From Deltaproteobacteria bacterium (lineage in GTDB: Bacteria > Desulfobacterota > Binatia > UBA9968), in contig VGTH01000029.1 of NCBI GenBank assembly GCA_016874755.1, positions 1-64,000 of the forward strand: a stretch of 64,000 bases of DNA, written 5' to 3'. The position numbers and the translations under genes were made by a program. Each line of letters opens with the position of its first letter. Positions within the stretch are counted from its first letter, which is position 1. The notes beneath the pieces are model-generated. The model saw only the letters and a list, made by a program, of their open reading frames with translations, ran no database searches and was not told where the DNA came from. Positions 1 to 64,000 of this stretch are shown one piece after another.

Positions 1-130
1 AAATATAAAACACTAACCAGATACAAGTCAAGAAAAAACTCGCCCAATGGGCGAATCCCAATACCCCAAAACTTCCTGAAAACCCTACAGTTTCTGAAAC
101 CCGCGTGGGCTTAGAGCGGAGTTATGGACT

Positions 131-358
131 GACCATACGCTGACGATCAAAGGCGAGAAAAAGAAAGAAGAAGAGATCAAAGAGGAAAACTACTATCGCG
201 CCGAGCGTTCCTACGGAGCGTTTGTGCGCAATATCGAGCTGCCCAAAGATGTGCACGCGGACCAGGTCAAGGCTTCGTTCAAGAATGGCATTTTGGAAGT
301 GAGAGTGCCGAAAACCGAAGAGGCCAAGACCAAAGAGATCAAGGTGAAGGTGGACTGA
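131..358 (+). pseudogene. Hsp20 small heat-shock protein, C-terminal fragment
   Basis: The reading frame ending in TGA at 356-358 encodes the C-terminal half of an alpha-crystallin (Hsp20) domain: a TLTIKGE strand, an acidic/lysine stretch, the [11 protein letters not shown] strand, then the [12 protein letters not shown] strand and a basic tail. In the family these sit in the last 70 or so residues of a 140-150 aa chaperone that holds unfolding proteins. The N-terminal half is absent: upstream of about 131 the frame loses similarity, has no start codon and hits a stop at 77, and the DNA becomes AT-rich and non-coding in character. It is either a truncated gene or an assembly junction near the window edge. 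Its neighbours are stress genes, which fits an original chaperone role. Confidence 0.7.
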
Positions 359-413
359 TTCGGCGGGTAAAGCGTAGGGCGAACCCGACCGTAGAGGAGA
401 CGAGGAGGAGACT

Positions 414-1325
414 ATGTATAGCAAAATGTTGATACCGCTCGATGGTTCGAAGACCGCAGAAAAGGTTCTGCCCTACGCGCGCCACTTGGCCGGTAAGCTC
501 AAAGTGCCCGCGGAGTTGCTCGCCGTGATCGACATCGCCGAGCTGGCGACCCATATCGCCGCCGAGAAAGCCCGGTTCTTGGACACGATGATTGAAGATG
601 GCGTGCGCAACAGCGAGAGCTACCTGCGCAAGACCGCCGCGACCCTCGGCGGCGCAGGCGTCAATTGCACCGTTGAGAAAGGCAAGGCGGCGGATTCGAT
701 TATCGAGCATGCTGCCAAGGATAAGAACACGCTGATCGCCATGGCCACCCATGGCCGCTCGGGGTTAAACCGCTTCATGCTTGGCAGTGTTGCGGGAAAA
801 GTGCTGCGCGGCACGACCAATCCGCTGCTGCTCGTGCGCGCCGCCGAGGGAGCGAACGCCGATGGCGCCGCCAGCGTAAAAACGGTCATTGTGCCGCTGG
901 ACGGCTCCGAATTGGCGGAGAGCGTGCTGCCGGCGGCGGTCGATCTGGCCAAGGGTCTCGAGGCGGAGATCGTACTGTTTCGCGCTTACAATATCCCCTA
1001 CGGCGCCTACTCGAGCGGCGACGGCTTTTACGACCCGGTCAATCTCGACGCCCTGTTGGCGAGCGTCAAGGACGAGGCCACCGAATATCTTGAGCGCAAA
1101 ACCGAGGAGTTGAAGCGCAAGGGGATGGCGAAAGTTTCGTTTGTTGCCAAAGAAGGGTTTAGCGCCGATGAAATCATCGGGTTTGCGCGCGAGACCAAAG
1201 ACAGCATGATCGCCATGTGCACCCACGGGCGCTCCGGCGTGAAGCGTTTCGTGCTCGGCAGTGTGACCGAGACGGTCGTGCGCCATTCGGGCGAGCCGGT
1301 TTTGGTGATGCGCGGGGTGAGCTGA
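414..1325 (+). CDS. Universal stress protein, tandem UspA domains
   Basis: A 303-aa protein with two UspA domains (about residues 1-145 and 155-303). Each starts with a beta-strand plus D-G-S motif (MLIPLDGSKTAE, VIVPLDGSELAE) and ends with the ATP-binding signature G-x2-G-x9-G-S (THGRSGLNRFMLGS near 112-125; THGRSGVKRFVLGS in the second). Tandem Usp proteins bind ATP and act in the cytoplasm in stress or growth-arrest responses; the precise role is unknown. A strong GAGGAGGA ribosome site precedes the ATG. It is followed by a second tandem Usp gene after a perfect 24-bp palindrome, so the two are probably co-regulated or separated by a hairpin. Confidence 0.93.
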   Translation: MYSKMLIPLDGSKTAEKVLPYARHLAGKLKVPAELLAVIDIAELATHIAAEKARFLDTMIEDGVRNSESYLRKTAATLGGAGVNCTVEKGKAADSIIEHAAKDKNTLIAMATHGRSGLNRFMLGSVAGKVLRGTTNPLLLVRAAEGANADGAASVKTVIVPLDGSELAESVLPAAVDLAKGLEAEIVLFRAYNIPYGAYSSGDGFYDPVNLDALLASVKDEATEYLERKTEELKRKGMAKVSFVAKEGFSADEIIGFARETKDSMIAMCTHGRSGVKRFVLGSVTETVVRHSGEPVLVMRGVS

Positions 1326-1351
1326 TTCCACTGGCCCTCCGGTGAACCGGC

Positions 1352-1375
1352 AGGGACAGGTCGCGACCTGTCCCT
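1352..1375. repeat. Perfect 24-bp palindrome between usp genes
   Basis: AGGGACAGGTCG followed at once by its reverse complement CGACCTGTCCCT, with no loop. It sits between two same-strand usp genes. In RNA it would form a strong stem, followed by T-rich CTTTCTGTGTG, so it could attenuate or process the transcript; as DNA it could bind a dimeric protein. No second copy was seen in the window. Confidence 0.75.
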
Positions 1376-1407
1376 TTCTGTGTGTGCCCAGCGATTTGCG
1401 GGGAAGT

Positions 1408-2265
1408 ATGATTTCGAAGATTCTCGTGCCGCTCGACGGCTCCAAGCTGGCCGAGCAGGTTTTACCCTACGCGCGCTTGTTGGCCGAGGCCTTTGGCGCC
1501 GAGGTCGAGCTTTTGCGCGTGACCGATCCTGACGCTCGGCCGCCGTTTGTCGGGCAGCCGAGCGGCGATTACTTGAAAATGGCCGCGCTGCGATGCTTGC
1601 CCGGCGTGAGTTACTTTTGCGTTGAGAGCACCGGTTCGCCGGCACAAACGATCATCGAAGCAAGCCGTAAGGCAGACCTGATCGCGATGGCGACCCACGG
1701 CACATCGGGATTGCGCCGGTGGCTGCTCGGCAGCGTCGCCAGCAAGGTGGCCCAGAGCGCCACTCTACCGCTGCTCTTGGTGCGCCCCCTTGAAGGGGCA
1801 TCGTCTTCCTTGATGGCGCCGCTGAAAACCGTCTTTGTGCCGCTCGACGGCTCGCCACTGGCGGAGAAAGTCTTGCCGCAGGTGATTCCGATCGCCAAGA
1901 AGCTGGCGCTGCAAGTGCATCTGCTGCGCGTATATGCGCCGCCCTTGAGCGCCTACGTCGCCGCCGATGGCATGATCGTTCCTGGTGCTGTCGATTTTCA
2001 GAACCCACTCAAGGAAGAAGCGCAGAGTTACTTGGACGCGAAAGTTGCTGAGCTGCAGGCCGAAGGTTTGGAGCGCGTTGTCGCGACGGCGCTGGAAGGC
2101 GACGCCGCCGACGAAATCATCGAGCTGGCGTTGAAAACTTCAGACAACTTGATTGCAATGACGACCCACGGCCGCTCTGGCCTTGGCCGCTGGGTGATGG
2201 GCAGTGTGGCGGAAAAAATTGTCCAGCATTCGCGCGATCCGGTCTTGCTGGTACGGCCGCTGTGA
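1408..2265 (+). CDS. Universal stress protein, tandem UspA domains
   Basis: A 285-aa second tandem UspA protein. The ATG at 1408 is preferred because GGGAAG lies just upstream and the protein then starts directly with the first Usp strand (MISKILVPLDGSKLAE); an in-frame ATG at 1342 would add 22 residues read through the palindrome. Both domains keep the nucleotide signature (THGTSGLRRWLLGS and THGRSGLGRWVMGS). The middle linker resembles that of the preceding gene, so the two are probably paralogues from a local duplication. Cytoplasmic ATP-binding stress protein; partners unknown. Confidence 0.92.
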   Translation: MISKILVPLDGSKLAEQVLPYARLLAEAFGAEVELLRVTDPDARPPFVGQPSGDYLKMAALRCLPGVSYFCVESTGSPAQTIIEASRKADLIAMATHGTSGLRRWLLGSVASKVAQSATLPLLLVRPLEGASSSLMAPLKTVFVPLDGSPLAEKVLPQVIPIAKKLALQVHLLRVYAPPLSAYVAADGMIVPGAVDFQNPLKEEAQSYLDAKVAELQAEGLERVVATALEGDAADEIIELALKTSDNLIAMTTHGRSGLGRWVMGSVAEKIVQHSRDPVLLVRPL

Positions 2266-2446
2266 CGCGCCTATTTGTCTTGATTCTGTTCGCGACGGAC
2301 CAGCTTTTTCATAAAATCCATCCGTGGCCTTGGATCGTCTCGATCAGTGCCTGGCGGCGCATCGCCCCTGGAACCAGGTGTACGAAGCTCAAGACCCTCT
2401 TGCCGGACAGGTAGCGTCTCGTCCCTGCCAAGATCGATCGATACTA

Positions 2447-2713
2447 TCATTCGATATCCGCTACCTTGCGCACGCCGTCGCCCCAATCTTCGACTTTAAA
2501 ATCACTGAACGGCACGATAATCGGTTCTTTCTCGTCGATGGCGATCATGCGCCCTTTGTATTGGAGCAAGAACGAAATCTTGAGTAACACCGAGTCGTCA
2601 CGCACATCGATGAGAGTGACCTTTTCTTCGAAGTAGGAGTATTCTTTTTTGCGAAAGATTTCCTTTACTCTTTCGCGGGTCAGAACCTCTTTGGCACCCA
2701 GAAATCCAGCCAT
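2447..2713 (-). CDS. Small hypothetical protein (88 aa)
   Basis: An 88-aa acidic/basic soluble protein that I do not recognise. It has a charged N-terminal helix (residues 8-25, rich in K/R/E) and then alternating strands (KVTLIDVRDDSVLLKISFLL; MIAIDEKEPIIVPFSDF), suggesting a small beta-barrel or PilZ/Sm-like fold; this is only inference. A GGAGGGGGCAGGT ribosome site precedes the ATG. It lies downstream of two CBS-domain genes on the same strand and may belong to the same stress operon. Confidence 0.6.
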   Translation of the reverse strand: MAGFLGAKEVLTRERVKEIFRKKEYSYFEEKVTLIDVRDDSVLLKISFLLQYKGRMIAIDEKEPIIVPFSDFKVEDWGDGVRKVADIE

Positions 2714-2789
2714 ACCTGCCCCCTCCTTCGCGCCCAGCGCGGGAATGTCGATTCTGAAATCTAATAGCGCGGCATTTGACCCGCGACGC

Positions 2790-3212
2790 TTAGTCCAGGC
2801 CCTCGACGTAACGAAGAATATCGGTGGTCGTCACCAGCCCGACCAAGGCGCCGGCGCTGACCACCGGGACACAGCCGATTTTTTTCTCCGCCATCAGATG
2901 GGCCGCTTCTTTGATCGGCGTGTCCGGCGCGACGGTGATCACGCGCTTTTTCATCACTTTCTTGATCGCTACGCTCTTTAACAGCGCTGACTTGTTTTTC
3001 TGTTTGAGCCCAAAGATCTGCGTGCTCGCCGTGCCGAGGAGATCGCGCTCGGTGATCATGCCAACCAGGCGGCCGTCGTCGATCACCGGAATGTGGCGAA
3101 TCCTGCCGAGGGAAATAACGTCATTGGCCAAGTCCAGGGTGTCGTCCGGTTTGAGCGTTACGGGCGAGCCCATCATGATCTCCTTTACGACCCCTTCTTT
3201 GCCGTTTTTCAT
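2790..3212 (-). CDS. CBS domain pair protein
   Basis: A 140-aa protein made of two CBS motifs (about residues 10-65 and 78-135), each with the V-x-P-D-x-T/L ... IGxIPV/GCVPVV ... GLVGxxTxxD pattern. CBS pairs bind adenine nucleotides and gate enzymes or transporters; a free-standing pair is usually a cytoplasmic sensor. It starts 2 nt after the stop of the next CBS gene upstream, so the two are surely co-transcribed and probably arose by duplication. A long insertion (ASTQIFGLKQKNKSALL) between the domains distinguishes it from its neighbour. Confidence 0.9.
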   Translation of the reverse strand: MKNGKEGVVKEIMMGSPVTLKPDDTLDLANDVISLGRIRHIPVIDDGRLVGMITERDLLGTASTQIFGLKQKNKSALLKSVAIKKVMKKRVITVAPDTPIKEAAHLMAEKKIGCVPVVSAGALVGLVTTTDILRYVEGLD

Positions 3213-3214
3213 TG

Positions 3215-3625
3215 TCAGTCCTCCTCTAACCGGTCTAAAAAGCAGCGCAGCACGTCGACATAGCTGACGATCCCCACTAGCCCTTCGGCCTCGTCGACGA
3301 CGGGAATGGCGCCGAACTTCTCTTCGATCAACAACTCGATCGCGCCGCGCAGATCGTCGTCGGGCCCCAACAATGTTGGGTCAGTAGTCATCAGATCTCG
3401 CACCAGCGTCCTGCGGGCTTTCTCATAGGCTTCCGGGCTTTCTCCCAACGAGCGGCTGACATGAGCGCGCACGTCGCGGTCGGTGACGATGCCGACCAGC
3501 TCCCGGCCTTCGATCACGGGAATCTGCCGAATACTGTGCTCCGCCATCAACTCTTCAACTTTGCCGACGGTTTCACTCGGCAGAACCGATAACGGATTGC
3601 GGGTCATGACCTCGACAACTTTCAT
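3215..3625 (-). CDS. CBS domain pair protein
   Basis: A 136-aa two-CBS protein (MKVVEVMTRNPLSVLPSE at the start; IRQIPVIEGRELVGIVTDRD and FGAIPVVDEAEGLVGIVSYVD closing the two domains). The ATG at 3625 is chosen because AAGGAGGTAGGGAGG stands directly before it; the open frame extends to 3829 without a good start. It is the first gene of a minus-strand operon with the following CBS gene. The gene diverges from the usp gene at 3989, so the 3626-3988 gap should hold both promoters. Confidence 0.9.
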   Translation of the reverse strand: MKVVEVMTRNPLSVLPSETVGKVEELMAEHSIRQIPVIEGRELVGIVTDRDVRAHVSRSLGESPEAYEKARRTLVRDLMTTDPTLLGPDDDLRGAIELLIEEKFGAIPVVDEAEGLVGIVSYVDVLRCFLDRLEED

Positions 3626-3857
3626 CCTCCCTACCTCCTTGCTGCACGTAGTGGCGAGTTGGTTCGCCAGTCTTTTGTTCTGCACTGTCCATGCCAAGCA
3701 AAAGGATAAATCTTCGCTGGAGAATTCAGCGATTAGCGCACCGTGGCGCGATCTAATTTTCAATCTTGCGAAAAATCGCCGCTGATTTTTTAGGGATGAG
3801 AAAACAATTGGACCCGTTCGCGTTTTCATGGATGGCGTGCAAGTCGCGGTTAGAAAT

Positions 3858-3882
3858 GTAGGGGCGCGATTTATCGCGCCCT
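3858..3882. repeat. GTAGGGGCG...CGCCC palindromic repeat, copy 1
   Basis: GTAGGGGCGCGAT / TT / ATCGCGCCCT forms a 9-10 bp GC-rich stem with a tiny loop. Related sequences lie at 24565-24588, 24946-24968 and 35657-35680. It resembles widely scattered REP-like intergenic palindromes. Confidence 0.7.
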
Positions 3883-3890
3883 CTCGATTA

Positions 3891-3930
3891 GAACCCGAAA
3901 CTCGGAGTTAACACCCGTAACCCGAAACCG
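3891..3930. repeat. AACCCGAAAC word repeat, copy 1
   Basis: Contains GAACCCGAAACTC and GTAACCCGAAACC, two imperfect copies of a decamer also found near 23764, 28790, 34062 and 52275. Always intergenic in this window. Confidence 0.6.
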
Positions 3931-3988
3931 CCTCCTAGCCCCGGGCATGCTTCTTGCGCGAGTTCTGAGTGTCAGCGAGGAGGTTGCC

Positions 3989-4447
3989 GTGGGCGAGAAA
4001 GTCAGCAAGATATTGGCGCCGACCGATCTGTCGAGACTGTCGCGCGCGGCGGTGCGCTACGCTCTAGAAATGGGGCGGGACCAGAATGCTGCCGTGATCG
4101 TCTACAACGTGATCAACGAGGAGGGCGCCTGGTTCGACAAAGACGACCGTCTGAATCCGGCCAGTGCTCTTCTGCCGCCGCAGAAAGAACGGCTCCATGA
4201 GTTCCTCCGCGACAACTTTGCCGATCTGATCGGCAAAGTCGAAGTCACGGAACTGGTCGAGGCCGGTGTGCCGCACAACAAGATTGTGCAAAAGGCCGAA
4301 GACGAAAAAGCCGACATGATCATCATGTCGACCCATGGCCGGACTGGTTTCGAACAGGTTTTGCTTGGCAGCGTGACCGCCAAGGTGGTCGCCCGCGCGC
4401 CGTGCCCGGTGTTGTCAATTCGTCCGCCGAAAAGCGAACCCAAATAA
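3989..4447 (+). CDS. Universal stress protein, single UspA domain
   Basis: A 152-aa single UspA domain. The GTG start at 3989 is preferred because GAGGAGG lies 5-6 nt upstream; the ATG at 3947 would add 14 unrelated residues. It begins with the SKILAPTDLS strand and ends with the ATP signature STHGRTGFEQVLLGS and the final APCPVLSIRPP strand. It is followed after 18 nt by a CBS-domain gene on the same strand, forming a Usp-CBS operon, a common pairing of nucleotide-sensing stress proteins. Confidence 0.92.
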   Translation: MGEKVSKILAPTDLSRLSRAAVRYALEMGRDQNAAVIVYNVINEEGAWFDKDDRLNPASALLPPQKERLHEFLRDNFADLIGKVEVTELVEAGVPHNKIVQKAEDEKADMIIMSTHGRTGFEQVLLGSVTAKVVARAPCPVLSIRPPKSEPK

Positions 4448-4465
4448 ACTGTTTGGAGGTGCGTA

Positions 4466-4912
4466 GTGAAGCACCCGGACAAGATCCCCGTTGTCGGCGC
4501 AGGGATGACCTCGTTTCCGTACTTTGTCGAGGCGGACGAAACGGTATTGGCTGTCGAGAAGATGATGGATGCCCACGACATCCGCCACTTGCCGGTACAG
4601 CAAAACGGCAAGCTCGTCGGCATCGTATCCGAGCGCGATTTGCACCATCGGGTTGCCCGCTCGGCTTCGGTTGAAGCCAAGCAACAATTGAAGGCGCGCG
4701 ACGTGATGGTTGCGGAGCCGTATGTCGTCGGTTTCAGCACGCCGCTCAACGAGGTAGTGGCGGCGATGGCGCAGCGCCACATCGGCTCAGCGATTGTCGT
4801 GCGCCGCGGCAAACTTGCCGGCATTCTTTCCGCCATCGACGTCTGTCGCATCTTCGCGGAGTATCTCGCCTCACACTTCCCAAACAGTGGCGGAGACAAC
4901 CGAGCCGCCTAG
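4466..4912 (+). CDS. CBS domain pair protein
   Basis: A 148-aa protein with two CBS motifs (about residues 15-70, IRHLPVQQNGKLVGIVSERD; and 80-140, IGSAIVVRRGKLAGILSAID). The GTG start is supported by TTGGAGG at the right distance. It is translated just after the single-domain Usp gene. Likely a cytoplasmic adenylate-binding regulator; target unknown. Confidence 0.9.
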   Translation: MKHPDKIPVVGAGMTSFPYFVEADETVLAVEKMMDAHDIRHLPVQQNGKLVGIVSERDLHHRVARSASVEAKQQLKARDVMVAEPYVVGFSTPLNEVVAAMAQRHIGSAIVVRRGKLAGILSAIDVCRIFAEYLASHFPNSGGDNRAA

Positions 4913-4937
4913 CCTAAGCTTCGTACTCCGCGCCTCC

Positions 4938-5070
4938 GAGACTGTGTCGCAATGCCGTTCATGTTTCGACTGTCTCACCAAGACGGGAACTGCCTTGCCA
5001 CAAAATCAACCACTTGTCCGTTCGCCCTGAGACCTGTCGAAGGGCTCCGAGCTGATGGCGACACAGTCTC
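4938..5070. repeat. MITE-like intergenic element with 13-bp inverted ends
   Basis: GAGACTGTGTCGC (4938-4950) and GCGACACAGTCTC (5058-5070) are perfect inverted repeats bounding 133 bp. Inside is CCGTTCGCCCTGAGACCTG followed by TCGAAGGGC (about 5018-5046), close to an intergenic word known from many bacterial genomes (TTCGCCCTGAGCCTGTCGAA). No open frame of note lies inside. Confidence 0.6.
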
Positions 5071-5146
5071 TCCGACCGCAGCAGTCCTCACATTGTTTGT
5101 GGAACCCTGCTCATGTAAAACAAAGGCTTCCTAAAGCAGGGAGTCT

Positions 5147-6418
5147 GTGAAATCTACTTTCTTCTACGGTTGGATCATCGTCGGCATCTCGATGATCGCG
5201 GGCTTCTTGGGCTCCGGCGTCAGCAACGTCACCATGGCGGTGGTGTTGAAACCGATCAGCGAGGACTTGCACTGGAGCCGAGCGCTGACCGCTTCGGCAA
5301 TAACCCTGGGCTCGATCGGCGGCGGGCTGCTGGCGCCGATATTTGGGCCCATCGCCGATCGCCTCGGGCCGCGCTATTTGCTGCCGTGCGGCGCCGCGCT
5401 GGTCGGTACTCTGGTGATGGCGTTGAGCTTGTCACACCAACCCTGGCAGTTTTACGCTACCTTCGTGCCGGCCCGCGCCCTCGCCGAAACGCTCCTGACC
5501 GGAGTCGTGCCGATGACTGCGGTAGCGAATTGGTTTTACGCCAAGCGACCGCGCGCACTCGGCATGGTGGCACTATCGATTCCTTTCGGCTCGTTCGCGC
5601 TCTCGCTCATTTATCAGAGCATGATCGTCGCCTACGGCTGGCGCAGCGCTTTTCTGATGCTCGGCGCGGCTCTGTGGATTTTTGTTGTCGTGCCCGGCGC
5701 GCTGTTCCTGCGCCGCCAACCCGAAGACATGGGGCTATTGCCCGATGGCGCGCTAGCTCTTGCGGAGAAGCCTACCGGAGAGAAAAGCGACGGACACGGA
5801 AGCACGCCCACCGAGCGCAGCGCCACCTTGCGCGAAGCCATGGGCACGAAGGCCATGTGGCTGCTGGTTGCGGCGGCGACTTTCTCGTCGCTCTCCACCG
5901 GCGGCGTGGCGTTTCATCTGGTCGCCTATTTCACCGATCTAAAAATTCCCGCCGCCCTCGCCGTCGGTGCTCTCAGTTTGATGGCGTTGACCGGTGCCTT
6001 CGGCAGCGGCCTGTGGGGCACGTTGGCGGAGCGGGTTCATCCACGCCGGCTGGCGCTGTTCACCATGTGTCTGTCGGCGACGGCAGTGGCATTACTCACC
6101 CAAGTGAGGGTGGTGCCGATGGCGTTTGTGGTCGCGGTCTTGTTCGGTCTGTCGGCGCGCGGCGGCTTTGTTTTAATGCACGTGCTGATCGCGCGCTACT
6201 ACGGCCGGCGCTCCTTCGGCGCGATCAGCAGCGTGCTCGAACCGTTTCACAAGGGCGGCCTCGGCGTCGGCGCCTTGATTGCGGGGCTGGGCTTCGACTA
6301 CGCCGGCAACTACCGGCTGGTTTTCTGGGTTTTCGTGACCAACTACCTGATCGCCGCGATGCTGACGTTTCTAGCGCGCCAACCGAAGATCGCCGGGGGT
6401 GACGCCAAAGCGTTTTAG
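5147..6418 (+). CDS. MFS transporter
   Basis: A 423-aa inner-membrane protein with about 12 hydrophobic segments split by a charged central loop (about residues 200-230), the classic major facilitator layout. The signature between TM2 and TM3 is present as GPIADRLGPRYLLP (near 65-80). The N-terminus (MKSTFFYGWIIVGISMIAGF) resembles the OFA / monocarboxylate-porter group that imports oxalate or other carboxylates. The GTG start is supported by CAGGGAG upstream. It is isolated between a repeat element and the convergent HAO-like gene, so the substrate cannot be inferred from neighbours. Confidence 0.9.
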   Translation: MKSTFFYGWIIVGISMIAGFLGSGVSNVTMAVVLKPISEDLHWSRALTASAITLGSIGGGLLAPIFGPIADRLGPRYLLPCGAALVGTLVMALSLSHQPWQFYATFVPARALAETLLTGVVPMTAVANWFYAKRPRALGMVALSIPFGSFALSLIYQSMIVAYGWRSAFLMLGAALWIFVVVPGALFLRRQPEDMGLLPDGALALAEKPTGEKSDGHGSTPTERSATLREAMGTKAMWLLVAAATFSSLSTGGVAFHLVAYFTDLKIPAALAVGALSLMALTGAFGSGLWGTLAERVHPRRLALFTMCLSATAVALLTQVRVVPMAFVVAVLFGLSARGGFVLMHVLIARYYGRRSFGAISSVLEPFHKGGLGVGALIAGLGFDYAGNYRLVFWVFVTNYLIAAMLTFLARQPKIAGGDAKAF

Positions 6419-6436
6419 CAGCCGAGTCTATCCGTC

Positions 6437-8029
6437 CTATTTATAGCGCTGCTCGTATTGCTTCTTCAGCGCTTCCGCTTCTTCAGGCTTCAGACCTTTT
6501 AGCCAGAGATGTTCGTCTTGGCGCAGCAGGTCTGCGACTACTTTTTCATATTTTTGTTTCATCGCCGGGCCCTTGGTGTCGGCCACTTTGACGACTGCGG
6601 GTAGAAACTTTTGGTAGAAGTGCTTCGACACTTCGTACATGCCGTGCCAGTGGGTGTAGTCCGGCCCCATCATGCTAGCGCCGTGGCGGGCGCGGCGGCC
6701 TTCGTGGTGCCAGAGCTCGTAGAAGACCCATTGGACCTCGTGCTCGAAGGGTGCGGCGGGATTCAAAACTTTGTCGGCGGTCAATTGGTCCATGATCTTT
6801 TGCGCCGGCCGGGCGAACTTGTCGTTGTATAAAATCACCAGGTCGTCGAACTGCTTGTAAAAGTTATTCACATAGGTGTCGTTGTGACAGTTGAGACAAA
6901 CGCCTTTCATGTTTTTGCGCCGGTCTTCCCAGGTGAGAATGCTTTTGACTTTGCGCATGACCTTCTTGTTGACCAGCGCTTCGTTCTCGACCACTTTGTC
7001 GACGGTTTCGACCTGATCGCCGATCTTGGGCAGCGCGCGGGTGTCGGGATAGTCTTCTTTGAACCCGTCTTCGTAAGTGACCCGGTTGATTTTGGTGCTG
7101 ATCACCGGGCGCAGCGTCCAGCTAATGCGCTCGCCGACGTCGTGATTATTCCCGGCGTTGACGCCCTGCGGCGTCATATGGCCGCTGATATGGCAGGTCG
7201 CGCAGGTCGGTGCGGCGGCGTAGTCGCGCCCGAGAATCCAATCGCCGACTTTGTTGAGCGCCATCTTGTCGCGGTTGGCGTGAAAGGCGATGCCGTGCTT
7301 CGACTCATTATAGATTTCGATCTGCGGATGATCCGGCCCCATGTGGCACTTGCCGCAATTTTCCGGCGAGCGCGCCACGGCGGCTTGGAAGCTGTGGCGC
7401 GAGTGGCAAGCGTGGCACGAGCCCTTCGAGCCATCCGGATTCAAACGCCCCATGCCGCTGTTGGGCCAGGTGGTCGGATCGATCACCGGCTTGTTGTCTT
7501 TGCCGATGCGCAGGATTTCGCCTTTTTCGTCGCGCTTGAATTTGATGATGCTGCCGTGGCATTGCCAGCAGCCGTTGACGGCGTCGGCGACGTTGCCGGG
7601 TTTGCCGGCGATGCGCTCGGCGAGAATGTTGTCCAGGCTGGCGAGAATTTCGCCGGCCTTGGCGTGATGGCTCTTGGCAAATTCTTGATGCTGCTTGGTA
7701 TGGCAGCGGGCGCAGTCCTTCGGTGTGACCAGCGCGGAGATTAACACACCCTCGTGGTTCCAGGCGTCGATGTCGCCCTTCTCTGCTTGATGGCAGTCGA
7801 CGCAGCCGACGCCCAACTGGGCATGGCGCGAGCCTTCCCAATCTTTGACCAGCGCCGGCGCATCGGTCTTGTGACATTTCATGCAGCCGGAGTTGGCGGC
7901 GGTGACGACGGGTTCGAGCCGTTGTTCGACGCGGTGCTTTTTCGATTCTTGATAGGCGACAAGCAATAGCGCGCCAAGAAAGAGAAATGACAACCCGGCG
8001 ACAATCCAGCGTTTGATATTGAGCGACAT
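6437..8029 (-). CDS. Octaheme c-type cytochrome, hydroxylamine oxidoreductase family
   Basis: A 530-aa exported multiheme cytochrome. Residues 9-26 form a signal anchor. Eight CxxCH heme sites are visible at about C49, C76, C106, C154, C205, C225, C276 and C378. After the last heme comes the HAO-family block WHHEGRRARHGASMMGPDY (440-458) followed by THWHGMYEV. Family members oxidise hydroxylamine or hydrazine, or reduce nitrite/hydroxylamine; the first group needs a tyrosine cross-linked to the active heme, and I cannot prove that Tyr458 is that residue. A GGAGG site precedes the ATG. Directly upstream on the same strand is a cytochrome b C-terminal fragment, consistent with a former quinone-linked electron-transfer operon. 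Confidence 0.88.
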   Translation of the reverse strand: MSLNIKRWIVAGLSFLFLGALLLVAYQESKKHRVEQRLEPVVTAANSGCMKCHKTDAPALVKDWEGSRHAQLGVGCVDCHQAEKGDIDAWNHEGVLISALVTPKDCARCHTKQHQEFAKSHHAKAGEILASLDNILAERIAGKPGNVADAVNGCWQCHGSIIKFKRDEKGEILRIGKDNKPVIDPTTWPNSGMGRLNPDGSKGSCHACHSRHSFQAAVARSPENCGKCHMGPDHPQIEIYNESKHGIAFHANRDKMALNKVGDWILGRDYAAAPTCATCHISGHMTPQGVNAGNNHDVGERISWTLRPVISTKINRVTYEDGFKEDYPDTRALPKIGDQVETVDKVVENEALVNKKVMRKVKSILTWEDRRKNMKGVCLNCHNDTYVNNFYKQFDDLVILYNDKFARPAQKIMDQLTADKVLNPAAPFEHEVQWVFYELWHHEGRRARHGASMMGPDYTHWHGMYEVSKHFYQKFLPAVVKVADTKGPAMKQKYEKVVADLLRQDEHLWLKGLKPEEAEALKKQYEQRYK

Positions 8030-8039
8030 CGATCCTCCG

Positions 8040-8300
8040 CTACGCCGCGAAGGCTTCCCATACTGTTAGAATGAGAAAGCCCAGAAATGCGATCACGCCT
8101 AAAATGACCGGAACTTTATCCGAAATCTTCCAGCGCCGAGTCATCCAGGCTTCGATGAACGGCCAGAAAAAGGCGATGGCGCCGATGGCCATTGTTAGCA
8201 CGACGCTGAGTTTCAGTGACGTCAACTTCAGCAAGCGAAAATTGAAATAGAAATACCATTCGGGCTTGATGTGCGCGGGCGTTTCATTTGGATTGGCCGG
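8040..8300 (-). pseudogene. Cytochrome b / b6f subunit IV-like C-terminal fragment
   Basis: The last 86 codons of the frame ending at 8040 read PANPNETPAHIKPEWYFYF followed by two hydrophobic segments (LTMAIGAIAFFWPF; ILGVIAFLGFLILTV). PxxTPxHIxPEWYF is the hallmark of the C-terminal half of cytochrome b (subunit IV type) in bc/b6f-like quinol complexes. Before 8300 the frame loses all similarity, and a degraded RidA gene starts on the other strand about 12 nt away, so the N-terminal heme-binding part has been lost. It lies 10 nt upstream of the octaheme gene on the same strand. Confidence 0.75.
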
Positions 8301-8311
8301 CTCGCCGAGGC

Positions 8312-8650
8312 GCGCTCGACAGCAGTCAAAGTCAAGGGTGGCACCATGCTGTTTCTCGCCGGACATACGGCGAGCCAGCCCAATCCCAACGCGGACTTGG
8401 GCAACTTCGAAGCTCAGTTCAAAGCGGTGTTCGACAAGATCGGCAATACTCTGAAACAAGACGGCGGAACCGTCGACGACATTGTCTAGATCGGGGTGTT
8501 TCTAACCGACCTGCGCTACGCGCCGCAGTTTAGCAAACTCGCCAAAAGCTGTTTAAAAAAGGCTACCCGGCCATCACCTTCGTCGAAGTCAGCCATCTGG
8601 CGCGGCCGACCAGCGTGATAGAAGTGCAGCCGATCGCGGTGCTGCCATAG
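8312..8650 (+). pseudogene. RidA/YjgF-family enamine deaminase, degraded
   Basis: Translation gives TAVKVKGGTMLFLAGHTAS, then GTVDDIV, a TAG stop at 8487-8489, IGVFLTDLRYAPQFSKL, and after a frameshift near 8549 FKKGYPAITFVEVSHLARP and IEVQPIAVLP to a final stop. These are successive blocks of a RidA-type protein (reactive imine/enamine hydrolysis). The gene lacks its first 18 or so residues, has one nonsense codon and one frameshift, and abuts the cytochrome b fragment. It is dead unless these are sequencing errors. Confidence 0.8.
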
Positions 8651-8765
8651 CTATCGAGCTGCAACTACCTCACACAAAGGCGCGGGGATCGCAAAGGTTC
8701 GTAGCGGTGAGAGTTTGGTTATTCTTGCAGCTTGCCATCCAAGGTGTTAGAAAAGATTTCTCCGT

Positions 8766-8842
8766 GGTCGCATAGCTCAGATGGTTAGAGCGCGCGCCTC
8801 ACATGCGCGAGGTCGTAGGTTCGATTCCTACTGCGACCACCA
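8766..8842 (+). tRNA. tRNA-Val (CAC)
   Basis: A 77-nt cloverleaf: acceptor GGTCGCA/TGCGACC, D arm GCTC/GAGC, anticodon stem CGCGC/GCGCG with loop CTCACAT (anticodon CAC), T arm GTAGG-TTCGATT-CCTAC, discriminator A and encoded CCA. It reads GUG valine codons. It lies just after a zone of truncated genes, a position often used by integrating elements, but no integrase or duplicated 3' end is visible here. Confidence 0.95.
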
Positions 8843-9056
8843 TTTCTTCTGGCGGTCCTGTAAATTTTCCGCCGCAGACCTGCGCCCAAAGACTTGCCAA
8901 GGTTCTGCACCGCATCGGTCATACGTTCCATCACCGTCTTGCAACAATCACAACCCTTAGGCGATGAACAAATTCCCAGCGTCGCTCCGACTCCCACCGG
9001 CCTCAATCCTGCGAATTACACGGCCACTTTGGAGGCCGGATTCAGGGAAATACGCA

Positions 9057-10025
9057 CTACGAACTCTTGCGCTTTTTAAGCTCTTCGATTAGCTGCGGCA
9101 CGACCTTGAAAAGATCGCCAACGACGCCGAAGTCAGAGTATTGAAAGATTGGCGCTTCGGCGTCCTTGTTGATTGTGATGATATATTTCGAGGTCTTCAT
9201 GCCGGACAAATGTTGCACCGCGCCGGAAATGCCCAAGGCAAAATAGATGTCTGGCTTGACCGTTTTGCCGGTTTGACCGATCTGCATGGCGTAGGGGACC
9301 CATCCCGCATCTACCGCGGCGCGGCTGGCACCGACGGCACCGCCCATCAGTTCTGCTAGCTCCCGCAAAATCGCAAACTGCTCTTCTCCCTTTAGGCCGC
9401 GCCCGCCGGACACGACAACTTTCGCGCCTTCCAACGACGGTCCCTCGCGCTTAACAACGACGCGCTCTTTCATGTGTACTTTGCGCAGCGCATCGCCCGC
9501 TGCCGCTGGAACTTCTTCCACCGCTAGCGGTTGTTCGTTAATCTTGGGCTCGAATGATTTCGGGCGCACGACCAGAAGTTTTGTTCCAGAATGGACCAGC
9601 GTGCTGGTGTTTTGGTAGCTCGCTCCGAGGGCCGGAATGGTTGCTACGACGCTCCCGTCTGTCAATTCGAAATCGCCAACGTCGGTTATCGCGCCGCAAT
9701 CCAGGCGGGCGCTCAAATTGGCAATGAGATCACGCCCAGAATAGCTCGATGCACACAACAGCACGGCTGGTTTGTATTGGGCGATCAGTCCGGCGACAGA
9801 CTCCGCTGCCGGGAGTGTCAGATAATCACGATAAACCGCATCGGCGCAGCGATAGACCTTGCTGGCGCCATGTTTAGCCAGGGTTTGTGCCGCGTCATCG
9901 GGAGCCGGGCCGAGCAGGATTGCCTCGGCTTTGCCGACCTCGGACGCCTTGGCGAGCATTTCCAGGCTCGTGGTGGTAATGCGATCGTCGCTTACTTCAG
10001 CGTATACCCAAATTGTCTCGGCCAC
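9057..10025 (-). CDS. etfA: Electron transfer flavoprotein, alpha subunit
   Basis: A 322-aa FixB/EtfA protein. The C-terminal FAD domain has the family signature [19 protein letters not shown] (about 255-273) followed by [23 protein letters not shown]; the preceding [14 protein letters not shown] (208-221) contacts FAD. EtfAB carries electrons from acyl-CoA and other dehydrogenases to the quinone pool. The GTG start lies 1 nt after the etfB stop, so the two subunits are translated together. It fits with the acyl-CoA carboxylase genes and aromatic or fatty-acid use elsewhere in the window. Confidence 0.95.
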
Positions 10026-10026
10026 T

Positions 10027-10806
10027 TTAGATCACCTTGATTTCAGCAAGAAAGTCCGCAATCTGCTTGCCGCCTTCCCCTTCGTCGGTCACCATCTTAC
10101 CGGCCTCGCGCTTGGGCGGGCGGCCGATGGTTAAAACTTTTTCCCGCGCGCCTTTTTCGCCCACTTGATCGGCGGGCACTCCCAGGTCTGCTGCGGTCAT
10201 AACTTTGATCTCTTTTTTCTTGGCCGCCATGATGCCTTTTAGTTGCGGATAGCGCGGCTCGTTGATGCCGCTGGCGCAGGCCACCAACGCTGGCAATGTC
10301 GATTGGACAACGTCGAAGCCGGCTTCGCTCTGGCGTTTGATGGCGATCTTATTGCCATCCACCGTGATTTCGCGCGCGAACGTCAGCGGCGGAATGCCGA
10401 GCAGTTGGGCGATCTGGCCATGGACGATGCCGGCGTAGCTGTCCCCGGCCTCGGTGGCACAGATCACCAAATCGAATTCGAGTTTCTTGATTGCGGCGGC
10501 CAGCAGTTTAGCCGTGGCGAGTGTGTCGGAACCGGCCACCGTGTCATCTAGAACATGGATCGCTGAGGTGACGCCCATCGCGAGGGCATTGCGGATGCCA
10601 ATAGTCGCGTCGCTCGTTCCCATGGTCACGAGCGTCACCGCACCGCCAAGTTTTTCGGTCAGCCGCAGCCCTTCTTCGACGGCGCTGGCCGCCATCGGAT
10701 CGAGCTCGTGGGGCACGCCTTTGCGAATCATGCGCTTGGTGTTCCCATCTAACTCGATCGTAACCGTACTGGCAGGAATAACCTTACCACAGACGACGAC
10801 GTTCAA
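10027..10806 (-). CDS. etfB: Electron transfer flavoprotein, beta subunit
   Basis: A 259-aa FixA/EtfB protein (MNVVVCGKVIPAS start; LVICATEAGDSYAGIVHGQ and the AMP-binding loop region near 110-130; ALVACASGINEPRYPQLKGI near 180-200, matching the beta-subunit signature). It appears to start at TTG, with AAGGGAG about 10 nt upstream. It forms the heterodimer with the EtfA encoded next to it. A stem-loop at 10848-10883 separates it from the 63-aa and di-iron genes upstream on the same strand. Confidence 0.94.
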   Translation of the reverse strand: MNVVVCGKVIPASTVTIELDGNTKRMIRKGVPHELDPMAASAVEEGLRLTEKLGGAVTLVTMGTSDATIGIRNALAMGVTSAIHVLDDTVAGSDTLATAKLLAAAIKKLEFDLVICATEAGDSYAGIVHGQIAQLLGIPPLTFAREITVDGNKIAIKRQSEAGFDVVQSTLPALVACASGINEPRYPQLKGIMAAKKKEIKVMTAADLGVPADQVGEKGAREKVLTIGRPPKREAGKMVTDEGEGGKQIADFLAEIKVI

Positions 10807-10847
10807 TGTTCAGTTCTCCCTTGGTTGGAACTAACAGGTTACAGATA

Positions 10848-10883
10848 CAACAAAGGCGCCTTTGCGGGCAAGGCGCCTTGTTG
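10848..10883. terminator. Stem-loop between 63-aa gene and etfB
   Basis: CAACAAAGGCGCC and GGCGCCTTGTTG pair over 12 bp with one bulged base. The flanks lack a long T-run, so it may be a weak terminator or an mRNA-processing hairpin rather than a complete intrinsic terminator. Confidence 0.5.
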
Positions 10884-10922
10884 AATAAATGGCCGATTGT
10901 CGGCTAGCGGTTCAAAAGATTG

Positions 10923-11114
10923 TTAGGCCAACCACTCCTTAACGTTGCCATCCATGACTACGTCGAGGATTTCTTTACAGTCGGCGATCGCCTGATCGAC
11001 GACCTTCTGATCATCCTTCAAGTGCGGCAAGCCAGTGCCGACGGCTTTTTTAATAGCCTGGATGAATTCTTTAAACTGCTGATCTAATGCCTCAGTGTTG
11101 GGTGCTGCGTCCAT
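10923..11114 (-). CDS. Small hypothetical protein (63 aa)
   Basis: A 63-aa soluble, helical, mildly acidic protein (EFIQAIKKAVGTGLPHL; VDQAIADCKEILDVVMDG). I do not recognise it. It follows the di-iron ferritin-like gene after 18 nt on the same strand with an AGGAATC site before its ATG, so it may be a small partner or effector subunit of that enzyme; this is inference from position only. Confidence 0.65.
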   Translation of the reverse strand: MDAAPNTEALDQQFKEFIQAIKKAVGTGLPHLKDDQKVVDQAIADCKEILDVVMDGNVKEWLA

Positions 11115-11132
11115 GGATTCCTCGATTCCAAA

Positions 11133-11855
11133 TTATGTGTAGAGCCGGCCCTTGTTAGGATCGGGAATCGTTAGTCCCAACTTCGTCAACAAGGTGTCGA
11201 TTTCTTCTTTGTACTGGGCACGGGCCACGGCATTGGGACGGCGCTTCAGTCCCCAGTGCATGTACCGTTCAGAGCGGTAAGATTTACTGTTGCCAAACAT
11301 GTCGAGACCTTTGACGTACCAATAGTCGACCGCGTTTTGCGCACGCTCCTTACTTTCGCCGCCCTTGGCGGCCATTTCGGAGAGTGCGTTGACGCCGAAG
11401 TCGACATGCCCTTCTTCTTCCCGGATCATATCGGGATCCTCAACCAGGCGGGCCAGAGGCAGATAGGTGCAGCCGATGAACTCTTCGAGTTGGAAACGGC
11501 CTACCCGGTCAATCAAAGCACCGAACACCGCGTAGTCTTCCCAGGTTTGGATTTTGCCGCGGAACGCTTCGACGTAGCGATCCTGATTGGAACGGCTGAG
11601 AACGTAGGAAACATCGACGCCCATGTCGCCGGCGAGTTTGGCGATCTTACGATAGTGATCCAGCTCTTCGGCCGCCGTGCGTGCCACGATCAACTGATCG
11701 AGCTTGGTCGGTGCGTTGGGCAGCATGTCTCTGATATAAAGATTGGGGCCGCCGATCTCGCAGTCCGCTTGGATCGCGAGCACGCGGCGCAGCAAGTCCT
11801 GATACTCGGGGCCTTGCTTCTCGAAATCTTTTAACTCGATCTTGTCAGTGAACAT
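11133..11855 (-). CDS. PaaA/PaaC-like ferritin-fold di-iron protein
   Basis: A 240-aa ferritin-like protein of the phenylacetic-acid catabolic (PaaA/PaaC) family. Candidate di-iron ligands are the first helix acid near the N-terminus, the EELDHYRK motif (64-71) and the EEEGHVDFG motif (about 146-154), giving the E/ExxH pair layout of bacterial multicomponent and related oxygenases. In phenylacetyl-CoA epoxidase PaaA is catalytic and PaaC structural, and they need the reductase PaaE; none of PaaB/D/E is nearby. The neighbours are a 63-aa protein and EtfAB. It could be a stand-alone N-oxygenase, a hydroxylase or another di-iron enzyme. Confidence 0.8.
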   Translation of the reverse strand: MFTDKIELKDFEKQGPEYQDLLRRVLAIQADCEIGGPNLYIRDMLPNAPTKLDQLIVARTAAEELDHYRKIAKLAGDMGVDVSYVLSRSNQDRYVEAFRGKIQTWEDYAVFGALIDRVGRFQLEEFIGCTYLPLARLVEDPDMIREEEGHVDFGVNALSEMAAKGGESKERAQNAVDYWYVKGLDMFGNSKSYRSERYMHWGLKRRPNAVARAQYKEEIDTLLTKLGLTIPDPNKGRLYT

Positions 11856-11982
11856 CCGGCCCTCCTGAATTTAAGGTTAACGTTTGCGGGTAACTTATTG
11901 AAAATCAGTAACAAAAGAGCAAGGAGAAATCAACCGAAGAGGCGCCCGGGGTGCGCCTTTACAGAGCTCGTATTGTCCTCTA

Positions 11983-12013
11983 CAGTCCGCACAAAAGCCT
12001 CAGGAGCGGACTG
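11983..12013 (+). promoter_or_regulatory. 5' leader hairpin before nicotinate phosphoribosyltransferase
   Basis: CAGTCCGC (11983-11990) and GCGGACTG (12006-12013) form a perfect 8-bp stem with a 15-nt loop. The CAGGAG purine run that could serve as ribosome site lies at the loop/stem junction, only 7-14 nt before the ATG at 12020, so folding could limit translation. A smaller GGCGC/GCGCC stem lies just upstream. Confidence 0.4.
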
Positions 12014-12019
12014 CGCTTT

Positions 12020-13366
12020 ATGGGTGAAAACCTTACCCTACTGACCGACCTTTATCAGCTCACCATGGCGCAGGCTTATTTTCAGAGCCGGCGCGCGGGC
12101 GCGGCGACGTTTAGTTTGTTTGTGCGCACCTATCCGCAAAACCGCAGCTATTTCGTCAGCGCTGGTTTGCAGGATGTTTTGACTTATCTTTCCGAGCTGC
12201 ACTTCGATGACACCGACATCGACTACTTGCGATCCAAGCGGTTGTTCGCGGATGACTTCCTTGAGTTTCTTCAAACGGTGCGCTTCACCGGCGAAGTCTG
12301 GGCGATTCCCGAAGGGCGGCTTTTTTTTCGAGATGAGCCGGTGCTAGAAATCACCGCGCCGATCATCGAAGCGCAGCTGGTCGAAACTTTCATTATCAAC
12401 CAGGTCCAGCTGCAATCGCTCATCGCTACCAAGGCGGCGCGTTGTGTTCATGCGGCGCAGGGCCGGAGCGTCGTCGATTTTTCGCTGCGCCGCACGCACG
12501 GTAGCGACGCCGGGTTAAAAGTCGCGCGCGCGAGCTATCTCGCCGGTTTCAACGGCACCAGTAATGTTCTCGCTGGCCAGCGCTACGACTTGCCGATCGT
12601 CGGCACCATGGCGCATTCGTTCATTTCCAGTCATGAGCAGGAGATCGACGCGTTTCGTAGCTATGTGAAAAGTTTTCCGCACAACTCGATTCTCTTGATC
12701 GACACTTACGATACCCTTGCTGGCGCCCGTAAAGCAGTCACCGTGGCAAAAGAAATGGCGGCCCGCGGCGAAAAACTATTAGGCGTGCGCATCGATAGCG
12801 GCGATTTACTGCCGCTGGCGCGCGAGGTGCGCGGTATTCTCGACGAAGCTGGTCTTATGGACGTGAAGATCACCGGCAGTGGCGGTCTAGACGAATACGA
12901 TCTTAGCGATTTTTCCCGAGCCGGGGCCGCCTTCGATAGTTATGGCGTCGGCACCAAGATGGGTACGTCGGCGGATGCGCCCTGGTGCGATATGGCGTAC
13001 AAGCTGGTCGAGTACGGGAATCGGAGCGTCGTGAAGATGAGTCCCGGCAAAAGATCTTGGCCTGGTAAGAAACAGGTTTTTCGTTGCTTGGATAAAGAAG
13101 GCAAACTTCTCGGCGACGTCATTGGCATGCGCGACGATGTCTTTGCCGATGCCGAGCCGTTGTTGAAGAACGTTATGGCACGGGGAGAAATCACGGCGCC
13201 ATTGCCATCGCTCGGAGCCACCCGCGAGCTTTTTCTGCAAGAATTCGCCTGTCTGCCGCAGCCTATCAGAGCGATTCGTAAGCCGGAAACTTACCCGGTG
13301 GAGTTTTCCCCGCGGCTGCAGGCGCTGCGGGCGGAAGTTGAACGGGATGTATTGGGCAAGCGGTGA
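12020..13366 (+). CDS. pncB: Nicotinate phosphoribosyltransferase
   Basis: A 448-aa cytoplasmic enzyme joining nicotinate to PRPP to make NaMN in NAD salvage. Recognisable blocks: TLLTDLYQLTMAQAYF at the N-terminus, SLRRTHGSDAG, GTMAHSFISSHEQE, LLIDTYDTLAGARKAV, LGVRIDSGDLLPLAREVR and FGVGTKMGTS-like YGVGTKMGTSAD (PRPP/phosphate site). Length fits the family. The ATG at 12020 is chosen because homology starts there; the frame is open to 11951. It is a single gene transcribed convergently with fabH. Its presence shows the cell can recycle nicotinate, relevant to the nicotinate-like catabolic genes farther along. Confidence 0.92.
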   Translation: MGENLTLLTDLYQLTMAQAYFQSRRAGAATFSLFVRTYPQNRSYFVSAGLQDVLTYLSELHFDDTDIDYLRSKRLFADDFLEFLQTVRFTGEVWAIPEGRLFFRDEPVLEITAPIIEAQLVETFIINQVQLQSLIATKAARCVHAAQGRSVVDFSLRRTHGSDAGLKVARASYLAGFNGTSNVLAGQRYDLPIVGTMAHSFISSHEQEIDAFRSYVKSFPHNSILLIDTYDTLAGARKAVTVAKEMAARGEKLLGVRIDSGDLLPLAREVRGILDEAGLMDVKITGSGGLDEYDLSDFSRAGAAFDSYGVGTKMGTSADAPWCDMAYKLVEYGNRSVVKMSPGKRSWPGKKQVFRCLDKEGKLLGDVIGMRDDVFADAEPLLKNVMARGEITAPLPSLGATRELFLQEFACLPQPIRAIRKPETYPVEFSPRLQALRAEVERDVLGKR

Positions 13367-13400
13367 AACCGCTCAATCGGCTTGAACGGCTGGAACAGGC

Positions 13401-14393
13401 TCAGAATTTAACTACCGCCGCGCCCCAAGCAAAGCCGGCGCCGAAAGCGTTGAGCAAGACGATATCGCCGGGCTTGATGCGCCCCTGTTTGCGCGCTTCG
13501 TCGAGGGCGACGGGAATCGATGCTGCCGATGTGTTGCCGTATTTGTCCAAGTTAACCATGACCTTTTCCATGGGCACGCCCAGACGCTCGGCCAAAGCGA
13601 CGATGATTCTGCGATTGGCTTGGTGGGGCACTACCAGCGCGACCTGATCAACTGTGACACCTGCTTCGTCGAGGGCTTGGCGGCTGATGTCCTCCATGGA
13701 GCGGACGGCTAGTTTGAAGACCTCTTTGCCGTTCATGGCGATGGTGTGCTCGTTTTTGCGCACGGTATGCTCGGTCGCGGGATTAAGCGATCCGCCTGCC
13801 CGCACATATAGAGTCTTGGCATAAGAGCCGTCGGTGCGCAGTTTGGTGCTAAGAATGCCTTTGCCATTTTCTTCCGCTCTCAGGACGACGGCACCGGCGG
13901 CGTCGCCGAAGAGGATGCAAGTGCCGCGGTCTTGCCAATTGAGCACACGACTGAGAGTGTCTGAGCCCACCACCAGGGCGGTGTTGACCTGGCCGGTTTG
14001 GATGTAGACATCGGCCACCGACAGGGCGTTGATGAAACCGGAGCAGGCCGCGCTGACGTCAAAAGAAAAAACCCCGCGCGCGCCGAGCTTGTCTTCAAGC
14101 AAGCATGCAGAGCTGGGAAATGGATAATCGGGCGACACCGTGCCCATGATGATGGCGTCGAGATCCTTGGCCTCCATGCCGGCATCGGCCAGCGCGCGCT
14201 CGGCGGCGCGCAGCGCCATGTCGGCATTGCCTTTGCCTTCTTCCAGGATACGCCGTTCTTTAATGCCGGTGCGAGTGGTGATCCATTCGTCGCTGGTCTC
14301 GACGATTTTTTCCAGATCATGATTGGTGACGATCTTGCTGGGAATCTCCGACCCGGTTCCCAGGATGACGCTCCGGCGCTTCACACCGCTCAT
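13401..14393 (-). CDS. fabH: 3-oxoacyl-ACP synthase III
   Basis: A 330-aa KAS III that condenses acyl-CoA with malonyl-ACP to start fatty-acid synthesis. The catalytic triad is visible: Cys in [12 protein letters not shown] (about 113), His in VPHQANRRI (about 252) and Asn in [11 protein letters not shown] (about 283). The start at 14393 shares an ATGA overlap with the fabF stop, so translation is coupled. Length and motifs are typical. Confidence 0.95.
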
Positions 14394-15640
14394 TGCGCCC
14401 TCCGAAAGATCACACACGCGTTGGTGCCGCCGAAGCCGAAGGAATTGGAAAGCGCCACATCGATGGCCGCCTTGCGCGCCTGGTTCGGCACGTAGTCAAG
14501 GTCGCATTGGGGGTCGGGGTTTTCATAATTGATGGTCGGCGGAATCACGCCATGGTGCAGTGCCAGCACGGCATAAACTCCCTCCACCGCGCCGGCTGCA
14601 CCGAGCAGGTGGCCGGTCATTGATTTCGTCGAGCTCACCGGGAGCTTTGCGGCCCCTTCGCCAAAGACCGTCTTGATCGCGGTGGTTTCGTTGGCGTCGT
14701 TGTATTCCGTCGATGTGCCGTGGGCATTGATATAGCTAACGTCGCTGGGCGCGATTTGCGCGTCCTTGAGCGCCAAGCGCATGCAGCGCGCTGCGCCTTC
14801 GCCCTCGGGCGCCGGTGCGGTCATGTGATGGGCGTCGCCGTTGGCGGCGTAGCCGATGATCTCTGCGTAAATCTTCGCGCCGCGGGCCAGCGCATGTTCG
14901 CGCTCTTCGAGAATCAAAATGCCGGAGCCCTCGCCGATGACAAACCCATCGCGCTCGGCGTCAAAAGGCCGACTCGCGCGCTCGGGCTCGTCGTTGCGCG
15001 TCGACAGCGCCTTCATCGCGGAAAAACCACCGACCCCTAACGGTGTGATCGCCGCCTCGGCGCCGCCGGTAATCACCGCATCTTGCACGCCGCGCCGGAT
15101 CATGTGATAGGCCTCGCCGATGGCGTGGGTGCCGGACGCGCACGCTGAGGTCGGCGTGAAATTAACGCCCTTGGCGCCGTAGCGGATCGCCACATGGCCG
15201 GGCGCCAGGTTGGAAATTACTTTGGGAATAAAAAACGGCGAGATCTTGCGCGGGCCGCCCGCCATCAAGGCTTCCTTGGTGACTTCTAAAGTATCGAGCC
15301 CATTCATGCCGACGCCGATTATGACGCCAACGTTTTCGGCGTATTCCCCTTCGATTTTCAGGCCGCTGTCGTTCATGGCCTGGGCGGTGGCCCCGAGCGC
15401 ATACTGGATGAAGAGATCCATTTTTTTGATCTCTTTGGGTTCGATGTAATCCTCCGCCTTGAAGTCCGGCACCTGGCCAGCGATCTTCGAAGCGAAGGCA
15501 TCGGCGTTGAACCGGTCGATCTTGCGAATGCCGGAGCGGCCGGCCATGAGGGCTTGCCAGTTTTTTTCGACACCGGAGCCCAGGGGTGAAACTAGACCAA
15601 GGCCTGTAACCACAACTCTGCGTTGCTCAGTCGTGCTCAT
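14390..15640 (-). CDS. fabF: 3-oxoacyl-ACP synthase II
   Basis: A 416-aa KAS II elongating acyl-ACP chains. The Cys-His-His triad is visible: [15 protein letters not shown] (Cys about 164), [14 protein letters not shown] (His about 304) and [17 protein letters not shown] (His about 341). The ATG at 15640 is chosen because the conserved [19 protein letters not shown] starts there. It is directly followed by fabH with a 4-nt overlap. No acpP or fabG gene adjoins it in this window. Confidence 0.95.
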
Positions 15641-15758
15641 TCCGTAACCAGCTTGTAATGGATTTGCCCATGAAAATAGATCAGAGCTCCCCAAGGGTCA
15701 ACAGCTTTGCGCGAAATTCCTCAAGTGTTTTGAGCGCTTGGAGTAGATCGAGAGGAAC

Positions 15759-16787
15759 TTAAAGTAACCGATAGGGTTCATGGCGGAGGCGAATCGTACG
15801 GATCAACGGTTCTATATGGGGAGCCTGCGCCGGTGCGACCGCTTGCGTTGGCGGTTTTTGCATGGTGGTCAAAACCGCGCCGACCGAGTCGCGCAACGCC
15901 GCGAGATCGTAGCCGCCTTCCAGCAAAAAGGCGATGCGCGACTGCGCCGAGTCCTGCGCCAGTTGCAACAACAGCTGGGCCATGGCGCCAAAGCCTTGCT
16001 CGGTGACGCCCATGCCGCCCAATGGATCGCGTCGGTGCGGGTCGAAGCCGGCAGAAACCAAAATCCACTCGGGTTGAAACTGGTTGGCCTTGGGCACGAT
16101 CAATTCTTGAAAGGCGCGCAAATACTCGGCGTCGCAGCAGCCGGCAGGCAGCGGAATGTTGAGTGTGTAGCCTTGGCCGGCAGCGGCACCGATTTCATGG
16201 ATCGCGCCGCTGCCGGGATAATAGGGAAACTGATGGGTTGACACAAACAGCACGGCAGGGTCTTGGTAAAATGCCGCCTGGGTGCCGTTGCCGTGGTGCA
16301 CGTCCCAGTCGACGATCAGCACGCGCCGCGCGCCGTGCACGCGTTTGAGATATTCCGCGCCAACGGCGATTGTGTTGAATAAGCAAAAGCCCATGGCGCG
16401 ATCGTGCAAGGCATGATGACCCGGGGGCCGTACGAGGGCAAAACCGTTGTCGATCTCCTTGGCGGCGATGGCGTCGATCAGCCGCAGCAGCCCGCCGGTG
16501 GCGAGCAAAGCGACGCCGAAGGAGTCGCGACAGGTGACCGTGTCACCGTCGAGCGCGTATTGATTTTTCTGCGACGTGGCAGCGACGAGTTTCAAGTAAT
16601 CGGCGCTGTGGCAAGCTTCGATCTCGCCGCGGGTGGCGGCGCGCGGCGGCATGAGCTGAAACTTCGCCGCATCGAGCTCGTGAGCCATGTCGAGTAAGAC
16701 TTTGATTCTTTCCGGCCGCTCGGGATGGAACTCGCCCGGCTCGTGCTTCAAATATTCGTCATCAACCACGACGGCAGTCTGCGCCAT
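15759..16787 (-). CDS. HDAC-like deacetylase (AcuC/AphA superfamily)
   Basis: A 342-aa zinc-dependent arginase/deacetylase-fold protein. The zinc and catalytic motifs are in place: RPPGHHALHDRAMGFCLFN (about 118-136, the tandem active-site His), VLIVDWDVHHGNGTQAAF (Asp/His zinc ligands, about 157-174), VSAGFDPHRRDPLGGM (Asp zinc ligand) and LEGGYDLAAL near the end. Bacterial members remove acyl groups from lysines, polyamines or acetoin-pathway proteins. It is a single gene, divergent from tatA. The pyruvoyl arginine decarboxylase lies not far away, so a polyamine substrate is possible but unproven. Confidence 0.88.
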   Translation of the reverse strand: MAQTAVVVDDEYLKHEPGEFHPERPERIKVLLDMAHELDAAKFQLMPPRAATRGEIEACHSADYLKLVAATSQKNQYALDGDTVTCRDSFGVALLATGGLLRLIDAIAAKEIDNGFALVRPPGHHALHDRAMGFCLFNTIAVGAEYLKRVHGARRVLIVDWDVHHGNGTQAAFYQDPAVLFVSTHQFPYYPGSGAIHEIGAAAGQGYTLNIPLPAGCCDAEYLRAFQELIVPKANQFQPEWILVSAGFDPHRRDPLGGMGVTEQGFGAMAQLLLQLAQDSAQSRIAFLLEGGYDLAALRDSVGAVLTTMQKPPTQAVAPAQAPHIEPLIRTIRLRHEPYRLL

Positions 16788-16851
16788 GACTTCAAGCTAA
16801 CACTGTTGCCGCGCAGTTGCCAAGCTCAGCAAAATCACTTAGCTTAACTGC

Positions 16852-17127
16852 ATGTTTGGCATCGGCGGTCCCGAACTGTTGTTGATTCTGGCGGTGGCCC
16901 TGATCGTTCTCGGTCCAAAGAAGCTCCCGGAGTTGGCCAAAACGTTGGGTAAAGGTTTGGCCGAGTTTCGCCGCGCCACCGATGAGCTGAAAGACGAGTT
17001 CCGCAAAATCGAGAGCGAAGTCGAACCGCCTGCAGTGGTGGCCACTAAAGACGATCCGTTTCTCAACATGCCGCCGGAAACCGCCACACCGCCGCCAGCG
17101 CCGACGCCTGCCGCTGAGAAAAAGTGA
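16852..17127 (+). CDS. Twin-arginine translocase TatA/TatB-type subunit
   Basis: A 91-aa protein with one N-terminal membrane helix ([21 protein letters not shown]), the hinge [16 protein letters not shown] and an amphipathic, charged helix, then a proline-rich tail. The E in GGPELLL and the longer amphipathic helix lean toward TatB-like function. TatA/B with TatC exports folded, often cofactor-bearing proteins. Its stop overlaps the GTG start of tatC. Confidence 0.9.
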
Positions 17128-17921
17128 CCATGCCGTCGGCTGAAGGGGAGGGCCAGGGACATTCCCCGGGACATCCAGTGGATGTCCAGATGCCTTTTAC
17201 TTCTCACCTGGGCGAGCTGCGCTCCCGTCTGGTCAAGTCCGTCATCGCCATTGCCATCGGTTTTGTCGGTTGTTTCTACGCCGTCGACGGTATTTTTACC
17301 GTCTTGGCAGCGCCGCTGCGGCGCCTGCAAATCCCCGGCCTGACTTTGATCGGTACCGCCGTAGCCGAAGCTTTCTTCACCAAAATGAAAGTGGCTTTTG
17401 TCGCGGCGATCGTGGTCGCGCTGCCGGTTCTACTTTGGCAAGGCTGGCAATTTGTCGCGCCGGGCCTCTATGAACACGAGAAACGCTACACGCGAGCTTT
17501 CGTCGCCTGCGGTTCGCTGTTTTTTCTTGCCGGCGCGGCGTTTTGTTATTTCGTCGTAATCGAGCAAGGTTTGGAATTCATGCTGCGGCACTATGAGAGG
17601 ATTCAGGTGCAGCCGTTGATCCAGGTGGGCGACTATCTGACGCAGGCGGCGCGGTTGGTACTTGCCTTTGGCGCAATGTTTCAGCTGCCGGTGGCGGCTT
17701 TTTTTCTCGCCCGAGTTGGCGTGATCGATCACAGATTTTTGATCAAACACAGCCGCTACGCGGTGGTCGTTATCACCATTCTGGCGGCCATCCTGACGCC
17801 GCCCGATTTCATATCGATGATTTTCTTGATGGTGCCGCTGTTTGTGCTTTACGGGGTGAGTATCGGGGTGGCTTATCTGGCGCGCGCCAGAATGAACCGC
17901 CTTGAAAGAGAAGCCGAATGA
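17124..17921 (+). CDS. tatC: Sec-independent protein translocase TatC
   Basis: A 265-aa inner-membrane protein with six hydrophobic segments. The cytoplasmic N-terminus carries the signal-peptide recognition motif [14 protein letters not shown], followed by [12 protein letters not shown] and [20 protein letters not shown], all classic TatC blocks. It may start at GTG 17124 (overlapping the tatA/B stop) or ATG 17130. It ends 3 nt before a strong bidirectional terminator. The Mo-hydroxylase and other cofactor enzymes here appear cytoplasmic, so its clients are elsewhere. Confidence 0.94.
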
Positions 17922-17951
17922 AAAAAGGCCAACCGGTGGGTTGGCCTTTTT
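17921..17951. terminator. Bidirectional intrinsic terminator
   Basis: A6-GGCCAACC-GGTG-GGTTGGCC-T5: a perfect 8-bp GC-rich stem flanked by A's on one side and T's on the other, exactly between tatC (+) and the arginine decarboxylase gene (-), which converge here. Confidence 0.93.
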
Positions 17952-17977
17952 GGCAGACACAAGATAGACGAAAACGG

Positions 17978-18529
17978 CTAACTGTCGTCGTTGATAAACG
18001 CACAAGCGGCGAACACCGTGGTCCAAAGGCCGTCTTTGTTGCCGATGGCCGATTGGGTGATGTTCGATGTTCGGACGATCTTGCCGGACATCTTGAATAA
18101 ATTTTCCCGTTCGTCCCACGCGGTGTCCGGATCGAACTCGATGCCCAACGTGGTCGCCAACATGCTCGCCGCCAGGTCTTCCGCGTACTCGCCGGCCTTC
18201 TCTTCAGTCTCGCCAAAGGAGTGGTGCTCGGATAAATAGCCGTGCTGTTCCTGATCCGCAGGGATCGCAACACCCACCGAAGCCGCCACCAGCCGGTTGG
18301 GCTCGTTGGTGCTTTCGCGATCATAGACGGAGAAGACAATCTCGCCGGGGCGCAAGAGTTTCGTGCCTTCTTCTTTGGAGATCCGTTTGCAGTAGGGCGG
18401 ATAGATGCTCGAGACGAGCACCAGGTTGCAGTAAGCCAAACCCGCTTGGCGCAACGCCAACTCGAAGGACGCTAGCTTTTCTTTATGGACGCCCACACCT
18501 TTGGTGAAAAAACATTTCTTAGGAATCAT
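17978..18529 (-). CDS. Pyruvoyl-dependent arginine decarboxylase
   Basis: A 183-aa proenzyme of the PvlArgDC family, which makes agmatine from arginine as the first step of polyamine synthesis. It starts [17 protein letters not shown] and contains [15 protein letters not shown]; in the family the chain self-cleaves at the Ser-Ser step to create the pyruvoyl group. The C-terminal part has [22 protein letters not shown] split by charged residues. The ATG at 18529 is preferred as the frame extends upstream without homology. It is a monocistronic gene ending at the bidirectional terminator. Confidence 0.9.
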
Positions 18530-18632
18530 GGTGCGCGTGCTATAACATGAAACGAAAAAACCTACAAGAATTCGGCCGGCTGACGAGGGAAAAGAAAAAA
18601 TCCTAGTCTCACCGCGTTCCGAATTTCTTTCC

Positions 18633-19133
18633 TCATTCGACAATCACCAGCACCGCGCCGCCTTCCACCGTGTCGCCGGGCTTCACTTTGATTTCTTTGA
18701 CTTCGCCGGCGATCGGGCTATGCACTTCGTTTTCCATCTTCATCGCCTCGACGATCACCAAGCCCTGACCTTTCTCCACAGCGTCGCCTTCGGCCACCAG
18801 CAGCGCAATGATTTTGCCCGGCATGGGCACGGAGACTTTTTGCCGACCCTGCAGGGCGGCGCCGCTTGCTTCGCCGACGCGCACGCGCCGCTCATCCAAT
18901 AGGTTGATATGATAAACGCGCCCGTCCACTAGCACGCGGTACTCGTCTTCGCTGTTGTCGACCTCGATCTCGAAGGACCGATTGTCGACGATCAGCGAAT
19001 AATTGGTGCGCCCGGTTTTTTTGCCATCGACTACGAATTCGTGGCCGTCGACGTTGACCCGGTAAACGGACTTGCCGCTTTCTTCGATTTCGACGGTGTA
19101 GGATTGTTCGCCCAACTTTGCGATGAAGGCCAT
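18633..19133 (-). CDS. Biotin carboxyl carrier protein of acyl-CoA carboxylase
   Basis: A 166-aa protein whose C-terminal 70 residues form a biotinyl domain: [18 protein letters not shown], then [16 protein letters not shown] with the biotinylated Lys in AMKM, and ending [11 protein letters not shown]. The N-terminal part has beta-strand repeats ([15 protein letters not shown]) typical of BCCP subunits in acyl-CoA carboxylases. It follows the biotin carboxylase gene and works with it and the carboxyltransferase encoded upstream. Confidence 0.92.
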
Positions 19134-19196
19134 AGCTATTCGCTCAGGGGTTCGGCTTCAAACTCTCGCCGTGGGTCCAAGCCGGATCGCTGCCGA

Positions 19197-20726
19197 TCAC
19201 GATCTTTTCCAGCCCCGGGCCGCGGTGCGCAACGCGCTCCGCTTGCCCTGCTCGCGCCACTTGGAGGGCTGGGCGGCGCGGTTGGCCAACAGCCCGATGG
19301 TGTTTTCTTGCTCGCGGTGCAAAGCGGCGATGGCCGCCGAAGCGAGCGCAATGTCTTTGTGCGGGAAGACCTCTTCTTTGTTCATGTTGCGGTATTCTTC
19401 GTCGATGAAACCGGTGCTGAAATCCCCCGACATGAAGCGTGGGTGGCGCAGGATCCATTGATGAAATGAAATGTTGGTTTTGATGCCGCGCACTTGATAC
19501 TCGCGCAGGGCGCGGCGCATGCGTAAGATCGCTTCGATGCGATTTTCGCCCCAGGTGATCAATTTGGCGATCATCGGATCGTAGTAGATCGGCACCTCGG
19601 CGCCCTCATACACACCGCAATCATTGCGCAGGCCGAGGCCCTCGGGCAGACGCAATCCTTCGATCTTGCCGGGGCAGGGCATAAATTGATTCTCAGCGTC
19701 TTCGGCGTAGATGCGGCACTCGATGGCGTGACCGGTCTGCGTAATGTGCCGCTGGCGCCAGGGTAAGTAGCCGCCGGCGGCGATCTCGATCTGCGCCTTG
19801 ACCAGATCGATGCCGACCACCCGTTCAGTGACGGCGTGCTCCACCTGCAGGCGCGTGTTCATTTCGAGGAAATAGAAATTTTGCTCTTGATCCAAAAGAA
19901 ATTCCAGCGTGCCGGCGCCGACGTAGCCGACGGCGCGCGCCCCTTGGATGGCGATGCGGCCGATGCGCCGGCGCGTGCGGTCTTCCAGGCCCGGCGCCGG
20001 CGACTCTTCGATGACTTTTTGATGGCGCCGCTGGATCGAGCACTCACGATCGTATAGGTGAATCACCCGGCCATACTTGTCGGCGAGAATCTGAATTTCG
20101 ACGTGGCGCGGCTTCTCGATAAACTTTTCGACATAAAGGCGTGGATCGCCGAACGACGAAGCTGCTTCGGAGCCCACCGCGCGATACGCTGACGAGACTT
20201 CCCGGCGTGCGCGCACCAACCGCAAACCCTTGCCGCCGCCGCCGGCCACGGCTTTCAACATGCAGGGGTAGCCGATCTTCTCCATCGTTTGCAGGACTTC
20301 TTCTTCGGTGCTGAGAATTCCTTCCGAGCCCGGCACCACCGGCACGCCGGCCGCTTTCATCACTTCGCGCGCTTTCACTTTGTCGCCCATCTGATCGATG
20401 ACTTCCGGCGACGGGCCGATGAAGACGATGCCTTCGTCTTTGCAGCGCTGCGCGAACTTGGCGTTCTCCGCGAGAAAGCCGTAGCCCGGATGAACCGCTT
20501 CGGCGCCGCTCTTTTTGCAGACGTCAATGATTCGATCGATGACAAGATAGCTCTGCGCCGAGGGCGCGGGGCCGATTGGGTAGGCGTAGTCCGCGTATTT
20601 GACGTGGAGCGATTCGCGGTCGGCTTCGGAGTAAACCGCGACAGTCTCGATATCGAGCTCGCGGCAGGCGCGGGTGATGCGCACGGCGATTTCGCCGCGG
20701 TTGGCGATTAGTATTCGCTTGAACAT
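19197..20726 (-). CDS. Acyl-CoA carboxylase, biotin carboxylase subunit
   Basis: A 509-aa ATP-grasp enzyme carboxylating biotin. Starts MFKRILIANRGEIAVRITRA; has VHPGYGFLAENAKFA, the ATP loop MLKAVAGGGGKGLRLV, the RDCSxQRRxQK-type block (YDRECSIQRRHQKVIEESP) and EMNTRLQVEHAVTE in the catalytic site. The extra C-terminal 50 or so residues (after GFIDEEY) end in a basic tail. The ATG at 20726 is where homology begins. A long imperfect hairpin at 20743-20833 separates it from the carboxyltransferase gene just upstream on the same strand. Confidence 0.94.
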   Translation of the reverse strand: MFKRILIANRGEIAVRITRACRELDIETVAVYSEADRESLHVKYADYAYPIGPAPSAQSYLVIDRIIDVCKKSGAEAVHPGYGFLAENAKFAQRCKDEGIVFIGPSPEVIDQMGDKVKAREVMKAAGVPVVPGSEGILSTEEEVLQTMEKIGYPCMLKAVAGGGGKGLRLVRARREVSSAYRAVGSEAASSFGDPRLYVEKFIEKPRHVEIQILADKYGRVIHLYDRECSIQRRHQKVIEESPAPGLEDRTRRRIGRIAIQGARAVGYVGAGTLEFLLDQEQNFYFLEMNTRLQVEHAVTERVVGIDLVKAQIEIAAGGYLPWRQRHITQTGHAIECRIYAEDAENQFMPCPGKIEGLRLPEGLGLRNDCGVYEGAEVPIYYDPMIAKLITWGENRIEAILRMRRALREYQVRGIKTNISFHQWILRHPRFMSGDFSTGFIDEEYRNMNKEEVFPHKDIALASAAIAALHREQENTIGLLANRAAQPSKWREQGKRSALRTAARGWKRS

Positions 20727-20742
20727 TTTTGACGAAAAGCCG

Positions 20743-20833
20743 TATAGGCAACCGGCGTGAGGCAACAGGCAACAGTAAGAATCGGAGAGGATGTCTTCCG
20801 CCTGCTGCCTGTGGCCTGTTGCCTATGGCCTAT
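20743..20833. repeat. GGCAACAGGCAACAG imperfect palindrome
   Basis: The left arm (ATAGGCAACC ... AGGCAACAGGCAACAG) is matched by the right arm (CTGCTGCCTGTGGCCTGTTGCCTATGG) in inverse orientation with several mismatches, spanning about 90 bp between two genes of one operon. It could be an RNA stem setting relative expression of the carboxyltransferase and biotin carboxylase. Confidence 0.65.
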
Positions 20834-20834
20834 T

Positions 20835-22382
20835 TTAGAGCGGAATATTCCCATGCTTCTTCGGCGGATTGTGGTCTTGCTTGTTTTTGAGCATCTCCAA
20901 CGACCGGATCAACGTCGGGCGCGTATCCTCGGGATAAATAATCGCATCGATGTAGCCGGCTTCGGCGGCTTTGAACGGGTTGGCAAAAGTCTCGCGGTAG
21001 TTGGCGATCTGCTCTTCGCGCGCTTTGGCCGGGTCGCTGGCTTTTTGCAGAGCTTCACGGAAGACGATGTTGATGGCGCCCTCCGGACCCATGACGGCGA
21101 TTTCGCCGGTGGGGTAGGCGAGATTGACGTCGCCGCGCAGGTGTTTGCTGGCCATGACAATGTAACCGCCGCCGTAGGCTTTGCGTGTGACGATGGTGAT
21201 TTTCGGCACGGTCGCCTCGGCGTAGGCGTAGAGCAATTTCGCGCCGTGGCGAATAATGCCGTGATACTCTTGATCGGTGCCCGGCAGAAAACCCGGCACG
21301 TCGACGAATGTCACGATCGGAATATTGAAGCAGTCGCAGAAGCGAATGAAGCGCGCGGCTTTGACCGACGCGTTGATGTCGAGGCAGCCGGCCAATGCGT
21401 TGGGTTGATTGGCAACGATGCCGACCGGGCGGCCGCCCAGGCGCGCAAAGCCGACGAGAATATTGTGAGCGAACTCGCGCTGCACTTCGTAGAAGTAGCC
21501 TTCGTCGACCACGGCAGCGATTAATTCTTTCATGTCATAGGGGCGGTTCGGATTGTCCGGCACCAGATCGCGCAGCCGTTTGTCGCGCCGCAGCGGATCG
21601 TCGGGGGTCGAGCGAAACGGCGGGTCTTCCTGATTATTGCTGGGCAGAAAGCTCAGTAGCTCGCGCATCATGACCAAACAATCTTTTTCGGTATTGGCCG
21701 TGAAGTGGCAGACGCCGCTCTTGCTGCTATGGGCTTCGGCGCCGCCGAGGGCCTCTTTGGTGACATCTTCATGGGTGACGGTCTTGATGACGTCCGGCCC
21801 GGTGATGAACATATAGCTATTGGTCTTGGCCATGAAGATAAAATCGGTCACCGCCGGCGAATAGACCGCGCCACCGGCGCACGGGCCGAGGATTGCGGTC
21901 AGCTGCGGCACGACGCCCGAAGCCATCACGTTGCGCTGAAAGATTTCGCCGTAGCCGGCCAAGCTGTCGACCCCTTCTTGAATGCGCGCGCCGCCGGAGT
22001 CGTTGATGCCGATGATCGGCGCGCCGTTCTTCATTGCCAAATCCATGACTTTGCAGATCTTGTCGGCGACCACTTTGCTCAAGCTGCCGCCGAAAACCGT
22101 GAAGTCTTGGGAGTAGACGTAAACCAGCCGGCCGTCGATGGCGCCGTAGCCGGTGACCACTGCGTCGCCGAGAAATTTTTGTTTGTCGAGGCCAAAATCG
22201 GTGCAGTCGTGGGTGCGCAGCTTGTCCATTTCAACGAAGCTGCCGCTGTCGAGGAGAATATCGAGGCGCTCGCGCGCCAACAGTTTGCCTTGTTCGTGCT
22301 GGCGTTTGGCGCGCTCCGAGCCGCCGCCCGCTTCGGCGCGCTGATTCAAGTCGCGCAACTTGTCGACGTTATCGATGGCCAT
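20835..22382 (-). CDS. Acyl-CoA carboxylase carboxyltransferase subunit (PccB-like)
   Basis: A 515-aa crotonase-fold carboxyltransferase of the propionyl-/acetyl-CoA carboxylase beta family. Visible oxyanion-hole and CoA motifs: GINDSGGARIQEGVDSLAGY (N-domain), LGPCAGGAVYSPAVTDF, and in the C-domain VDVPGFLPGTDQEYHGIIRHG, TRKAYGGGYIVMASK and MGPEGAINIVF. It ends KKHGNIPL, a tail common in PccB proteins. Start at 22382 fits family length; the longer frame has no homology. It most likely makes methylmalonyl-CoA from propionyl-CoA with the two genes downstream; a geranyl- or acetyl-CoA role is possible. Confidence 0.94.
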   Translation of the reverse strand: MAIDNVDKLRDLNQRAEAGGGSERAKRQHEQGKLLARERLDILLDSGSFVEMDKLRTHDCTDFGLDKQKFLGDAVVTGYGAIDGRLVYVYSQDFTVFGGSLSKVVADKICKVMDLAMKNGAPIIGINDSGGARIQEGVDSLAGYGEIFQRNVMASGVVPQLTAILGPCAGGAVYSPAVTDFIFMAKTNSYMFITGPDVIKTVTHEDVTKEALGGAEAHSSKSGVCHFTANTEKDCLVMMRELLSFLPSNNQEDPPFRSTPDDPLRRDKRLRDLVPDNPNRPYDMKELIAAVVDEGYFYEVQREFAHNILVGFARLGGRPVGIVANQPNALAGCLDINASVKAARFIRFCDCFNIPIVTFVDVPGFLPGTDQEYHGIIRHGAKLLYAYAEATVPKITIVTRKAYGGGYIVMASKHLRGDVNLAYPTGEIAVMGPEGAINIVFREALQKASDPAKAREEQIANYRETFANPFKAAEAGYIDAIIYPEDTRPTLIRSLEMLKNKQDHNPPKKHGNIPL

Positions 22383-22569
22383 CGAGAAAAACTTTCCTTG
22401 GATGAAGAATTGAACCCTCACCCGCCCGGCGAGTGCCGCGATCATAACAGACACGGTCCATGAGTCAAACGAATTTGGCCTCGACAGCGGGCAAGAATAC
22501 CTTGAAGTTGTGCGGGGGAATTGTTAGCCTTCTTAAACAATACTTTAGTAAGTGTTAAGCCGCACAAAA

Positions 22570-23763
22570 ATGTTCGATGTAAAAAATCGCCAACGCAAAT
22601 CCGTCGCGGAAGTGGCACCAGAAGACTCCCACAAATTGAAAAGTGACGAAGCGCTCTTGCTGGTTTCGGCGAGCGAGGGCGATTCGAACATGCTGTATGC
22701 GGTGGGTTTTTTCGTGCCCGACCCGTTTATCTTCTTTGCGCACAAAGAGACGAGCTTTGTCGTCATGAGCGATTTGGAGATCGATCGCGCCAAGAAGCAG
22801 TCGCGCGCCGATAAAGTGCTGTCGCTGTCGGCGTATCAGAAAAAGCTTCGCAAGGCCGGCAAAGTGCCGGCGATGATCGATATTCTCGATTTGATCTTTC
22901 GCGAGCGGGGCATTCGCAAGTTGATCGTGCCGGCAAATTTTCCCGCGCTTTTGAGCGATCAGCTGCGCGCCAAAGGGTTTAGCGTGCAAATCCGCCGCGA
23001 TCCGTTTTTTGCGGAGAGGGAAACTAAGAACAACATCGAAGTAAAACAAATCACCGAGTCGCTGCGCATCGCAGTACTCGGCCTCGAAGCGGGCATCCGG
23101 CTGCTCAAACGCACCCAGCCCAAGCGCGACGGCTACCTTTATGTCAACGGCACGCGCTTGACGTCGGAGATGCTCAAGACCGCCGTCAACACGACGATCA
23201 TGGCGCAGGGCTGGCTGCCGAGCCACACGATTATCTCTTCCGGCAACCAGTGCGTCGATCCGCATCATGAAGGCACTGGGCCGATCAAGGCGAACACTTC
23301 GATCATCTTCGATATCTTTCCGCGCTCGCAGAAAAACGGCTACTTCGGCGACTTGAGCCGCACGGTGGTGCGCGGGCGGGCCTCGGAAACGTTGAAAGAA
23401 ATGTATGCCACGGTGCAGGCTGGCCAGCAGATCGGCTTTGACTTGATCCGCGCCGGCATCAACGGCCGTGAAGTGCATCAAAAAATTCTCGACCTGTTCG
23501 CCGCGCGCGGCTTTAACACGGGCCGCATCGGCGGCCGCATGCAGGGATTTTTTCACGGCACCGGCCATGGCCTGGGCCTCGACATCCACGAAGCGCCGCG
23601 CATCGCACCGGTGGACGCAACGCTGAAGACCGGCCACGTCGTCACGGTGGAGCCGGGGCTCTATTACATAGGCCTGGGCGGCGTGCGCCTGGAAGACGTT
23701 GTCGTCGTCAAAGACAAAGGCAACCGCAACCTCACCGACTGCCCGCAGTTCTTGGAAGTATAG
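22570..23763 (+). CDS. M24 family metallopeptidase (Xaa-Pro aminopeptidase-like)
   Basis: A 397-aa creatinase/aminopeptidase-fold protein. The C-terminal half keeps all five dinuclear metal ligands in order: Asp in SIIFDIFPRS, Asp in YFGDLSRTVV, His in HGTGHGLGLDIHEAPR, Glu in VVTVEPGLYY and Glu in GVRLEDVVVV. The N-terminal half is a typical creatinase_N domain. The ATG at 22570 is preferred over the upstream GTG at 22552. Its role is probably cytoplasmic cleavage of proline peptides or a creatinase-type amide. Single gene, divergent from the carboxyltransferase gene. Confidence 0.9.
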   Translation: MFDVKNRQRKSVAEVAPEDSHKLKSDEALLLVSASEGDSNMLYAVGFFVPDPFIFFAHKETSFVVMSDLEIDRAKKQSRADKVLSLSAYQKKLRKAGKVPAMIDILDLIFRERGIRKLIVPANFPALLSDQLRAKGFSVQIRRDPFFAERETKNNIEVKQITESLRIAVLGLEAGIRLLKRTQPKRDGYLYVNGTRLTSEMLKTAVNTTIMAQGWLPSHTIISSGNQCVDPHHEGTGPIKANTSIIFDIFPRSQKNGYFGDLSRTVVRGRASETLKEMYATVQAGQQIGFDLIRAGINGREVHQKILDLFAARGFNTGRIGGRMQGFFHGTGHGLGLDIHEAPRIAPVDATLKTGHVVTVEPGLYYIGLGGVRLEDVVVVKDKGNRNLTDCPQFLEV

Positions 23764-23800
23764 GTTTAGAGTTTCGGGTCTCGTGTTCCGAGTTTTTCGC
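23764..23800. repeat. AACCCGAAAC word repeat, copy 2
   Basis: GTTTAGAGTTTCGGGTCTCGTGTTCCGAGTTT, the same vocabulary (in reverse complement) as the repeats near 3891, 28790, 34062 and 52275. It lies directly after the M24 peptidase stop. Confidence 0.5.
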
Positions 23801-23853
23801 CCGTTGTTAGCTTTGCTGTCCGCGGTACAGCCCCGTTCTTGGACCAATCGAAC

Positions 23854-24558
23854 ATGAGCGTTGATCGGAATCGGGTTGCGCAACTGGTAGAGTCTCTCAA
23901 TTCTTCGGACAAACCCAAAATTCGCGCCGCCGTCGATGCGTTAACCCCTCTAGCCTTACAATCCGAAGCGCTACGATCTCAACTCGAGGGGTTACTGAAC
24001 CAAGCCCAGTCTAACCGCTGGCCGATCGCCTACATTCTTGGTCAATTGCCCGAGCCGTCCGGTGCGGTGATTCGATCGCTACTCGCCGGGCTCGACCATC
24101 GTGAACCTGACATCCGCTGGGCGATCGCGCTGCTACTGAACCGCATTGCCAAGAGCCATGGCGAACTTGTGACTTGGTTCATGGACCTGCTCACCAGCGG
24201 GACGGTCAATCAAAAACGCATGGCGATTTATTGCTTGCGCGATTTGGAATTGGAGGACGCTGAGAGTCTGCTGGCCATGGTGCGAGCTGTGTGCGACGTC
24301 GACGCAACGGTGCGGGTGGCGGCTATTACAAGCTTAAAAAGACGCCGCGATGCCGGAGCCAGCGAACGCGATGATCTGCTACAAAGGTTTCTGCACGACG
24401 ATGACTTGCGGGTGCGCAACGCTGCGGCGATTACCTTGGCCAACTTGGGCTCGCCTTCCGTTGAGTTGATGCAAGCGCTGCAGGCCGCGGCGGCGGGAGA
24501 AAATGCGCAATTAAAAAAATCCGCTGAAGTCGCGCTTGCGATTCTGTACAAACAGTAG
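23854..24558 (+). CDS. HEAT-repeat protein
   Basis: A 234-aa all-helical protein. From about residue 60 it has recurring 30-35 residue helix pairs (EPDIRWAIALLLNRIAK; DATVRVAAITSLKRRRD; DLRVRNAAAITLANLG; ENAQLKKSAEVALAIL), matching HEAT or PBS-lyase-type repeats that serve as protein-binding scaffolds. No catalytic residues or signal peptide. The ATG at 23854 is chosen over 23839, though neither has a clear ribosome site. Single gene; partner unknown. Confidence 0.8.
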   Translation: MSVDRNRVAQLVESLNSSDKPKIRAAVDALTPLALQSEALRSQLEGLLNQAQSNRWPIAYILGQLPEPSGAVIRSLLAGLDHREPDIRWAIALLLNRIAKSHGELVTWFMDLLTSGTVNQKRMAIYCLRDLELEDAESLLAMVRAVCDVDATVRVAAITSLKRRRDAGASERDDLLQRFLHDDDLRVRNAAAITLANLGSPSVELMQALQAAAAGENAQLKKSAEVALAILYKQ

Positions 24559-24564
24559 CCAGTT

Positions 24565-24588
24565 GGGCGCAATTCATCGCGCCCTTAC
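24565..24588. repeat. GTAGGGGCG...CGCCC palindromic repeat, copy 2
   Basis: GGGCGCAATTCATCGCGCCC followed by TTAC: the same hairpin as at 3858 with two stem changes. It directly follows the stop of the HEAT-repeat gene and could help end its transcript. Confidence 0.6.
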
Positions 24589-24607
24589 ATCTTAACGATT
24601 GGCGGTT

Positions 24608-24650
24608 GTTTAAAATGATAGGGGCCGCCAAGCTTGCGCCGGGCGGCCCC
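24608..24650 (-). terminator. Terminator of the 13-codon transcription unit
   Basis: On the minus strand: GGGGCCGCC, 12-nt loop, GGCGGCCCC, then TATCATTTTAAAC. A perfect 9-bp, very GC-rich stem (24621-24629 with 24642-24650) with a short U-rich tail. It has no other minus-strand gene to serve except the tiny ORF at 24718-24759. Confidence 0.8.
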
Positions 24651-24674
24651 GTAGGTGGACTGAGGGGAATTCCC

Positions 24675-24719
24675 AGGCTCTAGGCCCGAATTCCCTTCAC
24701 AGAAATCCGCCTAGAGCCT
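24675..24719 (-). repeat. 11-bp perfect inverted repeat after the tiny ORF
   Basis: AGGCTCTAGGC and GCCTAGAGCCT pair perfectly across a 23-nt loop. The stem starts inside the TAG stop codon of the 13-codon ORF. It is a second strong RNA hairpin in the same short transcript. Confidence 0.8.
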
Positions 24720-24759
24720 AAGTCTCAGCCACCTCACAGTCAGTACATTTATCAATCAT
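24718..24759 (-). CDS. Candidate 13-residue peptide, unknown function
   Basis: ATG at 24759, reading MIDKCTDCEVAET and stopping at TAG. The peptide has a C-x2-C pair and acidic character. AAAGGAGGTGG, a full match to the anti-Shine-Dalgarno sequence, lies about 10 nt before the ATG; a TTGACA-17-TACACT promoter lies just upstream; a hairpin starts at the stop codon and a GC-rich terminator follows. The whole unit is about 180 nt and has no gene downstream on its strand, so it is not a simple attenuator leader. It may be a small metal- or thiol-binding peptide, a precursor for modification, or part of a dual-function RNA. I do not recognise a family. Confidence 0.55.
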   Translation of the reverse strand: MIDKCTDCEVAET

Positions 24760-24766
24760 GTCTGGA

Positions 24767-24777
24767 CCACCTCCTTT
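24767..24777 (-). promoter_or_regulatory. Perfect Shine-Dalgarno site of the tiny ORF
   Basis: AAAGGAGGTGG on the minus strand, longer and better than the ribosome site of almost any large gene in the window. It is the main reason to take the 13-codon ORF seriously. Confidence 0.8.
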
Positions 24778-24792
24778 CCCTGTTCACCACGA

Positions 24793-24821
24793 AGTGTAAG
24801 GAAGCAGTCACGATCTGTCAA
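24793..24821 (-). promoter_or_regulatory. Sigma70-type promoter of the tiny ORF
   Basis: Minus strand: TTGACA (24821-24816), exactly 17 bases, then TACACT (24798-24793). The -35 is a full consensus match and the -10 matches 4 of 6. Start of transcription would be near 24786, giving a leader of about 27 nt that contains the ribosome site. Confidence 0.75.
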
Positions 24822-24858
24822 CAAGAAAGTTGGGCTGGGCTCAGATTTGTCGGTCGGC

Positions 24859-25121
24859 CTAGCCCGGATTATTCATCGCTGCGGCGCGATCGAAGTGAAA
24901 CTCTTCCGGAGCGAAGGCAACAGATATCCGCTTCGACGCCGCCTTGTAGGGGCGACCGGCGGTCGCCCTGCTCTGCGAATCGCAGTGGAAAGGTCGAAGA
25001 GATGCCCAGCATCGGCGAATTAAACCGAACGATTTGCGCTGATGCCTGCGCTCCTCCAGAGTTCCACTTCGATCGACACAGTGTCATCGGTTTTCCCGGT
25101 CGCATGAATAATTCGGGCTAG
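24859..25121. mobile_element. MITE-like element with CTAG-flanked inverted ends
   Basis: CTAGCCCGGATTATTCAT (24859-24876) and the reverse complement of 25104-25121 (CTAGCCCGAATTATTCAT) match in 17 of 18 bases. A second, inner inverted pair (24888-24918 with 25043-25074) matches in about 26 of 31. The 263-bp element has no transposase gene and could have been moved in trans; CTAG at both ends suits a 4-bp target duplication or part of the ends. It contains a GTAGGGGCG hairpin at 24946. Confidence 0.65.
24946..24968. repeat. GTAGGGGCG...CGCCC palindromic repeat, copy 3
   Basis: GTAGGGGCGACC-GGC-GGTCGCCC, a perfect 8-bp stem, located inside the MITE-like element. Confidence 0.65.
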
Positions 25122-25289
25122 CGGGCTTTGTCGATCTCTTGCATTAGCGATGCGTCGACGAATTGGCTGGGGTTGGCGCCAATGCCTTCCTTGCCAAGGG
25201 TCTTCAGCAAGTGACGCACGCCTTCGAGGTCGACGTGAATTGATTTCTGGAGATGCTTTTGCCCGTAGACAAGTGCGGCGCATCGTTTC
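25118..25289 (-). pseudogene. C-terminal remnant of an NMT1/THI5-like binding protein
   Basis: The frame ending in TAG at 25118-25120 reads ALVYGQKHLQKSIHVDLEG, then VRHLLKTLGKEGIGANPSQF and VDASLMQEIDKAR. This is the end of an SsuA/NMT1-type solute-binding protein; the FVDASLxxEID pattern matches the FVDTSFLEEFDKAG tail of the intact gene at 51274. There is no start codon, signal peptide or remaining domain, and the stop codon falls on the CTAG end of the MITE-like element. The rest of the gene must have been lost when the PqqC-like gene came to lie here. Confidence 0.6.
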
Positions 25290-26060
25290 TTAGTGCAGCG
25301 GCGCCGCGCTTTCGCCCGAGTTGGCGGTCTGTTCGGCGCGCCGGCCTTGAACGACGTAGGTCATGTAGATGCAGTCGGCCATTACGCGGCGCATGTTGTT
25401 TTTCATGATCTGGGCGTTGATGCAGGCTTCCTGCAGCTCTTTGGTGTCGGCGTACTTTTTGAGAATCTCTTTTCGGATCACGCCATGCTCGACGTCGACG
25501 TCGGCGTGGAGCTTATAAAATGTCAGCGCGTCGTCTGCTACCCATTGGTAGTGTTTGCGAAAGATATCCAGATCGCGCGTCATTGCCTTGGCCGTGTCGT
25601 CGCCCTCGGAGACGGCGACGCCGAGCAGCCAAGAGGTTTTGAACGCGGCGTTGGCAAACGCGTCAACCGCGAACTTAACACCGTAGAGCGGCTCGGAGTG
25701 TTTCACGAAGTCGCGGTTCATGCCCATGCCGACGCAGACGTCGAGCCAATATTCCGGATGGGGCTTGCCGGATTTGCCGATCAAATCTTCGCCTTCTTCT
25801 TCGATGGCCTTGGGCAGCCACATGCGGCGCACGTCCACGTGCGGGCAGTTGTAGAGAATCGAGTACTCTTTCACCGGCACTTGCTTGGTGAAGTAGTAGC
25901 GTTCTTTGCCCCAGCCTTGCAGCTGTTCGCGCGTGCACTTGCCGTTGCGGAACAGTTCATCCCACGGGTGCTGCGGCGAGTTCTGGTGATCGAGGCGGTT
26001 GACTTCGAAGAACTTGTCGATGAATTCGTCGGCGCCGAGTTTGCGGTCCAGAGTGAACAT
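25290..26060 (-). CDS. PqqC/TenA-like heme-oxygenase-fold protein
   Basis: A 256-aa all-helical protein of the iron-containing redox enzyme / PqqC-like group. It has QLQGWGKERYYFTKQVPVKE (typical PqqC-like helix), an acidic EEEGEDLIGKSGKPHPEYW stretch, and HADVDVEHG giving H-x3-D-x2-H, a pattern of metal ligands in heme-oxygenase-like di-iron oxidases (CADD, UndA, SznF type). True PqqC has no metal and its partners PqqB/D/E are absent, so PQQ synthesis is not implied. The ATG at 26060 has AAGGAG upstream. It follows the bicupin gene on the same strand across a 118-bp palindromic spacer. Confidence 0.8.
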   Translation of the reverse strand: MFTLDRKLGADEFIDKFFEVNRLDHQNSPQHPWDELFRNGKCTREQLQGWGKERYYFTKQVPVKEYSILYNCPHVDVRRMWLPKAIEEEGEDLIGKSGKPHPEYWLDVCVGMGMNRDFVKHSEPLYGVKFAVDAFANAAFKTSWLLGVAVSEGDDTAKAMTRDLDIFRKHYQWVADDALTFYKLHADVDVEHGVIRKEILKKYADTKELQEACINAQIMKNNMRRVMADCIYMTYVVQGRRAEQTANSGESAAPLH

Positions 26061-26097
26061 AGAAATGACTCCTTCGGGTGGCAGAAAGCGGAACGGA

Positions 26098-26215
26098 TTT
26101 ACCACGGAGACACCAAGTCTGGGGCTCGTGTCTCGTGATCGTGGCTCGTGCTCGCCGGAAAATCCGAAACGAACACGAGCACGAGCGACGAGCCACGATA
26201 GTTCCTCGTGGTGAA
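26098..26215. repeat. Intergenic palindrome ending in ACCACGGAG/CTCGTGGTGAA
   Basis: An outer pair (TTTACCACGGAG with CCTCGTGGTGAA) encloses an inner pair (CTCGTGATCGTGGCTCGTGCTCG with CGAGCACGAGCGACGAG plus CCACGATAG). The outer ends match the perfect ends of the element at 44623-44729. Both elements lie immediately upstream of PqqC/TenA-like genes on the minus strand. Confidence 0.6.
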
Positions 26216-26217
26216 CG

Positions 26218-27231
26218 TCAATCTGCTTGTTCGCGATAGTGGCCGATGGCGTCCATCAACGGCCGGTCGTTCATGACAAAGAAGATCGCCGGATCTTTCG
26301 CGGTGTTCTCATGGCGGTGGCTCTGCCAGAGCGGCACGACGAAGGAGTCGCCTTGTTCCCATTCGAATTTCTGGTCGCCGACGTAGCTAACGCCGCTGCC
26401 GCGCCAGACATGATAGATGTCGGAGCTCGTGTGTTTGTGACTTTTAGTCTTTTCTCCCGGGCGCAGCATGTGGACCTGGCAGTCCATGGTTGGCAGCGTC
26501 GGCCCGCCAGTAGCAGGGTTGGCATAGTTGAGCACGATGCCATTGTACAGGTCGCCGGGCTGCTCGCCGACGGCGTGCAGAGCTTTTTCAGTGTCGGCCC
26601 ATTTGTAGCAAAACGCCGGAGGCTGAACCGAGTTTTGTTTCATCCAGGCGGGGCGCAGCGCGCCGGTGGTGGCCAGGGTGTAGCCCTCCGGCCGTGTGAC
26701 GGTTTGTTTCCTGCGCCCGTCGGGCTCGTGAAAATCGGTTTCGAGCAGACGAACCAGCGGCGCATCGAGACCATCGAGCCACATCATCGGCTCGACGCGG
26801 TTCTCGTGATCGTGCCAGGTCCAACTCGGCGTGGTGACGAAGTCGCCTTCGCCGATCTCGAACGCTTCGCCTTCGACGATCAGCCGAGTGCCGTGACCTT
26901 TTAAGATAAACCGAATGGCGCCGGCCATGTGGCGGTGCGACAGCGCGTCTTCGCCCGGCTTGAGTAGCTGAAGATTCAACACCAATGTGCGCGTCGTGCC
27001 GTTCTTGAGCGATGGATTCCACATTTGAATCACCCGGCGAAATGAGACATCCAAACCGACGACGTCGCCAGCTTTTTCCATGAGCGCGAACATGTCCTTG
27101 CCTTTCCAATGACAGGCGCCGAAAGAAGGCACCGGCTCGCGCTTGACGTCGCCCTGGACGTTTTGCCAGTAGCCTTTGAAACTTTTGCTTTCCAGTTCTT
27201 TCTCAAACGCTTGAAGTGCTTCGGATGCCAT
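26218..27231 (-). CDS. Bicupin, gentisate 1,2-dioxygenase-like
   Basis: A 337-aa protein with two cupin domains. The first has LSHRHMAGAIRFILKG (H-x-H plus Arg) and TTPSWTWHDHEN, the iron site arrangement of gentisate and 1-hydroxy-2-naphthoate dioxygenases; the second has KSHKHTSSDIYHVWRGSG and SHRHENTAKD. Gentisate dioxygenase cleaves 2,5-dihydroxybenzoate to maleylpyruvate using Fe(II). A zeta-class GST isomerase that could process the product lies at 49381. Lengths match the family (about 340-380). A salicylate or hydroxynaphthoate substrate is also possible. Confidence 0.85.
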   Translation of the reverse strand: MASEALQAFEKELESKSFKGYWQNVQGDVKREPVPSFGACHWKGKDMFALMEKAGDVVGLDVSFRRVIQMWNPSLKNGTTRTLVLNLQLLKPGEDALSHRHMAGAIRFILKGHGTRLIVEGEAFEIGEGDFVTTPSWTWHDHENRVEPMMWLDGLDAPLVRLLETDFHEPDGRRKQTVTRPEGYTLATTGALRPAWMKQNSVQPPAFCYKWADTEKALHAVGEQPGDLYNGIVLNYANPATGGPTLPTMDCQVHMLRPGEKTKSHKHTSSDIYHVWRGSGVSYVGDQKFEWEQGDSFVVPLWQSHRHENTAKDPAIFFVMNDRPLMDAIGHYREQAD

Positions 27232-27347
27232 AGCTCATCTCCGCGGGTTAAGTGGCTCAATCTAGCTCGATTTAAGCGCAGCTTGCAAGGCGAGCGGCGC
27301 GAAGCGCGTACCGAAGGGATTGAACGGCTGGAACCAACTGGGTTTGG

Positions 27348-28751
27348 TTACTCGATGTTCTTAACCGTGATCATGTTGGTGCTGCCGGTGACGTGCAGCG
27401 GCAAACCGGCGGTGATGGCGACCAGGTCGCCGCGTTTGACCACACCGGATTCCACCGCTTTGCGCTGCAGCATGCGCACCATTTCGTCGGTGCTTTTGAA
27501 GCCGTTTACTTTGATGGGATGGGTGCCCCAGACCAGGCAGAGCATTTTGACTGTCTGCGGGTCGGGACTGACGGCGATGAGCGGTTGGGTTGGGCGATAG
27601 CGGGCGATCAAGCGCGCAGTGCTGCCAGAGGTCGTGGGAATCAGGAAAGCCTTTACGTGGAGATCGCGCGCCAGTGAGATCGCGCCTAGACTGATCGCCT
27701 CGGGAATCGTTTTCTCCAAACCTTCGAAGCGCCGGCGCGGCTCGAGAATCTTTTCGGTTTCCTCGGCGACCTGTGCCATGATGCGCACCGCATCGAGGGG
27801 ATATTCGCCGGCCGCGGTTTCTTCCGAGAGCATCAAGGCGTCGGTGCCGTCGAGAATGGCGTTGGCGATGTCGGTGATCTCAGCGCGGGTCGGCCGCGGG
27901 TTCCACACCATCGAGCGCAGCATCTGAGTAGCGGTGATCACCGGTTTGCCGAGGTGATTGGCTTTGCGAATCATGTCCTTTTGCACGGTGGGGATGCGCT
28001 CCTGGGCGATCTCCAGGCCGAGATCGCCGCGCGCGACCATCAAGCCATCGACGGCGTCAAGAATAGCATCCAGATTATCCAGCGCTTCGTGCTTTTCGAT
28101 CTTGGCGATGAGCGGCAGTTTGCCGCCGAGCTTTTTCATTTCCCGGCGCGCGTAGTGAATGTCTTCGGCGGTGCGCACAAAGGAGAGGCCGACAATATCC
28201 ACGTTGTTCTCGATGCCGAAGGCGAGATGCTTCTTATCCTCCGCCGTCAGCGCGCGAATGTTGAGCGTGCTCTTGGGAAAGTGAATGCCCTTGTGCGAGC
28301 CGAGGATGCCGCCGACGATGATCTTGCACTTGACCTCTTGTCCGCTCACTTGCTCGGCCTCGAGCTCGATCTCGCCGTCGCCGAGCAAGATCGGGTCGCC
28401 TTTTTTCACCGCGTCGGTCAGGCCGGCAAAATTGACGGAGACAGCGAGCTCGGAGCCCAACACTTTGCGGCGCGTCAGCACGAAAGGTCGGCGGTTCTGT
28501 AGCCGCACGCGGTCGCCGGCGACAGAGCCAATGCGAATCTTTGGACCCGGCAGATCTTGGAGAATCGCAACCGGTTCGGCGAGCTTGCGTTCGAGTTGGC
28601 GAATTTTTCGGATGACGCGGCGGTGCGATGTGTAGTCGCCATGGCTGAAGTTCAGGCGGGCGACATTCATGCCGGAACGAATGAGCCCTTCGATCATTCT
28701 GTCCGATGAGGTCGCCGGCCCAATCGTGCAGACGATTTTGGTTTTGCGCAT
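27348..28751 (-). CDS. pyk: Pyruvate kinase
   Basis: A 467-aa glycolytic enzyme making pyruvate and ATP from PEP and ADP. It starts MRKTKIVCTIGPATSSD and contains RLNFSHGDYTSHR, the active-site signature LIAKIEKHEALDNLDAI (Lys about 219), MVARGDLGLEI, and TQMLRSMVWNPRPTRAE, SEETAAGEYP in the PK domain, then the C-terminal regulatory domain. Length and motifs are typical. It is separated from the permease genes upstream by a hairpin repeat. Confidence 0.96.
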   Translation of the reverse strand: MRKTKIVCTIGPATSSDRMIEGLIRSGMNVARLNFSHGDYTSHRRVIRKIRQLERKLAEPVAILQDLPGPKIRIGSVAGDRVRLQNRRPFVLTRRKVLGSELAVSVNFAGLTDAVKKGDPILLGDGEIELEAEQVSGQEVKCKIIVGGILGSHKGIHFPKSTLNIRALTAEDKKHLAFGIENNVDIVGLSFVRTAEDIHYARREMKKLGGKLPLIAKIEKHEALDNLDAILDAVDGLMVARGDLGLEIAQERIPTVQKDMIRKANHLGKPVITATQMLRSMVWNPRPTRAEITDIANAILDGTDALMLSEETAAGEYPLDAVRIMAQVAEETEKILEPRRRFEGLEKTIPEAISLGAISLARDLHVKAFLIPTTSGSTARLIARYRPTQPLIAVSPDPQTVKMLCLVWGTHPIKVNGFKSTDEMVRMLQRKAVESGVVKRGDLVAITAGLPLHVTGSTNMITVKNIE

Positions 28752-28789
28752 TTTGAGTAATGTACACGAGAGTGGGTGGGAATCAATGA

Positions 28790-28886
28790 AGTTTCGGGTT
28801 CCGTGTTACGAGTTTCGGGTTTGACGAACCCAAAAACGCGACCGAGCTCCGAATAACTCGAAACCCAAAACCCAAAACTCAAAACT
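28790..28886. repeat. AACCCGAAAC word repeat, copy 3 (long hairpin)
   Basis: A left arm of GTTTCGGGTTCCGTGTTACGA plus GTTTCGGGTTT is opposed by a right arm of ACTCGAAACCCAAAACCCAAA plus ACTC, forming an imperfect stem of about 25-30 bp around a 40-nt loop, between the dppC-like and pyruvate kinase genes. Confidence 0.65.
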
Positions 28887-29781
28887 AGATGCCGGACCCG
28901 GTCCGTTTCAGTCGCGGGTCGAGAATGTCGCGGAGCGCGTCGCCGAGCAGGTTGATGCCAAGCACTGTGACGAAGATGCACAGCCCGGGAAACAGCGGCA
29001 GCCACCAGGCGGTGCTGATATAAATGCGCGCGTCGGCCAGCATGGTGCCCCAGGTGGGAATGCTCGGCGGCACGCCGACGCCGAGGAAGCTCAAACTCGC
29101 TTCGGCGATTATGGACGAAGCCATGGCAAAGGTGCCGATCACCAAGGAGGTTTGTATCAAATTGGGAATAATGTGACGGACGATTATTTTGAGATTGCCC
29201 GAGCCGAGGGACTGCGCCGCGGTGACGAAGTCGCGCGCGCGCAAAGACAGCGTTTGCGCGCGCACGACGCGGCAATAGGGAATCCAGCGCTGGGCGATCA
29301 ACGCAAGGATAAGATTGAATAGTCCCTGGCCGAGAAAGGCCATGATGGTGATGCCGAGCAAGAGCGGCGGAAAGGCCCAAACGACTTCGACCAATTTCTG
29401 AATCAGGAAGTCGACCTTGCCGCCGAAATAGCCGGAGATGGCGCCCAGGCTGATGCCGACGAAGCCCGAGATAAAAACCACAGCGAAGGCGACCAGCAGC
29501 GAAATCCGCGCGCCGTAAATGACGCGGCTCAAAATATCGCGTCCTAGATTGTCGGTGCCGAGCACGTGCTGCGCGCCCATGCCTTGGGGCGCGCGCATCA
29601 TCGCTGTCAATTCCTGTTTGTTCGGGTCATGGGGCGCAATCAGCGGGCCGAAGACGCCAATGAAGATGAACGCCAGCACGATCAAGCCGCCGGTGAAGGC
29701 TTTGGCATTGAGCCGGGCGAAAAAGCGCGTCAGCAAGCCGGCTTTTTCTTCAGTAGCGGATTCGAGGGTCAATGACTGCAT
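28885..29781 (-). CDS. ABC transporter permease (DppC/OppC-like)
   Basis: A 298-aa inner-membrane permease with an N-terminal helix (GGLIVLAFIFIGVFGPLIAP) and the GTDNLGRDILSRVIYGARISL motif, shown here in shortened form as a DppC hallmark, plus the EAA loop (AQSLGSGNLKIIVRHIIPN) that docks the ATPase. It overlaps the DppB-like gene upstream by 32 nt. Family members import peptides, nickel or opines; no ATPase or DppA-type binding protein is encoded nearby, so it must borrow them or the operon is broken. Confidence 0.93.
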   Translation of the reverse strand: MQSLTLESATEEKAGLLTRFFARLNAKAFTGGLIVLAFIFIGVFGPLIAPHDPNKQELTAMMRAPQGMGAQHVLGTDNLGRDILSRVIYGARISLLVAFAVVFISGFVGISLGAISGYFGGKVDFLIQKLVEVVWAFPPLLLGITIMAFLGQGLFNLILALIAQRWIPYCRVVRAQTLSLRARDFVTAAQSLGSGNLKIIVRHIIPNLIQTSLVIGTFAMASSIIAEASLSFLGVGVPPSIPTWGTMLADARIYISTAWWLPLFPGLCIFVTVLGINLLGDALRDILDPRLKRTGSGI

Positions 29782-30751
29782 AGAGTGCGTCGATGATTAA
29801 GTTGATAGTGACAAACGCCATTGTATAGGTCATCACCAGACCGGTCACCAGTGGATAGTCGCGCGCGTTCAGCGCCGTGATCAACAAGCTGCCGCTGCCC
29901 GGCCAGGCGAACACGGTCTCGACAATGATTGAGCCGCTGAGCAGCGTGCCCAACTCCAGCCCGACCACGGTGACGACGGGGATCAAGGCGTTGCTCGTGA
30001 CATGACGCCAGACGACTTTTTGTTCCTGCAGGCCCTTGGAACGAGCGGTGCGCACGTAGTCTTCGTTCATGACTTCCAAAATTGACGAGCGCGTCACGCG
30101 CATCAATATTCCCAACATATTTACGCCCAATGCTAATGCCGGCATGAAGATATGGGTCAGAGCGTCCCAGACCGCGCGCCAATTATTCTGCCGAATGCTG
30201 TCGAAAATGTAAAAACCGGTCTGGTCCGGCCCAGCGATGCCATAGGTGCTGCGGCCCGAGGTGGGCAAGATATTCAAGATGCCGGCGAGGAAAAGTATCA
30301 GCATGATCGCCAGCCAAAAGCTCGGCATGCTGATGCCGAATAGGCCGCAAGTGGTACCGAGATTGTCGATCCACGAATTCGGCCGAGAGCCCGCCCATAC
30401 ACCGAGCGGAATCGCCAGCAGCGTCGCGATTAGAATCGCGAAGCACGCGAGCTCGATGGTGGCCGGCAGGCGCGTTCTGATCACCGAGGTGACCGGCTCG
30501 GCATACTTGAACGATTTGCCAAAATCGCCGGTGGCCGCCGACTTCAAGAAGCGCCAGTATTGAACATAGATCGGCTGATCCAACCCCCAGCGCTCTTTGG
30601 CTTTGGCTACCTCCGCGGCATTAGTCTCTTCTCCGAGCAGCATCAAAGTCGGATCGCCCGGCGCGGCGTGGATCAGCAGGAACACCAGCAAGCTGATCAG
30701 CAGCAGCACGGGAATCGTGCCGGCGAGGCGGCGGGAGAGATAAGTGACCAT
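29750..30751 (-). CDS. ABC transporter permease (DppB/OppB-like)
   Basis: A 333-aa permease starting MVTYLSRRLAGTIPVLLLIS, with RWGLDQPIYVQYWRFL, then the binding-protein-dependent transport EAA loop (ARSKGLQEQKVVWRHVTSN) and a final ALYAVIDPRIRY tail, all typical of DppB. It pairs with the DppC-like permease. Placed after an alpha/beta hydrolase and the CoxLMS hydroxylase on the same strand, it may import a substrate of that pathway. Confidence 0.93.
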   Translation of the reverse strand: MVTYLSRRLAGTIPVLLLISLLVFLLIHAAPGDPTLMLLGEETNAAEVAKAKERWGLDQPIYVQYWRFLKSAATGDFGKSFKYAEPVTSVIRTRLPATIELACFAILIATLLAIPLGVWAGSRPNSWIDNLGTTCGLFGISMPSFWLAIMLILFLAGILNILPTSGRSTYGIAGPDQTGFYIFDSIRQNNWRAVWDALTHIFMPALALGVNMLGILMRVTRSSILEVMNEDYVRTARSKGLQEQKVVWRHVTSNALIPVVTVVGLELGTLLSGSIIVETVFAWPGSGSLLITALNARDYPLVTGLVMTYTMAFVTINLIIDALYAVIDPRIRY

Positions 30752-30850
30752 AGGAGTCGCTTCACCCTATCTTTACTTGCGGCTTTGTCAAACGGGGACT
30801 GGGAAATCGGTGTTGGAACCCAACACTCCTGGACGCCGTCGGCTGTGCCG

Positions 30851-31726
30851 CTAACTGTTTCTGCCAATGAAGCTGCGCAGCATTTCATTGAACTCCGCCG
30901 GATGCTCGCGGTACGAGAAGTGGCCGGCGCGGTTGTAGATATACATGCGCGAGTCGGGCGTGTTGCGCGTGATCAAATCGAAGAGCGCGTAGCCCTGGTC
31001 GATGGTGGCCGTCGGATCTTGGTACGACCATGCGAGGAGCGTCGGTTTGCCTAAACCGCGGTCGCGGATGATGCCTAATGTCTCGTCTTTTTGTCGCGCC
31101 AGGTGGGGCAGAAAGCGCGTGATGCGTAGTCCCGTCTCTTCCATCTTGCGCACCGCTTCTTGATACTTGGGCAAGGCGGCGACGCGCATCATCACGTCGA
31201 GCCACTGCTCGGTGATATGCTCGTGGCCGAAGGAATATTTTTGCAGGACCCAGCGCTGGCTGTCGCGGGAAAGCCGCGGCTGCGGGGGATTGGCCATCAC
31301 GGTTTCGTTTTTGCTGATGCCGGGTGCGAGCGTGTTGGTGTCGACAAGAATGCAAGTGCTGAAAAGCTCCGGATGCTCGATGGTCAAGCGCGCAACGAGG
31401 TAGGCGCCGCGTGAGTGCCCAACCGGGTGGACATTGCGCAAGCTGAGAGTCTTTAAGAAATTGTAAGCATGCTGCACCACCGCCGCCATGGTGTAGTCTT
31501 CGTCTTTTTTCGGATTGTCGGTGAAGCCTTGGCCGATCTTATCGACGGCGATGACGTGAAACCAATTCGACAAATCGTCGAAGTTCAAGCTCCAATCTTC
31601 GGCGCAGTCGGCGGCGTCGTGGGAGCCAAAGTGACCGCCGTGGAATAAGACAAGATTGGGCCCGCTGCCGGCTTCGAAGTAGCGCGTGCGAATGCCATCG
31701 ACGTCAATGTATTTTTCGTTTTGCAT
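30851..31726 (-). CDS. Alpha/beta hydrolase, MhpC/BphD-like
   Basis: A 291-aa hydrolase with the oxyanion loop LVLFHGGHFGSHD (about 25-37), the nucleophile elbow VGHSRGAYL (Ser about 103), and the final His in NRAGHFSYREHP. The cap region and DKIGQGFTDNP pattern resemble C-C bond hydrolases of meta-cleavage pathways and N-formylmaleamate deformylase. It lies 21 nt after the large Mo-hydroxylase gene, so hydrolysis of a ring-opened or formylated intermediate is a reasonable guess. Confidence 0.85.
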   Translation of the reverse strand: MQNEKYIDVDGIRTRYFEAGSGPNLVLFHGGHFGSHDAADCAEDWSLNFDDLSNWFHVIAVDKIGQGFTDNPKKDEDYTMAAVVQHAYNFLKTLSLRNVHPVGHSRGAYLVARLTIEHPELFSTCILVDTNTLAPGISKNETVMANPPQPRLSRDSQRWVLQKYSFGHEHITEQWLDVMMRVAALPKYQEAVRKMEETGLRITRFLPHLARQKDETLGIIRDRGLGKPTLLAWSYQDPTATIDQGYALFDLITRNTPDSRMYIYNRAGHFSYREHPAEFNEMLRSFIGRNS

Positions 31727-31747
31727 ACGGGGATCTCCTTTGCGGCG

Positions 31748-34054
31748 TTATTGTCTATTTCGGCTTTGCTTTACCAGCTCTAAAACATAGTCAGGTTTCA
31801 GTGGCAGCTTCGTCGCTTCGACGCCCAACGCGTTCGACACGGCGTTCGCCAACGCGGCTCCCGCCGCGGTGATGCCGCCTTCGCCCGCGCCTTTGACTCC
31901 GAGCGGGTTGTGCGGGCTTGGGAATTCTTCCGTTGAAAGGAACTGCGCCTTGGGCATCTCCATGGCTGTCGGCATGAGGTAATCCATGAAGTTGGTCGCC
32001 AGCGGCTGGCCGTCTTCACTGTAGACAAACTCTTCTAGCATCGCGCCGCCGATGCCTTGGGCCAGGCCGCCGGCCATTTGGCCTTCGATGATCATGGGAT
32101 TGATTTTGCGCCCGACGTCTTCGGTAACCAGGTAATCGAGAATTTTGATCTTGCCGGTTTCTTTGTCGACCTCGACGACGCAGACGTGGACGCCGTAGGG
32201 AAACGGCCGTTTGTCGGTGGCGAAGAAGTCCTCTTCTGAAATTCCCGGCACAACGCCGGCCTTAAGTGCTGGGCCGGGCAGGGCGAGGCGATAGAGGTCG
32301 ACAAAGTTCAACGCCCGCTCGGGCGCGCCTTTGGCGACGATGCGGCCGTCGCGCAGTGTTAAGTCTGCGGCGTCGATTTCCAAGTGCGCCGATGCCAGGC
32401 GCAACAACTTATCTTTGACTTTACGCGACGCGCCCACCGCGGCGCTGCCGGCCATCACCGTCGAGCGGCTGGCATTACTGCCATTGCCGTAGGGAACTTT
32501 GGCGGTGTCGCCATGCACCACGCGCACGTCGTCGATTGAGCATTGCAGCTCGTCAGCGACGATCTGGCTCAGCGCCGTGCCAATGCCCTGGCCGACGGAA
32601 TTGCAGCCGGAGTAGAGCACTACTTTGCCGAGGTTGTCGATTTCCACCCGCGCGTATTCCCACGGGCCGATGCCGCTGGTCTCGACGAAGCAGCCGATGC
32701 CGGCGCCGATGGCATTATTCGAATTCTTGCTTGCGTCGATTTTTTTTTGCCAATCTTCGTAGCCGATTTTTTGCAGCGCGCGGTTCATCTGGTCGAGAAA
32801 ATCGCCGGTGTCGTAGACCATGTAATGAAACGGATGCTTGCCGAGATCGTAAGGCATCTCGTCGCGGCGGATGAGATTTTTCCGGCGCACGTCGGCTGGG
32901 TCGAGCCTTAATCGATGCGCGATCATGTCGACCAACCGCTCGCGCACGAAGTTGGCTTCGTAGCGCCCCGGGCTGCGGTAGGTGCCCACCGGCGTCTTGT
33001 TGGTCAGCACGCAGAAAACGTTGGCGCGAAAGTTCTTGACACGAAACGGCCCGCGCAGCATCGCCGAGGCGGAGATCGCCGGCACGCCGCCGTGGGTGCG
33101 CGTGTAGCCGCCCATGTCGAAGAGCACCTCGGCGTCCATGGCGACGATGGTGCCGTCTTTCTTGGCACCGATTTTTATTTTATGACGCTGCTGGCGCGAT
33201 TGGTTCATCGCCTTGAGATTCTCCGAGCGATCTTCGATCCAGCAGATCGGCCGGCGAAAATGTCTGGCGGCGAACGGAATCAAAAAATCTTCCGGATAAA
33301 ACTCGCCGCGGGCGCCGAAGCCGCCGCCCACTTCGGGCTCGATAAAATGGATGCAGCTCTGCGGCAGGCCGATCAGTTCTGACAGTATGCGCCAGTTGGT
33401 GTGGGTCATCTTGGTCGGACCCCACATGGTCAGCATGCCGCGCCCTTCGTCCCACTCGGCCACCAGGCCGCGATTTTCCAGCGGCACGGCTGAGTGGCGC
33501 TGGGTGGTGAACTCCTGCTCGAAGATCAAATCGCACTCGCGAAACGCCGCGTCGACGTCGCCGACGTTGACCTGAAAGTTGGCTGCAACGTTGTTTGGTG
33601 TCGCGTCATGAAGCTGTGGCTCGCCGGGTTGGATGCCGGCGCGCGCGTCGGTGACCGCGCCGAGGGCCTCGTATTGGACTTCGATAAGTTCGAGGGCGTC
33701 TTCGGCGCGGTAGCGATTTTCAGCGACGACCACAGCGACGGGGTCGCCGACATAGCGGACCTTGGTTGTCGCGATCGGTGTTTGCTGCGAGCGTTCCAGG
33801 CCGGGAATCACGCCGGTTCTCATGGGAATGGTTTTCAGCCCCGGCATATCGGCAGACGTGAGCACGCCGATGACGCCCGGGAGTTTCAGCGCTGCTGAGG
33901 CGTCGATCTTGACAACGCGGGCGTGCGCGTGCGTGCTGCGCAGGATCGCTGCGTGCACCATGCCAGGACGATGAATGTCGCCGACGTATTTGCCGATGCC
34001 GCGCAGCAGGCGGAGGTCTTCTTTGCGTCTCACTCGGGTGCCGATGTAGGCCAT
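31748..34054 (-). CDS. Xanthine-dehydrogenase-family molybdopterin subunit (CoxL-like)
   Basis: A 768-aa catalytic subunit. The N-terminal domain starts MAYIGTRVRRKEDLRLLRG; molybdopterin-binding stretches include EVGGGFGARGEFYPED, CNSVGQGIGTALSQIVADE and PLGVKGAGEGGITAAGAAL (the conserved Glu near the end acts as base). The loop that reads AYRCSFR in true form I CO dehydrogenase is TYRSPGR here, so CO oxidation is unlikely; hydroxylation of an aromatic or N-heteroaromatic ring is more plausible. It follows coxM and coxS homologues across a repeat. No signal peptide: cytoplasmic. Confidence 0.92.
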   Translation of the reverse strand: MAYIGTRVRRKEDLRLLRGIGKYVGDIHRPGMVHAAILRSTHAHARVVKIDASAALKLPGVIGVLTSADMPGLKTIPMRTGVIPGLERSQQTPIATTKVRYVGDPVAVVVAENRYRAEDALELIEVQYEALGAVTDARAGIQPGEPQLHDATPNNVAANFQVNVGDVDAAFRECDLIFEQEFTTQRHSAVPLENRGLVAEWDEGRGMLTMWGPTKMTHTNWRILSELIGLPQSCIHFIEPEVGGGFGARGEFYPEDFLIPFAARHFRRPICWIEDRSENLKAMNQSRQQRHKIKIGAKKDGTIVAMDAEVLFDMGGYTRTHGGVPAISASAMLRGPFRVKNFRANVFCVLTNKTPVGTYRSPGRYEANFVRERLVDMIAHRLRLDPADVRRKNLIRRDEMPYDLGKHPFHYMVYDTGDFLDQMNRALQKIGYEDWQKKIDASKNSNNAIGAGIGCFVETSGIGPWEYARVEIDNLGKVVLYSGCNSVGQGIGTALSQIVADELQCSIDDVRVVHGDTAKVPYGNGSNASRSTVMAGSAAVGASRKVKDKLLRLASAHLEIDAADLTLRDGRIVAKGAPERALNFVDLYRLALPGPALKAGVVPGISEEDFFATDKRPFPYGVHVCVVEVDKETGKIKILDYLVTEDVGRKINPMIIEGQMAGGLAQGIGGAMLEEFVYSEDGQPLATNFMDYLMPTAMEMPKAQFLSTEEFPSPHNPLGVKGAGEGGITAAGAALANAVSNALGVEATKLPLKPDYVLELVKQSRNRQ

Positions 34055-34061
34055 GGGAATA

Positions 34062-34087
34062 AGTTTCGGGTTTTGAGTTTCGGGTTA
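34062..34087. repeat. AACCCGAAAC word repeat, copy 4
   Basis: AGTTTCGGGTTTTGAGTTTCGGGTT: two tandem imperfect copies of GTTTCGGGTT, between the small and large subunit genes of the Mo-hydroxylase. Confidence 0.55.
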
Positions 34088-34133
34088 TGCTACCGGACGA
34101 TGTTCGCGCGTATCCGACGCCGACAATCTTACT

Positions 34134-34236
34134 TCCTCTCCCTCTGGGAGAGGGTCGAGGTGAGGGCGCGCTGTGGCGCGATCCTGTCGTACTTCGAATG
34201 TGCCCTCACCCTAGCCCTCTCCCAAAGGGCGAAGGA
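34134..34236. repeat. About 100-bp palindromic repeat A, copy 1
   Basis: Bounded by CCTCTCCCTCTGGGAGAGGG and CCCTCTCCCAAAGGGCGAAGG, with GTGAGGGCGCGC and GTGCCCTCACC inside. Its reverse complement matches 40454-40557 along its whole length (about 85% by eye). The ends recall CCCTCACCCTAACCCTCTCCC words common in many proteobacterial genomes. Confidence 0.8.
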
Positions 34237-34242
34237 ATCGGA

Positions 34243-34728
34243 TCACTCGTTGTTGGCGTTCAACGTTTTCGCTGCCTCCTGAATCGCGGTCACGATATTC
34301 TGATAACCGGTGCAGCGGCAAAGATTGCCGCTGATCCATTCGCGGATTTCTTCTTCGCTCGGATCAGGAATTTCCTTCAGTAAAGCTTCCGCCGTTAGTA
34401 GAATCCCCGGCGTGCAGAAGCCGCACTGCAGGCCGTGCAGCTCCCAGAACTTTTCTTGCAGCGGATGCAGCGCGTCGGCGCTGGGCGCCAGGCCTTCGAT
34501 GGTTTTTAACTCGGCGCCGTTGGCCTGCACTGCGAACATCAAGCAAGAGCGCACTGGTTCGCCGTTTAACAAAATCGTGCAAGCGCCGCAGACGCCGTGC
34601 TCGCAGCCGACGTGGGTGCCGGTGAGACCCAAATCGTCGCGCAAAAAGTCGGTGAGCAGCTTACGCGGCTCAACTTCGCCGCTGTATTCACGCCCGTTGA
34701 TGGTCAAGCGCACTTGCGGCGTGCTCAT
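34243..34728 (-). CDS. (2Fe-2S)-binding subunit of Mo-hydroxylase (CoxS-like)
   Basis: A 161-aa iron-sulfur subunit. The N-terminal plant-type cluster has CEHGVCGACTILLNG with a further Cys downstream (RSC), and the C-terminal helical cluster has CGFCTPGILL and CRCTGYQNIV. It passes electrons from the Mo centre to the FAD subunit. Its ATG overlaps the coxM-like stop (ATGA), so the two are translationally coupled. The start at 34728 fits family length. Confidence 0.94.
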   Translation of the reverse strand: MSTPQVRLTINGREYSGEVEPRKLLTDFLRDDLGLTGTHVGCEHGVCGACTILLNGEPVRSCLMFAVQANGAELKTIEGLAPSADALHPLQEKFWELHGLQCGFCTPGILLTAEALLKEIPDPSEEEIREWISGNLCRCTGYQNIVTAIQEAAKTLNANNE

Positions 34729-35606
34729 TTGGATTCCTTCATGAGCGCAGCCGCTCGCTGCGCTGCTTGCGAGAGTGCGCGCTGTGCCATGACCGCGCAA
34801 GCCTCGCGGCGGTACTCGGCGCTGGCGTGAATGTCCGAGTCTTGCTCGATATCCCTCGTGGCGATATGCGCGGCTTCTTTGAAGAGCGCTTCCGACAGGG
34901 CTTGGCCGCGCATTTTTTGCTCGGCTTCGCTGGCAGCGATGGGAGTGGTGCCGGTGAACGTCAGCCTCGCTTGAACAATGGCGCCGGGGGCGTCCAGCGT
35001 TACCAGCGCCGCCGCTCCCGCGAGGGCGAAATCGCCGTGGCGCCGGCTGACTTCCTGATAGGACCAGCCGGTATTCGGCAGACAGGAGGGAACGGCGATC
35101 TCCGTCAAAAGCTCAATGGGCTCCAACGCCGTGGTCATGTAGGATTGAAAAAAATCAGTTGCCTTGATTGTTCGGCGGTTGGTTTTTGACGCCAGCGTAA
35201 ATGAGGCGTCGAGGGTTACCATCGCCACCGGCAGCTCCGCCGAAGGAAAAGCGTGGGTTAAGCTGCCGCCGACGGTGCCGCGGTTGCGAATCTGAATATG
35301 GCCAATATAGCTCGTCGCCTCGCGCAAGAGCGGCCAGCGCGCAACGACGTCGCTGGATTTTTCCAGCGCGCGTTGGCGCAGTGTAGCGCCGATTCTCAGT
35401 TGGCCATTTTTCGCGTTGAGAAAATTGAGCTCGGCAACGCCGTTCAGATCGACGATGTGAGCCGGGCGTAACAGGCGAAAATTCATCAGCGGCACGAGGC
35501 TCTGGCCGCCGGCGAGGGGGCGCGCCTGATCGCCGAACTGCGCCATCAAGTCGAGCGCTTCGGTGAGAGTCGTTGGCGCGTGGTATTCGAAGCTTGCCGG
35601 TTTCAT
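34725..35606 (-). CDS. FAD-binding subunit of Mo-hydroxylase (CoxM-like)
   Basis: A 293-aa flavin subunit. FAD motifs ARPLAGGQSLVPLMNFRL (about 31-48) and TVGGSLTHAFPSAELPVA (about 110-127) are clear. It is first in the M-S-L order used by CO-dehydrogenase-like and nicotinate/quinoline-type hydroxylases. It delivers electrons to an unknown acceptor, perhaps a cytochrome or quinone. Confidence 0.93.
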   Translation of the reverse strand: MKPASFEYHAPTTLTEALDLMAQFGDQARPLAGGQSLVPLMNFRLLRPAHIVDLNGVAELNFLNAKNGQLRIGATLRQRALEKSSDVVARWPLLREATSYIGHIQIRNRGTVGGSLTHAFPSAELPVAMVTLDASFTLASKTNRRTIKATDFFQSYMTTALEPIELLTEIAVPSCLPNTGWSYQEVSRRHGDFALAGAAALVTLDAPGAIVQARLTFTGTTPIAASEAEQKMRGQALSEALFKEAAHIATRDIEQDSDIHASAEYRREACAVMAQRALSQAAQRAAALMKESK

Positions 35607-35656
35607 GACAATGGAAAATTGAAAATAAGAAATTGAAAATCGATGAAAGAGGTCCC

Positions 35657-35680
35657 GGGTGCGATGAATCGCGCCTCTAC
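35657..35680. repeat. GTAGGGGCG...CGCCC palindromic repeat, copy 4
   Basis: GGGTGCGATGAATCGCGCCTCTAC, the same family as 3858 with one G-T and one C-T change. It is preceded by a GAAAATTGAAAATAAGAAATT tract split by a few bases and followed by CTTTGCGGTTTCTGCGCTC (see 35697). Confidence 0.55.
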
Positions 35681-35696
35681 AATCTTTTTTTCAAAT

Positions 35697-35735
35697 CTTT
35701 CCTTTGCGGTTTCTGCGCTCTCTGCGCGAGACATT
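35697..35735. repeat. CTTTGCG-word repeat, copy 1
   Basis: CTTTCCTTTGCGGTTTCTG then CGCTCTCTGCGCGAGA; the related CTTTGCGTCCTTTGCGTCTT plus TGCGCGAGA lies at 41960-41990. Words of this type recur in intergenic DNA of many bacteria. Confidence 0.45.
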
Positions 35736-35801
35736 TCGAGAGCTAACAATCTGACGCTTGCGCTGTCAAGCTATTCGCAAGAAAACCCGCGGACCAAAGG
35801 C

Positions 35802-36563
35802 TCACCACATCACCTGGCCGCCGTTAGGTTGGAGCAATTGGCCGGTGATGAAGCTGGCGCGCTCGCTCAGCAGAAAGTCGACCACCGCGGCAACTTCTTC
35901 CGGTTGGCCTAAGCGGTGCATGGGTAGCTTGCCCTCGAACACTTTGCGGGCGCTTTCGTACTCCTCCGGCGTCCGCCCCGCGCGCAAAAGCGGCGTGTCG
36001 ATGGGCCCGGGGCCGATGGCGTTGACGCGGATGTGCGGCGCGAATTCCTGCGCCAGCGATTTGGTCAATGAATAGAGCGCGGTCTTGGCGGCGCAGTAGT
36101 TGGCCGCGTTGGGCACGCCGACGATGGCGAAATCCGACGATGTTATAACGATCGCCCCGCGCTGTTGCGCGACCATCTGGCGCAGCACGGACTGGCAGAA
36201 GTTAAACGTGCCGGTGACGTGGGTGTCGATCAACAGGTTCCATTGCGCCAGCGTCATGTTGGCGACCGTCGAGCGCGCGTTGACGCCGGCGTTGCTGAAC
36301 AGACAATCGATCTTGCCGAATTTGGCGATGACTTGTGCGATCCAGGTATGGACTTGCTTCTGATCGCGCACATCCACCAACCCGGTAAATACTTTACCGC
36401 CGGAGCTTTGGATTTGCTCGGCCGTCGCTCTTACGTTTTCTTCTTTGAAGTCACAGATGCAGACCTGGTCGCCTTGGCCGGCCAGACGCAGCGCAGTCGC
36501 GCGCCCCATGCCGCTGCCGCCGCCGGTGATCACCGTGACTCGCGCGTTATCGCTTGCTACCAT
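35802..36563 (-). CDS. SDR family oxidoreductase
   Basis: A 253-aa classical short-chain dehydrogenase: NAD(P) motif TGGGSGMGRATALRL near the start, NAG in LFSNAGVNARS, catalytic Ser in ITSSDF and YCAAKTALYSLTKSLA with Tyr-x3-Lys. C-terminal LNGG-like PNGGQVMW. It overlaps the preceding SDR gene by 7 nt. Asp at the end of the second strand (ICDFKEEN) favours NAD. Substrate probably a hydroxy/keto intermediate of the local pathway. Confidence 0.92.
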   Translation of the reverse strand: MVASDNARVTVITGGGSGMGRATALRLAGQGDQVCICDFKEENVRATAEQIQSSGGKVFTGLVDVRDQKQVHTWIAQVIAKFGKIDCLFSNAGVNARSTVANMTLAQWNLLIDTHVTGTFNFCQSVLRQMVAQQRGAIVITSSDFAIVGVPNAANYCAAKTALYSLTKSLAQEFAPHIRVNAIGPGPIDTPLLRAGRTPEEYESARKVFEGKLPMHRLGQPEEVAAVVDFLLSERASFITGQLLQPNGGQVMW

Positions 36564-37282
36564 AGCGTCGAGCCTCCGTTGATGCGCAGGTCCTGGCCGA
36601 TCACGTAGGAGCTATCGTCGCTCAGAAGAAACATGGCGCCATTGGCCATGTCTTCGACGTCACCAATACGGCCGAGCGGAATGTGTGCTTTGCGTGACTG
36701 CATGTATTCGTCGGAGACTACCGCGCGCGGCATGGGCGTGTCGGTAATCACCGGTGAGATGGTGTTGACCCGGATGTTGTCAGCGGCGGATTCCACTGCG
36801 AGCGAACGCATGAGGCCGAGAATGCCGCCCTTGGAGGCGGCGTAGTGGGCGACGTTTTTGCCGCCGGTGCGCGCCGCCATGGAAGAGAACATCACAATAC
36901 GGCCAAACTTCTGCGGCCGCATCGTGCGCAGCGCGGCGCGGCAGCAGAGGAAATAACCCGTGAGATTGACTTGCAGTGTTTGCTGCCAGTCTTCGAGCGA
37001 CAATTCTAGAAACGGCCGCGGCCGATAGATGCCGGCGCAGCAGACCAGATAGTCAATCTTGCCGGCGCCTTTGCCGATGGCGTCGAAGACGCGGTCGACG
37101 TCGGCTTCGTTGGCGACGTCGAGTTGGTGGAAAGTAAATTCTTTGACGCTCGATGGCTTGGTATCGAGCACATGCACTGTCGCTCCGGCTTCATGGAGCC
37201 GTGCCGCAATGGCGCCGCCGATGCCGCCACTGCCGCCGGTGATGACGGCTACGCGATCTTGATGTTCGTTGGATTGGGACAT
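36557..37282 (-). CDS. SDR family oxidoreductase
   Basis: A 241-aa classical short-chain dehydrogenase with TGGSGGIGGAIAARL, CCAGIYRPRPFLE, catalytic Ser in MFSSMAARTGG and HYAASKGGILGLMRSLA (Tyr-x3-Lys), ending INGGSTLW. Asp after the second strand (VLDTKPSS) suggests NAD preference. It overlaps the next SDR gene and follows the DUF3891 gene by 6 nt. The pair could catalyse sequential oxidations or form a hetero-oligomer. Confidence 0.92.
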   Translation of the reverse strand: MSQSNEHQDRVAVITGGSGGIGGAIAARLHEAGATVHVLDTKPSSVKEFTFHQLDVANEADVDRVFDAIGKGAGKIDYLVCCAGIYRPRPFLELSLEDWQQTLQVNLTGYFLCCRAALRTMRPQKFGRIVMFSSMAARTGGKNVAHYAASKGGILGLMRSLAVESAADNIRVNTISPVITDTPMPRAVVSDEYMQSRKAHIPLGRIGDVEDMANGAMFLLSDDSSYVIGQDLRINGGSTLW

Positions 37283-37288
37283 GGTCGT

Positions 37289-38131
37289 TTATGCTGAGGC
37301 CAGCGCGTGATTCACCGTGATTCTTTCCGCGCGATAAAAATCACCCAAAAAATCTTCGCCGTCTTTGTACGGCCGATTGGGCACGAGCCGCGCATTGAAT
37401 GATAGCGGCAGCGGATCGATATCAAAGGGATAGGGCGTCAGCACCGCCTTGTGCTCACCCACCGTGTCGATGTTGATTTTCACCGGCTTCTGACCGTGCT
37501 TGGTTGGGATGTCGACGTCGTTCAATGAGTTCGTCGGCCCCAGCTTGCGCGCTTTGCTATTCAACGGGTAGCGGTTGCAGACAAACTGGGCGAGTTGGTC
37601 GAAGACTTCCATATACTCGTAGTTGGTCCAGACATTTTCCTCGGAGCAATATTGCTTGAATTGTTCCGATTGACGCAACTCACCGAGCAACTTGAGGCGC
37701 AGCGCTTCCTGGTGATCGACGTAAGCCTTCACGCGCGGATCGCCGGTGCGGTCGGGCGGGTAAGCGTACTTGCCGTAGCCGGCGTTCATCAGCGCCACGC
37801 CATGCATCGCCATCAACATCGCGGCGTAGGGATCGCGGCCCATGACGCGGTCGACGGAGTTTTTGTAAAAATCCAAGCGCAGTTGGCCCAGATATTTCAA
37901 ACTGCCGTCGTGATAGTCGAGCGGGTAGCCTCTGTCGTTGAGCGTCGATGGGCACATCTCCCACTCCCACCAGCCAATGTCATGCTCGCCGGCGGCGAGC
38001 ACCACGGAAGAATAGGGATGTGGCCGGTCGAAATCTTTGTTGCCCCAATGCGCCGCGAAGTAGCCGGCAACGCGCGAGTGATCGATCTGGAGCGCTAAGA
38101 TAATTCGCTTGTCATCGTAAGGATAGGCCAT
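37289..38131 (-). CDS. DUF3891 family protein
   Basis: A 280-aa cytoplasmic protein of the DUF3891 family, recognisable by LQIDHSRVAGYFAAHWG, VLAAGEHDIGWWEWE and the HD-like arrangement of His/Asp residues (about 20-60). Function is not established; the conserved His/Asp spacing hints at a metal site as in HD-domain hydrolases. Start ATG at 38131 with AGGAGGAAA upstream. It lies between a binding-protein gene and two SDR genes in one operon, suggesting a catabolic role. Confidence 0.75.
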   Translation of the reverse strand: MAYPYDDKRIILALQIDHSRVAGYFAAHWGNKDFDRPHPYSSVVLAAGEHDIGWWEWEMCPSTLNDRGYPLDYHDGSLKYLGQLRLDFYKNSVDRVMGRDPYAAMLMAMHGVALMNAGYGKYAYPPDRTGDPRVKAYVDHQEALRLKLLGELRQSEQFKQYCSEENVWTNYEYMEVFDQLAQFVCNRYPLNSKARKLGPTNSLNDVDIPTKHGQKPVKINIDTVGEHKAVLTPYPFDIDPLPLSFNARLVPNRPYKDGEDFLGDFYRAERITVNHALASA

Positions 38132-38164
38132 CATGATGGATTTCCTCCTGGGAAAAGCAAGATT

Positions 38165-39151
38165 CTATTTTTTTGTCGACAATTCCTGGCGCGCTTCTCG
38201 AACAAACTGAAAATCCACAATCCGTGATAACGGTACCCGGCTCTTTATGGCGCCCGTTTGGCGGGCCATCTCCAGGTCCTTTTCCAGCGCATCCTCCGAC
38301 GCGACGCCACTGACTGGATAAGCCTCGACCATTTGGCTGTACGCTTCCTGGGCCTGTTCCGGGCGAATTTTGAACCACTCTGCCATGATTCCGGCGGTCT
38401 CTTTGCGATTTTTCGGATCGCGCAAGAACTCGATGCCTTTCAATGTCGCGCGCACGGCCCGGCGTAGCAGCTCCGGTTTCTTGGCGATGTTTTCGTCGGA
38501 GGTGCCCAACCCCGCCATGGGTAGCCGCATGAGATCGCCGAAGTAAGCGAGCTTTTGTAAGCCGGCTTTTTCGGCGACGGTTTGCCAGGGCACCGAAATG
38601 ACCGCTGCGTCCACGAGGCCATTTTGAATCGCCTGGATGCTCGTGTTGTGATCGCCGGTGACGATCAGGGCAACTTGTTTGTCAGTGTCGAGGTTGTGCT
38701 GGGTGAAAAAGTCTTTCGTCATAAGGTGCACCGAGCCACCGAGCGACGCGATGCCAACGGACTTGCCTTTGAGCGCAGCGACGCTGGTCGTACCGCTCCG
38801 CCCGACCAGATAATAGGCCGGACGGTCGGCGATCACCATCAGGCTTTTGACCGGCATGCCCACCGCTGCGGCGCGCACAATGGAGCCATGCACCGTGGCG
38901 AACTCGACCTGACCGGTCACCACGGCCGTGACGCTGATGTTGGGCCGCATAAAAATCAACTCAGCGCGCAGTCCTTCTTGTTGGTAGAGGCCGAACTTGC
39001 GTGCCGCCAATATCGGCATGGTGGTGAAGCTCGTCGAAGGATACGCGATGCGAATATTGTCGAGGGCGGTGGCTTGCGATGGCAGAACAATGGCAGCGCC
39101 TAACGTCAGCACGCGAATCGTTAAGGCTATTCCGAAACGTTGTTTGCTCAT
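38165..39151 (-). CDS. NMT1/SsuA-type ABC solute-binding protein
   Basis: A 328-aa exported protein: signal segment IALTIRVLTLGAAIVLPS then the type-2 periplasmic-binding fold (IRIAYPSTSFTTMPILAARK; GTTSVAALKGKSVGIASLGG; final VDFQFVREARQELS). The family binds pyrimidines, sulfonates or aromatic acids. The ATG at 39151 is preferred; an in-frame TTG at 39166 overlaps the stop of the TPP-enzyme gene (TTGA), so the genes are coupled either way. No cognate permease or ATPase is nearby. Confidence 0.88.
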   Translation of the reverse strand: MSKQRFGIALTIRVLTLGAAIVLPSQATALDNIRIAYPSTSFTTMPILAARKFGLYQQEGLRAELIFMRPNISVTAVVTGQVEFATVHGSIVRAAAVGMPVKSLMVIADRPAYYLVGRSGTTSVAALKGKSVGIASLGGSVHLMTKDFFTQHNLDTDKQVALIVTGDHNTSIQAIQNGLVDAAVISVPWQTVAEKAGLQKLAYFGDLMRLPMAGLGTSDENIAKKPELLRRAVRATLKGIEFLRDPKNRKETAGIMAEWFKIRPEQAQEAYSQMVEAYPVSGVASEDALEKDLEMARQTGAIKSRVPLSRIVDFQFVREARQELSTKK

Positions 39152-39162
39152 TGCGAAATCAC

Positions 39163-39663
39163 TCAAAACAAAGTCTCGCCCGCGAATAGGATCGCGACTG
39201 GCGCCTGCATCGAGTTCATCGACTTGACGGCGTTAACGATAGAGCTGTGCACATCCTGGTTTTTTTCAACGGAGCGCTGCGTGATGCGCATGCTGTCGAG
39301 CAGCGGTTTGGTGCCCCAACCAAATGGGACTGAGAACCAGCGCTCGTCTCCCAGCTCGCCGCGGTGGCTGATCAAGAGGAGCATCGGCACACCGAAGGCC
39401 ATCGGCCCGCGCATTAGCGCGTAGGTGCCAAGCGTAAGACCGGTGTTTTCCACCAGGAGCGCCGGCTTCATGCCGCCGAGCCACGCGCCCATGCAGACGC
39501 CGACGCCGTCGTTTTCACTGGCCACCTGCAAGTAGGTAATCTTTGGGTCCTCGGAAAGCGGGATGTACAACTCTTGAAACGCCGAGTCGGGCAGGCAGGC
39601 GACGAAGTTTACGCCGCTTTTGGTCAACGCTTCATGAGCGGCTTTGGCTGCTTCGGGATGCAT
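39163..39663 (-). CDS. TPP-dependent decarboxylase, alpha (PP-domain) subunit
   Basis: A 166-aa subunit equivalent to the N-terminal domain of ThDP enzymes, the size of sulfopyruvate decarboxylase ComD. The catalytic Glu that activates ThDP lies in VASENDGVGVCMGAWLGG (about 43-60), followed by VENTGLTLGTYALMRGP. With the neighbouring beta subunit it would decarboxylate a 2-oxo acid such as sulfopyruvate or phosphonopyruvate. No other coenzyme M or taurine genes are seen, so the substrate is open. Confidence 0.85.
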   Translation of the reverse strand: MHPEAAKAAHEALTKSGVNFVACLPDSAFQELYIPLSEDPKITYLQVASENDGVGVCMGAWLGGMKPALLVENTGLTLGTYALMRGPMAFGVPMLLLISHRGELGDERWFSVPFGWGTKPLLDSMRITQRSVEKNQDVHSSIVNAVKSMNSMQAPVAILFAGETLF

Positions 39664-39711
39664 CTGGGCTCCTCTCCGAGAAAGCGAATTCGGACGCGAC
39701 CCTTAAGTCCC

Positions 39712-40329
39712 CTAAGGCTTGGGCGCGCCGAGTATTTCCACGCCGGCGACGCGTTCGACGTGGCGCACGAATCGATACTTGTTCTCTTGTCCGTCCATCT
39801 TCGGTCCGGCGCCGCGGCCGATGGCCTGGATCTTTGCCACTAGCACCGAGGGTCCTTCGCTGCCAAGGAAAGCTTGCATCTCCGAGCGCACCAGCGCTTT
39901 GTCGCGCAAAGTGCGCACACTTTCGATGCCGGAGGCTTTAGCGATGCCGGCGATGCTCGTGCCCATGGCGGTTTGACTTTTGGGGCCGCCGCGACTGCCG
40001 AACAGCTGCTCGTTGTCGAACACGATGGAGTAAAAGTTTTTTGGCTGGCGCGCGCCGATGACGGGCAAGATGCTCGGCGCCAGCAGCATGCTGCCGTCGG
40101 TGTCCAAGGCGAAAATACGGCACTGGGGCAGAGCCGTCGCGAGGCCGAGAGCCACTTGGCTGACCATGCCCATGCCTACCAAGTAAAGGTTGCCCGGGCG
40201 GTCAATGACTTGAAAGCTGTCCGCCGTTGTCCCGGCCAGCGCTGTGACGACGAGATCGGTTTCCCTAAGAGCAGGCTTCAGCTCTCGCAACACTTCTTGT
40301 CTCAAGGGTTTGGTGGTTTCGTCAGCCAT
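39712..40329 (-). CDS. TPP-dependent decarboxylase, beta (ThDP-binding) subunit
   Basis: A 205-aa subunit equivalent to the C-terminal ThDP/Mg-binding domain: GMGMVSQVALGLATALP then DTDGSMLLAPSILPVIGAR, the (G)DG-S-x(n)-N-type ThDP motif, then FYSIVFDNEQLFGSRGG. Length is close to ComE-type sulfopyruvate decarboxylase beta. The ATG at 40329 is chosen because homology starts there; the frame runs on to 40596 through repeat A. It precedes the alpha-subunit gene, the opposite of the usual alpha-beta order. Confidence 0.87.
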   Translation of the reverse strand: MADETTKPLRQEVLRELKPALRETDLVVTALAGTTADSFQVIDRPGNLYLVGMGMVSQVALGLATALPQCRIFALDTDGSMLLAPSILPVIGARQPKNFYSIVFDNEQLFGSRGGPKSQTAMGTSIAGIAKASGIESVRTLRDKALVRSEMQAFLGSEGPSVLVAKIQAIGRGAGPKMDGQENKYRFVRHVERVAGVEILGAPKP

Positions 40330-40671
40330 CTGAGCAAGATTCCTTGGCGATCCGATTATCTTCGGCCATATCGCAATCAACAAGCTTAAGTCAAAACCAT
40401 TTTCGAATCCTAAACCGACAAAAAGTTTCAGTGCGTGGTTGAGACGATCGAATCCCCTCGCCCTTTGGGAGAGGGTTAGGGTGAGGGCCGTTCGAAGCGC
40501 GACAGGATCATGCCACAACGTGCCCTCACCTCCATCCTCTCCCAAAGGGCCAGGAGGTCGGAAATTTCCGCGCTCACTTCGAGTGTTCTCCTGCATTTGC
40601 TAGTTTCTCGGTAATTGACACTCGGCGCACTATGGTGTGCATCCAATCTTTTGTCCCGTTTAGCGCTGACC
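40330..40671. other. 340-base spacer holding repeat A copy 2
   Basis: No gene supported. It contains the second copy of repeat A (40454-40557). The TPP-enzyme operon promoter should lie here, but no clear -35/-10 pair stands out. Confidence 0.6.
40454..40557. repeat. About 100-bp palindromic repeat A, copy 2
   Basis: CCCCTCGCCCTTTGGGAGAG ... CCTCTCCCAAAGGGCCAGGAGG. It matches the reverse complement of 34134-34236 over its full length, including the unique centre TTCGAAG-GCGACAGGATC-GCCACA. The two copies are 6.2 kb apart in opposite orientation. Confidence 0.8.
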
Positions 40672-41187
40672 TTAGGGCACCACTTCCCGGGCGATGGAAA
40701 AGTCGACAAACTTGTCGAAGTTCACCGGCTTGCCCTCGAAGGGACTGTTGTTGGCCTTAAGTCCGAAGCGCACGGCGTACTCCGTCGACGCGCCGTAGCG
40801 GCTGATGTCCACCGCTTTGCCGCGCAGATCGCTGAGAGTACGAATCTCCGGCCGCGCGACCAGATCGAAGAAGCTCCGGTTGTAGACGCCGAGAATGGTC
40901 GTCAGCGGCGCCCCCGCGACAGCGGCGCGCAGCACGCTCGACGAGCTTTGCATGTAGTCCACGTCGCCGGTGATGAGGCCTTTTACAGCAAGATCGGAGC
41001 GCATGACGATATACTGCGCGCTCAGTCCGGCCTCGTCGAAATATTTCTTGTCGATGGCGACCCAGATCGGCGTGTTGGTGAGGACGACGGAAGACGTGGC
41101 GATCACGATGTTTTTAGCGTGGGTGGACGCGCTTAGCAGCAGCAAAAAGACCGGTGCCAGCAGCAATGATGGTCGATTCATGGTCAT
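40672..41187 (-). CDS. Internally deleted NMT1/SsuA-type binding protein
   Basis: A 171-aa protein with a signal peptide (LLLAPVFLLLLSASTHA) and the first lobe of an SsuA-like binding protein up to RYGASTEYAVRFGLKANN (about 140). It then jumps straight to FEGKPVNFDKFVDFSIAREV, which is the extreme C-terminus of such proteins. About 150 residues of the middle are missing but the frame is kept. It could be a decayed gene or a working half-protein; I lean to decay. Confidence 0.75.
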   Translation of the reverse strand: MTMNRPSLLLAPVFLLLLSASTHAKNIVIATSSVVLTNTPIWVAIDKKYFDEAGLSAQYIVMRSDLAVKGLITGDVDYMQSSSSVLRAAVAGAPLTTILGVYNRSFFDLVARPEIRTLSDLRGKAVDISRYGASTEYAVRFGLKANNSPFEGKPVNFDKFVDFSIAREVVP

Positions 41188-41248
41188 TCGGACAGCCTTT
41201 CTCTAACGGATCAGGACCGGGAATTAAACCCAGAACTTTGAACGCCGG

Positions 41249-41935
41249 CTATCTCTGATTCTCGAACCAATTTACAATATCCGCCAACACCGGCGCTCGA
41301 TCGACGTTGGTCAAATGATGATTGCCGCCTTCGACTGTGCGATGGCGCGCTGGGCCGGGGATCTGCTGGTGTAGTAGCTTGCCATGTTCGTAGGGCACCG
41401 ATTCATCCGCCGTGCCTTGCACCACGAGCGCTGGCTTGTTCAAGTTCGCGACGATCTCAATGGCGTTGGCGGCGCGGAAATGCTTTTCCTGAAGCGGCCC
41501 GAAACGGGCCTCGAGAATGGCACGGGCGTTCCGGTTGTCTTCGAGGATACGGGTTAAAGAGCAGAACGGCGCGATGCCCACCGCGCCGGCAAAACAGTCA
41601 TACTGGGTCGCGCTGACAAGAGCCATCGTGCCACCGGTGGACTGGCCCATGGCCCAAACTTTCTTGACGATCTGTGTTAGCGCCGCGGCGCAGGCGGCCA
41701 TATCGACCGGCCACATGCTCAAGTCGGCATGTCCCGTCGACGCGCCGTAGCCGCGCTGCTCGAAGCGCAGCACGGTGTAGCCATGTTCGGAGAGCCTGCG
41801 CAGCAAGTCGTCGTAGGGCGTGCCGCCGCCCCAGCCGTGGCAAAAGACCACGGCTTCGCCACGGCTCTTGGCCGGCGTCCACAGGGCGCAGTTGAGCAGC
41901 GCGTCGCTGCTTCTTAAGAAAAATGACATGGGCAT
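41249..41935 (-). CDS. Alpha/beta hydrolase
   Basis: A 228-aa cytoplasmic serine hydrolase. Oxyanion loop VVFCHGWGGGTPYDD, nucleophile elbow AMGQSTGGTMAL (Ser about 97), acid in QGTADESVPYEHG and His in VEGGNHHLTNVD. It resembles feruloyl-esterase/dienelactone-type small hydrolases. It lies after a PqqC-like and the NicX-like genes on the same strand, where it could serve as a deformylase or esterase. Confidence 0.88.
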   Translation of the reverse strand: MPMSFFLRSSDALLNCALWTPAKSRGEAVVFCHGWGGGTPYDDLLRRLSEHGYTVLRFEQRGYGASTGHADLSMWPVDMAACAAALTQIVKKVWAMGQSTGGTMALVSATQYDCFAGAVGIAPFCSLTRILEDNRNARAILEARFGPLQEKHFRAANAIEIVANLNKPALVVQGTADESVPYEHGKLLHQQIPGPARHRTVEGGNHHLTNVDRAPVLADIVNWFENQR

Positions 41936-41943
41936 GGTGACGA

Positions 41944-41990
41944 TCTTTCTGTCTTCCGAACTTTGCGTCCTTTGCGTCTTTGCGCGAGAT
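41944..41990. repeat. CTTTGCG-word repeat, copy 2
   Basis: GAACTTTGCGTCCTTTGCGT then CTTTGCGCGAGATAG between two same-strand genes; related to 35697-35735. Confidence 0.45.
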
Positions 41991-42007
41991 AGATGCTCGG
42001 ATTGCGC

Positions 42008-42676
42008 TCAGTTTCTCATGAACCGTTCATACAAGCCGTTGGTGCCGATGACTTTCAATTGCAAAGATTTCTTCGCCGCCAGCGTCGCTTTTCGCTGCAG
42101 CTCTTCGGTGGTGGCGTAGTGGCGCAACACGTAGGCCCCCAGGTCGGCGTGCCCGTCTTCTTCATCATTGTGTTCGCCGTAGAAACGCAAGAGCGATGGG
42201 TAGGGGTAATATTTCTTCACGGCTTCGTACATCCGGTTGCCCGCGCGGGTATTGGTGCGCTCGTTGCCAAAGTTGTTGGCCGCCGCGATCTCGACGATAT
42301 GGCCGCGCGACAGCCAATAGTAAAAGTAGGGCGTGGTGAATTCCGGGATCAACTCGATGCGGCGCATCTCGTCGGGATCGCGGCCGATCTCAGCGGCGAA
42401 GTCGACAATATATTCGGGGTGGGGCGCTTCCTCATGGGCGTAGGCGATGTATTTCAAGGCCAGATCTGGGTCGTGGCAGCGCTGAATCCAAGCGCACATG
42501 ATCGACGGAATATGTTTCAGATAGGCGTACCACTGGCCCATGATCTGAAAAAGCTGTTCTTTGCTAAGCTTGCCGCTGCACCAAGCATCGTAGAAGGGCG
42601 ACGCAAGAGTCTCACGGCGCAAGGGTTCTAGTTCTCGGTCGAGCCATTCGACGTATTGATCACCGGACAGGGCCAT
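42008..42676 (-). CDS. PqqC/TenA-like heme-oxygenase-fold oxygenase
   Basis: A 222-aa helical protein, about 65-70% alike to the protein encoded at 43920. Candidate iron ligands: YAHEEAPHPEY (about 78-88), FGNERTN, and EHNDEEDGH giving H-x3-E-x2-H (about 171-178). These match the ligand spacing of heme-oxygenase-like di-iron oxidases rather than metal-free PqqC. It is immediately downstream of the NicX-like gene (18 nt) and may hydroxylate or decarboxylate a ring intermediate. GGAACC before ATG is a modest ribosome site. Confidence 0.82.
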   Translation of the reverse strand: MALSGDQYVEWLDRELEPLRRETLASPFYDAWCSGKLSKEQLFQIMGQWYAYLKHIPSIMCAWIQRCHDPDLALKYIAYAHEEAPHPEYIVDFAAEIGRDPDEMRRIELIPEFTTPYFYYWLSRGHIVEIAAANNFGNERTNTRAGNRMYEAVKKYYPYPSLLRFYGEHNDEEDGHADLGAYVLRHYATTEELQRKATLAAKKSLQLKVIGTNGLYERFMRN

Positions 42677-42693
42677 CGGAGGTTCCTTTCTGG

Positions 42694-43731
42694 TTATCGG
42701 AGTTCTTCGGGGATGATGCGCCCATCATCGACAATTGTCCGCCCATCCAGCTCGAACTTGGCCCGACGCAAAATCAGATCTTCATGGGCCATGGTTTTGT
42801 TCTTGCCGCCGAGGCGATAGTTGGCGCCAAAAGCGATCTGAACATTGCCATAGGTCGAGCGCACTTCGCGGGCGCCGTCTTCGGTGCCGCGCTGGGCGAT
42901 CTCGGACCAGCGGGCGCGGTGATCGGTGCCCCAGCCGATATGGGAGATGATGTAGGCTTCGGGATCGTTGGCCTGATCCAAATGGTCTTGCAATAGCACC
43001 GCGTCGACGCCGCCGGTGATCTTCTGGATCACACCCTTGGCGACGTCGATGCGCACCGGCTCCGCGACATAGCGGCCAAGCATGACCAACAAGTCGCCGA
43101 CGTCGAGCACCAGCGTGCCGGTGGCGCTGTCTTCTTCCGGCGCGCAATAGAGAAAACCGGAAGGCCAGCTATCCCAACGGCCCTTCTCGTCGCTGACGCC
43201 GAGTTGGCTCAGACCTGGCCGTCCTTTCTTGCGCATGGTCATGTCAGTGCCCGCTTTGGAAGTGAAGCGAATGTCGGTGGCGCGATCGAGCCACGCCGCG
43301 CCTTTGGCAGTGCGCCGGCGAACCTCTTCTGTCGGGAAGCAGCGGCGCAGTTGATCTTCGATCGCTTTGACTTGCAGCACACGGGCGCCGCTGGCGAGCA
43401 CCGCGCCCAAGCCCTCGCCGTAGAGGTAAAGCGTGCCGCCGGTGGAGAGGTCGACAATAAAGTCGGCGTTTTTCAAGATTTGCAACACGGGGCCAAGGTC
43501 GATGCCTTTGCCATTGCCCGGCGGCAGGAAGGGAATCTTGACCTCGAACACGCTGCGGGCCAGCTCTTTGCCCGCCGCGAGAAACGCCGCGACGTAATGG
43601 GGGTTGGTCCGGGTGTCGGCAAACAGGACCATGGTCTCGTCGCGCGTGACTTTGCACAGCCGCAGCTCTTCCAATACCAATCCGACGAGATCGCCGCCGA
43701 TTTCACTGCTGATGGGAAAACGCACTGTCAT
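42694..43731 (-). CDS. NicX-like M29-fold ring-cleavage dioxygenase or peptidase
   Basis: A 345-aa protein related to 2,5-dihydroxypyridine 5,6-dioxygenase (NicX) and M29 aminopeptidases. Likely metal residues are Glu in ALASG... region and, near the C-terminus, HIGWGTDHRARW and NKTMAHEDLILRR, where NicX-type enzymes keep a His-x-x-x-His/Asp iron site. NicX opens the pyridine ring to N-formylmaleamate. The setting among an alpha/beta hydrolase, an isochorismatase and a Mo-hydroxylase is just that of nicotinate degradation, which supports a ring-cleavage role over peptidase. Confidence 0.72.
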   Translation of the reverse strand: MTVRFPISSEIGGDLVGLVLEELRLCKVTRDETMVLFADTRTNPHYVAAFLAAGKELARSVFEVKIPFLPPGNGKGIDLGPVLQILKNADFIVDLSTGGTLYLYGEGLGAVLASGARVLQVKAIEDQLRRCFPTEEVRRRTAKGAAWLDRATDIRFTSKAGTDMTMRKKGRPGLSQLGVSDEKGRWDSWPSGFLYCAPEEDSATGTLVLDVGDLLVMLGRYVAEPVRIDVAKGVIQKITGGVDAVLLQDHLDQANDPEAYIISHIGWGTDHRARWSEIAQRGTEDGAREVRSTYGNVQIAFGANYRLGGKNKTMAHEDLILRRAKFELDGRTIVDDGRIIPEELR

Positions 43732-43770
43732 AATAAAATCCTCCCAGACTTTAGTGGGTCGACCTTGAAC

Positions 43771-43787
43771 GGTTTAACCATTAAACC
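43771..43787. repeat. GGTTTAA-CCA-TTAAACC hairpin
   Basis: A perfect 7-bp inverted repeat with a 3-nt loop, 40 nt upstream of the NicX-like gene start. It could be an operator half-site pair; no second copy seen. Confidence 0.4.
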
Positions 43788-43919
43788 ATTGGACGGTGCT
43801 ACATCTCTTTCTCCAACAGACTTACATATTGAGTGTCGATCAAGTTGTGCACGGCTAGTTTGGCGACGTTGGCATCGGCAAGCCAAAAAATAAGCCGCTG
43901 ACGATCGGGGTGAGGGCCG

Positions 43920-44603
43920 CTACTTCGTGCCTGGCCAATCGGTGATAAAGCGCTTGCACAGCGCGTTCTGCCCAAGGATTTTTAGCTGGAGCGATTTTTT
44001 CGCCGCCGCCGTGGCCTTGTATTGCAGCTCGTCGGTCGTTGCATATTTCTTCAAGACGTAGACACCGAGATTGGCATGTTCGCCTTCTTCCTCCGCGTGG
44101 TCCTCGAAAAACTTGATCAGCGACGGATAGGGGTAGTACTTCGCGGTTGCGTCGTACATGGCGTGGCCCCGGCGCGTGTTGGTGCGCTCGTTGCCGAAGT
44201 TATTCGCCGCCGCGACCTCAACGATATGGCCGCGCGACAGCCAGTAGTAAAAATAAGGCGTGGTGAATTCGGGAATTAGCACCGCTTGGCGCATCTCTTC
44301 GGGATCGTGTCCCAGCTCTTTGGCGAACGCGACGAGGTATTCGGGATGGCCCGCTTCTTCGTGCATGTAGGCGATATATTTCTGCTGCACGTCGACGTAG
44401 GGGCAGTTTTCAATCCAAGCGGCCAGGATATGCGGAATCTCGCGCAGGTAGGCGTAGCGCTGCTTCATCAATTCGAAGACTTGCTGTTGGCTCAGCTTGC
44501 CGCCGCACCAGGCGTCGAAGTAAATCGACGACGACGCCTCGCGCCGCAGCGGTTCCAGCTCACGATCGAGCCACTCGATAAATTCGTCACCGGCCATGGG
44601 CAT
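43920..44603 (-). CDS. PqqC/TenA-like heme-oxygenase-fold oxygenase
   Basis: A 227-aa paralogue of the 42008 gene (shared FIEWLDRELEPLRREA, IPEFTTPYFYYWLSRGHIVE blocks in similar positions). Candidate ligands: YMHEEAGHPEYL, FGNERTN and DHAEEEGEHANLG (H-x3-E-x2-H). ATG at 44603 with GAGG 7 nt upstream. It lies before the NicX-like gene, so the two paralogues bracket it, suggesting that they act in series with it or as a heteromer. Confidence 0.82.
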   Translation of the reverse strand: MPMAGDEFIEWLDRELEPLRREASSSIYFDAWCGGKLSQQQVFELMKQRYAYLREIPHILAAWIENCPYVDVQQKYIAYMHEEAGHPEYLVAFAKELGHDPEEMRQAVLIPEFTTPYFYYWLSRGHIVEVAAANNFGNERTNTRRGHAMYDATAKYYPYPSLIKFFEDHAEEEGEHANLGVYVLKKYATTDELQYKATAAAKKSLQLKILGQNALCKRFITDWPGTK

Positions 44604-44622
44604 GACGATACCTCGAGAAAGG

Positions 44623-44729
44623 TTCACCACAGAGCCGCGGAGGGCACAGAGTTCCGATTTGCAAGAGGAGAATGACTAGAAACTCGGATCCCCGTCTATC
44701 CTCTATGGGTTCGGTGTCTCTGTGGTGAA
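44623..44729. repeat. 107-bp element with perfect 12-bp inverted ends
   Basis: TTCACCACAGAG (44623-44634) and CTCTGTGGTGAA (44718-44729). The centre contains GGCACAGAG and CCCGTCTATCCTCTATGG. The same end word occurs at 26098-26215, again right upstream of a PqqC-like gene, and singly (CTTCGTGGTGAAC) in the leader of the tiny ORF near 24786. Confidence 0.65.
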
Positions 44730-44738
44730 TCCGCTTTC

Positions 44739-45692
44739 TTACTTTATTCCCAATTCTTTTTGCGCCTGGCGCAATAACGTGAAATCGCGCACGTCCTCGG
44801 CGGCTTTCGGCTTGATGCCGAGCGCTTCCCATTCGACGTCGGTGATTTCGCCGTTGCGGCTGAGCGTTAGCAGCAACAAGTCATAGGAGCCGGCGGCCGC
44901 TTCCTGGGATAACTTCAGCCACTGCATCATGACTTCGACGGTCTTGGCTTTGTTCTCGAAGATCGAGCGGTGCGCTTTGAGCAAGGCGCGCTGGAGCTGT
45001 TTGATGGCCTGCGGTTTCTCTTTGAGCAAGCGGTTGTGGATCGCGATGCCGGACAGCGGCCGCGCGCGCTGGACATCTTGCGGCCCGGCGAGAATGTTGA
45101 ATCCTAAACCCGTCAGATGCAGGTGATGCGGCGGCGCAATGGCGATGGCGTCCACGGCGCCGGCGCGCAGCGCTTGGATTCTCAAGCCCTCGTTGCCTAG
45201 ACCGAGAAAAGTCACAGCGCCGAGGTTCAGGCCCTTGTTGCGCAGCATCTCTTCGGCAGTGACATGATCCACCGAGGTTAAATTCGTCACGGCGATTTTC
45301 TTGCCGGCGAGGTCGTGGGTTGACCTCAGTTCCGGCTTGGCGATGAGGAAATAGGCGCCTTTGCGCACCGACACGAAAACAAACTTCAACGGAAACCCCT
45401 GGACGGCTGCTTGCAGTGTGTTGTTGAATGTCGTGGTGAAATCGAGCTCGTGGTTGGCGAGGGCGACGGGAGCGAGTCGCGGGGCGACCTGGATCAAATC
45501 GACATCCAGACCCTCTTCTTTGTAGAAGCCTTGGGCCCGCGCGACTTGAAAGGCCAGGGACGTGCTCGGCGCGGAGTAGGAGACACTGATTTTTTGCAGC
45601 TGGGCGCTCGAGTGGAGCGGCAGGGTCCAGAAGAATAGCGCGGCGCTAAAGAAAAAGGTTCGTATGAGTGCTCCATGGAGATTCGCTGCCAT
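44739..45692 (-). CDS. NMT1/SsuA-type ABC solute-binding protein
   Basis: A 317-aa exported binding protein: signal ALIRTFFFSAALFFWTLP, then KISVSYSAPSTSLAFQVARA (ligand-side strand), DLAGKKIAVTNLTSVDHV and the final RDFTLLRQAQKELGIK tail shared with other members here. The ATG at 45692 is chosen for its GGGAG site and signal peptide; upstream in-frame starts at 45716 (ATG) and 45728 (GTG) exist. No ABC partner nearby. Confidence 0.87.
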   Translation of the reverse strand: MAANLHGALIRTFFFSAALFFWTLPLHSSAQLQKISVSYSAPSTSLAFQVARAQGFYKEEGLDVDLIQVAPRLAPVALANHELDFTTTFNNTLQAAVQGFPLKFVFVSVRKGAYFLIAKPELRSTHDLAGKKIAVTNLTSVDHVTAEEMLRNKGLNLGAVTFLGLGNEGLRIQALRAGAVDAIAIAPPHHLHLTGLGFNILAGPQDVQRARPLSGIAIHNRLLKEKPQAIKQLQRALLKAHRSIFENKAKTVEVMMQWLKLSQEAAAGSYDLLLLTLSRNGEITDVEWEALGIKPKAAEDVRDFTLLRQAQKELGIK

Positions 45693-45729
45693 TTGAGACT
45701 CCCGAAGGATTTGCATTGCTGCGTTCACA

Positions 45730-45772
45730 GAAAATCCCCCGCCGCCCCCCCTATTTCAAAGGGGGATGAATT
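45730..45772. repeat. CCCCCC/TCAAAGGGGGAT intergenic word
   Basis: AAAATCCCCCGCCGCCCCCC then TATTTCAAAGGGGGATGAA between two binding-protein genes. It resembles the widespread CCCCCTTTTTCAAAGGGGGA intergenic palindrome. Confidence 0.5.
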
Positions 45773-45776
45773 CCGC

Positions 45777-46751
45777 TTATTTCGTCGTGCTCATTTCTCG
45801 TCTAAGTCGCTCGGCAAAGCCCATGTCGATGATGTCCTCAGCGTTTAACCTGGCGATCTTCGGATCAGTCTGGCCGAGGAAGTCTTTGACCATCTTGACG
45901 CCAGCCACTGCCGGGGCGGGGATGTCCTGAAATATTTTTGCGTGGCTGCGAAAGGTTTCATCGAGCGCTTCGGGATCGGTCACTTTCATGAACCGCATGA
46001 GACTTCTAATCGCTAGCTCGCGGTTGGTTTTGAACAGCCTTAAGGCACGCGTGATCGCGCGCATGACGCCGTAGACTTCTTTGTCATTGCGCTCCAGCGA
46101 AGAGCGCATCGCCACTATGGAGCCAGAAGTCGAAGGAAAACCCAGGTCGGCCAAGTCGATCAACGAACGGAAGCCCGCTTTGCGCGCGATCAGCGTCAGC
46201 GGCGGTGCGACAAAGGTTGATTGCACCTGGCCGCTGCGCAGCGCGGCAAAGCGGCCGGTCTGGCCGCCGATCTGCAGTAGCGTGACATCCTTTTGTGCCT
46301 CCAAGCCGTAGCGTTCCAGCACTTTGCGCGCCCGAAAATCGGTGTAGTCGCCCAACCGGTCGATCGCCATACGTGTGCCTTTGAGCTCGGCCGGCTTGGT
46401 GATCTTGGCATCGGTGATGATCGTGATGTTCTCTTTGTCGGTGACGCCGCCGACGAAGCGCAAGTCCGCGCCATGGGCGGCGGCGCGCACCGGACTCGCC
46501 CCCGCCACGAGGGCCATGCGAATATCGCCGGCAATTAACGCCTGGGTAATTTGCGGCCCGCCGATGTAAATAAATTGTGGGCGGATGCCCTCTTGTTCGA
46601 GCAGCCGCTCTGTTTCAATCAGCGAGATGAACGCGTAGGTGCCGCCGAGGGACGAGTAGCCGATCGGGAAATCGATCTGGGCGGCTGCCTGTGGGGTGAA
46701 ACCGGCGCAGAACGTCAAGAGCCCGGCCAATAGCCATGCTGGCTTGGTCAT
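45777..46751 (-). CDS. NMT1/SsuA-type ABC solute-binding protein
   Basis: A 324-aa exported protein: signal LLAGLLTFCAGFTPQAAA, then GYSSLGGTYAFISLIETERL, AELKGTRMAIDRLGDYTDF and the final AEDIIDMGFAERLRREMS tail. Its ATG at 46751 overlaps the stop of the isochorismatase gene (ATGA), so the enzyme and this binding protein are translationally coupled, an informative pairing: the ligand may be the amidase substrate or product. Confidence 0.88.
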   Translation of the reverse strand: MTKPAWLLAGLLTFCAGFTPQAAAQIDFPIGYSSLGGTYAFISLIETERLLEQEGIRPQFIYIGGPQITQALIAGDIRMALVAGASPVRAAAHGADLRFVGGVTDKENITIITDAKITKPAELKGTRMAIDRLGDYTDFRARKVLERYGLEAQKDVTLLQIGGQTGRFAALRSGQVQSTFVAPPLTLIARKAGFRSLIDLADLGFPSTSGSIVAMRSSLERNDKEVYGVMRAITRALRLFKTNRELAIRSLMRFMKVTDPEALDETFRSHAKIFQDIPAPAVAGVKMVKDFLGQTDPKIARLNAEDIIDMGFAERLRREMSTTK

Positions 46752-47410
46752 AGATGGACTCTTAATGGCGCGGCCGATCGCACCGGCGGCCACAGCGCGA
46801 AGATCTCCCGCGAAGTAGCGACGACGCCAAAGTTGCGCCCGATGTTCGCTACCGCAGCCTCGTGCGATCGGACGTCGTAGGATACCGCGCAGTCGGCGGG
46901 CAGCACGATGTAGTAGTCGCGCAGGAAGCCGTCGCGCGCCGTGGACTCTACGCAGACGTTGGTGGTGACGCCGGTGACGATCAGTGTTTTGACGCCACCG
47001 GTGCGGAGTAAAGGATCGATCTGGGTAGCAACGAAGGGACTATAGCAATGTTTGACGATCACCAACTCGCCAGGAGCCGGCTTCACCTGGTAGAAGTCAG
47101 CGCCCCAACTCCCCTCGGCGCAGCGAGCCATCGGCACACGGGCTTTGCTGAAGTGTTCGAGGAACGGCCCGCCGAGATACTTGTCGTCGTAAATGGCCTG
47201 GATATAGCACACCGGTACAGCGGCAGCGCGCGCTGCGGCAATCAACCGTTCTAGGTTGGGTACCATGGCTTGGATCGGGGCGAGATCCAAACCTTGCTTG
47301 CCGACATAACCCTCGGCGTGGCAGAAATCATTCTGGACGTCGACGACGAGCAAGGCCGTGTGGCCAGGCTCGATCTTTGCCGCCAGGCTAGTCAAGATTT
47401 CTACCGCCAT
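46748..47410 (-). CDS. Isochorismatase-family amidohydrolase
   Basis: A 220-aa cysteine hydrolase. Asp in LLVVDVQNDFCHAEG (about 24), Lys in VIVKHCYSPF (about 119) and Cys in GVTTNVCVESTARDG (about 153) with the cis-peptide motif make up the triad. The family includes maleamate amidase (NicF), N-carbamoylsarcosine amidase and biuret hydrolase. ATG at 47410 suits the family length. It sits 14 nt after a TctC gene and is coupled to a binding protein; a deamidating step after NicX-like ring opening is plausible. Confidence 0.9.
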   Translation of the reverse strand: MAVEILTSLAAKIEPGHTALLVVDVQNDFCHAEGYVGKQGLDLAPIQAMVPNLERLIAAARAAAVPVCYIQAIYDDKYLGGPFLEHFSKARVPMARCAEGSWGADFYQVKPAPGELVIVKHCYSPFVATQIDPLLRTGGVKTLIVTGVTTNVCVESTARDGFLRDYYIVLPADCAVSYDVRSHEAAVANIGRNFGVVATSREIFALWPPVRSAAPLRVHL

Positions 47411-47424
47411 GGTTCGCTGCGCAA

Positions 47425-48444
47425 TTATTTGAGGATCTCTTTCAATTTCTCCACCAGCGGCTTGTCGAGTTTGAACAAGCGCTCGACGGCTTCTTGCATT
47501 TCTTCGCCGGTGAGTGGATTTAAGTCGAGGCGCGCGCGCTGCGCGTCGGCGATAAGGTCGGGATCTTTGAGCGTGGCCTGGAGCGCCCTGCACAGCGTCA
47601 ACACGCGGTCCTTGGGTGTATTGGGCGGCAGCAAATAAGGCCGCGCCGTCGCGCCGTAGTCGTAGACCGCGACCTGGACGATCTTCTTGGCTTCATCGGT
47701 CTTCACGTATTCGCTGATCGACGGCACGTTGGGCAGCTCGGGATGCCGCTTGGGGATCGTCACCAGGATCAAGCTGACGGCGCCGGATTCAATCTCTTTC
47801 GGCCAGGTCGATTTGAAAGATTCCCACGAGTTGACCAGCCCCTGCATCTCGCCGCTTTGCACCGCGAGCCGGATATCGGCGGTGCCCTTGTAACCGGTCA
47901 CCAATTGGATCGGCAGGCCGAGCATGGCGCGCATCACTTTGGGGATGTCGTCGGTGCCGGTGCCAGGGCCGATGCCGCCGAATTTCACCGGCGTCTTGGT
48001 GGCGAGCCATTGTTCCATGCTCGTGACGCCGCTCGCCTTGGTGACGCCAACCGACAACGTATCTTGGGCCGGTGCTCCGACGTAGAGAAATTTCCGTGCA
48101 TCGAACTCGATTCCTTGTTTGCCCAATACCTGTTGCAAGATGATGCCGCCCACCGGATGGCCCATGGTGAGTCCGTCGGGCTTGGCGACTTTGTAGACAT
48201 GATTGGCCGAGATGATGCTGCCGGCACCCGGCATGTTGTCGACGACGAAGCTCGGATTGCCCGGGATATGTTTGCCCCAGTGACGCGCGAGGGTACGGCT
48301 GTAAGTGTCATAGCCGCCGCCGGCGGAACCGCCGACGACGATGCGGATGGTTTTGCCTTTGTAGAAATTGTCTTGCGCCTGCGCGGTGGTGCTAAGCCAC
48401 AGGCCCAAGATAGTAGCGATCATGGATGTGATTCGTGCTCGCAT
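47425..48444 (-). CDS. TctC/Bug-family tricarboxylate-type binding protein
   Basis: A 339-aa periplasmic receptor: signal ITSMIATILGLWLSTTAQA, then FYKGKTIRIVVGGSAGGGYD (the carboxylate-binding loop), FVVDNMPGAGSIISANHVY and the C-terminal GEEMQEAVERLFKLDKP. Bug proteins bind dicarboxylates, nicotinate, aromatic or amino acids for TctAB carriers, which are absent here. ATG at 48444 has GGAGGTGTCACG upstream. First gene of the minus-strand run into the isochorismatase and binding-protein genes. Confidence 0.92.
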   Translation of the reverse strand: MRARITSMIATILGLWLSTTAQAQDNFYKGKTIRIVVGGSAGGGYDTYSRTLARHWGKHIPGNPSFVVDNMPGAGSIISANHVYKVAKPDGLTMGHPVGGIILQQVLGKQGIEFDARKFLYVGAPAQDTLSVGVTKASGVTSMEQWLATKTPVKFGGIGPGTGTDDIPKVMRAMLGLPIQLVTGYKGTADIRLAVQSGEMQGLVNSWESFKSTWPKEIESGAVSLILVTIPKRHPELPNVPSISEYVKTDEAKKIVQVAVYDYGATARPYLLPPNTPKDRVLTLCRALQATLKDPDLIADAQRARLDLNPLTGEEMQEAVERLFKLDKPLVEKLKEILK

Positions 48445-48557
48445 CGTGACACCTCCAAAGCGTCTGTCGTTCATAGCATGTTGCGCTGCGCGATAGATAG
48501 CAAAAAATCGCGTTGTTGCAACTCAAATCTATAGGTTGATGTGCTGGCGCGCGGCGC

Positions 48558-49334
48558 TTACGACTCCTTTGAGAAGTGTAACCGCCAGTGATAGTTGAGC
48601 AGCCCTAGGTATTCGTGGAGACTGTAATAGATGCCGCGGGCCACGTTAATGTTGGGATAGAACTCATTCGGACCTAGTTGCCATTTAGCGATTGTAAAAT
48701 CGCCTGGAGCCGGGATGGGCTCCGGCGCCTTGGCGCTAAAGACGAGCATGCTGCGCGGCATGTGCTCGGCCGAGGTGACCAACAGATAACGCTTCCAGCC
48801 TTTTTGCTTGAGAATCTTTTGCACCTGCACGGCGCTCTCAAAAGTGTCACGCGAATTGGCCTCGCCGATAAGATGTTCCTTGGGAACCCCCCACTTGGCC
48901 AGGTAGTCGCGGGGAATCTGATTTTCATTTCTGTCAGGCGTAAGCGGGTTGACGTGGCCACCGGAAACGATGATCGGTCTGGGCTGGATCTGATACAGCC
49001 GCAACGCTTCTTCGCAGCGGCGAAACATCGCGTGATCGAGCGAAGTGAAAGGGATAAGTCCCTCGGCCGGCACGATGCTGCTGGTGAGCACGACGATCGC
49101 ATCGTACTTGCCCATGGTACGTGGGTCGAGCAATGGCTTGTATTGCGACTCGAGGGGATAACCGAGCCAATAACCGACGATGCCGCTGTGCAGCGCGATG
49201 ACGAGCAGCAGGGTGAAGCCGTAGAGTTTGCGGGCCCAAGGGCGCTTCCAAAATAAGAAAACCAGGACCAATAGGAAAAGCCATGGCCAAGGTGGCAGGA
49301 AAAAAGGTTTGATGAACTGTTTGAGCAGGAACAT
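48558..49334 (-). CDS. YdcF/ElyC-family (DUF218) envelope protein
   Basis: A 258-aa protein with two N-terminal membrane helices (WPWLFLLVLVFLFW; FTLLLVIALHSGIVGYWLG) and a DUF218 domain: YDAIVVLTSSIVPAEG, PIIVSGGHVNPL, LIGEANSRDTFESAVQ and LLVTSAEHMPRSMLVF. The family (SanA, ElyC, YdcF) acts in cell-envelope or peptidoglycan upkeep through an unclear mechanism. Single gene, unrelated to its catabolic neighbours. Confidence 0.88.
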   Translation of the reverse strand: MFLLKQFIKPFFLPPWPWLFLLVLVFLFWKRPWARKLYGFTLLLVIALHSGIVGYWLGYPLESQYKPLLDPRTMGKYDAIVVLTSSIVPAEGLIPFTSLDHAMFRRCEEALRLYQIQPRPIIVSGGHVNPLTPDRNENQIPRDYLAKWGVPKEHLIGEANSRDTFESAVQVQKILKQKGWKRYLLVTSAEHMPRSMLVFSAKAPEPIPAPGDFTIAKWQLGPNEFYPNINVARGIYYSLHEYLGLLNYHWRLHFSKES

Positions 49335-49380
49335 GGGTGACAGTGGCCAGAGGTCAGAGATCAGCTGTCAGAGGTCTACG

Positions 49381-50028
49381 CTATTCAGCATCCGGTTGCT
49401 TTTCCGGTGCGGCATCGGCAAACGCTTTGATGGCCATGCAGCTTTTTTCGATGGCAACGATGGTTGGGTATTTCGCCAAGTCGCAGCCGTAGCGGCGCGC
49501 GTTGCCGAGCTGCGGAATTAGGCACACGTCTGCCAGGGTTGGCGTGTCGCCGAAACAGAAGTTGCCGCGCTTGGGCTGCGACAGGATCGTTGTCTCCAGC
49601 GCGGCGAGGCCGAGATCGATCCAGTGCTGCGCCCACTTGCCGTTGACCTGCTCATCGTTCTGGTTGTAGGTCGCTTTGACGTAGTTGAGCACGCGGAGAT
49701 TCTGGATCGGGTGCACTTCGCAGGCGATGATCAGCCCCATGCTGCGGACCGTCGCCTTGTCCGCCGGATCTTTGGGCAAGAGCGGCGGGTTGGGGTATTT
49801 CTCCTCGAGATATTCGATAATCGCCAGCGACTGAGTGAGAATTTTGCCGCTGTCTTCGAGCGCCGGCAAGAGCGCTTGCGGATTCAACTGCGTGTAGGCC
49901 GGCTGCAACTGCTCGCCGCCGCCGCGGCGCAGATGGATCGGCGCTTGCTCGTAGGCGATGCCTTTGAGGTTGAGCGCGATGCGCACCCGATAAGACGCCG
50001 AGCTGCGGAAAAAAGTATAGAGCTTCAT
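49381..50028 (-). CDS. Maleylacetoacetate/maleylpyruvate isomerase (zeta GST)
   Basis: A 215-aa glutathione transferase of the zeta class. It starts MKLYTFFRSSASYRVRIALN; SSxxYRVRIALNLKG is the zeta signature that binds glutathione through Ser and Cys/Ser. ILTQSLAIIEYLEEKYP and a C-terminal helical domain follow. These enzymes isomerise maleylacetoacetate (tyrosine/homogentisate route) or maleylpyruvate (gentisate route). The gentisate-dioxygenase-like gene at 26218 makes the second use attractive. No fumarylacetoacetase is in the window. Confidence 0.92.
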   Translation of the reverse strand: MKLYTFFRSSASYRVRIALNLKGIAYEQAPIHLRRGGGEQLQPAYTQLNPQALLPALEDSGKILTQSLAIIEYLEEKYPNPPLLPKDPADKATVRSMGLIIACEVHPIQNLRVLNYVKATYNQNDEQVNGKWAQHWIDLGLAALETTILSQPKRGNFCFGDTPTLADVCLIPQLGNARRYGCDLAKYPTIVAIEKSCMAIKAFADAAPEKQPDAE

Positions 50029-50097
50029 GACTGCCTCGTGACTATTTGGTTGGGTGAAAATACCACGCGCGCTAGCCGCAAGAAAGCACCGCTTGCG

Positions 50098-50125
50098 TTG
50101 CGCGCTACCTTTTCTGTGCTAGATT
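50098..50125 (+). promoter_or_regulatory. Candidate promoter of the TctC gene at 50158
   Basis: TTGCGC, 16 bases, TAGATT; matches 4 of 6 at both boxes. It lies 33-60 nt before the start codon. Only moderately convincing. Confidence 0.4.
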
Positions 50126-50157
50126 AAAGCCATCGTTTTGCTCTGGAGGTGTTTACG

Positions 50158-51195
50158 ATGCCACGCGTTCTGATGTCGTTGCTGCTGTTGGCGCTTGTTG
50201 CAATCGGTCGCGAAGCCGGTGCGCAGGCGGATTTTTACAAAGGTAAAACCATCACGGTCATCGCCGGCACGACGCCTGGCGCGCTATATGACCAATGGGC
50301 GCGCGTACTGGCGCAGCACATGGGCAAGCATATTCCCGGCAAGCCGGAGATGATCGTGCAGAACATGCCCGGCGCCGGTCATCTGGTCGCGGCCAACTAT
50401 CTTTACAACAAGACCAAGCCCGACGGGCTTTCGCTCATCGGTTCCATCGTGCCGTCGCTTTATTTCGATCAACTGATCGGCCGCAAAGAGGCGCAGTACG
50501 ATTGGGCCAAGTTTGTCTGGATCGGCTCGCCGGTCTTGGGCGATTATCAAATGTACATGCGTGCCGACTCGCCCTATAAAACCATCGAGGATGTGCGCAA
50601 TGCCAAGGAGCCGCCGCGCTGCGGCGCCCAGGGGACCTCCGACACGGCGTCCTATTTGCCAAAGCTTTTTGATGAGACCATTGGCACAAAATTTCAATTG
50701 ATTCCGGGCTATCCGGGCGGACCCGAGATCGACCTTGCGGTTGAACGCGGCGAGTTGCACTGCCGGGCGTTTACCATCGAAGCGTTTCTGTCGCGCGAGC
50801 CTTATCACACCTGGCGCAAGAAGGGCTTTGTCAGAAACATCATTCAAACCGGCAAGAAACGCGATCCCAAGCTGCCCGACACGCCGACCGTTTGGGAGTT
50901 GATGGACAAATACAAAACTACGGAGAGCGGCCGCCGCTTCGCCAATGTCGTCTTGGCCTCCGGTCAGTTAGGCCGGCCGATGATCGGCACACCGGGCATT
51001 CCGGCCGATCGCGTGAAGATGCTGCGCGATGCGTTCAACGCAACCCTGAAAGATCCGGAGTTCTTGGCCGAGCTTGACAAGCGCCAGTTCGACCTCGACC
51101 CGGCGCTCGGCACCGATCTAGAAAAACTTGTGAAAGAAATCATGGTCCAGCCGCCGGAGATGATCGAGCGGTTGAAGAAGCTGATCGGCCAGTAA
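50158..51195 (+). CDS. TctC/Bug-family binding protein
   Basis: A 345-aa periplasmic receptor: signal VLMSLLLLALVAIGREAGA, FYKGKTITVIAGTTPGALYD loop, MIVQNMPGAGHLVAANYLYN, and DLEKLVKEIMVQPPEMIERL tail. The ligand loop has GTTPGALYD in place of the usual GGSAGGGYD, suggesting a different ligand. ATG at 50158 has TGGAGGTG upstream (the GTG inside it at 50149 is less likely). Single gene; ends at a hairpin shared with the convergent binding-protein gene. Confidence 0.91.
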   Translation: MPRVLMSLLLLALVAIGREAGAQADFYKGKTITVIAGTTPGALYDQWARVLAQHMGKHIPGKPEMIVQNMPGAGHLVAANYLYNKTKPDGLSLIGSIVPSLYFDQLIGRKEAQYDWAKFVWIGSPVLGDYQMYMRADSPYKTIEDVRNAKEPPRCGAQGTSDTASYLPKLFDETIGTKFQLIPGYPGGPEIDLAVERGELHCRAFTIEAFLSREPYHTWRKKGFVRNIIQTGKKRDPKLPDTPTVWELMDKYKTTESGRRFANVVLASGQLGRPMIGTPGIPADRVKMLRDAFNATLKDPEFLAELDKRQFDLDPALGTDLEKLVKEIMVQPPEMIERLKKLIGQ

Positions 51196-51200
51196 AAATC

Positions 51201-51275
51201 AAGATTGGAGTAATGGAGTGCTGGAGTGATGGTCCAAAGACCCCCAATTCTCCAGTACTCCAACACTCCAATCTT
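51201..51275. terminator. Long convergent hairpin of TGGAGT words
   Basis: Left arm AAGATTGGAGTAATGGAGTG then CTGGAG (51201-51226); right arm CTCCAGTACTCCAACACTCC then AATCTT (51250-51275). The stem is about 26 bp with two or three mismatches and an A-rich 5' / T-rich 3' flank, located between two convergent genes. It probably ends both transcripts. A half copy (GGAGTACTGGAGTGTTGGA) is at 61587. Confidence 0.75.
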
Positions 51276-52251
51276 ATTTGTACAGTCCGTCAATAAATCC
51301 CGCCTTATCAAATTCCTCTAAGAAGCTCGTATCGACAAATTCTCTGGCGTTGGCCGTTCTCGCCGCGGGCATGCTGCCGGCGACGTCTTTGAAGATGGTT
51401 CTGAACGATTCCAGGTTTGGATAAGGTTTCGGTTTCACTACTTCGCGCAGGGTTTGGTAGGCGTCCTCAATCGGTTTGGGGTCTTTGGTTTTCCGATACT
51501 TTACAAAAGTGCGTCTAGCCTCTTCTGGGTTGGTCCTGACGATATGAATGCCTTCGAGGTAAGACTTCACCATGCGTCTGACGATGTCGCGATGGCTGGC
51601 GATGTAACGTTGGGTCGCGACCAGGCCCGTGCCTTGATAGAAAATCTTTAGCTCCGCCATGTTCAAGATCGTCCGCATGCCAGTCAACTGCGGCGCCAGG
51701 TGATCCGGCGGCGAAAAGCTCGACGCGTCGGCAGAATTGCCGACCAGGGCGATAATACGCGCCGGGGTGTCGCCGATTTGCAAAAACGTCACGTCCTTCT
51801 CCGTCAAGCCAAAGCGCGGCAGCATGTTGAGCACGCGCATGTGCGACGCCGCGCCAAAACGTGAGATCGCGATGCGCTTGCCCTTGAGGTCTTCGCCTCG
51901 GGTCACATTCGGCCGCGCGACCAGACGATCGTCGAGCAGCTCTTGGATGCTGACTAGCATGACCGGGTCGCCGCCTTGCAAGCGAATCGGCGACATGAGC
52001 GCGCCGGTCATTTGGCCGAACTGAATCTCCCCCGACATCAGCGACGGCGCCGAAATATTGCCGGGCATGTAGATGATCTCTGCGTCGATATTATTTTTCT
52101 TGAATAGACCGCTGGTGTCGGCGATCCACAGGATGCCGTGTTGCGGGCCAGGGGAGGTGTAGCTGATGCGAATCTTGTCCGCTGTGTGGCCGGCGCAAGC
52201 AAGGCAGATCGCGACGGTTATCGTGAAAAGTTGTGCGGTGCGCTGTCCCAT
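51274..52251 (-). CDS. NMT1/SsuA-type ABC solute-binding protein
   Basis: A 325-aa exported protein: signal QLFTITVAICLACAGHTA, then KIRISYTSPGPQHGILWIAD, GEDLKGKRIAISRFGAASHM, and a C-terminal REFVDTSFLEEFDKAGFIDG. The stop codon lies inside the convergent hairpin. A start at ATG 52251 is taken over the longer frame. It follows another binding-protein gene of the same family on the same strand. Confidence 0.88.
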   Translation of the reverse strand: MGQRTAQLFTITVAICLACAGHTADKIRISYTSPGPQHGILWIADTSGLFKKNNIDAEIIYMPGNISAPSLMSGEIQFGQMTGALMSPIRLQGGDPVMLVSIQELLDDRLVARPNVTRGEDLKGKRIAISRFGAASHMRVLNMLPRFGLTEKDVTFLQIGDTPARIIALVGNSADASSFSPPDHLAPQLTGMRTILNMAELKIFYQGTGLVATQRYIASHRDIVRRMVKSYLEGIHIVRTNPEEARRTFVKYRKTKDPKPIEDAYQTLREVVKPKPYPNLESFRTIFKDVAGSMPAARTANAREFVDTSFLEEFDKAGFIDGLYK

Positions 52252-52274
52252 TTGATCCCTCCGTTCTGTGGAAA

Positions 52275-52313
52275 ACACGGAACCCGAAACGCGAAACCCG
52301 AAACCCGAAACTT
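52275..52313. repeat. AACCCGAAAC word repeat, copy 5
   Basis: CACGGAACCCGAAACGCGAA then ACCCGAAACCCGAAACTT: four near-tandem copies of CCCGAAAC between two binding-protein genes. Confidence 0.65.
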
Positions 52314-53280
52314 AATTGGCCACCCAACCGCTCTGCGTCACCTCAGCCTGGGCGCGGCGCAGATGCGAAAAATCGAAAATCTCCTCAGGCGTGACGTCGC
52401 GCGTGACGCCGGTGAAGCGTTTGCTGCGCTCAATGACGATGCGCTGTAGGCGCTCGGAAATGGTGCCGTCGCGGGCGATGGTTTTCATGTGATCGTCATA
52501 GACGCGCGACATCAGATCGCGATCCTTCTGCCGGGTGAATTCCATAATCGACGTGATGCCCTCTTGGCGATTGGCGAGATAGACCCGCGCGCCTTTGACG
52601 GTGGCGCGCATGAAGCGGCGCACCAAGTCACCTTGACGCGCTAGACGCTCGTCGGTGGCGACGATGGAGGCTTGGATGTCCTCGAGATGATCGGAAAAGC
52701 GGAAGAGCAGCGGGTAGCCGGCGGCTTGCGCGAGGAGGATCGAGGGCGGACCGAGCGACGCCGCGTCGACGCTGCCGGCGAGCATCGCCGTGTAGCGCGC
52801 GCTAGTAGACCCCACCGGGACAAAGTTCACGTCTTTGTCGAGTTGCAGGCCAAACTTGGGAAATACTTCTTTCAACCAGCCGTAATCGAGACTGCCGATT
52901 GTCGAGCCGCCGACGCGCTTGCCGCGCACCTCCGCCATGCTCTTGATGCTCGGCTGGGCCATGAAACCGCCGGGCGGTTTGTCGTTGAAGACCATCAATA
53001 TCTTCAACTTGGCGCCCTGAACCGCGGCGGTGGGGTTGCTCGCGGAGCCGAACTCGACGCTATTGCCGATGAGAGCTCGCGTGCCGGTCAGTCCAGCCAT
53101 CAAGATAATTTCGAGCAACATGCCTTCTTCGGCATAGTAGCCGCGCTTCTGCGCGATGTGCATGGAGATGAAGGACGCAGAGAAATTGGAAATCGCGACG
53201 CGCACGCGATCTTGCGCCTGGGCCGAAATCGTCAGTGACACAAACAGAGCAGCAAAAAGTAGAGCGGATTTGCGCGCCAT
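52312..53280 (-). CDS. NMT1/SsuA-type ABC solute-binding protein
   Basis: A 322-aa exported protein: signal KSALLFAALFVSLTISAQA, then VRVAISNFSASFISMHIAQK, MAEVRGKRVGGSTIGSLDYG and a C-terminal PEEIFDFSHLRRAQAEVTQS. ATG at 53280 (a GTG one codon earlier is also possible). It is the upstream member of a two-gene run of binding proteins; the pair differ strongly in sequence, so they probably bind different ligands. Confidence 0.88.
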   Translation of the reverse strand: MARKSALLFAALFVSLTISAQAQDRVRVAISNFSASFISMHIAQKRGYYAEEGMLLEIILMAGLTGTRALIGNSVEFGSASNPTAAVQGAKLKILMVFNDKPPGGFMAQPSIKSMAEVRGKRVGGSTIGSLDYGWLKEVFPKFGLQLDKDVNFVPVGSTSARYTAMLAGSVDAASLGPPSILLAQAAGYPLLFRFSDHLEDIQASIVATDERLARQGDLVRRFMRATVKGARVYLANRQEGITSIMEFTRQKDRDLMSRVYDDHMKTIARDGTISERLQRIVIERSKRFTGVTRDVTPEEIFDFSHLRRAQAEVTQSGWVAN

Positions 53281-53283
53281 CAC

Positions 53284-53793
53284 TTCTTTGCCGAGAACCT
53301 ATGCCGAAAAAGAAATGATGTCTAGTCTTTGGAAGAGCAACTAGGAAGAAGTGCTTGTTGCCGCGCGTCGATCATTGCCAGAAATCGTTGGAATGCAATC
53401 GGGAAAGTTGCAACGGGGAGAGTCCTAAGTTGGCGATCCCGCGCAGACTAATATCGTGATCAAGTGCGACCCAACCGCATCCCTGCGTCGTCACGGCACT
53501 CCGTTGCCTGCGGATCCCTCAACTTGGCTCAGACCGTTCGTCATTGCAAAGCGCTTCTCTTAGAGACCGGCCGAATCAAACATCGACCTTTCTCCCCTAA
53601 GTCCATGGTGTCGGTACCAACGCTATTCTATTTCGCAACATCGCAGGTCGTCAAGAGTTCGACGCTTCAATACCGTACGCACTACTGTTTTTTTAGTAGG
53701 CATGGCGAAATAGGCTCCGTGAGTGCGCGCGTCGCGTTCGTTGGAGGACCAGGGTTTCTAAACCGGGTCGCTTTGTGATATCGAACGGCGATC
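53284..53793. other. 510-base region without a supported gene
   Basis: Divergent region between a minus-strand binding-protein gene and the plus-strand PEP-mutase-like gene. It has lower GC than its surroundings and a few short open frames without ribosome sites or recognisable motifs. A small CTACT/AGTAG hairpin with a T7 loop lies near 53683. It should contain both promoters, but none is obvious. Confidence 0.55.
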
Positions 53794-54744
53794 ATGGCGA
53801 CGAAAAGTACCACCCGTTTGCAATCACTGTTAAAACGTCCCGAGCTGCTGGTCATGTCCGGCGGTTTCAGTCCGCTCCACGCGCGTATGTCGGAGACCAC
53901 CGGCTACGAAGCTTTTTTCATGTCGGGCTCCCAAGTGGCCGCCTACGTTTATGGCTATCCCGATGTTGGCCTCCTGGGTTTGAACGAAATGGTCGAAGCG
54001 GTGCGGCGCATCACCAACGTGGTCGAGATGCCGATTTTCGCCGATGCGGACACGGGCTATGGCAACGCGGTGAATGTCTACTACACCGTGCAGGCCTACA
54101 TCCGCGCCGGCGCGGCGGGGCTGCACATCGAAGATCAGGAAGCGCCGAAGAAATCCGGCACCCTGGCGGGCCGCCGCTTGATTTCCGTTGACGAAGCGGT
54201 GGGCAAATACAAAGCGGCGGTGGCAGCGAAAAAAGAATTGGACGGCGACTTCGTTGTTTGTGCGCGCTGCGACTCCGTCGGTTCCGAAGGCGGTGGATTT
54301 GAAGATGCCGTCAAACGCGGCATTGCCTATGCCAAAGACGCCGGCGTCGATTGTGTCTGGATGAATACCATGACCAAACGCGAGGAGATCGCCGAGGCGT
54401 GCAAACGCATTCCCGCGCCGGTGATTGCGCCGTATTATGGCCCCAAGCCGTCGCCGACTTTTGCAGAGTTTCAAAGTCTTGGCGTAGCGGCTGTGCTCTA
54501 TCCGAGCCTAACCACGGCGAACGGGCTGCAGTCGACCTGGGAGGTGCTGCACGAAATGAAGGAACGCGGCCCGGCGGTGCTCGACGAGTGGAACAAGAAA
54601 GCGAACGCGAGCAAATACGGCATAGTGCCGCGCACGCAGGATCCGATTCTGCCGTCGAACAAAATCAAAAAACTCGAAGATGATTTTATTCCGAAAGAGC
54701 TGCAGCGCGATTACGACAAGACCTTCGGGCATAACCGGCATTGA
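53794..54744 (+). CDS. Isocitrate lyase / PEP mutase family protein
   Basis: A 316-aa TIM-barrel enzyme: MSGSQVAAYVYGYPDVGLL, Mg-binding PIFADADTGYGNAVNV, then LHIEDQEAPKKSGTLAGRR. True isocitrate and methylisocitrate lyases have K-K/R-C-G-H here; this protein has KKSGT, so the catalytic Cys is replaced by Ser and C-C lyase action on isocitrate is unlikely. Oxaloacetate decarboxylase, PEP mutase-like or dimethylmalate-lyase-like activity are options. It is followed after 22 nt by a PhyH dioxygenase gene. Confidence 0.88.
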   Translation: MATKSTTRLQSLLKRPELLVMSGGFSPLHARMSETTGYEAFFMSGSQVAAYVYGYPDVGLLGLNEMVEAVRRITNVVEMPIFADADTGYGNAVNVYYTVQAYIRAGAAGLHIEDQEAPKKSGTLAGRRLISVDEAVGKYKAAVAAKKELDGDFVVCARCDSVGSEGGGFEDAVKRGIAYAKDAGVDCVWMNTMTKREEIAEACKRIPAPVIAPYYGPKPSPTFAEFQSLGVAAVLYPSLTTANGLQSTWEVLHEMKERGPAVLDEWNKKANASKYGIVPRTQDPILPSNKIKKLEDDFIPKELQRDYDKTFGHNRH

Positions 54745-54766
54745 TGGTGGATAGGGAGGTTGTCAA

Positions 54767-55606
54767 ATGGCGGAGGTCATTCTGAGCGGAGCAGATCGCA
54801 AGCAGTTTGATGAGTTCGGGTATTTGACATTCGATACCGATCTGCCAAACGCAATTCTGGAACAAGCGATCAAAGATTTTCGCCCCTATTGGGCAGGTAA
54901 AATCACTATTGGGGTCAACCAGGCTGATGCCGGACGGGTGCAGGACGGCTGGTGCGTCAGCGACGCCTGTCTGCAGATCGCTACCTGGCCGGCGGTGTTG
55001 TCGGTGTTGCGGCAACTGTACGGTCGCAAGACGAAACCGTTTCAGACACTTAACTTTCCTGCCGGGACGGAACAATCGGCTCACTCAGATGCGATTCATT
55101 TTAACAGCGAGCCTTTTGGCCTGATGTGCGGTGTTTGGGTTGCTCTAGAAGACGTCGGCGCGAGTCAGGGTCCACTGATCTACTACCCCGGATCGCACAG
55201 ATTGCCCGAAACCAACTTCCCTGATCTCGGGTTGGCGCCTGACCCAGCCAGTTACCCGGCCTATGAACGATGCATGCAAAAGCTAATCTGGGAACGTCAG
55301 CTGAAACCCGCTTACGGGCTCATCAAAAAAGGGCAGGCCTTCATTTGGGCGGCTAATTTGCTGCACGGCGGGTCGGCGCGCCAGGACAAATCCAGCAGCC
55401 GTCACTCCCAAGTGACCCATTACTACCTTGACGGGGCCAAGCCTTGGCGACCGATGTTTAGCAAGACCGAGAGAGTTTATTTTGAGCCGGACTGGATTTC
55501 ACCGGAAGCCGCACAGGCCGCAAGGCGACGCATTGCTAAAGAACGCCGGGAACTCTTCATTCGACGAACCAAAGATGCCATCAACCGTATGCTGGGCAGA
55601 GATTGA
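54767..55606 (+). CDS. Phytanoyl-CoA dioxygenase (PhyH) family protein
   Basis: A 279-aa Fe(II)/2-oxoglutarate-type oxygenase with a double-stranded beta-helix core. Iron ligands are H-x-D in SAHSDAIHFNSEP (about 104-106) and a distal His in AANLLHGGSARQD (about 202). The Arg/Lys-rich C-terminus is unusual. Ribosome site GGGAGG precedes the ATG. It is in one operon with the PEP-mutase-like gene; the pairing suggests oxidation of a small organic or organophosphonate substrate, as PhyH-like PhnY does, but that is only inference. Confidence 0.85.
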   Translation: MAEVILSGADRKQFDEFGYLTFDTDLPNAILEQAIKDFRPYWAGKITIGVNQADAGRVQDGWCVSDACLQIATWPAVLSVLRQLYGRKTKPFQTLNFPAGTEQSAHSDAIHFNSEPFGLMCGVWVALEDVGASQGPLIYYPGSHRLPETNFPDLGLAPDPASYPAYERCMQKLIWERQLKPAYGLIKKGQAFIWAANLLHGGSARQDKSSSRHSQVTHYYLDGAKPWRPMFSKTERVYFEPDWISPEAAQAARRRIAKERRELFIRRTKDAINRMLGRD

Positions 55607-55617
55607 CGAGCTCGCTG

Positions 55618-56622
55618 CTACTTCAAAAATATCTTCTGATACTCCTGGCCCTTTTGTTTGAACTCGTTGGCATCGAAGTCGTCCATTTCCACACCTTGAA
55701 CCTTATCGGCATCGGGCACGGGTGGGTGAATGCCTCTACGGGTGACGAACTCGCCGGCTTTGGCGAGGAGGCGCGCGCTTTCTTCGCTTAGAAAGAAATC
55801 GATCAGCGCTTTGCCGCCATTGGGGCGCGGCGCCTTGTGGCTCAAGTTCAAATACTGTCCGGTGCTCAAGAACTTGCCTAAGCGCACATAGTCGACCGGC
55901 GCGCCTTTTTCGCCGTAGGTGACGACGTAGCGGATCAGCGAAATCGCAATCGGTGTCTCACCGGTGGCAACGCGCTCGGCCGATGGCGCGAAGGATTCCA
56001 CCAGCGCTGGCTTGGCGGCGCCGAGATCGCGAATAAACTTCTCGGCTTTCTCTTTACCCATGATTTTGTAGAGGCTCGCGACCCATTGCAGCGTGGTCGT
56101 GTGCTGCGTTGGGTCGGGCATGACGAACTTGCCGCGGTACTTGGGATTCAACAAATCTTCAAGCGACTTCGGCGCATCGGCCGGTTTGATCAACCCTTTG
56201 TTGTAGAAGATGCCAATGGGCGCGTGGCGGTAAGAGACGCCGAGGTCCGGATCGATCACGTCTTTGGGAAAGAACGCTGCGGCAGGGGAATTGTACTTGG
56301 CGAATATGCCTTCTTTGTGCATCACCGTCGTCGCGCCGCTGTTGTTAACCATGACATCGAACAGGTTTTTGCCGGCGCGCAGCTCGGTGAGCGCGCGGTC
56401 CATGGCTTTAGTCGCCGAGGCGCGCCAATATTCGACCTGCAGGCCGGTCTTTTTCGTAAATGCCTCGATGATCGGTTCGGCGGTATTGGTCTCCATCGAG
56501 CCGTAGGCGATGATTTTGCCGCTTTCTTTCTTCGCCGCTTCGATGAGCTTGGCATCTTGAGCATGGGCGAAGGTTACGGCGAACAGAGTTAGTACTGAAG
56601 CGAAGACGCTATACCGTGGCAT
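55618..56622 (-). CDS. Iron(III)/type-1 extracellular solute-binding protein
   Basis: A 334-aa periplasmic protein of the AfuA/FbpA-like family: signal RYSVFASVLTLFAVTFAHA, then KLIEAAKKESGKIIAYGSME, LFDVMVNNSGATTVMHKEGI and GVSYRHAPIGIFYNKGLIKP. Members bind Fe(III), phosphonates or thiamine. The nearby PhyH/PEP-mutase pair converges with it, so an organophosphorus ligand could be considered. No permease or ATPase follows. ATG at 56622 by homology and signal. Confidence 0.87.
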   Translation of the reverse strand: MPRYSVFASVLTLFAVTFAHAQDAKLIEAAKKESGKIIAYGSMETNTAEPIIEAFTKKTGLQVEYWRASATKAMDRALTELRAGKNLFDVMVNNSGATTVMHKEGIFAKYNSPAAAFFPKDVIDPDLGVSYRHAPIGIFYNKGLIKPADAPKSLEDLLNPKYRGKFVMPDPTQHTTTLQWVASLYKIMGKEKAEKFIRDLGAAKPALVESFAPSAERVATGETPIAISLIRYVVTYGEKGAPVDYVRLGKFLSTGQYLNLSHKAPRPNGGKALIDFFLSEESARLLAKAGEFVTRRGIHPPVPDADKVQGVEMDDFDANEFKQKGQEYQKIFLK

Positions 56623-56649
56623 AAATGAGTCTCCAGAAATGGCTCCGGG

Positions 56650-56705
56650 ATAGAGGATTGAGAATAGAAGATGGCGAAATTCTATCCTCGATCCTCCATC
56701 CTCGC
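56650..56705. repeat. GGATGGAGGAT-type hairpin, copy 1
   Basis: GAGGATTGAGAATAGAA and TTCTATCCTCGATCCTC pair over 17 positions with two G-T wobbles around a GATGGCGAAA loop. It lies between an amidohydrolase and a binding-protein gene on the same strand. Confidence 0.65.
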
Positions 56706-56750
56706 TTTTTTGCCCTTCGTGCTTTTCCTGTCCTTCGTGATGAGTCAATC

Positions 56751-57869
56751 CTACATCCGGATCAAATTGATCGCATTGTCTTCGAGAATCAATTTTTTCT
56801 GTCGCGCCGAGACATCCGGCCGCTCGCGGATGCCGCTGACTGTATTCGGGAAAGTCGAATCGAAGTGCGGATAGTCCGTCGCCATCAAGACGTGGGTCTC
56901 GCCGACTTCGGCAAGCGCCAGCGGCAGCCACTTTTCGTCGGATTCACAGGTGATGTAGCAATTGCGCTTGACGTAATCCGACGGCAGGGCGTTTAGTTGC
57001 GGGCACATGCCGGCGTCTTTGATGACCTCGTAGTCGTCATCCATGCGATGCATCCAGAAGACCAGAAATTCTGCTGTCACTTCGAAGAAAACCACTTTAA
57101 GCTTTGGGAATTTCTCGAACACGCCGCCCAACACCATGGCGCACAAAGGTGCCACGCAGTTTAGCGGCCGGCCGAGAATGTGCATGGGGAAGAAATTGCT
57201 TTGCCGATTGATCAACGTCCCGGGCGCGCCGAGGGTGCTCGGATGGCAAAAGAGTGGAATGTCCATCTCCTGCGCCGCTTGGTAGAACGGGAAAAACGCC
57301 GGGTCGTCCATTTGCCTGTCTAGCGTATAGCTGACTAGATGGGCGACTTTGCAGCCCAAATCTTTGACGCAGTGGCGCAGCTCATCGGCCATCGCCTCCG
57401 GGCAGCCGGCGGGGATCATCGCCACCGGCGAGAGCTTGTCACGGTGTCCGGCTACCAGTTCATGCGCCCAGTCGTTGTACGAGCGGGCCACCGCAGCGCC
57501 CAACGGGCCGGGGTTTTGCGAGGGAATTTCGATCGACGTCGGAAAAATAAACTGATAGTCGAGGCCCTCTCTGGCGTTGTCTTTGAGGCGGTATTCCATG
57601 TCGTAGCCGCCCTGCTGCCAACGCATCACTTCGTTGCCCCGTTGATTGGCTTCGGGATTGTAAAAAACTTGATGGGTCACCGGTTTCTTGAAATTTGCGT
57701 TGGCAATCGGGTCTTCCATCGGCGAGAGGTTGTGCTCAAACTTGGAGTAGAAAAATTTGCCGTCGCCGATACGCTTGGGTGAGTATTTCGCGAAAGGTTC
57801 GGGGAGTCGGTAAATCTCGTCCAGAAGCCAACCGTCGCGCAGGTGGGAGTCCAAATCGATAATCGCCAT
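56751..57869 (-). CDS. Amidohydrolase (ACMSD-like metal-dependent hydrolase)
   Basis: A 372-aa TIM-barrel hydrolase of the amidohydrolase_2 group. It starts MAIIDLDSHLRDGWLLDEIY, with D-x-D-x-H in place of the usual H-x-H, then IPLFCHPSTLGAPG (metal His), KVVFFEVTAEFLVFWMHRMD and MATDYPHFDSTFPNT (catalytic Asp). Relatives decarboxylate ACMS or related acids, or hydrolyse lactones, usually with zinc or manganese. It may act on products of the aromatic pathways encoded nearby. Confidence 0.87.
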   Translation of the reverse strand: MAIIDLDSHLRDGWLLDEIYRLPEPFAKYSPKRIGDGKFFYSKFEHNLSPMEDPIANANFKKPVTHQVFYNPEANQRGNEVMRWQQGGYDMEYRLKDNAREGLDYQFIFPTSIEIPSQNPGPLGAAVARSYNDWAHELVAGHRDKLSPVAMIPAGCPEAMADELRHCVKDLGCKVAHLVSYTLDRQMDDPAFFPFYQAAQEMDIPLFCHPSTLGAPGTLINRQSNFFPMHILGRPLNCVAPLCAMVLGGVFEKFPKLKVVFFEVTAEFLVFWMHRMDDDYEVIKDAGMCPQLNALPSDYVKRNCYITCESDEKWLPLALAEVGETHVLMATDYPHFDSTFPNTVSGIRERPDVSARQKKLILEDNAINLIRM

Positions 57870-57947
57870 AAGAGCTTCTCCTTCGGCTTTGGTTTGGCCC
57901 GAAGCTATTACAGCGCGGTGAGGTGAGTCAAGGCTGTGGGAAAGTCA

Positions 57948-58009
57948 AGGATGGAGGATCGAGGACGGAAGATGGCGCCGCGCCAACCATCGTCTATCCT
58001 CTATGCTCG
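57948..58009. repeat. GGATGGAGGAT-type hairpin, copy 2
   Basis: GGATGGAGGATCGAGGACGG then AAGATGG is opposed by CCATCGTCTATCCTCTATGCTC; an imperfect stem around GCGCCGCGCCAA. Between a CBS gene and an amidohydrolase gene on the same strand. Confidence 0.6.
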
Positions 58010-58016
58010 TTTCGTT

Positions 58017-58667
58017 TTAGCGCTCGACGCTGACGAGGCGGTAGCCGAGCTTGGCGATGTCGGGGAGAAAGCCCGGCGGGATGCGGCCGTCGAAACGAAA
58101 GATCGACAGGTCGGTGCCTCGCAGGCGATTCTCACGAAAGCAGAGCATGCTCAATATCGTGACGCGGCGATCTTGGCAGAGCCGGATGATGGCTGGCGCC
58201 GGATTGTCCAGGGCGTTGGACTCGATCATGATTCTCGTGCCGCCGCTCTTGGCGGCGGTGACGCTGATCAGCGCTTCGAAAACATCGGACTCGGTGATGA
58301 TGCCGGCGAGGCGGTTTTCCCTCAGCACCGGCAGCGCGCCGATTCGGTTGACGTGAAGAGTCCGCGCGGCATCTTCGATGGTACAGTCGGGCGTAACGGT
58401 GATGACTTTTTTGGTCATGAGGCTAGCCACCGGGCGTGGCACAGACTCTTCGGTTACCTCGATCGAGAAGGGATTGAGGTCGCCGGGAAAACCGCGGGCG
58501 ATGTCGTACTTGGCGACGATGCCGACCAAGCGATTGCCGGTGCCGGTCGACTCGACCACTGGGAAATGGCGAAACTTGCGCCGGCCCATTTCGACGGCGA
58601 CGTAGGAGATAGTCGCATCCGGTGGGACGGTTATGACCTCGGGGTTCATCCACTTTTCGACAAACAT
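58017..58667 (-). CDS. CBS domain pair protein
   Basis: A 216-aa protein with two CBS motifs (MNPEVITVPPDATISYVAVE; VITVTPDCTIEDAARTLHV) followed by an extra C-terminal region of about 70 residues that looks like an ACT- or BON-like strand-rich domain but is not clearly recognised (SGGTRIMIESNALDNPAPAI). ATG at 58667. Cytoplasmic adenylate sensor; it diverges from the TAXI-type gene at 58837. Confidence 0.85.
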   Translation of the reverse strand: MFVEKWMNPEVITVPPDATISYVAVEMGRRKFRHFPVVESTGTGNRLVGIVAKYDIARGFPGDLNPFSIEVTEESVPRPVASLMTKKVITVTPDCTIEDAARTLHVNRIGALPVLRENRLAGIITESDVFEALISVTAAKSGGTRIMIESNALDNPAPAIIRLCQDRRVTILSMLCFRENRLRGTDLSIFRFDGRIPPGFLPDIAKLGYRLVSVER

Positions 58668-58836
58668 CGTGCAGCGGGTCCTCTGAAAAGGTTGTTTGTG
58701 GTAAAATCGGCGAAGCCGAAGCAATCTTTAGGCTCTCGCCGCACGCCGGGATTTGCAGCCGGGGGCGCGCTTGTTGTAAGGAGTGGGCCGAACGGTAGGT
58801 ACAAAGACGCGAAGACCAACGATTGGGAGATCGACA

Positions 58837-59736
58837 ATGATGATTCGCATGGGTACATCCGAGCTGGGCGGGACGTTTTACACACAAGGCGCGGCGTTCG
58901 CAGAGCTATTTAATCGCGGCCGCGCTGACAACGACAAATGCGTGATTCAGACCAGCGATGCGAGCATTCACAATGCCGAGCAGCTCGATCGCGGCGAGTT
59001 GGAGTTCGGCTTTATGGCCTCGAACTGGATCGGCCGAGCCAAAGAGGGCAGCGCGCCTTTTCAAAGGAAAATCGCGCTGCGCATGGTAGCGCCGGCCAAT
59101 CTCGGCCCGATGTTTTTCGTGAAATTGGCGGGCTCACCGATCAAAACGGTTGCCGACTTCGCCGGCAAGCGCATCGCCATTGGCACCAAGGGCAGCGGCA
59201 TGGAGCAGCACGGCCAAACGATCTTCGGGGTGTTGGGCCTGTCCTACGACAGCTTTACGCCCGTCTACATGAGTTTTGTCGAAGGCGCCAAAGCATTGGT
59301 TGCGGGCGAGATTGACGCGCAGTTCCAGCCGCCGATCCCGAACAAAGTCATGACCGATCTGAGTGAGCGCGCCGATGTGCGCGTGGTGCCCTATGCGCCG
59401 GGGCAGCTCGAAAAGCTGCTCGCCGATGTGCCTTTCTATCGGCGCGCGACCATGGCAAAGAACGTGTTTCGCGGCGTGGTCGAAGATGCCGCGCAGATAG
59501 GCGTTATCAACGTGCTGGTGACCCACGAAAGAATCGCCAACGCCGTCGTGCGTGACATGGCCGCGGCGATCGTTGGCGGTCTCGATCGGCTGCCGCAAAT
59601 GAATCCGCTGTTCAAAGGAACCCAAGATCTATTCGAACCTATGCGCGCCGCTGGAGCCGCAGCCTTCGAGTTTGGCGGCGTTCGGCTCCACGAGGGAGCT
59701 TTGGCCGCCTATCATGAGGCGGGCTATCTAAAGTGA
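58837..59736 (+). CDS. TAXI-family TRAP solute-binding-like protein, no signal peptide
   Basis: A 299-aa TAXI-type receptor: MGTSELGGTFYTQGAAFAEL at the N-terminus, FAGKRIAIGTKGSGMEQHGQ ligand loop, VEGAKALVAGEIDAQFQPP and HEGALAAYHEAGYLK tail. TAXI proteins normally serve fused TRAP carriers in the periplasm, yet this chain starts directly with the mature fold. Both ATGs at 58837/58840 are downstream of GGGAG, and no alternative start adds a hydrophobic leader, so it may be cytoplasmic. No DctM/Q membrane gene nearby. Confidence 0.85.
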   Translation: MMIRMGTSELGGTFYTQGAAFAELFNRGRADNDKCVIQTSDASIHNAEQLDRGELEFGFMASNWIGRAKEGSAPFQRKIALRMVAPANLGPMFFVKLAGSPIKTVADFAGKRIAIGTKGSGMEQHGQTIFGVLGLSYDSFTPVYMSFVEGAKALVAGEIDAQFQPPIPNKVMTDLSERADVRVVPYAPGQLEKLLADVPFYRRATMAKNVFRGVVEDAAQIGVINVLVTHERIANAVVRDMAAAIVGGLDRLPQMNPLFKGTQDLFEPMRAAGAAAFEFGGVRLHEGALAAYHEAGYLK

Positions 59737-59947
59737 CGCAAATCAGAAAATATTCCTATTTGCCTTTGTCCATGCTCAGGCAGCCGCCGATCCGGCGGAT
59801 TTGCCCGAAGGGCATGCGCAATTCCAATGATTATTTGAACCCTTTGGTAAAACTTACGCCATCCATCCTGCGGTACGGAAGCTGCGTTAGTGGCCGGTTG
59901 ACCTTCATGGGCCGGTCTGGACAACGCAACCCAAAAAGGATAGGAGC

Positions 59948-60808
59948 ATGGCGAAGTCGGAGAAAAAATCTAGCGATCGGGAAAGTTTTTGGCGGGCGAT
60001 TTTCAACCAGAGTCGAGTAAACGGCGCCGCCTATAGAGGTGATTACTTGCCAGCGCACAGTTGGATATGGCCAAGAGGGACATTCCTACAGCGCCGACTG
60101 CGTTCTCTTAGAGCGCAACAGTTGGAAGACGCAGTAGAACAAGCCTTGCCAGGGAGCGAAGAGCTAGTCGCCGCTGCGGAAAAGTTTGACCGTGCGGTCT
60201 CGCCGCTTCATTTGGTCAAGGAGACGCGCAGTGGGGCTCACGAATACAGCGGGGAGGAGAGTGGTCCGCCGCGCGACTCTGCCTCTCGGACAAACCGCGG
60301 GGAACGTCCCCGCCAATCGCCGACTCAGGCGTTGCTCGGTCTCGAACGTGAGCGCTGGGCGCGTGTTAGCAACGGTGCCACGGAGCATGTAGAGATCGAC
60401 GAGAAATCAGTGCAAGCAGCGTTGCACAAAGAAAACATGGAGAAATTCCAGCGAACGCTGCTACAGTCTGGTGCATGGGTGCGCGCCACTGGTTCTGAAG
60501 CAGAAGAGCTGCCGGTGGCTGCGAGCCGAGAAGTTTCCGAGCCGGTAAATAGGGCAAACAGCGCTGCGATAAAACAGGCTCAACGGGCTGCTGCTCCAGT
60601 TGAAGCAGAGCCTGCAAATTCGGCGCTGCTGGCCCACCAGGCGGCTGCGCCGGTCAACAACAGGAAAGTTGAACCGACGGTTCCGCCATCGGCGAGTCGC
60701 GCCGCGTCTTCAGCAGCACCGCAACCGATCGCTCAAAGCCAATCGGAGCTTGCCGGTTGGGATGATATTGACGAACGCCTCCTCTGGCTGGCCAAGCCTT
60801 CTTCCTAA
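59948..60808 (+). CDS. Hypothetical Ala/Glu-rich protein, IS-accessory-like N-terminus
   Basis: A 286-aa soluble, low-complexity protein (rich in A, E, Q, S, P), with no recognised domain. The first 30 residues (RESFWRAIFNQSRVNG) look like the start of an IS66-type TnpA accessory protein (FWR...SG), and the same DNA read in another frame just after gives a CQR...GHSYS...LLERN pattern, resembling the rest of that helix-turn-helix. So the gene may be a frameshifted IS remnant fused to other sequence, or a real protein. AGGATAGGAGC precedes the ATG. Confidence 0.45.
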   Translation: MAKSEKKSSDRESFWRAIFNQSRVNGAAYRGDYLPAHSWIWPRGTFLQRRLRSLRAQQLEDAVEQALPGSEELVAAAEKFDRAVSPLHLVKETRSGAHEYSGEESGPPRDSASRTNRGERPRQSPTQALLGLERERWARVSNGATEHVEIDEKSVQAALHKENMEKFQRTLLQSGAWVRATGSEAEELPVAASREVSEPVNRANSAAIKQAQRAAAPVEAEPANSALLAHQAAAPVNNRKVEPTVPPSASRAASSAAPQPIAQSQSELAGWDDIDERLLWLAKPSS

Positions 60809-60843
60809 AATTCTTCCGGGCTCGATTGCTCACTTGGACAATT

Positions 60844-60880
60844 TGCCTGCGGGGCTGATCGCCCGCAGGAAAAATTTTTT
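60844..60880 (+). terminator. Intrinsic terminator
   Basis: CCTGCGGG-GCTGATCG-CCCGCAGG then AAAAATTTTTTG: a perfect 8-bp stem with a T-run, ending the transcript of the hypothetical protein and insulating the promoter that follows. Confidence 0.85.
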
Positions 60881-60885
60881 GTTTG

Positions 60886-60913
60886 TTGACACACCCAAGT
60901 CCGGCTGTATATA
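60886..60913 (+). promoter_or_regulatory. Strong sigma70-type promoter
   Basis: TTGACA (60886-60891), 16 bases, TATATA (60908-60913): a full -35 match and 5 of 6 at -10, 32 nt before the isochorismatase start codon. It is the best promoter in the second half of the window. Confidence 0.85.
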
Positions 60914-60945
60914 CCAACTCCAGCCGACTAACGGAGGAGTTGTTC

Positions 60946-61575
60946 ATGGCCGAGAGCCAAGGTCGTGGGGCGGATCGCTGGCCGATGACGGCGAAAAATA
61001 CCGCTCTGATTGTCGTCGATATGCAGAACATCTGGGTGCATCCGCGCGGCGCGCGCTATCTGCCGAGCTCGGAAGACATCGTGCCGAAGATCCAACAACT
61101 CCTGAGCTTTTGCCATGCGCGCCAGATGCCGGTGATCTATCTGCACACCACCAAGCGCAGAGATATGGCCGATGTCGGCATTTTCGCCGACATCAAGCCG
61201 GCGACCCACGATGCCGACAACGAATGGAATAATTTTGAAGGCACGGTCGGCGCAGAGATCTACGAACCGGTGAAACCGACCGGTGCCGATATTCTCGTTA
61301 AGAAGTTTCGCTACAGCGGCTTTTACGGCACGCAGTTGGAGAATCTCCTGCGCGCCATGGGACGCGACACCATCGCCATCACCGGCGTGGCGACCAACGT
61401 CTGCTGCGATTCGACGGCGCGCGATGGCGCCATGCGCGATTTCAAGGTGGTTTTTCTTTCCGATTGCAACGCCTCTTTCTCGCAAGAGGAACAAGAGGCC
61501 ACGTTGAAAAATTTCGATAAGCATTTCGGTGTGGTGATGGATTCCAAGGCCTTAATGACGCGCATCGATGGCTGA
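60946..61575 (+). CDS. Isochorismatase-family cysteine hydrolase
   Basis: A 209-aa hydrolase. Triad: Asp in ALIVVDMQNIWVHP (about 26), Lys in ILVKKFRYSGFYG (about 118) and Cys in GVATNVCCDSTARDG (about 150). The second Cys next to the nucleophile is uncommon. ATG at 60946 is fixed by the GGAGGAG site and by the promoter position. It has a strong dedicated promoter and is followed after 30 nt by a TctC gene, repeating the enzyme plus Bug-receptor pairing of 46748/47425. It likely cleaves an amide or ureide delivered with that receptor. Confidence 0.92.
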   Translation: MAESQGRGADRWPMTAKNTALIVVDMQNIWVHPRGARYLPSSEDIVPKIQQLLSFCHARQMPVIYLHTTKRRDMADVGIFADIKPATHDADNEWNNFEGTVGAEIYEPVKPTGADILVKKFRYSGFYGTQLENLLRAMGRDTIAITGVATNVCCDSTARDGAMRDFKVVFLSDCNASFSQEEQEATLKNFDKHFGVVMDSKALMTRIDG

Positions 61576-61586
61576 GGATAGAGCAA

Positions 61587-61605
61587 GGAGTACTGGAGTG
61601 TTGGA
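61587..61605. repeat. Half copy of the TGGAGT word repeat
   Basis: GGAGTACTGGAGTGTTGGA directly before the TctC start codon; the same word forms the right arm of the 51201-51275 hairpin. Here it may serve as the ribosome site (GGAG). Confidence 0.55.
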
Positions 61606-62682
61606 ATGATCGGTTTTCAAAAGTCGTTTATGAAACGGTTCTTGGTTTGTCGCTGGGCAATGGTCGCTTTGTTGTCGGGGCGCGCGTTTGCGGGTCAGGC
61701 CGACTACGACGAAAAAGCCGTGGCGAATTTTTATCGCGGCAAGACCGTAACGATACTCGTCGGCCACTCCGCCGGCGGCGGGTTCGATACCTATGCCCGG
61801 GTGATCTCACGCCATTTGGGCAAGCATATTCCAGGTAATCCGAATATTTTGGTCAACAACATGCCCGGAGCCGGGACGCTCATTTCGGCCAACTACACCT
61901 TTAACCAGGCGCCCAAGGACGGCACGCTGATCAACTCCTTCGACGGTGGCATCGTGCCCTCGCAAATCTACGGCGCTAAGTCGGTGCAGTTCGATTTGGC
62001 TAAGTTCAACTACATCGGCGCGCCGGATTTTTTCAAGTACATCATGGCGGTGACCCGCAAACCCGGCATTGCCAAGATGGAAGACTTCATTTCCGGCGGC
62101 AAGCAAGTGGTGATCGGCGCGGTGCCCAACACCGGCATTCAACACGCGGCCGCGTTGATGCGCGAGGTCTTTGGCGCCAACGTCAAGGTAGTCAACGGTT
62201 TCAAAGGCACAGCGGAGATTCGCCTGGCGATGAAATCCGGCGAAGTGGATAGCGTCGTGACTGGCTGGGAGTCTTTGCGAGTGACCAACATGAAAGACTT
62301 TGAAACCAATGAATGGCTGGTGCTGTCACAATGGGTCGAAGAGCCGATCACTGACTTGCCGCAGAAAAACGTCCCGTCGATCTACCAGTTTGCGCGCAAT
62401 GAAGATGAGAAACAGCTATTCAGAATGGGCTTGATCAAGCCCAACAGCTATGCGCGCCCCTACGTTTTGCCACCCGGTGTGCCGCAGGATCGGGTGCGCG
62501 CCATCGAAGCGGCGTTTCAGAAAACCCTGCGTGACCCAGAGCTGGTCGCCGAGGCGGACAAAACCCGACTCTCGCTCGGTCCCATTTCGGGCGCGCAACT
62601 GCGCAGCATGATCATCGACGGCTTGTCGATGCCGCCCAAATTGAAAGAGAAGCTGCGGCCGATGTTGGCGCCGGGGAGTTAG
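61606..62682 (+). CDS. TctC/Bug-family binding protein
   Basis: A 358-aa periplasmic receptor: basic start, hydrophobic leader (CRWAMVALLSGRAFAG), then FYRGKTVTILVGHSAGGGFD (carboxylate loop), ILVNNMPGAGTLISANYTFN and a C-terminal GAQLRSMIIDGLSMPPKLKE. An alternative ATG at 61630 would give a tighter signal peptide. It is co-transcribed with the isochorismatase from the strong promoter at 60886. TctA/TctB carriers are not encoded nearby. Confidence 0.91.
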   Translation: MIGFQKSFMKRFLVCRWAMVALLSGRAFAGQADYDEKAVANFYRGKTVTILVGHSAGGGFDTYARVISRHLGKHIPGNPNILVNNMPGAGTLISANYTFNQAPKDGTLINSFDGGIVPSQIYGAKSVQFDLAKFNYIGAPDFFKYIMAVTRKPGIAKMEDFISGGKQVVIGAVPNTGIQHAAALMREVFGANVKVVNGFKGTAEIRLAMKSGEVDSVVTGWESLRVTNMKDFETNEWLVLSQWVEEPITDLPQKNVPSIYQFARNEDEKQLFRMGLIKPNSYARPYVLPPGVPQDRVRAIEAAFQKTLRDPELVAEADKTRLSLGPISGAQLRSMIIDGLSMPPKLKEKLRPMLAPGS

Positions 62683-62687
62683 AAAAC

Positions 62688-62765
62688 GATCGAGGATGGA
62701 GGATAGAAGATTGAGGCTCGAAATAGCTCGTCCTCCATTCTTCCTCTGCGATCCTCTATTTTCAT
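62688..62765. repeat. GGATGGAGGAT-type hairpin, copy 3
   Basis: GAGGATGGAGGATAGAAGAT then TGAGGCTCG is opposed by CTCGTCCTCCATTCTTCCTC then TGCGATCCTC. An imperfect stem of about 28 bp between two convergent genes, with TTTT at the far side; it may act as a terminator. Confidence 0.65.
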
Positions 62766-62766
62766 T

Positions 62767-63801
62767 CTAGCGTTTCGCCACAGCGGTCTTCTTCGTCGCA
62801 TTCTTTTCGATCCAGGCGATCAGCCAATCGGCCACTTGTAGGTTGTTCACATCCATCATCATCATGTGCGTGTTGCCGCGCACGCCTTGCTCGTAGGTGG
62901 CGAGAAACGTCGCTTTGCCACTGGCCGCGTTAACGTCGGCGACCGCCTTGCGGCATTCTTTGTCGCCGTTCCAGTCGTGATCGCCGGCAACGTTCACCCA
63001 CGGCACTTTGGCCATGATGGCGATTTGCTCGGCATTCAAATCGCAGCCGCTCCGTCCTTCGACATTGATCAACCCCGCGACTAAGTCTGGGCGAGCCAGC
63101 GCGGTTAACGTGCCGTAGATCCCCGACTGCGAATGCACCATCAGCACCGCCGGTCCGACTCTTTTCAGCAGCTCGACCAGGGCGTCGACCGTTTTGCGCG
63201 GCGGTTGTGGCAGCGTGGCCTCGGTGTTGGGCACGAGCTGCGCCATGTATTGGTCGATATATTCTTTGGGAAATTTCGAGTCGGGCCACCATTCATCCGG
63301 CTTGGGGCCAAAACGAAATATGCTCCAGGCGCGCTCGTAGGTAAATTGGATGATGCCGCCCTTGGGAATCAGCAGGGGATCTTTTTTGCTTTCGGCGTTG
63401 TTGATCGGTGCCGGACTCCAACCTGAGCGGGCGCGGCCGACCTGATCGACGACGTAAACGGCGTAACCTTTGCGCAGGAAATGTTGTTTCCATCCGTCGC
63501 GTCCATCCGGTGTGGTGTCGTAGGTCTTGCCGGTGTGGCCGGAGCCATGCACCATGATCACCGGCCAGGCATTGGTCTTTTGTATCTGTGGGATCGCGTA
63601 TTCGACATACATTTGATTGGCGACGACGCGACCGCCGGGGTTGCCGCCGCCGGGATTGTCGGTGCGCACGACCTCGCCGTTGACGAAAAAGCTGCCGGCT
63701 TCTCTGAGGACTGGCGGCGGTGTGGCATTGGCCCCGGTGGCACCGAGTGCCACGAGCGTTGTTAGCGCGAGTGATTTGGTGATCTTGGACTTCTTAGCCA
63801 T
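62767..63801 (-). CDS. Exported alpha/beta hydrolase
   Basis: A 344-aa secreted hydrolase: signal KSLALTTLVALGATGANA, oxyanion loop PVIMVHGSGHTGKTYDT, nucleophile elbow LMVHSQSGIYGTL (Ser about 226), acid in NVAGDHDWNGD and His in RGNTHMMMMD. The elbow has HSQSG rather than the usual G-x-S-x-G first Gly, as in some esterases of this group. Periplasmic ester or lactone hydrolysis is likely; substrate unknown. Converges with the TctC gene. Confidence 0.87.
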   Translation of the reverse strand: MAKKSKITKSLALTTLVALGATGANATPPPVLREAGSFFVNGEVVRTDNPGGGNPGGRVVANQMYVEYAIPQIQKTNAWPVIMVHGSGHTGKTYDTTPDGRDGWKQHFLRKGYAVYVVDQVGRARSGWSPAPINNAESKKDPLLIPKGGIIQFTYERAWSIFRFGPKPDEWWPDSKFPKEYIDQYMAQLVPNTEATLPQPPRKTVDALVELLKRVGPAVLMVHSQSGIYGTLTALARPDLVAGLINVEGRSGCDLNAEQIAIMAKVPWVNVAGDHDWNGDKECRKAVADVNAASGKATFLATYEQGVRGNTHMMMMDVNNLQVADWLIAWIEKNATKKTAVAKR

Positions 63802-63916
63802 ACGACGAGATCCTCCCTAGGCCCAATTTCGGCCTAGGGATATCTCATCGCGCGGTCGCCGACAAGGAGACAATTGGCAAAGAGAGCTAGTTCTTGCTAC
63901 TGAGCCCTTTGCGTCT

Positions 63917-64000
63917 TCATGCGTGGCCGTGGGCTTCTCGGTGGGCTTGTGCTTTCGCTTCGGCGTCCTCGCGCTCTTCCCTATCGAGTAACCAAAAGTT
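63917..64000 (-). CDS. C-terminal end of an unidentified gene (partial)
   Basis: A frame open to the window edge encodes NFWLLDREEREDAEAKAQA then HREAHGHA before TGA at 63917-63919. The charged, Ala/Glu/His-rich tail is protein-like but not enough to identify. It continues outside the window. Confidence 0.45.
   Translation of the reverse strand, partial: NFWLLDREEREDAEAKAQAHREAHGHA

What the first reader, a model, noticed from the sequence alone, without database searches (positions are those of the whole stretch)
24608..24821. Complete miniature transcription unit for a 13-residue C-x2-C peptide
On the minus strand: TTGACA-17-TACACT promoter, about 27-nt leader with AAAGGAGGTGG (full anti-Shine-Dalgarno match), ATG and 13 codons (MIDKCTDCEVAET), TAG, an 11-bp perfect hairpin starting at the stop codon, then a perfect 9-bp GC-rich terminator stem. 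Every signal is better than those of the large genes around it, yet no gene lies downstream, so it is not a normal attenuator. It could be a micro-peptide (metal or thiol binding), a precursor for a modifying enzyme, or a dual-function small RNA. A PqqC-like oxygenase gene lies 0.5 kb upstream on the same strand but is separated by a MITE-like element, so a link is speculative.
Basis: partly seen in the sequence, partly recalled or inferred. Interest (0 to 1): 0.78.

Follow-up and report, generated by a model that had tools for sequence, protein, structure and literature searches.

The report
Conserved tiny-peptide RNA spanning several phyla
A roughly 170-base bacterial RNA carries a translated 12-14-codon gene whose end and stop codon are folded into the RNA's own structure; its nearest catalogued relative is an actinobacterial 'small RNA' of unknown function, and here it is shown to be peptide-coding by comparative evidence and present in several distant phyla.

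Summary
On the minus strand at 24821-24611 lie a TTGACA-17-TACACT promoter, an SD matching the 16S 3' end over 14 nt, a 13-codon ORF, two hairpins and a terminator. The element is in 17/25 genomes of its family (11/11 near-complete) and 67/148 of its class (Binatia; reversed-pattern control 0).

It is a divergent relative of Rfam Ms_IGR-5 (RF02471), an actinobacterial sRNA of unknown function: full-length match, 41.6 bits against a cut-off of 45. The Ms_IGR-5 consensus holds the same ORF, which I found described nowhere. In a genome scan that left the stop free, 101 of 120 hits end C-E-V-x-x-x-stop. Records span Actinomycetota, Binatia, Rokubacteria, Zixibacteria, Myxococcota, Nitrospirota and Acidobacteria.

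Reading frame and RNA structure are both selected. An in-frame start is present in 120/121 elements, and synonymous changes occur. The codons after C-E pair with a strand beside the terminator, with strong covariation; the stop codon lies in a second helix, and a third helix crosses it.

C-x2-C is specific to the window's order, and Cys is Ser in some genomes, so metal binding is not the conserved function. No same-strand gene follows. Best reading: a translated, probably ribosome-remodelled dual-function RNA. Its output is unknown.

The parts
24793..24821 (-). promoter TTGACA (24821-24816), 17-nt spacer, TACACT (24798-24793)
   Evidence: sequence; TTGACA/TAAACT-like boxes conserved at the same place in the family alignment while flanks diverge; similar boxes upstream of several elements in other clades
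24764..24777 (-). SD1, AAAGGAGGTGGTCC, extended Shine-Dalgarno complementary to the 16S 3' end (one G-U)
   Evidence: unique in the window; about -24 kcal/mol with a generic 16S tail; GAAAGGAGGTGGTC invariant in all 16 aligned family members
24718..24759 (-). 13-codon ORF MIDKCTDCEVAET-TAG; family-wide C-terminal signature C-E-V-x-x-x-stop
   Evidence: in-frame start in 120/121 distinct elements, versus 41 and 4 in shifted frames; synonymous codon variation; frame-preserving indels and start shifts
24730..24735 (-). SD2, GAGGTG inside the ORF, exactly 9 nt before the stop (GAGG ends 8 nt upstream of the last sense codon)
   Evidence: in the scan that allowed GAR-GTN, the real elements use GAG GTG only (the 121/121 count is by construction); -11.3 kcal/mol with a generic 16S tail
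24724..24733 (-). P1 5' strand GGTGGCTGAG (inside codons E-V-A-E)
   Evidence: predicted fold; covariation across clades
24654..24664 (-). P1 3' strand CTCAG(T)CCACC, just upstream of the terminator
24709..24721 (-). P2 5' strand TTAGGCTCTAGGC, contains the stop codon
24673..24685 (-). P2 3' strand GCCTAGAGCCTGG
24688..24695 (-). PB 5' strand GGGAATTC in the P2 loop; pairs with 24672-24665 and crosses P2
   Evidence: 4 pairs with changes on both sides, 0/500 shuffles
24665..24672 (-). PB 3' strand GAATTCCC (the conserved AAT-C-rich segment next to P1)
24611..24650 (-). intrinsic terminator: GGGGCCGCC / GGCGGCCCC (24650-24642, 24629-24621), tail TATCATTTTA
   Evidence: stem sequence varies but stem plus T-run persists in relatives

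Best explanation
It is a divergent relative of a widespread family of about 150-200-nt independently transcribed RNAs (Rfam Ms_IGR-5 in Actinobacteria) that are both a mini-mRNA and a structured RNA. SHOWN by comparison: a short ORF (about 9-16 codons) is under selection to stay open and in frame; its last codons form a covarying helix (P1) with a strand beside the terminator; its stop codon sits in a second covarying helix (P2); in the window's family a third covarying helix (PB) crosses P2. INFERRED: a ribosome is loaded by a near-complete anti-16S SD and runs to the stop codon. There the in-ORF GAGGTG lies at normal SD spacing from the P-site codon and may slow it at termination. Its passage melts P1 and P2, frees the C-rich strand (...CCCCNCAG-CCACC, anti-SD-like) and lets PB form. 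The RNA is thus a ribosome-operated two-state RNA that reports or limits its own translation. Its output acts in trans, more likely by base pairing of the freed C-rich strand with mRNA ribosome-binding sites than through the 13-residue peptide.
For: Family: full-length match to RF02471, 41.6 bits, E 2e-8; actinobacterial loci found by my pattern score 73-176 bits and four of five non-actinobacterial ones tested score 33-38 bits over the full length. ORF: in-frame start 120/121 versus 41 and 4 in shifted frames; stop exactly 3 codons after CEV in 101 of 120 hits of a scan that left the stop free, the other 19 being mostly chance hits in longer ORFs; synonymous ACA/ACT/ACG/ACC, AGG/CGG, TGT/TGC, AGC/TCC. 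P1: 39 cells with changes on both sides versus 11.4 shuffled, 0/500. P2 and PB. Published Ribo-seq reads on MS_IGR-5 in M. abscessus and M. smegmatis (PMC4974804). No conserved co-directional downstream gene; neighbours differ by clade and are convergent.
Against: No expression, translation or target data for Binatia. PMC4974804 itself regards footprints on such sRNAs as not clear evidence of translation. The trans output is pure inference; no target was sought. PB is weak in Actinobacteria, so the switch may be clade-specific. SD2 could be conserved only because GGTG is part of P1.
Confidence: 0.5

Rival explanations
1. Micro-peptide gene: the conserved product is the peptide of about 9-16 residues with a C-E-V-x-x-x C-terminus (a secreted, membrane- or protein-binding peptide, or a substrate for modification); the RNA structure only controls its translation and decay.
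For: Coding-level selection is clear: frame kept through indels, synonymous changes, near-absence of Gly codons where TGG/AGG/CGG precede the Thr.
Against: Glu and Val use a single codon each in the real elements, so the most conserved residues are also explained by the RNA; the N-terminal half has no conserved sequence or length; Cys becomes Ser in 8 class genomes; no conserved modifying enzyme or other neighbour across clades.
Confidence: 0.22
2. Plain base-pairing sRNA whose mini-ORF is a translation-linked stability or activity element; the peptide and any ribosome switch are incidental.
For: Catalogued as sRNA in Actinobacteria; C-rich strand beside the terminator; terminator and strong promoter.
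Against: It does not explain why the stop is exactly 3 codons after GAGGTG and why the frame is always maintained.
Confidence: 0.18
3. Leader-peptide attenuator or riboregulator of a downstream gene.
For: Anatomy (SD, short ORF overlapping alternative hairpins, terminator) is that of an attenuator.
Against: The next gene is convergent (HEAT protein here; THAP4-like heme-binding protein in mycobacteria; PdxH in several other actinobacteria), and neighbours change between clades.
Confidence: 0.05
4. Ribosome- or 16S-binding regulatory RNA (a decoy that occupies 30S subunits through a ~14-nt anti-16S match).
For: SD1 complementarity of about -24 kcal/mol and invariance in the family.
Against: Does not require an ORF, a stop codon or P1 covariation.
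Confidence: 0.05

Closest known systems
Ms_IGR-5 actinobacterial sRNA (Rfam RF02471)
   Same: full-length alignment of SD, ORF, P1-like region and terminator; its consensus encodes (L)IDLWTCEVAAR-stop, the same C-E-V-x-x-x-stop ending; standalone unit between non-conserved neighbours
   Different: the window scores 41.6 bits, below the 45-bit cut-off; it lies in Binatia, not Actinobacteria; Rfam lists it as an sRNA gene; the window's clade has C-x2-C, a long P2 and a clear crossing helix
rnTrpL / peTrpL of Sinorhizobium (attenuator RNA with a leader peptide that acts in trans; PMC7298713)
   Same: works like: tiny leader-type ORF overlapping mutually exclusive hairpins on a short terminated RNA, with possible trans activity of RNA and peptide
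   Different: no Trp codons, no trp operon, no downstream gene; no sequence relation tested
CC2171 Caulobacter sRNA (RF01867) and BjrC68 (RF02353)
   Same: GAAAGGAGGUGAUCC 5' region (CC2171) or GC-rich terminator (BjrC68) similar
   Different: 30.8 bits against a cut-off of 75, and 22.6 against 39; mainly the SD-like stretch or the terminator carries the match; the visible part of the CC2171 consensus shows no CEV ending
SgrS/SgrT, SR1/SR1P type dual-function sRNAs (own knowledge; named also in PMC11133741)
   Same: a regulatory-size RNA with a selected small ORF
   Different: peptides there are several times longer and ORF and pairing region are largely separate (own knowledge); here the ORF's own codons are one arm of the conserved helix

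Membership tests
Ms_IGR-5 (RF02471) | score at or above the Rfam gathering cut-off of 45 bits | tested here: not met
   41.6 bits, E 2e-8, model 1-184/184
Ms_IGR-5 (RF02471) | same architecture (SD, ORF ending CEVxxx-stop, P1 strand, terminator) | tested here: met
Ms_IGR-5 (RF02471) | actinobacterial host | tested here: not met
   relatives in the same class are Candidatus Binatia records; so: homologue outside the family as now drawn
Ms_IGR-5 (RF02471) | expressed as a small RNA | not testable with these tools
   no transcriptome for the window's organism
leader-peptide attenuator | co-directional regulated gene downstream | tested here: not met
   downstream gene convergent in window and relatives
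dual-function sRNA | selected ORF in the RNA | tested here: met
dual-function sRNA | trans-acting base pairing with targets | not testable with these tools
   needs target capture or expression data
C-x2-C metal-binding micropeptide | both cysteines conserved across the family | tested here: not met
   first Cys largely limited to the window's order; the second is Ser in 8 class genomes
CC2171 (RF01867) | gathering score 75 bits | tested here: not met
   30.8 bits
rnTrpL-type trans-acting attenuator | Trp codons and trp genes downstream | tested here: not met
   ORF has no Trp in this clade; the downstream neighbour is a convergent HEAT gene

The most novel reading that the evidence does not exclude
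A previously unrecognised, phylum-crossing class of ribosome-operated RNA switch with no downstream gene: a ribosome held at the stop codon by an internal SD (GAGGTG, fixed 9 nt before the stop) flips P1/P2 into PB, so that completed translation of a tiny ORF activates or inactivates a trans-acting RNA.
Probability: 0.3. Interest if true: 0.88.

Novelty: new variant of a known kind. Interest (0 to 1): 0.72.

Why it matters
An RNA annotated as an actinobacterial sRNA proves, on comparative evidence, to encode one of the shortest conserved ORFs known to me and to reach Binatia, Zixibacteria and other phyla. The ORF's codons, stop codon and an in-ORF SD are built into a covarying RNA structure. 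That makes a concrete question testable in M. smegmatis or Streptomyces, where the RNA is expressed (and, in M. smegmatis, Ribo-seq reads exist): can termination of a tiny ORF switch a trans-acting RNA? It also warns that RNAs filed as sRNAs may be mini-mRNAs.

Tried and rejected
Phage and plasmid records: no significant match. Viral contigs: 10 pattern hits, judged noise by eye (no element with SD-spaced in-frame start, C-E-V-x-x-x-stop and the structure). Downstream-gene attenuation: rejected by gene order. PqqC/TenA link: not found next to the element in any other family locus held (flanks are 1.5 kb or less on each side for most); the usual Binatia upstream neighbour is a Cu-oxidase_4 protein. 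Multicopy element: single copy in the genome. Whole-ORF duplex energy against swapped partners was not discriminating because all elements share GGTG/CACC; the fixed-register test was used instead. The genome's own 16S 3' end could not be checked: the only match in the assembly is the element itself. No paper naming the peptide was found (only one actinobacterial variant searched); a 2017 survey of coding sRNAs (PMC5521070) does not mention Ms_IGR-5 in its main text.

Full report
1. The observation. The RNA folds at -90.2 kcal/mol, z -6.4. The SD pairs with a generic 16S 3' end at -24.2 kcal/mol; the organism's own 16S 3' end was not found in the assembly.

2. Conservation near home. BLASTN finds the element in 17 of 25 genomes of the family, 11 of 11 of the near-complete ones, normally once per genome. 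In the alignment the promoter boxes, GAAAGGAGGTGGTC, the ORF, the hairpins and the terminator persist while flanks diverge. The ORF keeps its frame through a 3-nt insertion, moves its start codon (ATG or GTG three bases earlier) without losing frame, and shows synonymous TGT/TGC, ACT/ACC and GAT/GAC.

3. What it is related to. Rfam at permissive threshold gives RF02471 Ms_IGR-5, 41.6 bits, E 2e-8, model positions 1-184 of 184; the curated cut-off is 45 bits, so by Rfam's rule it is not a member. The Ms_IGR-5 consensus itself contains TTG ATT GAT TTA TGG ACA TGT GAG GTG GCT GCC CGC TAG, i.e. (L)IDLWTCEVAAR-stop. Of the other 19, at least 15 are chance hits inside longer ORFs. Hosts by record title: many Actinomycetota; Binatia and 'Deltaproteobacteria' MAGs; Rokubacteria; three Zixibacteria; one each of Myxococcales, Manganitrophaceae (Nitrospirota) and Acidobacteria. 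Three actinobacterial loci score 73-176 bits with RF02471; four of five others tested score 33-38 bits over the full model, and the Manganitrophaceae one gave no match at that threshold. Within Binatia the pattern is in 67 of 148 genomes, against 0 for the reversed control; in about 380 other genomes of the phylum it is absent. MAG titles can be wrong, so single-record phyla are tentative.

4. Two layers of selection. Coding: an in-frame start at SD distance exists in 120 of 121 distinct elements, against 41 and 4 in the shifted frames, although the SD-to-CEV distance takes all residues modulo 3; the codon before Cys is ACA 46, ACT 17, ACG 6, ACC 2 among Thr; the Arg before it is AGG 19, CGG 17. 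The 3' partner strand has a fixed geometry AAT-N11-NCC in 68 of 120 elements, against 4.5% of shuffles. In 44 distinct constructs P1 has 39 cells changed on both sides against 11.4 in shuffles (0/500), and sliding the register destroys it. An example between close relatives: GGTGGTGGCC with GGCACCACC (L162) becomes GGTGGCGGCC with GGCGCCACC (L168) (sequences). P2, which contains the stop codon, has 4 pairs with double changes in the family, and a helix of score >= 6 there is found in 64% of elements against 20% of shuffles. In the family, GGGGATTC/GAATCCCC (PB) also covaries (4 pairs with double changes, 0/500). PB crosses P2 with almost no linker, so a full P2 and PB should exclude each other or form a tight pseudoknot; this last step is my inference from geometry. 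PB is weak in Actinobacteria.

5. Not an attenuator, not a PqqC accessory. The gene downstream is convergent: a HEAT protein here, a THAP4-like heme-binding protein in mycobacteria, PdxH in several other actinobacteria; upstream neighbours are Cu-oxidase_4 in most Binatia relatives with enough flank and a class-IV aminotransferase in mycobacteria. The TenA/PqqC-like gene 0.5 kb upstream in the window was not found beside the element in any other family locus held, and a MITE with about 40 copies lies between.

6. Mechanism (inferred). The GAGG of the in-ORF GAGGTG ends 8 nt before the last sense codon, normal SD spacing for a codon in the P site, at a distance fixed across the family. I therefore favour a ribosome held or slowed at the stop codon, melting P1 and P2, freeing the C-rich anti-SD-like strand and permitting PB. 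Output in trans by pairing is more likely than by peptide, because the most constrained residues are also dictated by RNA and because Cys becomes Ser in 8 class genomes. None of this is shown experimentally. Ribosome-protected reads on MS_IGR-5 in M. abscessus and M. smegmatis are published, but their authors do not take footprints on sRNAs as proof of translation (PMC4974804). Expression of the RNA is documented in Streptomyces and M. smegmatis (PMC8079986, PMC8780764, PMC10454040).

7. Novelty. The kind (a conserved sRNA with a small ORF) is known, and the RNA is catalogued in one phylum. Not found described in the papers searched: the ORF, its fixed C-E-V-x-x-x-stop ending, the overlap of codons and stop with covarying helices, the crossing helix, and the spread beyond Actinobacteria.

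Caveats. The wide scans demanded an exact SD and GAGGTG (or GARGT), so invariance of SD1 rests on the BLAST-based family alignment only. Rows in the covariation tests are phylogenetically related, and the shuffles do not correct for that; the slid-register control does in part.

Noticed in passing
window 24855-25125: A MITE of about 263 bp (terminal arms ATGAATAATYCGGGCTAG) with about 40 copies, mostly 85-99% identical, in this genome; several contigs end inside copies, so it fragments the assembly.
   Followed up: partly
L162-L168, L187: Seven Binatia genomes of one genus and one other genome have AGT (Ser) in place of the otherwise invariant Cys codon.
   Followed up: partly
L095, L114, L156: Zixibacteria versions show a clear TGTTGGG/CCCAACA helix next to P1 (read by eye) and TATAAT-like promoter boxes in some; L114 appears to start at ATT.
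   Followed up: partly
L127, L146, L133, L119: Some actinobacterial loci keep the ORF but lack a recognisable P1 partner; decayed or divergent copies.
   Followed up: no
L024, L027 (G024): Two copies near contig ends in one genome, probably an assembly duplication.
   Followed up: no
window 23839-24558: The convergent HEAT-repeat gene evolves fast (40-58% identity) while the adjacent M24 peptidase is 77-88% identical in the same relatives.
   Followed up: no
L098: In this Binatia record the Cu-oxidase_4 and HEAT neighbours appear to lie on the opposite sides of the element compared with other relatives, as if it had been inverted or moved.
   Followed up: no
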